This document shows positions 1-6,345 of a stretch of 6,345 bases of DNA, piece by piece. Below the pieces are notes generated by a model. It saw only the letters and a list, made by a program, of their open reading frames with translations. It did not search any database and was not told where the DNA came from. How positions within the stretch are numbered: the stretch's first letter is position 1; every line of letters starts with the position of its first letter. A program made the translations under genes and the position numbers. The DNA lies in the NCBI GenBank assembly GCA_027021085.1, contig JALUVB010000257.1, forward strand, positions 1-6,345. Direction: 5' to 3'. This stretch comes from a bacterium (GTDB lineage: Bacteria > CAIJMQ01 > JAADFP01).

Positions 1-1
1 A

Positions 2-1279
2 GAATCTGAGCGGTGTCTTCTCTGCAAAAGACCGCTGTGTGTAAAGGGATGCCCGGTGGAAATTGATATCCCCGGATTCATAAGGGAAATAAAGGAAAAC
101 AGATTCCTCGAGGCTTTAAAGATAATAAAGAAGACAAACCTTCTGCCCGGGATTTGTGGCAGGGTGTGTCCCCAGGAGACTCAATGTGAGGAAAAATGCA
201 TAAAGAGCAAGAAGGGAGAACAGATAGCCATCGGGGCACTGGAAAGGTTTGCTGCTGACCGGGGAAGGGGAGAAGGAGAAGAGGAATTAACTACAGGAAA
301 GAAAAAAGGCGTAAAAATTGCAGTAGTAGGATCTGGGCCTGCCGGGCTTTCCTGTGCGGGAGAACTGGTAAGGCTGGGATACGCTGTCACTGTTTTTGAA
401 TCGCTGCATGAGTTGGGTGGAGTGCTTCGCTACGGGATACCCGAGTTTCGTTTGCCCAGGGAAGTGCTGGATTACGAGATTGAGAAGTTAAGGGAGCAGG
501 GAGTAGAATTACGAACAAATGTACTGATAGGGAAGACATACACTCTGCCCCGGCTGTTTGAAATAGGATACAAGGCAGTTTTTATCGGGACAGGGGCTGG
601 CTTTCCCTACTTTCTGGGTATCCCGGGAGAAGATGCTAACGGAGTTTATTCAGCAAACGAGTTTCTTACCCGGGTAAATCTAATGAAAGCGCATAGATTC
701 CCGGAGTTTGATACCCCTTTGAAAATTGGCCAGAGAGTGGGAGTGGTGGGAGGAGGGAACGTGGCCATGGACTCGGCCCGGGTTTCACTTCGTATCGGGG
801 CAAAAGAGGTGATAGTAATTTACAGAAGGACAGAAAGGGAGATGCCGGCGCGCAGGGAAGAGGTGATAAATGCGCAGGAGGAAGGGATTAAATTCCACTT
901 TCTGACTCAACCGGTAGAGATAATAGTTGAAAATGGTGATATAAAAGGCGTAAAATGTTTAAAGATGGAATTAGGTGAGCCGGATGAGAGCGGAAGAAGG
1001 AGGCCTGTTCCTATTCCTGGCTCGGAATTTATCCTGGATATGGATACTCTGGTTGTGGCCATTGGGCAGGGGCCAAATCCTCTTTTGCCCTCCAGTGTGA
1101 AAGGGCTTCGGCTGGGAAGAAAGGGAAATATTGAAGTGGATGAGAAAGGGGCCACATCTATCCCTGGTGTATTTGCAGGGGGAGATATAGTTACAGGTGC
1201 GGCAACGGTTATTGAAGCCATGGGGTCGGGTAGAAAGGCTGCATTCTCCATCCACGAATATGTATCTTCTCAAAAGTAG
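2..1279 (+). CDS. gltA: NADPH-dependent glutamate synthase, small-subunit/NfnB type (5' truncated by window edge)
   Basis: This flavoprotein would pass electrons from NADPH via FAD and Fe-S clusters, either to make glutamate from glutamine and 2-oxoglutarate or, as NfnB, in ferredoxin:NADP+ transhydrogenation. The frame is open to base 2, giving 425 visible residues. The GTG at 56 is an internal valine, because the conserved cysteine motif lies before it (Cys 5, 8, 13 and 17 of the visible frame, followed by [10 protein letters not shown]). A second cysteine set lies at about 52, 56, 62 and 66 ([15 protein letters not shown]). An FAD-binding GSGPAG is at about 110-115, an NADP-binding GGGNVA at about 250-255, and the terminal [18 protein letters not shown] flavin motif at about 393-410. 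The family usually has about 450-470 residues, so only a few tens are missing. It ends 7 nt before the pseudopilin. Glutamate synthase and NfnB cannot be separated without the upstream gene; an adjoining NfnA-type flavoprotein would favour Nfn. Confidence 0.93.
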
Positions 1280-1286
1280 TGGAAAA

Positions 1287-1829
1287 ATGAGAAGGGGTGT
1301 AAAAAGACGTGGTTTTACTCTGATTGAACTCCTGGTGGTTATGGCCATTATTGTGACACTGGCAGGAATTTTGACCCCTGCCTTGCTCCGGGCACGAGAG
1401 CAGGGCAGGAGAGCCGTCTGCATGAACAATCTGCATCAGATAGGTTTGGCTATGCGTATGTATGCAGATGACTTTGGCGGGTATTATCCTTACACCCTGC
1501 AGGAGTACACTAATCTCTATACCCTGAAATACATAAAAACTCCCCGCACTTTCTGGTGTCCCTCGGACGAAGACCCTCCCCCTGAGAATATAACTACCTC
1601 AAATATAGAAAACAGTTACCAGCTAAGGGACAGCCAGGTGGCCAGCCGGGTCAAAGATTCCTGGATACCGGGATTGGGAGGAGCATCTACCATACGGATT
1701 GGCTGGGACCTTACTCCCGTGGGGAAGAGGAACCATGGTAAGGATGGCGGGAATATTCTCTTCCTGGATGGTTCCATAAGGTGGCACCGCTTTGGCGGGA
1801 ACGGGGATTACGAGGGTGTAATCCGGTAG
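1287..1829 (+). CDS. Type II/IV pseudopilin-like protein with H-x10-DG C-terminal motif
   Basis: This 180-residue protein has a class III prepilin leader: MRRGVKRRG is followed by [20 protein letters not shown], with cleavage expected after Gly9 and the conserved Glu five residues further on (Glu14). The hydrophobic helix spans about residues 10-32. Then comes an [20 protein letters not shown] segment (about 36-55) with a [10 protein letters not shown] stretch, an FWCPSDE motif near 89-95, and a C-terminal H150-x10-D161-G162 element (NILFLDGS). That pattern is typical of the large pseudopilin families of PVC and related bacteria, where the spacing is usually H-x9-DG. At 180 residues it is short for that group. 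I chose ATG 1287 because it gives a normal leader; ATG 1260 would overlap gltA and lengthen the leader. The ribosome site is weak (TGGA, 4 nt away). It is probably exported and processed by a prepilin peptidase; the specific role is unknown. The 7-nt gap to gltA suggests read-through transcription. Confidence 0.85.
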
Positions 1830-1831
1830 AA

Positions 1832-2281
1832 TCAGGAAGGTTTTCCTTTCTCTTTATCTTTTTGCAGCTTTATCACTTCATCCAGAAGTTTTGCCAGCTT
1901 AGTTAACCTGTCTCCCTGGCGCAGGGTAATCTCCTCCGGAATTTTGCCTTCTTTCATTTCTTGCAGGGTTTTTTCCAGCCTGTAGAGAGGTCCTGCAATC
2001 TTATGAGATTTAAGAAGGGCAATGGAACCTAAAAGAAGGGCAGTGAGTATGATTATTAATATGCAGCCGATAAAAAGAAGTTTTTCGGTGGTAAGCAGGT
2101 AGTTTTCCAGCAGTTCATTCCCCTGCACAAAGGAGAGAAGTGTATTAGTAGTCTGGCTGTTTATGTAAAGGAAAAATATGGAGAAGAACAGGCTCAGCGC
2201 CATTCCGCTGCCTACCAGGAGAAAGATAAAGTTTAACTGAATCTCTGGATATACAAAGAACTTCTTTCTTTTCCTTTTCAT
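1832..2281 (-). CDS. Small inner-membrane HAMP-domain protein without output domain
   Basis: This 149-residue protein starts with a very basic tail (MKRKRKK), has a transmembrane helix at about 15-40, a short external segment at about 41-65, a second helix at about 67-90, and a cytoplasmic HAMP domain at about 91-140. HAMP is recognised by the helix-1 start HKIAGPLYRLEKTLQEM with its conserved proline, the connector around GKIPEEITLRQGD, and helix 2 (LTKLAKLLDEVIKL). It ends in a charged tail (KDKEKGKPS) with no kinase, methyl-accepting or cyclase domain, so it resembles the front half of a chemoreceptor or sensor kinase. I chose ATG 2281 over an in-frame ATG at 2341 because the promoter at 2291-2319 lies inside the longer reading frame. 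The gene converges on the pseudopilin with 2 nt between stops. Its function is unknown; it may be a membrane signalling partner or a relay for a separate output protein. Confidence 0.8.
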   Translation of the reverse strand: MKRKRKKFFVYPEIQLNFIFLLVGSGMALSLFFSIFFLYINSQTTNTLLSFVQGNELLENYLLTTEKLLFIGCILIIILTALLLGSIALLKSHKIAGPLYRLEKTLQEMKEGKIPEEITLRQGDRLTKLAKLLDEVIKLQKDKEKGKPS

Positions 2282-2290
2282 GTTTTGAAT

Positions 2291-2319
2291 TTTATAACAC
2301 GGAATTGAGGTAATGTCAA
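2291..2319 (-). promoter_or_regulatory. Sigma-70 promoter for the HAMP protein, near-leaderless
   Basis: On the minus strand there is a perfect -35 TTGACA (2319-2314), a 17-nt spacer, and a -10 TATAAA (2296-2291; five of six match TATAAT). Only 9 nt separate the -10 from ATG 2281, so a start site about 7 nt downstream leaves a 5' leader of only about 2-3 nt. No Shine-Dalgarno sequence is seen. The promoter call rests on sequence alone; the leaderless start is inferred from geometry. Confidence 0.72.
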
Positions 2320-2386
2320 ATTTTGTATAAGTCCATAACATATTGGGAAAATTCTTTCTGCTCTTTTCCCCATGTTCATCGGGAGA

Positions 2387-2421
2387 AGTTGTCAGTTCTT
2401 AGTTGTGAGTTGTTAGTTCCA
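2387..2421. repeat. Degenerate heptanucleotide tandem repeat, AGTTNNN family
   Basis: Five consecutive 7-bp units start with AGTT (the first is AGTTGTC and the third AGTTGTG), each varying only in its last three bases. A stray pair of related units, AGTTGTC followed by AGTCCCG, recurs at 2449-2462, just before the hairpin. The strict 7-bp spacing is directly visible; the cause is unknown. Confidence 0.85.
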
Positions 2422-2482
2422 CCTGTTCCCCCACCTGTATCCTGGAAGAGTTGTCAGTCCCGACATACTCGCCTGCTCTCGA

Positions 2483-2501
2483 TCCCGACTTTAGGTCGGG
2501 G
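2483..2501. repeat. TCCCGAC inverted repeat (small hairpin)
   Basis: CCCGAC (2484-2489) and GTCGGG (2495-2500) form a 6-bp stem around a 5-nt loop, with a further T-G wobble pair at 2483/2501. A third copy of TCCCGAC stands at 2458-2464. Weak outer pairing is possible between CTGC (2473-2476) and GCAG (2505-2508). No T tract follows on either strand, so it does not look like a rho-independent terminator. It may be a dispersed palindromic element. Confidence 0.7.
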
Positions 2502-2520
2502 AAGGCAGACAGGAAACCCA

Positions 2521-2583
2521 TTCACTGTTCACTGCTTACTGTTCACTATTCACCCAGTCTATAGTCCAAGGTCTAAAGTCTAT
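2521..2583. repeat. Nine in-phase heptanucleotide repeats, two unit families
   Basis: Five units of the TTCACTN family (2521-2555) run without a phase break into four units of the AGTCTAN family (2556-2583), making 63 bp of uninterrupted 7-bp periodicity. The first two TTCACTG units are identical; the others differ at one or two positions. The change of unit sequence while the phase is kept is directly visible. Degenerate heptad arrays are known from several bacterial groups, such as the short tandem repeats of cyanobacteria; no function is evident here. Confidence 0.85.
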
Positions 2584-2620
2584 TATCTTTCTGAATTTCT
2601 TCAAAAAAATTTTATGTGTG

Positions 2621-3109
2621 TTATCCAAGGGTTTTTTTCTTTTTAACGTATTCTACCAGCCCGCCGGATTCTGAGATTTCTCGCATGAAAGGCGGGAGAG
2701 GGATGAAGAAAATTTCTGTATTCCTGGAGGTATTCACTACTATTCCCTTTTCCAGGTTTACCTCTATCTCATCCCCGTCTAAGATTCCATCTGTGTTGCA
2801 TTCAATAAGCAGTAAGCCAATATTGATGGAATTTCTAAAAAATATCCTGGCGAAGGATTTAGCCAGTACTGCAGATACCCCGGCGATTTTGATTATCCTG
2901 GGTGCATGCTCCCGGGAGGAACCGCAGCCGAAATTTTCTCCCGCTACAATGAAATCACCTGGAGTAAGTTTTTTGACGAATTCAGGGTCTGCATCCTCCA
3001 TCACGTGTTTTGCCAGTTCCTTCAGATTATTTCTCAAGTGGAAATACTTCCCTGCTGCAATAAGGTCAGTGGAGATATTGTCTCCGAACTTGTGAGCTTT
3101 TCCTTTCAA
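2621..3109 (-). CDS. leuD: Aconitase-superfamily small subunit, LeuD-like (3-isopropylmalate dehydratase or relative)
   Basis: This is the swivelling subunit that completes the active site of the LeuC-like partner encoded just upstream. The pair would isomerise 2-isopropylmalate to 3-isopropylmalate, or citrate or homocitrate in related enzymes. Visible motifs are KFGDNISTDLI near the N terminus, the substrate-loop region GKYFHLRNNLKELAKHVMEDADPEF, the signature NFGCGSSREHAP and the structural AKSFARIFFRNSINIGL. Its 162 residues fit the short, archaeal-type LeuD/HacB family. I chose TTG 3109 because GAGAGG lies 6 nt upstream and the protein then begins (M)KGKAHKFGDN as relatives do. A TTG at 3136, 2 nt after the leuC stop, would add nine residues but has no ribosome site. 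The loop reads YFHLR rather than the YL-x-T form I associate with many isopropylmalate enzymes, so the substrate is uncertain. Confidence 0.88.
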   Translation of the reverse strand: MKGKAHKFGDNISTDLIAAGKYFHLRNNLKELAKHVMEDADPEFVKKLTPGDFIVAGENFGCGSSREHAPRIIKIAGVSAVLAKSFARIFFRNSINIGLLLIECNTDGILDGDEIEVNLEKGIVVNTSRNTEIFFIPLPPFMREISESGGLVEYVKKKKTLG

Positions 3110-3115
3110 AGTAAA

Positions 3116-3121
3116 CCTCTC
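3116..3121 (-). promoter_or_regulatory. Ribosome binding site deciding the leuD start
   Basis: GAGAGG on the minus strand lies 6 nt before TTG 3109. It is the only good Shine-Dalgarno match near the two candidate TTG starts of this gene and therefore favours the shorter protein. Confidence 0.6.
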
Positions 3122-3138
3122 TTTAACAAAATTCAAAA

Positions 3139-4389
3139 CTAACTATCTGTTTCCCGCGGGTCGGTCAGGTACCCGGTAAGAGCAGAGGCTGCACACGTGA
3201 TAGGTGAGGCCAGATAGATAGCGCCTTCCGGGTTGCCCATCCTGCCCTTAAAGTTCCGGTTGGCCGAGGAAAGACATGCTTCTCCGTCTGCCAGGACTCC
3301 CTGGTGTATTCCCACGCAGGGACCGCAGCCGGGAGGGAGAAGAATCCCCCCTGCTTCTATCAATGTTTTCCATACCCTCTCCTTCTCTCCCTCCAGGAAA
3401 ATTTTCCGAGAGCCGGGAGCAATAAGAAGGCGCGATTTTACTTTTTTCCCTTTGAGTATCCAGGCTGCTTTTGTGAAGTCGGACAATCTTCCCCCCGTAC
3501 AGGTTCCTATAAACACCTGGTCAATCTTCAAATTCTTTACTTCTTTCACCTTAAAGACATTATCCACGCTATGCGGGAGGGAAACCATGGGTTCCACCTC
3601 TTCTAAGTTTATATCAACTTTCTTTTCGTATGGGGCATCCACAGCGCAGGAAATTTCCCGGAAGTCGTTCTCTCTTCCCATGCTTATTAAATATTCCCGG
3701 GTAATCTCATCCGAGGGAAATAGCCCCGTCTTTGCTCCGCATTCTACCGCCATGTTCGAGATAGTTAGCCTGTCATCCATGCTAAGGCTTTTTACCCCTT
3801 CCCCGGTAAATTCCAGTGCCTTGTAAGTGGCACCAGAAGCCCCCAGTGCCCCTATGAGATAGAGAATTACATCTTTTGCGGTAACTTTTTCTTTAAGTCT
3901 TCCCTCCAGGTGGATGTTAAGGGAAGAAGGAACTTTCATCCAGACTTTACCCAGGGCTATGGCTACGCCGATATCAGTAGAGCCCATACCGGTAGCAAAA
4001 GCGGAGAGAGCGCCGGATGTGCAGGTGTGGGAGTCTGCTCCCACAATAATCTGCCCGGGGGCAGAATATTTTTCCACCATTATCTGGTGACATACCCCAT
4101 CTCCTTCTTCTCCTATCAGGCAGCCAATTTTGCCGCAAAATTCTCTTATAAGCTTGTGAGAATTTGCCAGTTCACTGCGGGGAGGAGGCGAGGCATGGTC
4201 AAGGAAAAAGACCACCCGGGAGGGATTAAATGCTTTCTCTATCTGTAGTTCCCGGAAAACTTTTATTGCCAGGGGACCCGTACCATCCTGGGCAAACACC
4301 CAGTCTGTGGGAAATATATATATTTTACCCGCTTCTACCTCTTTCCCGAGTTTTTCGGAAAGAATCTTCTGTACAAGTGTTTTTCCCAT
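3139..4389 (-). CDS. leuC: Aconitase-superfamily large subunit, LeuC/HacA-like [4Fe-4S] hydro-lyase
   Basis: This is the catalytic, cluster-bearing subunit of a two-subunit dehydratase with the leuD product. Its 416 residues fit the archaeal-type LeuC/homoaconitase group, which is shorter than the roughly 465-residue E. coli type. Motifs in order are the DHASP element (64-68), GEEGDGVCHQ (93-102), the substrate-binding GADSHTCTSGALSAFATG (117-134), LPHSVDN (271-277), the cluster cysteines Cys297 (GTCTGGR) and Cys355/Cys358 (PPGCGPC), and SANRNFKGRMG (375-385). The usual Asn after the first cluster cysteine motif (GTCTNGR or GSCTNGR) is Gly here. The ATG lies 13 nt after the stop of the synthase gene without an obvious ribosome site, which points to translational coupling. 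Isopropylmalate, homocitrate and citrate are all possible substrates, and sequence inspection cannot decide. Confidence 0.9.
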   Translation of the reverse strand: MGKTLVQKILSEKLGKEVEAGKIYIFPTDWVFAQDGTGPLAIKVFRELQIEKAFNPSRVVFFLDHASPPPRSELANSHKLIREFCGKIGCLIGEEGDGVCHQIMVEKYSAPGQIIVGADSHTCTSGALSAFATGMGSTDIGVAIALGKVWMKVPSSLNIHLEGRLKEKVTAKDVILYLIGALGASGATYKALEFTGEGVKSLSMDDRLTISNMAVECGAKTGLFPSDEITREYLISMGRENDFREISCAVDAPYEKKVDINLEEVEPMVSLPHSVDNVFKVKEVKNLKIDQVFIGTCTGGRLSDFTKAAWILKGKKVKSRLLIAPGSRKIFLEGEKERVWKTLIEAGGILLPPGCGPCVGIHQGVLADGEACLSSANRNFKGRMGNPEGAIYLASPITCAASALTGYLTDPRETDS

Positions 4390-4402
4390 GGAAGCAAAGC
4401 GG

Positions 4403-5632
4403 TTAAGGAGCGACGGTCATGATTTTTCTGGCAATCTCCGGGTAGCGGGCAATAAATTTCAACTCATCATCAGTAAGAGGCTTTTGCGTATGCACGTTGG
4501 CATATCTGACTAATTCCAGTATCTTGGTTGCTTCTCCTTCATCCTTGAATTCTATTTCCAGCTTACCGTAGACATTGCGAAAGCCTTTTATCCCGGAGTA
4601 TTCTCCCAAGGTAATCATTCTTCCGGTTTCAACCACCTCTGGCTCACCCCTGCCCAGTTCTTCAAAGTGGTATAACTCGTAGTTGCGCCAGTCTTTTAAT
4701 GCTCCGTCGGCATGTATTCCTGATTCATGCGCGAAGGCATTTGCTCCCACCCCGGGCTGGTTGATGGGGATAGGAACATCAAAAGCGTAGGAAGCATACT
4801 TGGCTATTTTCCAGGATTTGGAGAGGTCTATTCTCTCGTCTAACTGGTACCTGTCATGGAATCCGTTGGCTTTCTTAACTGCCAGAATTACAGAGACGAG
4901 GTCAGCGTTGCCTGCCCTTTCTCCCATGCCGTTGATTGTAGTGTTGATAAAAGCATCCATGCCTGCATCGTTGGCCGCCTTGGCGCCTGCCACTGAACAG
5001 GCTACTGCCATTCCTAAGTCATTGTGGCAATGAATTTCTATGGGGAGCTTAACTTCCTCTGCTAACTTGGCTACCCTTTCATAGATGGTGAAAGGAGAAT
5101 CGTATCCCAGGGTATCACAGTACCTGATGCGATGTGCACCGTGTTCTTTGGCGGCAAGAGAGAACTCTATGAGGTATTTCAGGTCCGTGCGTGCTGCATC
5201 CTCGGCATTCACCCCGATAATCTGCATGCCTCTTTCCTTTGCTGTGTCCACTGCCTCCGCCATTATTCTTATTACGTCGTCCCGGTTAAACTTACCCCTG
5301 AACTTACCCTTTATCATCTGGTCAGAAGTAGAGATGGATAAATTCAGGTTCTTTACCCTGGTAAGCTCAGTGGCACGTTCTACATCTTTTTTTATAGCTC
5401 TTACCCACCCGGAAAGCACTATGGGTTTTAAGACACCCATTTCCTGCAGCTCCAGGTTGGCATTGAGGTAGAAAATCTCGTGTTTGGTAAAGGGGAAGCC
5501 AAATTCACTCTGATAAACCCCCATTTCGTTAAGATACATATTTATCAGAGTCTTTTCCAGTTTAGCCAGACCCAACCGGGAAGTCTGGACGCCATCCCGG
5601 TTAGTAACATCGAGAATATAGATTTTAGCCAT
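4403..5632 (-). CDS. Homocitrate/Re-citrate/2-isopropylmalate synthase family protein
   Basis: This is a DRE-TIM metallolyase-superfamily enzyme that condenses acetyl-CoA with a 2-oxoacid. In its 409 residues the barrel starts with DVTNRDGVQ (Arg12, Asp13), the metal ligands are in HCHND (His201, His203), VNAEDAART lies at 141-149, NGMGERAGN at 234-242 and HESGIHADG at 302-310. It ends with a short helical subdomain and lacks the roughly 120-residue leucine-binding domain of LeuA. The AED-R, RYCDTLG and GERAGN segments are closest, from memory, to NifV homocitrate synthases and to the Re-citrate synthase group known from Clostridium kluyveri and Syntrophus; LeuA usually reads DTTLRDGEQ. The start at ATG 5632 lies 5 nt after the serA stop. 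A LeuC/LeuD pair follows directly, so its product is presumably isomerised next. The family is secure; the 2-oxoacid substrate (oxaloacetate, 2-oxoglutarate or 2-oxoisovalerate) is not. Confidence 0.88.
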   Translation of the reverse strand: MAKIYILDVTNRDGVQTSRLGLAKLEKTLINMYLNEMGVYQSEFGFPFTKHEIFYLNANLELQEMGVLKPIVLSGWVRAIKKDVERATELTRVKNLNLSISTSDQMIKGKFRGKFNRDDVIRIMAEAVDTAKERGMQIIGVNAEDAARTDLKYLIEFSLAAKEHGAHRIRYCDTLGYDSPFTIYERVAKLAEEVKLPIEIHCHNDLGMAVACSVAGAKAANDAGMDAFINTTINGMGERAGNADLVSVILAVKKANGFHDRYQLDERIDLSKSWKIAKYASYAFDVPIPINQPGVGANAFAHESGIHADGALKDWRNYELYHFEELGRGEPEVVETGRMITLGEYSGIKGFRNVYGKLEIEFKDEGEATKILELVRYANVHTQKPLTDDELKFIARYPEIARKIMTVAP

Positions 5633-5635
5633 AGT

Positions 5636-5640
5636 TCCTA
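5636..5640 (-). promoter_or_regulatory. Ribosome binding site of the synthase, overlapping the serA stop
   Basis: TAGGA on the minus strand includes the serA stop codon TAG (5640-5638) and lies 3 nt before ATG 5632. This arrangement suggests coupled translation of serA and the synthase. Confidence 0.5.
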
Positions 5641-6345
5641 CAAAATTATTGATTCTACCCTGTTAACTTCTTCTAACCCGGACAGTTTTTCTTTCACCTC
5701 ATCCGAAGGTGGTATATCCAGGGTTAGTATGGAGATTGCCTCTCCGCCTTTTTCCTTTCGATAGAAATTCATCTGGGCAATATTTATGTTTGAATCGCCC
5801 AGGATTTTACCAATTTTACCAATAAGTCCCGGCCTGTCAAGATTATAACAGAGAAGGATATTCCCTTCCGGGGCTATCTCTATGTTGTAATCGTCGATTT
5901 TTACCAGGCGGGGAAATTCCCTTCCCAGGAGAGTTCCGGACACGCTGTATTTCCCGGCCGAAGTAAGTGCTTCAACAATTATAAGTGAATTGAAGTCTTC
6001 ACTTCTGCCACTTTCCCGTTCCATGATTTTGATGCCTCTTTCTTCTGCCAGCATCTTGGCATTCACGTAGGTAATCAACCCCGGCTGCATTACTTCAAAC
6101 ATGCCTTTCAGTACTCCCGAAACCAGGAGAGAGTAATCTGATATCCCCATCTCTCCCAGGAACTCCAGGCGCAGTTCTTTTATCTGCCCCCTGCATAATT
6201 GCCCTACGAAAGAGCCCATCTTCTCGCTGAGGGAAAGGTACGGTTCTATCTGGTACCATTCTTCCTGCGGCACGTAGGGAAGGTTGATAACATTTCTGTA
6301 TATGGCATTTTTCAGCGCATCCACTATCTGCTGGGTGATTTCTAT
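5638..6345 (-). CDS. serA: D-3-phosphoglycerate dehydrogenase, C-terminal part (5' truncated by window edge)
   Basis: SerA oxidises 3-phosphoglycerate to 3-phosphohydroxypyruvate, the first step of serine synthesis. Only the last 235 residues are present. The frame is open to the window edge (IEITQQIVDALKNA), so the GTG at 6324 is an internal valine. The visible part holds the end of the catalytic unit (NAIYRNVINLPYV), the ASB regulatory domain at about residues 25-155 (LSLSEKMGSFVGQL, then VLKGMFEVMQPGLITYVNAKMLAEERGI), and an ACT domain at about 161-235 with DRPGLIG (170-176) and NINIAQM. This is the long, about 525-residue form; ACT domains in this family often bind serine, so feedback inhibition is plausible. 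The missing upstream part should contain the NAD-binding and catalytic domains. It is the first visible gene of the operon with the synthase and leuCD, an uncommon grouping for serine synthesis. Confidence 0.93.
   Translation of the reverse strand: MEITQQIVDALKNAIYRNVINLPYVPQEEWYQIEPYLSLSEKMGSFVGQLCRGQIKELRLEFLGEMGISDYSLLVSGVLKGMFEVMQPGLITYVNAKMLAEERGIKIMERESGRSEDFNSLIIVEALTSAGKYSVSGTLLGREFPRLVKIDDYNIEIAPEGNILLCYNLDRPGLIGKIGKILGDSNINIAQMNFYRKEKGGEAISILTLDIPPSDEVKEKLSGLEEVNRVESIIL

Follow-up and report, generated by a model that had tools for sequence, protein, structure and literature searches.

A serA-linked operon predicted to encode a Re-type citrate synthase and a two-subunit aconitase of LeuCD ancestry

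Re-citrate synthases and their possible partners

Re-citrate synthases have been described from Firmicutes, Chloroflexota, Thermodesulfobacteriota, and Ignicoccus, and they are often misannotated (PMC12016533). Omnitrophota MAGs encode either the Si or the Re type but never both (PMC8542988), and homologues from anammox bacteria share 55-58% identity with the Clostridium kluyveri enzyme (PMC8027424, PMC8862662). The Re-citrate synthase itself is therefore already known, including in Omnitrophota and anammox bacteria. The synthase described here resembles the C. kluyveri and Syntrophus enzymes, as these have been described, in that it is an HMGL-family protein, lacks the LeuA regulatory domain, and occurs where a Si-citrate synthase is missing and would be replaced. 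Enzymes of this kind are often mistaken for homocitrate or isopropylmalate synthases (PMC12016533, PMC8542988, PMC8027424). Whereas the H. modesticaldum gene stands alone (PMC12016533), the present one shares an operon with serA and the genes of a two-subunit hydro-lyase.

The aconitase superfamily is divided into AcnA, AcnB, mitochondrial/cytoplasmic aconitase, AcnD, homoaconitase, isopropylmalate (IPM) isomerase, and AcnX, and this classification includes no citrate-acting aconitase made of two subunits (PMC8184944). A text search of the literature, mostly without subscription papers, likewise found no description of such an enzyme. The part that seems undescribed is thus a putative two-subunit, LeuCD-derived aconitase as a regular partner of Re-citrate synthase. 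We propose that the operon very probably encodes the formation of citrate and then isocitrate, through a Re-type citrate synthase and a LeuCD-type two-subunit aconitase, and that leucine synthesis relies on other genes.

The operon and its synthase

The window is the whole of contig C257 (6345 bases) from a MAG of 1.93 Mb in 307 contigs that is 94% complete. In the ORF list, four minus-strand genes form a tight operon: the 3' part of serA (5638..6345), an HMGL-family synthase of the Re-citrate synthase type (4403..5632; 409 aa), a LeuC-type gene for a predicted aconitase large subunit (3139..4389; 416 aa), and a LeuD-type gene for the predicted small subunit (2621..3136; 171 aa as called; TIGR02087, GCGSSRE motif). 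The intergenic gaps are 5, 13, and 2 bases, respectively. The serA fragment, truncated by the contig end, encodes the C-terminal 235 aa with the phosphoglycerate dehydrogenase intervening domain and an ACT domain (PF19304 and PF01842 in Pfam) and matches positions 292-523 of TIGR01327. For leuD, the second TTG, at 3109 and closely preceded by AAAGAGAGG, is the likelier true start and would give a protein of 162 aa.

The original prediction of a single operon, with both hydro-lyase subunits directly downstream of the synthase, is borne out by the shared strand, the short gaps, and the recurrence of the order serA-synthase-leuC-leuD in two relatives of the same family (synthase 95% and 87% identical) and on the Omnitrophota contig L083. 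Chance arrangement is not a concern. In the window's phylum and in most Omnitrophota (loci L063-L134, e.g., L066:6321-9224), a serA gene immediately or a short way before the synthase gene is a conserved feature. Promoter and terminator scans of the window returned sites no commoner than in shuffled sequence. The plus strand carries genes for a glutamate-synthase-like NADPH oxidoreductase subunit and a pseudopilin-like protein (Pfam/NCBIfam); a 169-aa minus-strand ORF at 1832-2341 has the look of a membrane protein and no Pfam or NCBIfam match.

The synthase matches only HMGL-like and HCS_D2 in Pfam (PF00682 and PF22617) and therefore has no LeuA regulatory domain, as had been anticipated; an HMGL-type catalytic domain of this kind is a trait of Re-citrate synthases. 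Its signature DVTNRDGVQ (5585..5611, minus strand; residues 8-16) replaces the DTTLRDGEQ of NifV and LeuA, and the NifV-like segments noted earlier are present as AEDAAR (143-148), RYCDTLGY (170-177), and GERAGN (237-242). The signature occurs in 59/59 orthologues examined, the catalytic motifs HxH and GERxGN are retained, and a text search of the literature found no mention of DVTNRDGVQ. In a tree anchored by named NifV (from plasmid nif clusters), LeuA of E. coli and Buchnera, LysS, and CimA, the synthase groups with 29 sampled orthologues in one clade (support 100, long stem) that is distinct from all four families and lies on the NifV side; its exact attachment is unsure because the tree was built by a quick method and drew long-branch warnings. 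The plasmid records searched for such anchors contained no named Re-citrate synthase. Grouping with LeuA or CimA, which would have spoken against the original prediction, was looked for in this tree and is not seen. An actinobacterial homologue joins the clade at its base. The Nonomuraea gerenzanensis protein (L233:9959-11212) is 54% identical, has the same DVTNRDGVQ, and has no obvious TCA neighbors.

The link between the window synthase and proven Re-citrate synthases would run through the published identities of anammox homologues rather than through the window's own protein. A search of 392 Planctomycetota genomes for the anammox homologue gave five matches with no recognizable succinate-CoA ligase neighbors in their short loci, and these therefore do not connect to the published Kuenenia gene.

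Among NCBIfam models, NifV scores best on the synthase, and this match, together with the position of the clade on the NifV side, speaks for a homocitrate module, in which the synthase would supply homocitrate for the nitrogenase cofactor, alpha-aminoadipate lysine, or other chain elongation and LeuCD would be a homoaconitase. The arginine of the LeuD loop, also found in the loop of Methanocaldococcus homoaconitase, fits the same reading. The NifV score is nonetheless far under the cut-off (276 vs 463 bits), identity to named NifV is 30-35%, and NifV itself has DTTLRDGEQ and a nif context; AED-R and GERAGN are the features held in common. Homocitrate is used for nitrogenase or for lysine through alpha-aminoadipate. 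Nitrogenase (PF00148) is found in 0/7 genomes of the window's phylum and dapB, of the diaminopimelate route, in 7/7, so that either role is unlikely. We reject both a NifV identity of the synthase, on the score and the lack of nitrogenase, and a role in alpha-aminoadipate lysine synthesis, on the presence of dapB. A homocitrate module would also leave the genome without citrate synthesis, and the dehydrogenases linked to this gene set in related genomes carry isocitrate-type residues, with no linked homoisocitrate-type dehydrogenase. Likewise, the window proteins fall under the NCBIfam homoaconitase cut-offs and lack a homocitrate pathway context. They share two subunits and a loop arginine with the homoaconitases of methanogens and Thermus, but the loop of those enzymes is shorter (YLRT vs YFHLRNN in the window). 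Overall, we consider homocitrate very improbable. The original prediction had named citrate or homocitrate rather than leucine; its citrate part is upheld by genome content, paralogue split, neighborhoods, and isocitrate-type dehydrogenase residues, and its homocitrate part is not.

LeuC and LeuD paralogues

The same genome encodes a separate, full-length LeuA (761 bits on TIGR00973) and a CimA (758 bits on TIGR00977), both above curated cut-offs, along with LeuB, a distinct isocitrate dehydrogenase that is unlinked (contig C79), and exactly two LeuC-type large subunits (PF00330) and two LeuD-type small subunits. Neither a Si-citrate synthase (PF00285) nor AcnA, AcnB, or any further PF00330 aconitase-family large subunit was found in the 94% complete MAG. 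The suggested check of the genome thus returned every other gene sought (leuA, leuCD, and icd) except a Si-citrate synthase and another aconitase, and the opposite content, a separate citrate synthase and aconitase in a genome lacking further leucine genes, is not what this genome contains. A missing Si-citrate synthase beside an aconitase-type enzyme and isocitrate dehydrogenase is the pattern expected of genomes that rely on a Re-citrate synthase.

For comparison of the paralogues, 97 large subunits were collected, three of which are fused aconitases. In the tree, a single clade (support 100/99) unites 49 leucine-linked two-subunit proteins, whose gene neighbors are leuA, leuB, and the corresponding leuD, and the other 45 two-subunit proteins, including that of the window, neighbor isocitrate dehydrogenase or the synthase. 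Isocitrate dehydrogenase is a neighbor in 15/45 of the window's group vs 0/49 of the leucine-linked proteins, and LeuA or LeuB in one of the 45 vs 23 of the 49. The corresponding Fisher p of 6e-10 counts related genomes as independent, which they are not, and serves as description only. Exactly one LeuC of each group is present in 41/54 genomes. On the Chloroflexi contig L136, leuC, leuD, icd, and the synthase gene are adjacent. The sole LeuC of the isocitrate-linked group beside leuB is that of L147 (Omnitrophota). All 16 linked dehydrogenases (16/16), as well as the window genome's own unlinked isocitrate dehydrogenase, contain RSVNV..R, which we take to be an isocitrate-binding pattern from Ser113, Asn115, and Arg119 of E. 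coli isocitrate dehydrogenase; the LeuB of the leucine sets has G.LL..R.

These data bear directly on whether the operon is instead a second leucine set, with an isopropylmalate synthase free of its feedback domain and LeuCD as its isomerase. Family resemblance, the serA and amino-acid context, and 33% identity of the synthase to E. coli LeuA would agree with such a set. However, a LeuA above cut-off, LeuB, and a leucine-clade LeuC and LeuD are encoded elsewhere in the genome, the window LeuC belongs to the isocitrate dehydrogenase-linked group, and setting the operon aside would leave the genome without citrate synthase or aconitase. The synthase also scores under the curated cut-offs of the NCBIfam LeuA, CimA, and LysS models in every case and, with no regulatory domain and a second LeuA in the genome, does not qualify as LeuA; the window LeuCD, being outside the leuA/leuB-linked clade and having a different loop, does not qualify as an IPM isomerase. 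A leucine operon is rejected on the separate leucine genes and the LeuC grouping and, strongly disfavored, is extremely improbable.

The window subunits resemble the prokaryotic two-subunit isopropylmalate isomerase (TIGR01343/TIGR02087) in architecture, cluster cysteines, and GSSRE. In contrast to the GSCT and PTCG of LeuCD, the large subunit has GTCT and PGCGPC as its cluster motifs, the latter with the remaining two cluster cysteines (3316..3333, minus strand); the neighbors are isocitrate dehydrogenase and Re-citrate synthase rather than leuA and leuB. At the first cluster cysteine, the LeuC of the window's family (three genomes) reads GTCTGGR (3487..3507, minus strand), with Gly in place of the Asn of almost all relatives (G[ST]CTNG), a departure that counts against the preferred reading.

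Two-subunit isomerases owe their substrate preference to a loop region (PMC7308503). Most leucine-set small subunits have LVTT or LNT in this loop, and window-type subunits have HLR[SN]N (a few HLRGN or HLRND); in the window it is YFHLRNN (3026..3046, minus strand). By sequence comparison, HLR[SN]N resembles not the IPM loop but that of the fused aconitase in Geobacter-type genomes, P[FY]RSN. The fused enzyme (PRK07229/TIGR01342) has a related large-subunit part and this similar [FY]RSN loop, but it is a single chain of ~645 aa, is found here only in Geobacter-type genomes, and is distant in the tree. The window hydro-lyase also differs from the known single-chain aconitase subfamilies in having two subunits and falls under all NCBIfam aconitase equivalog cut-offs. 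In mitochondrial aconitase, a loop arginine, Arg580, binds substrate. The window subunits thus combine traits expected of a functional aconitase, namely cluster cysteines, GSSRE, a loop arginine, and linkage to citrate synthase and isocitrate dehydrogenase. The HLR loop does not mark the whole group, because many linked small subunits, in Omnitrophota and others, carry a second loop type, GRYKF... (compare the L136-type and L222-type LeuD); the arginine loop is therefore one of two solutions.

If the synthase indeed makes citrate, LeuCD might still be a broad isomerase for citrate, citramalate, and isopropylmalate rather than a dedicated aconitase. Dual-specificity two-subunit isomerases are known in archaea (cited in PMC8184944), and the presence of CimA means that a citramalate isomerase is also needed. 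The one-to-one paralogues of 41/54 genomes, with their different loops and neighbors, suggest specialization instead, and we regard a broad isomerase as rather unlikely.

Proposed route and its distribution

Under the preferred reading, a citrate synthase with a dedicated aconitase, the operon would account for the two opening steps of an incomplete oxidative TCA branch that leads from acetyl-CoA to 2-oxoglutarate. The HMGL-family, Re-type synthase would condense oxaloacetate and acetyl-CoA to citrate, and the LeuC/LeuD pair, a two-subunit aconitase of isopropylmalate-isomerase ancestry, would convert citrate to isocitrate, the large subunit presumably holding the [4Fe-4S] cluster and the small subunit providing the substrate-recognition loop. 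The isocitrate dehydrogenase of contig C79 would then complete this branch by forming 2-oxoglutarate, from which glutamate follows. Leucine would be made via the separate LeuA, the second LeuC and LeuD, and LeuB. We infer the substrates, stereochemistry, and physiological role from sequence, through gene content, paralogue split, linkage, motifs, and loop types.

More broadly, it is likely that a two-subunit aconitase regularly accompanies Re-citrate synthase in a number of uncultured anaerobic phyla, among them the window's phylum, Omnitrophota, Margulisbacteria, Chloroflexi, and Aerophobetes. Such an enzyme would constitute an unclassified aconitase subfamily with two loop solutions for one substrate; in the same likely scenario, it derives from LeuCD-type isomerases but lies outside their leucine-linked clade and has its own substrate loop. 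Many uncultured lineages appear to lack citrate synthase and aconitase, and these two holes in their central metabolism would thereby be filled. 'Leucine biosynthesis' annotations in such lineages probably denote TCA-branch genes, which would bear on predictions of leucine prototrophy and of the TCA cycle for the phyla concerned. The pairs of paralogues, in which each substrate has its own loop type, may also serve as a natural data set on specificity change in the aconitase superfamily.

The synthase is present in 7/7 genomes of the window's phylum, and orthologues with DVTNRDGVQ are spread over many uncultured phyla. PF00285 is absent from 44/50 genomes of other groups that hold an orthologue; the six that have it comprise five of Geobacter type and one from Aerophobetes. 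In the Geobacter-type genomes (among them L123, L124, and L128), the synthase occurs alongside one or two Si-citrate synthases, which counts against the preferred reading, and 3/5 also encode the fused aconitase.
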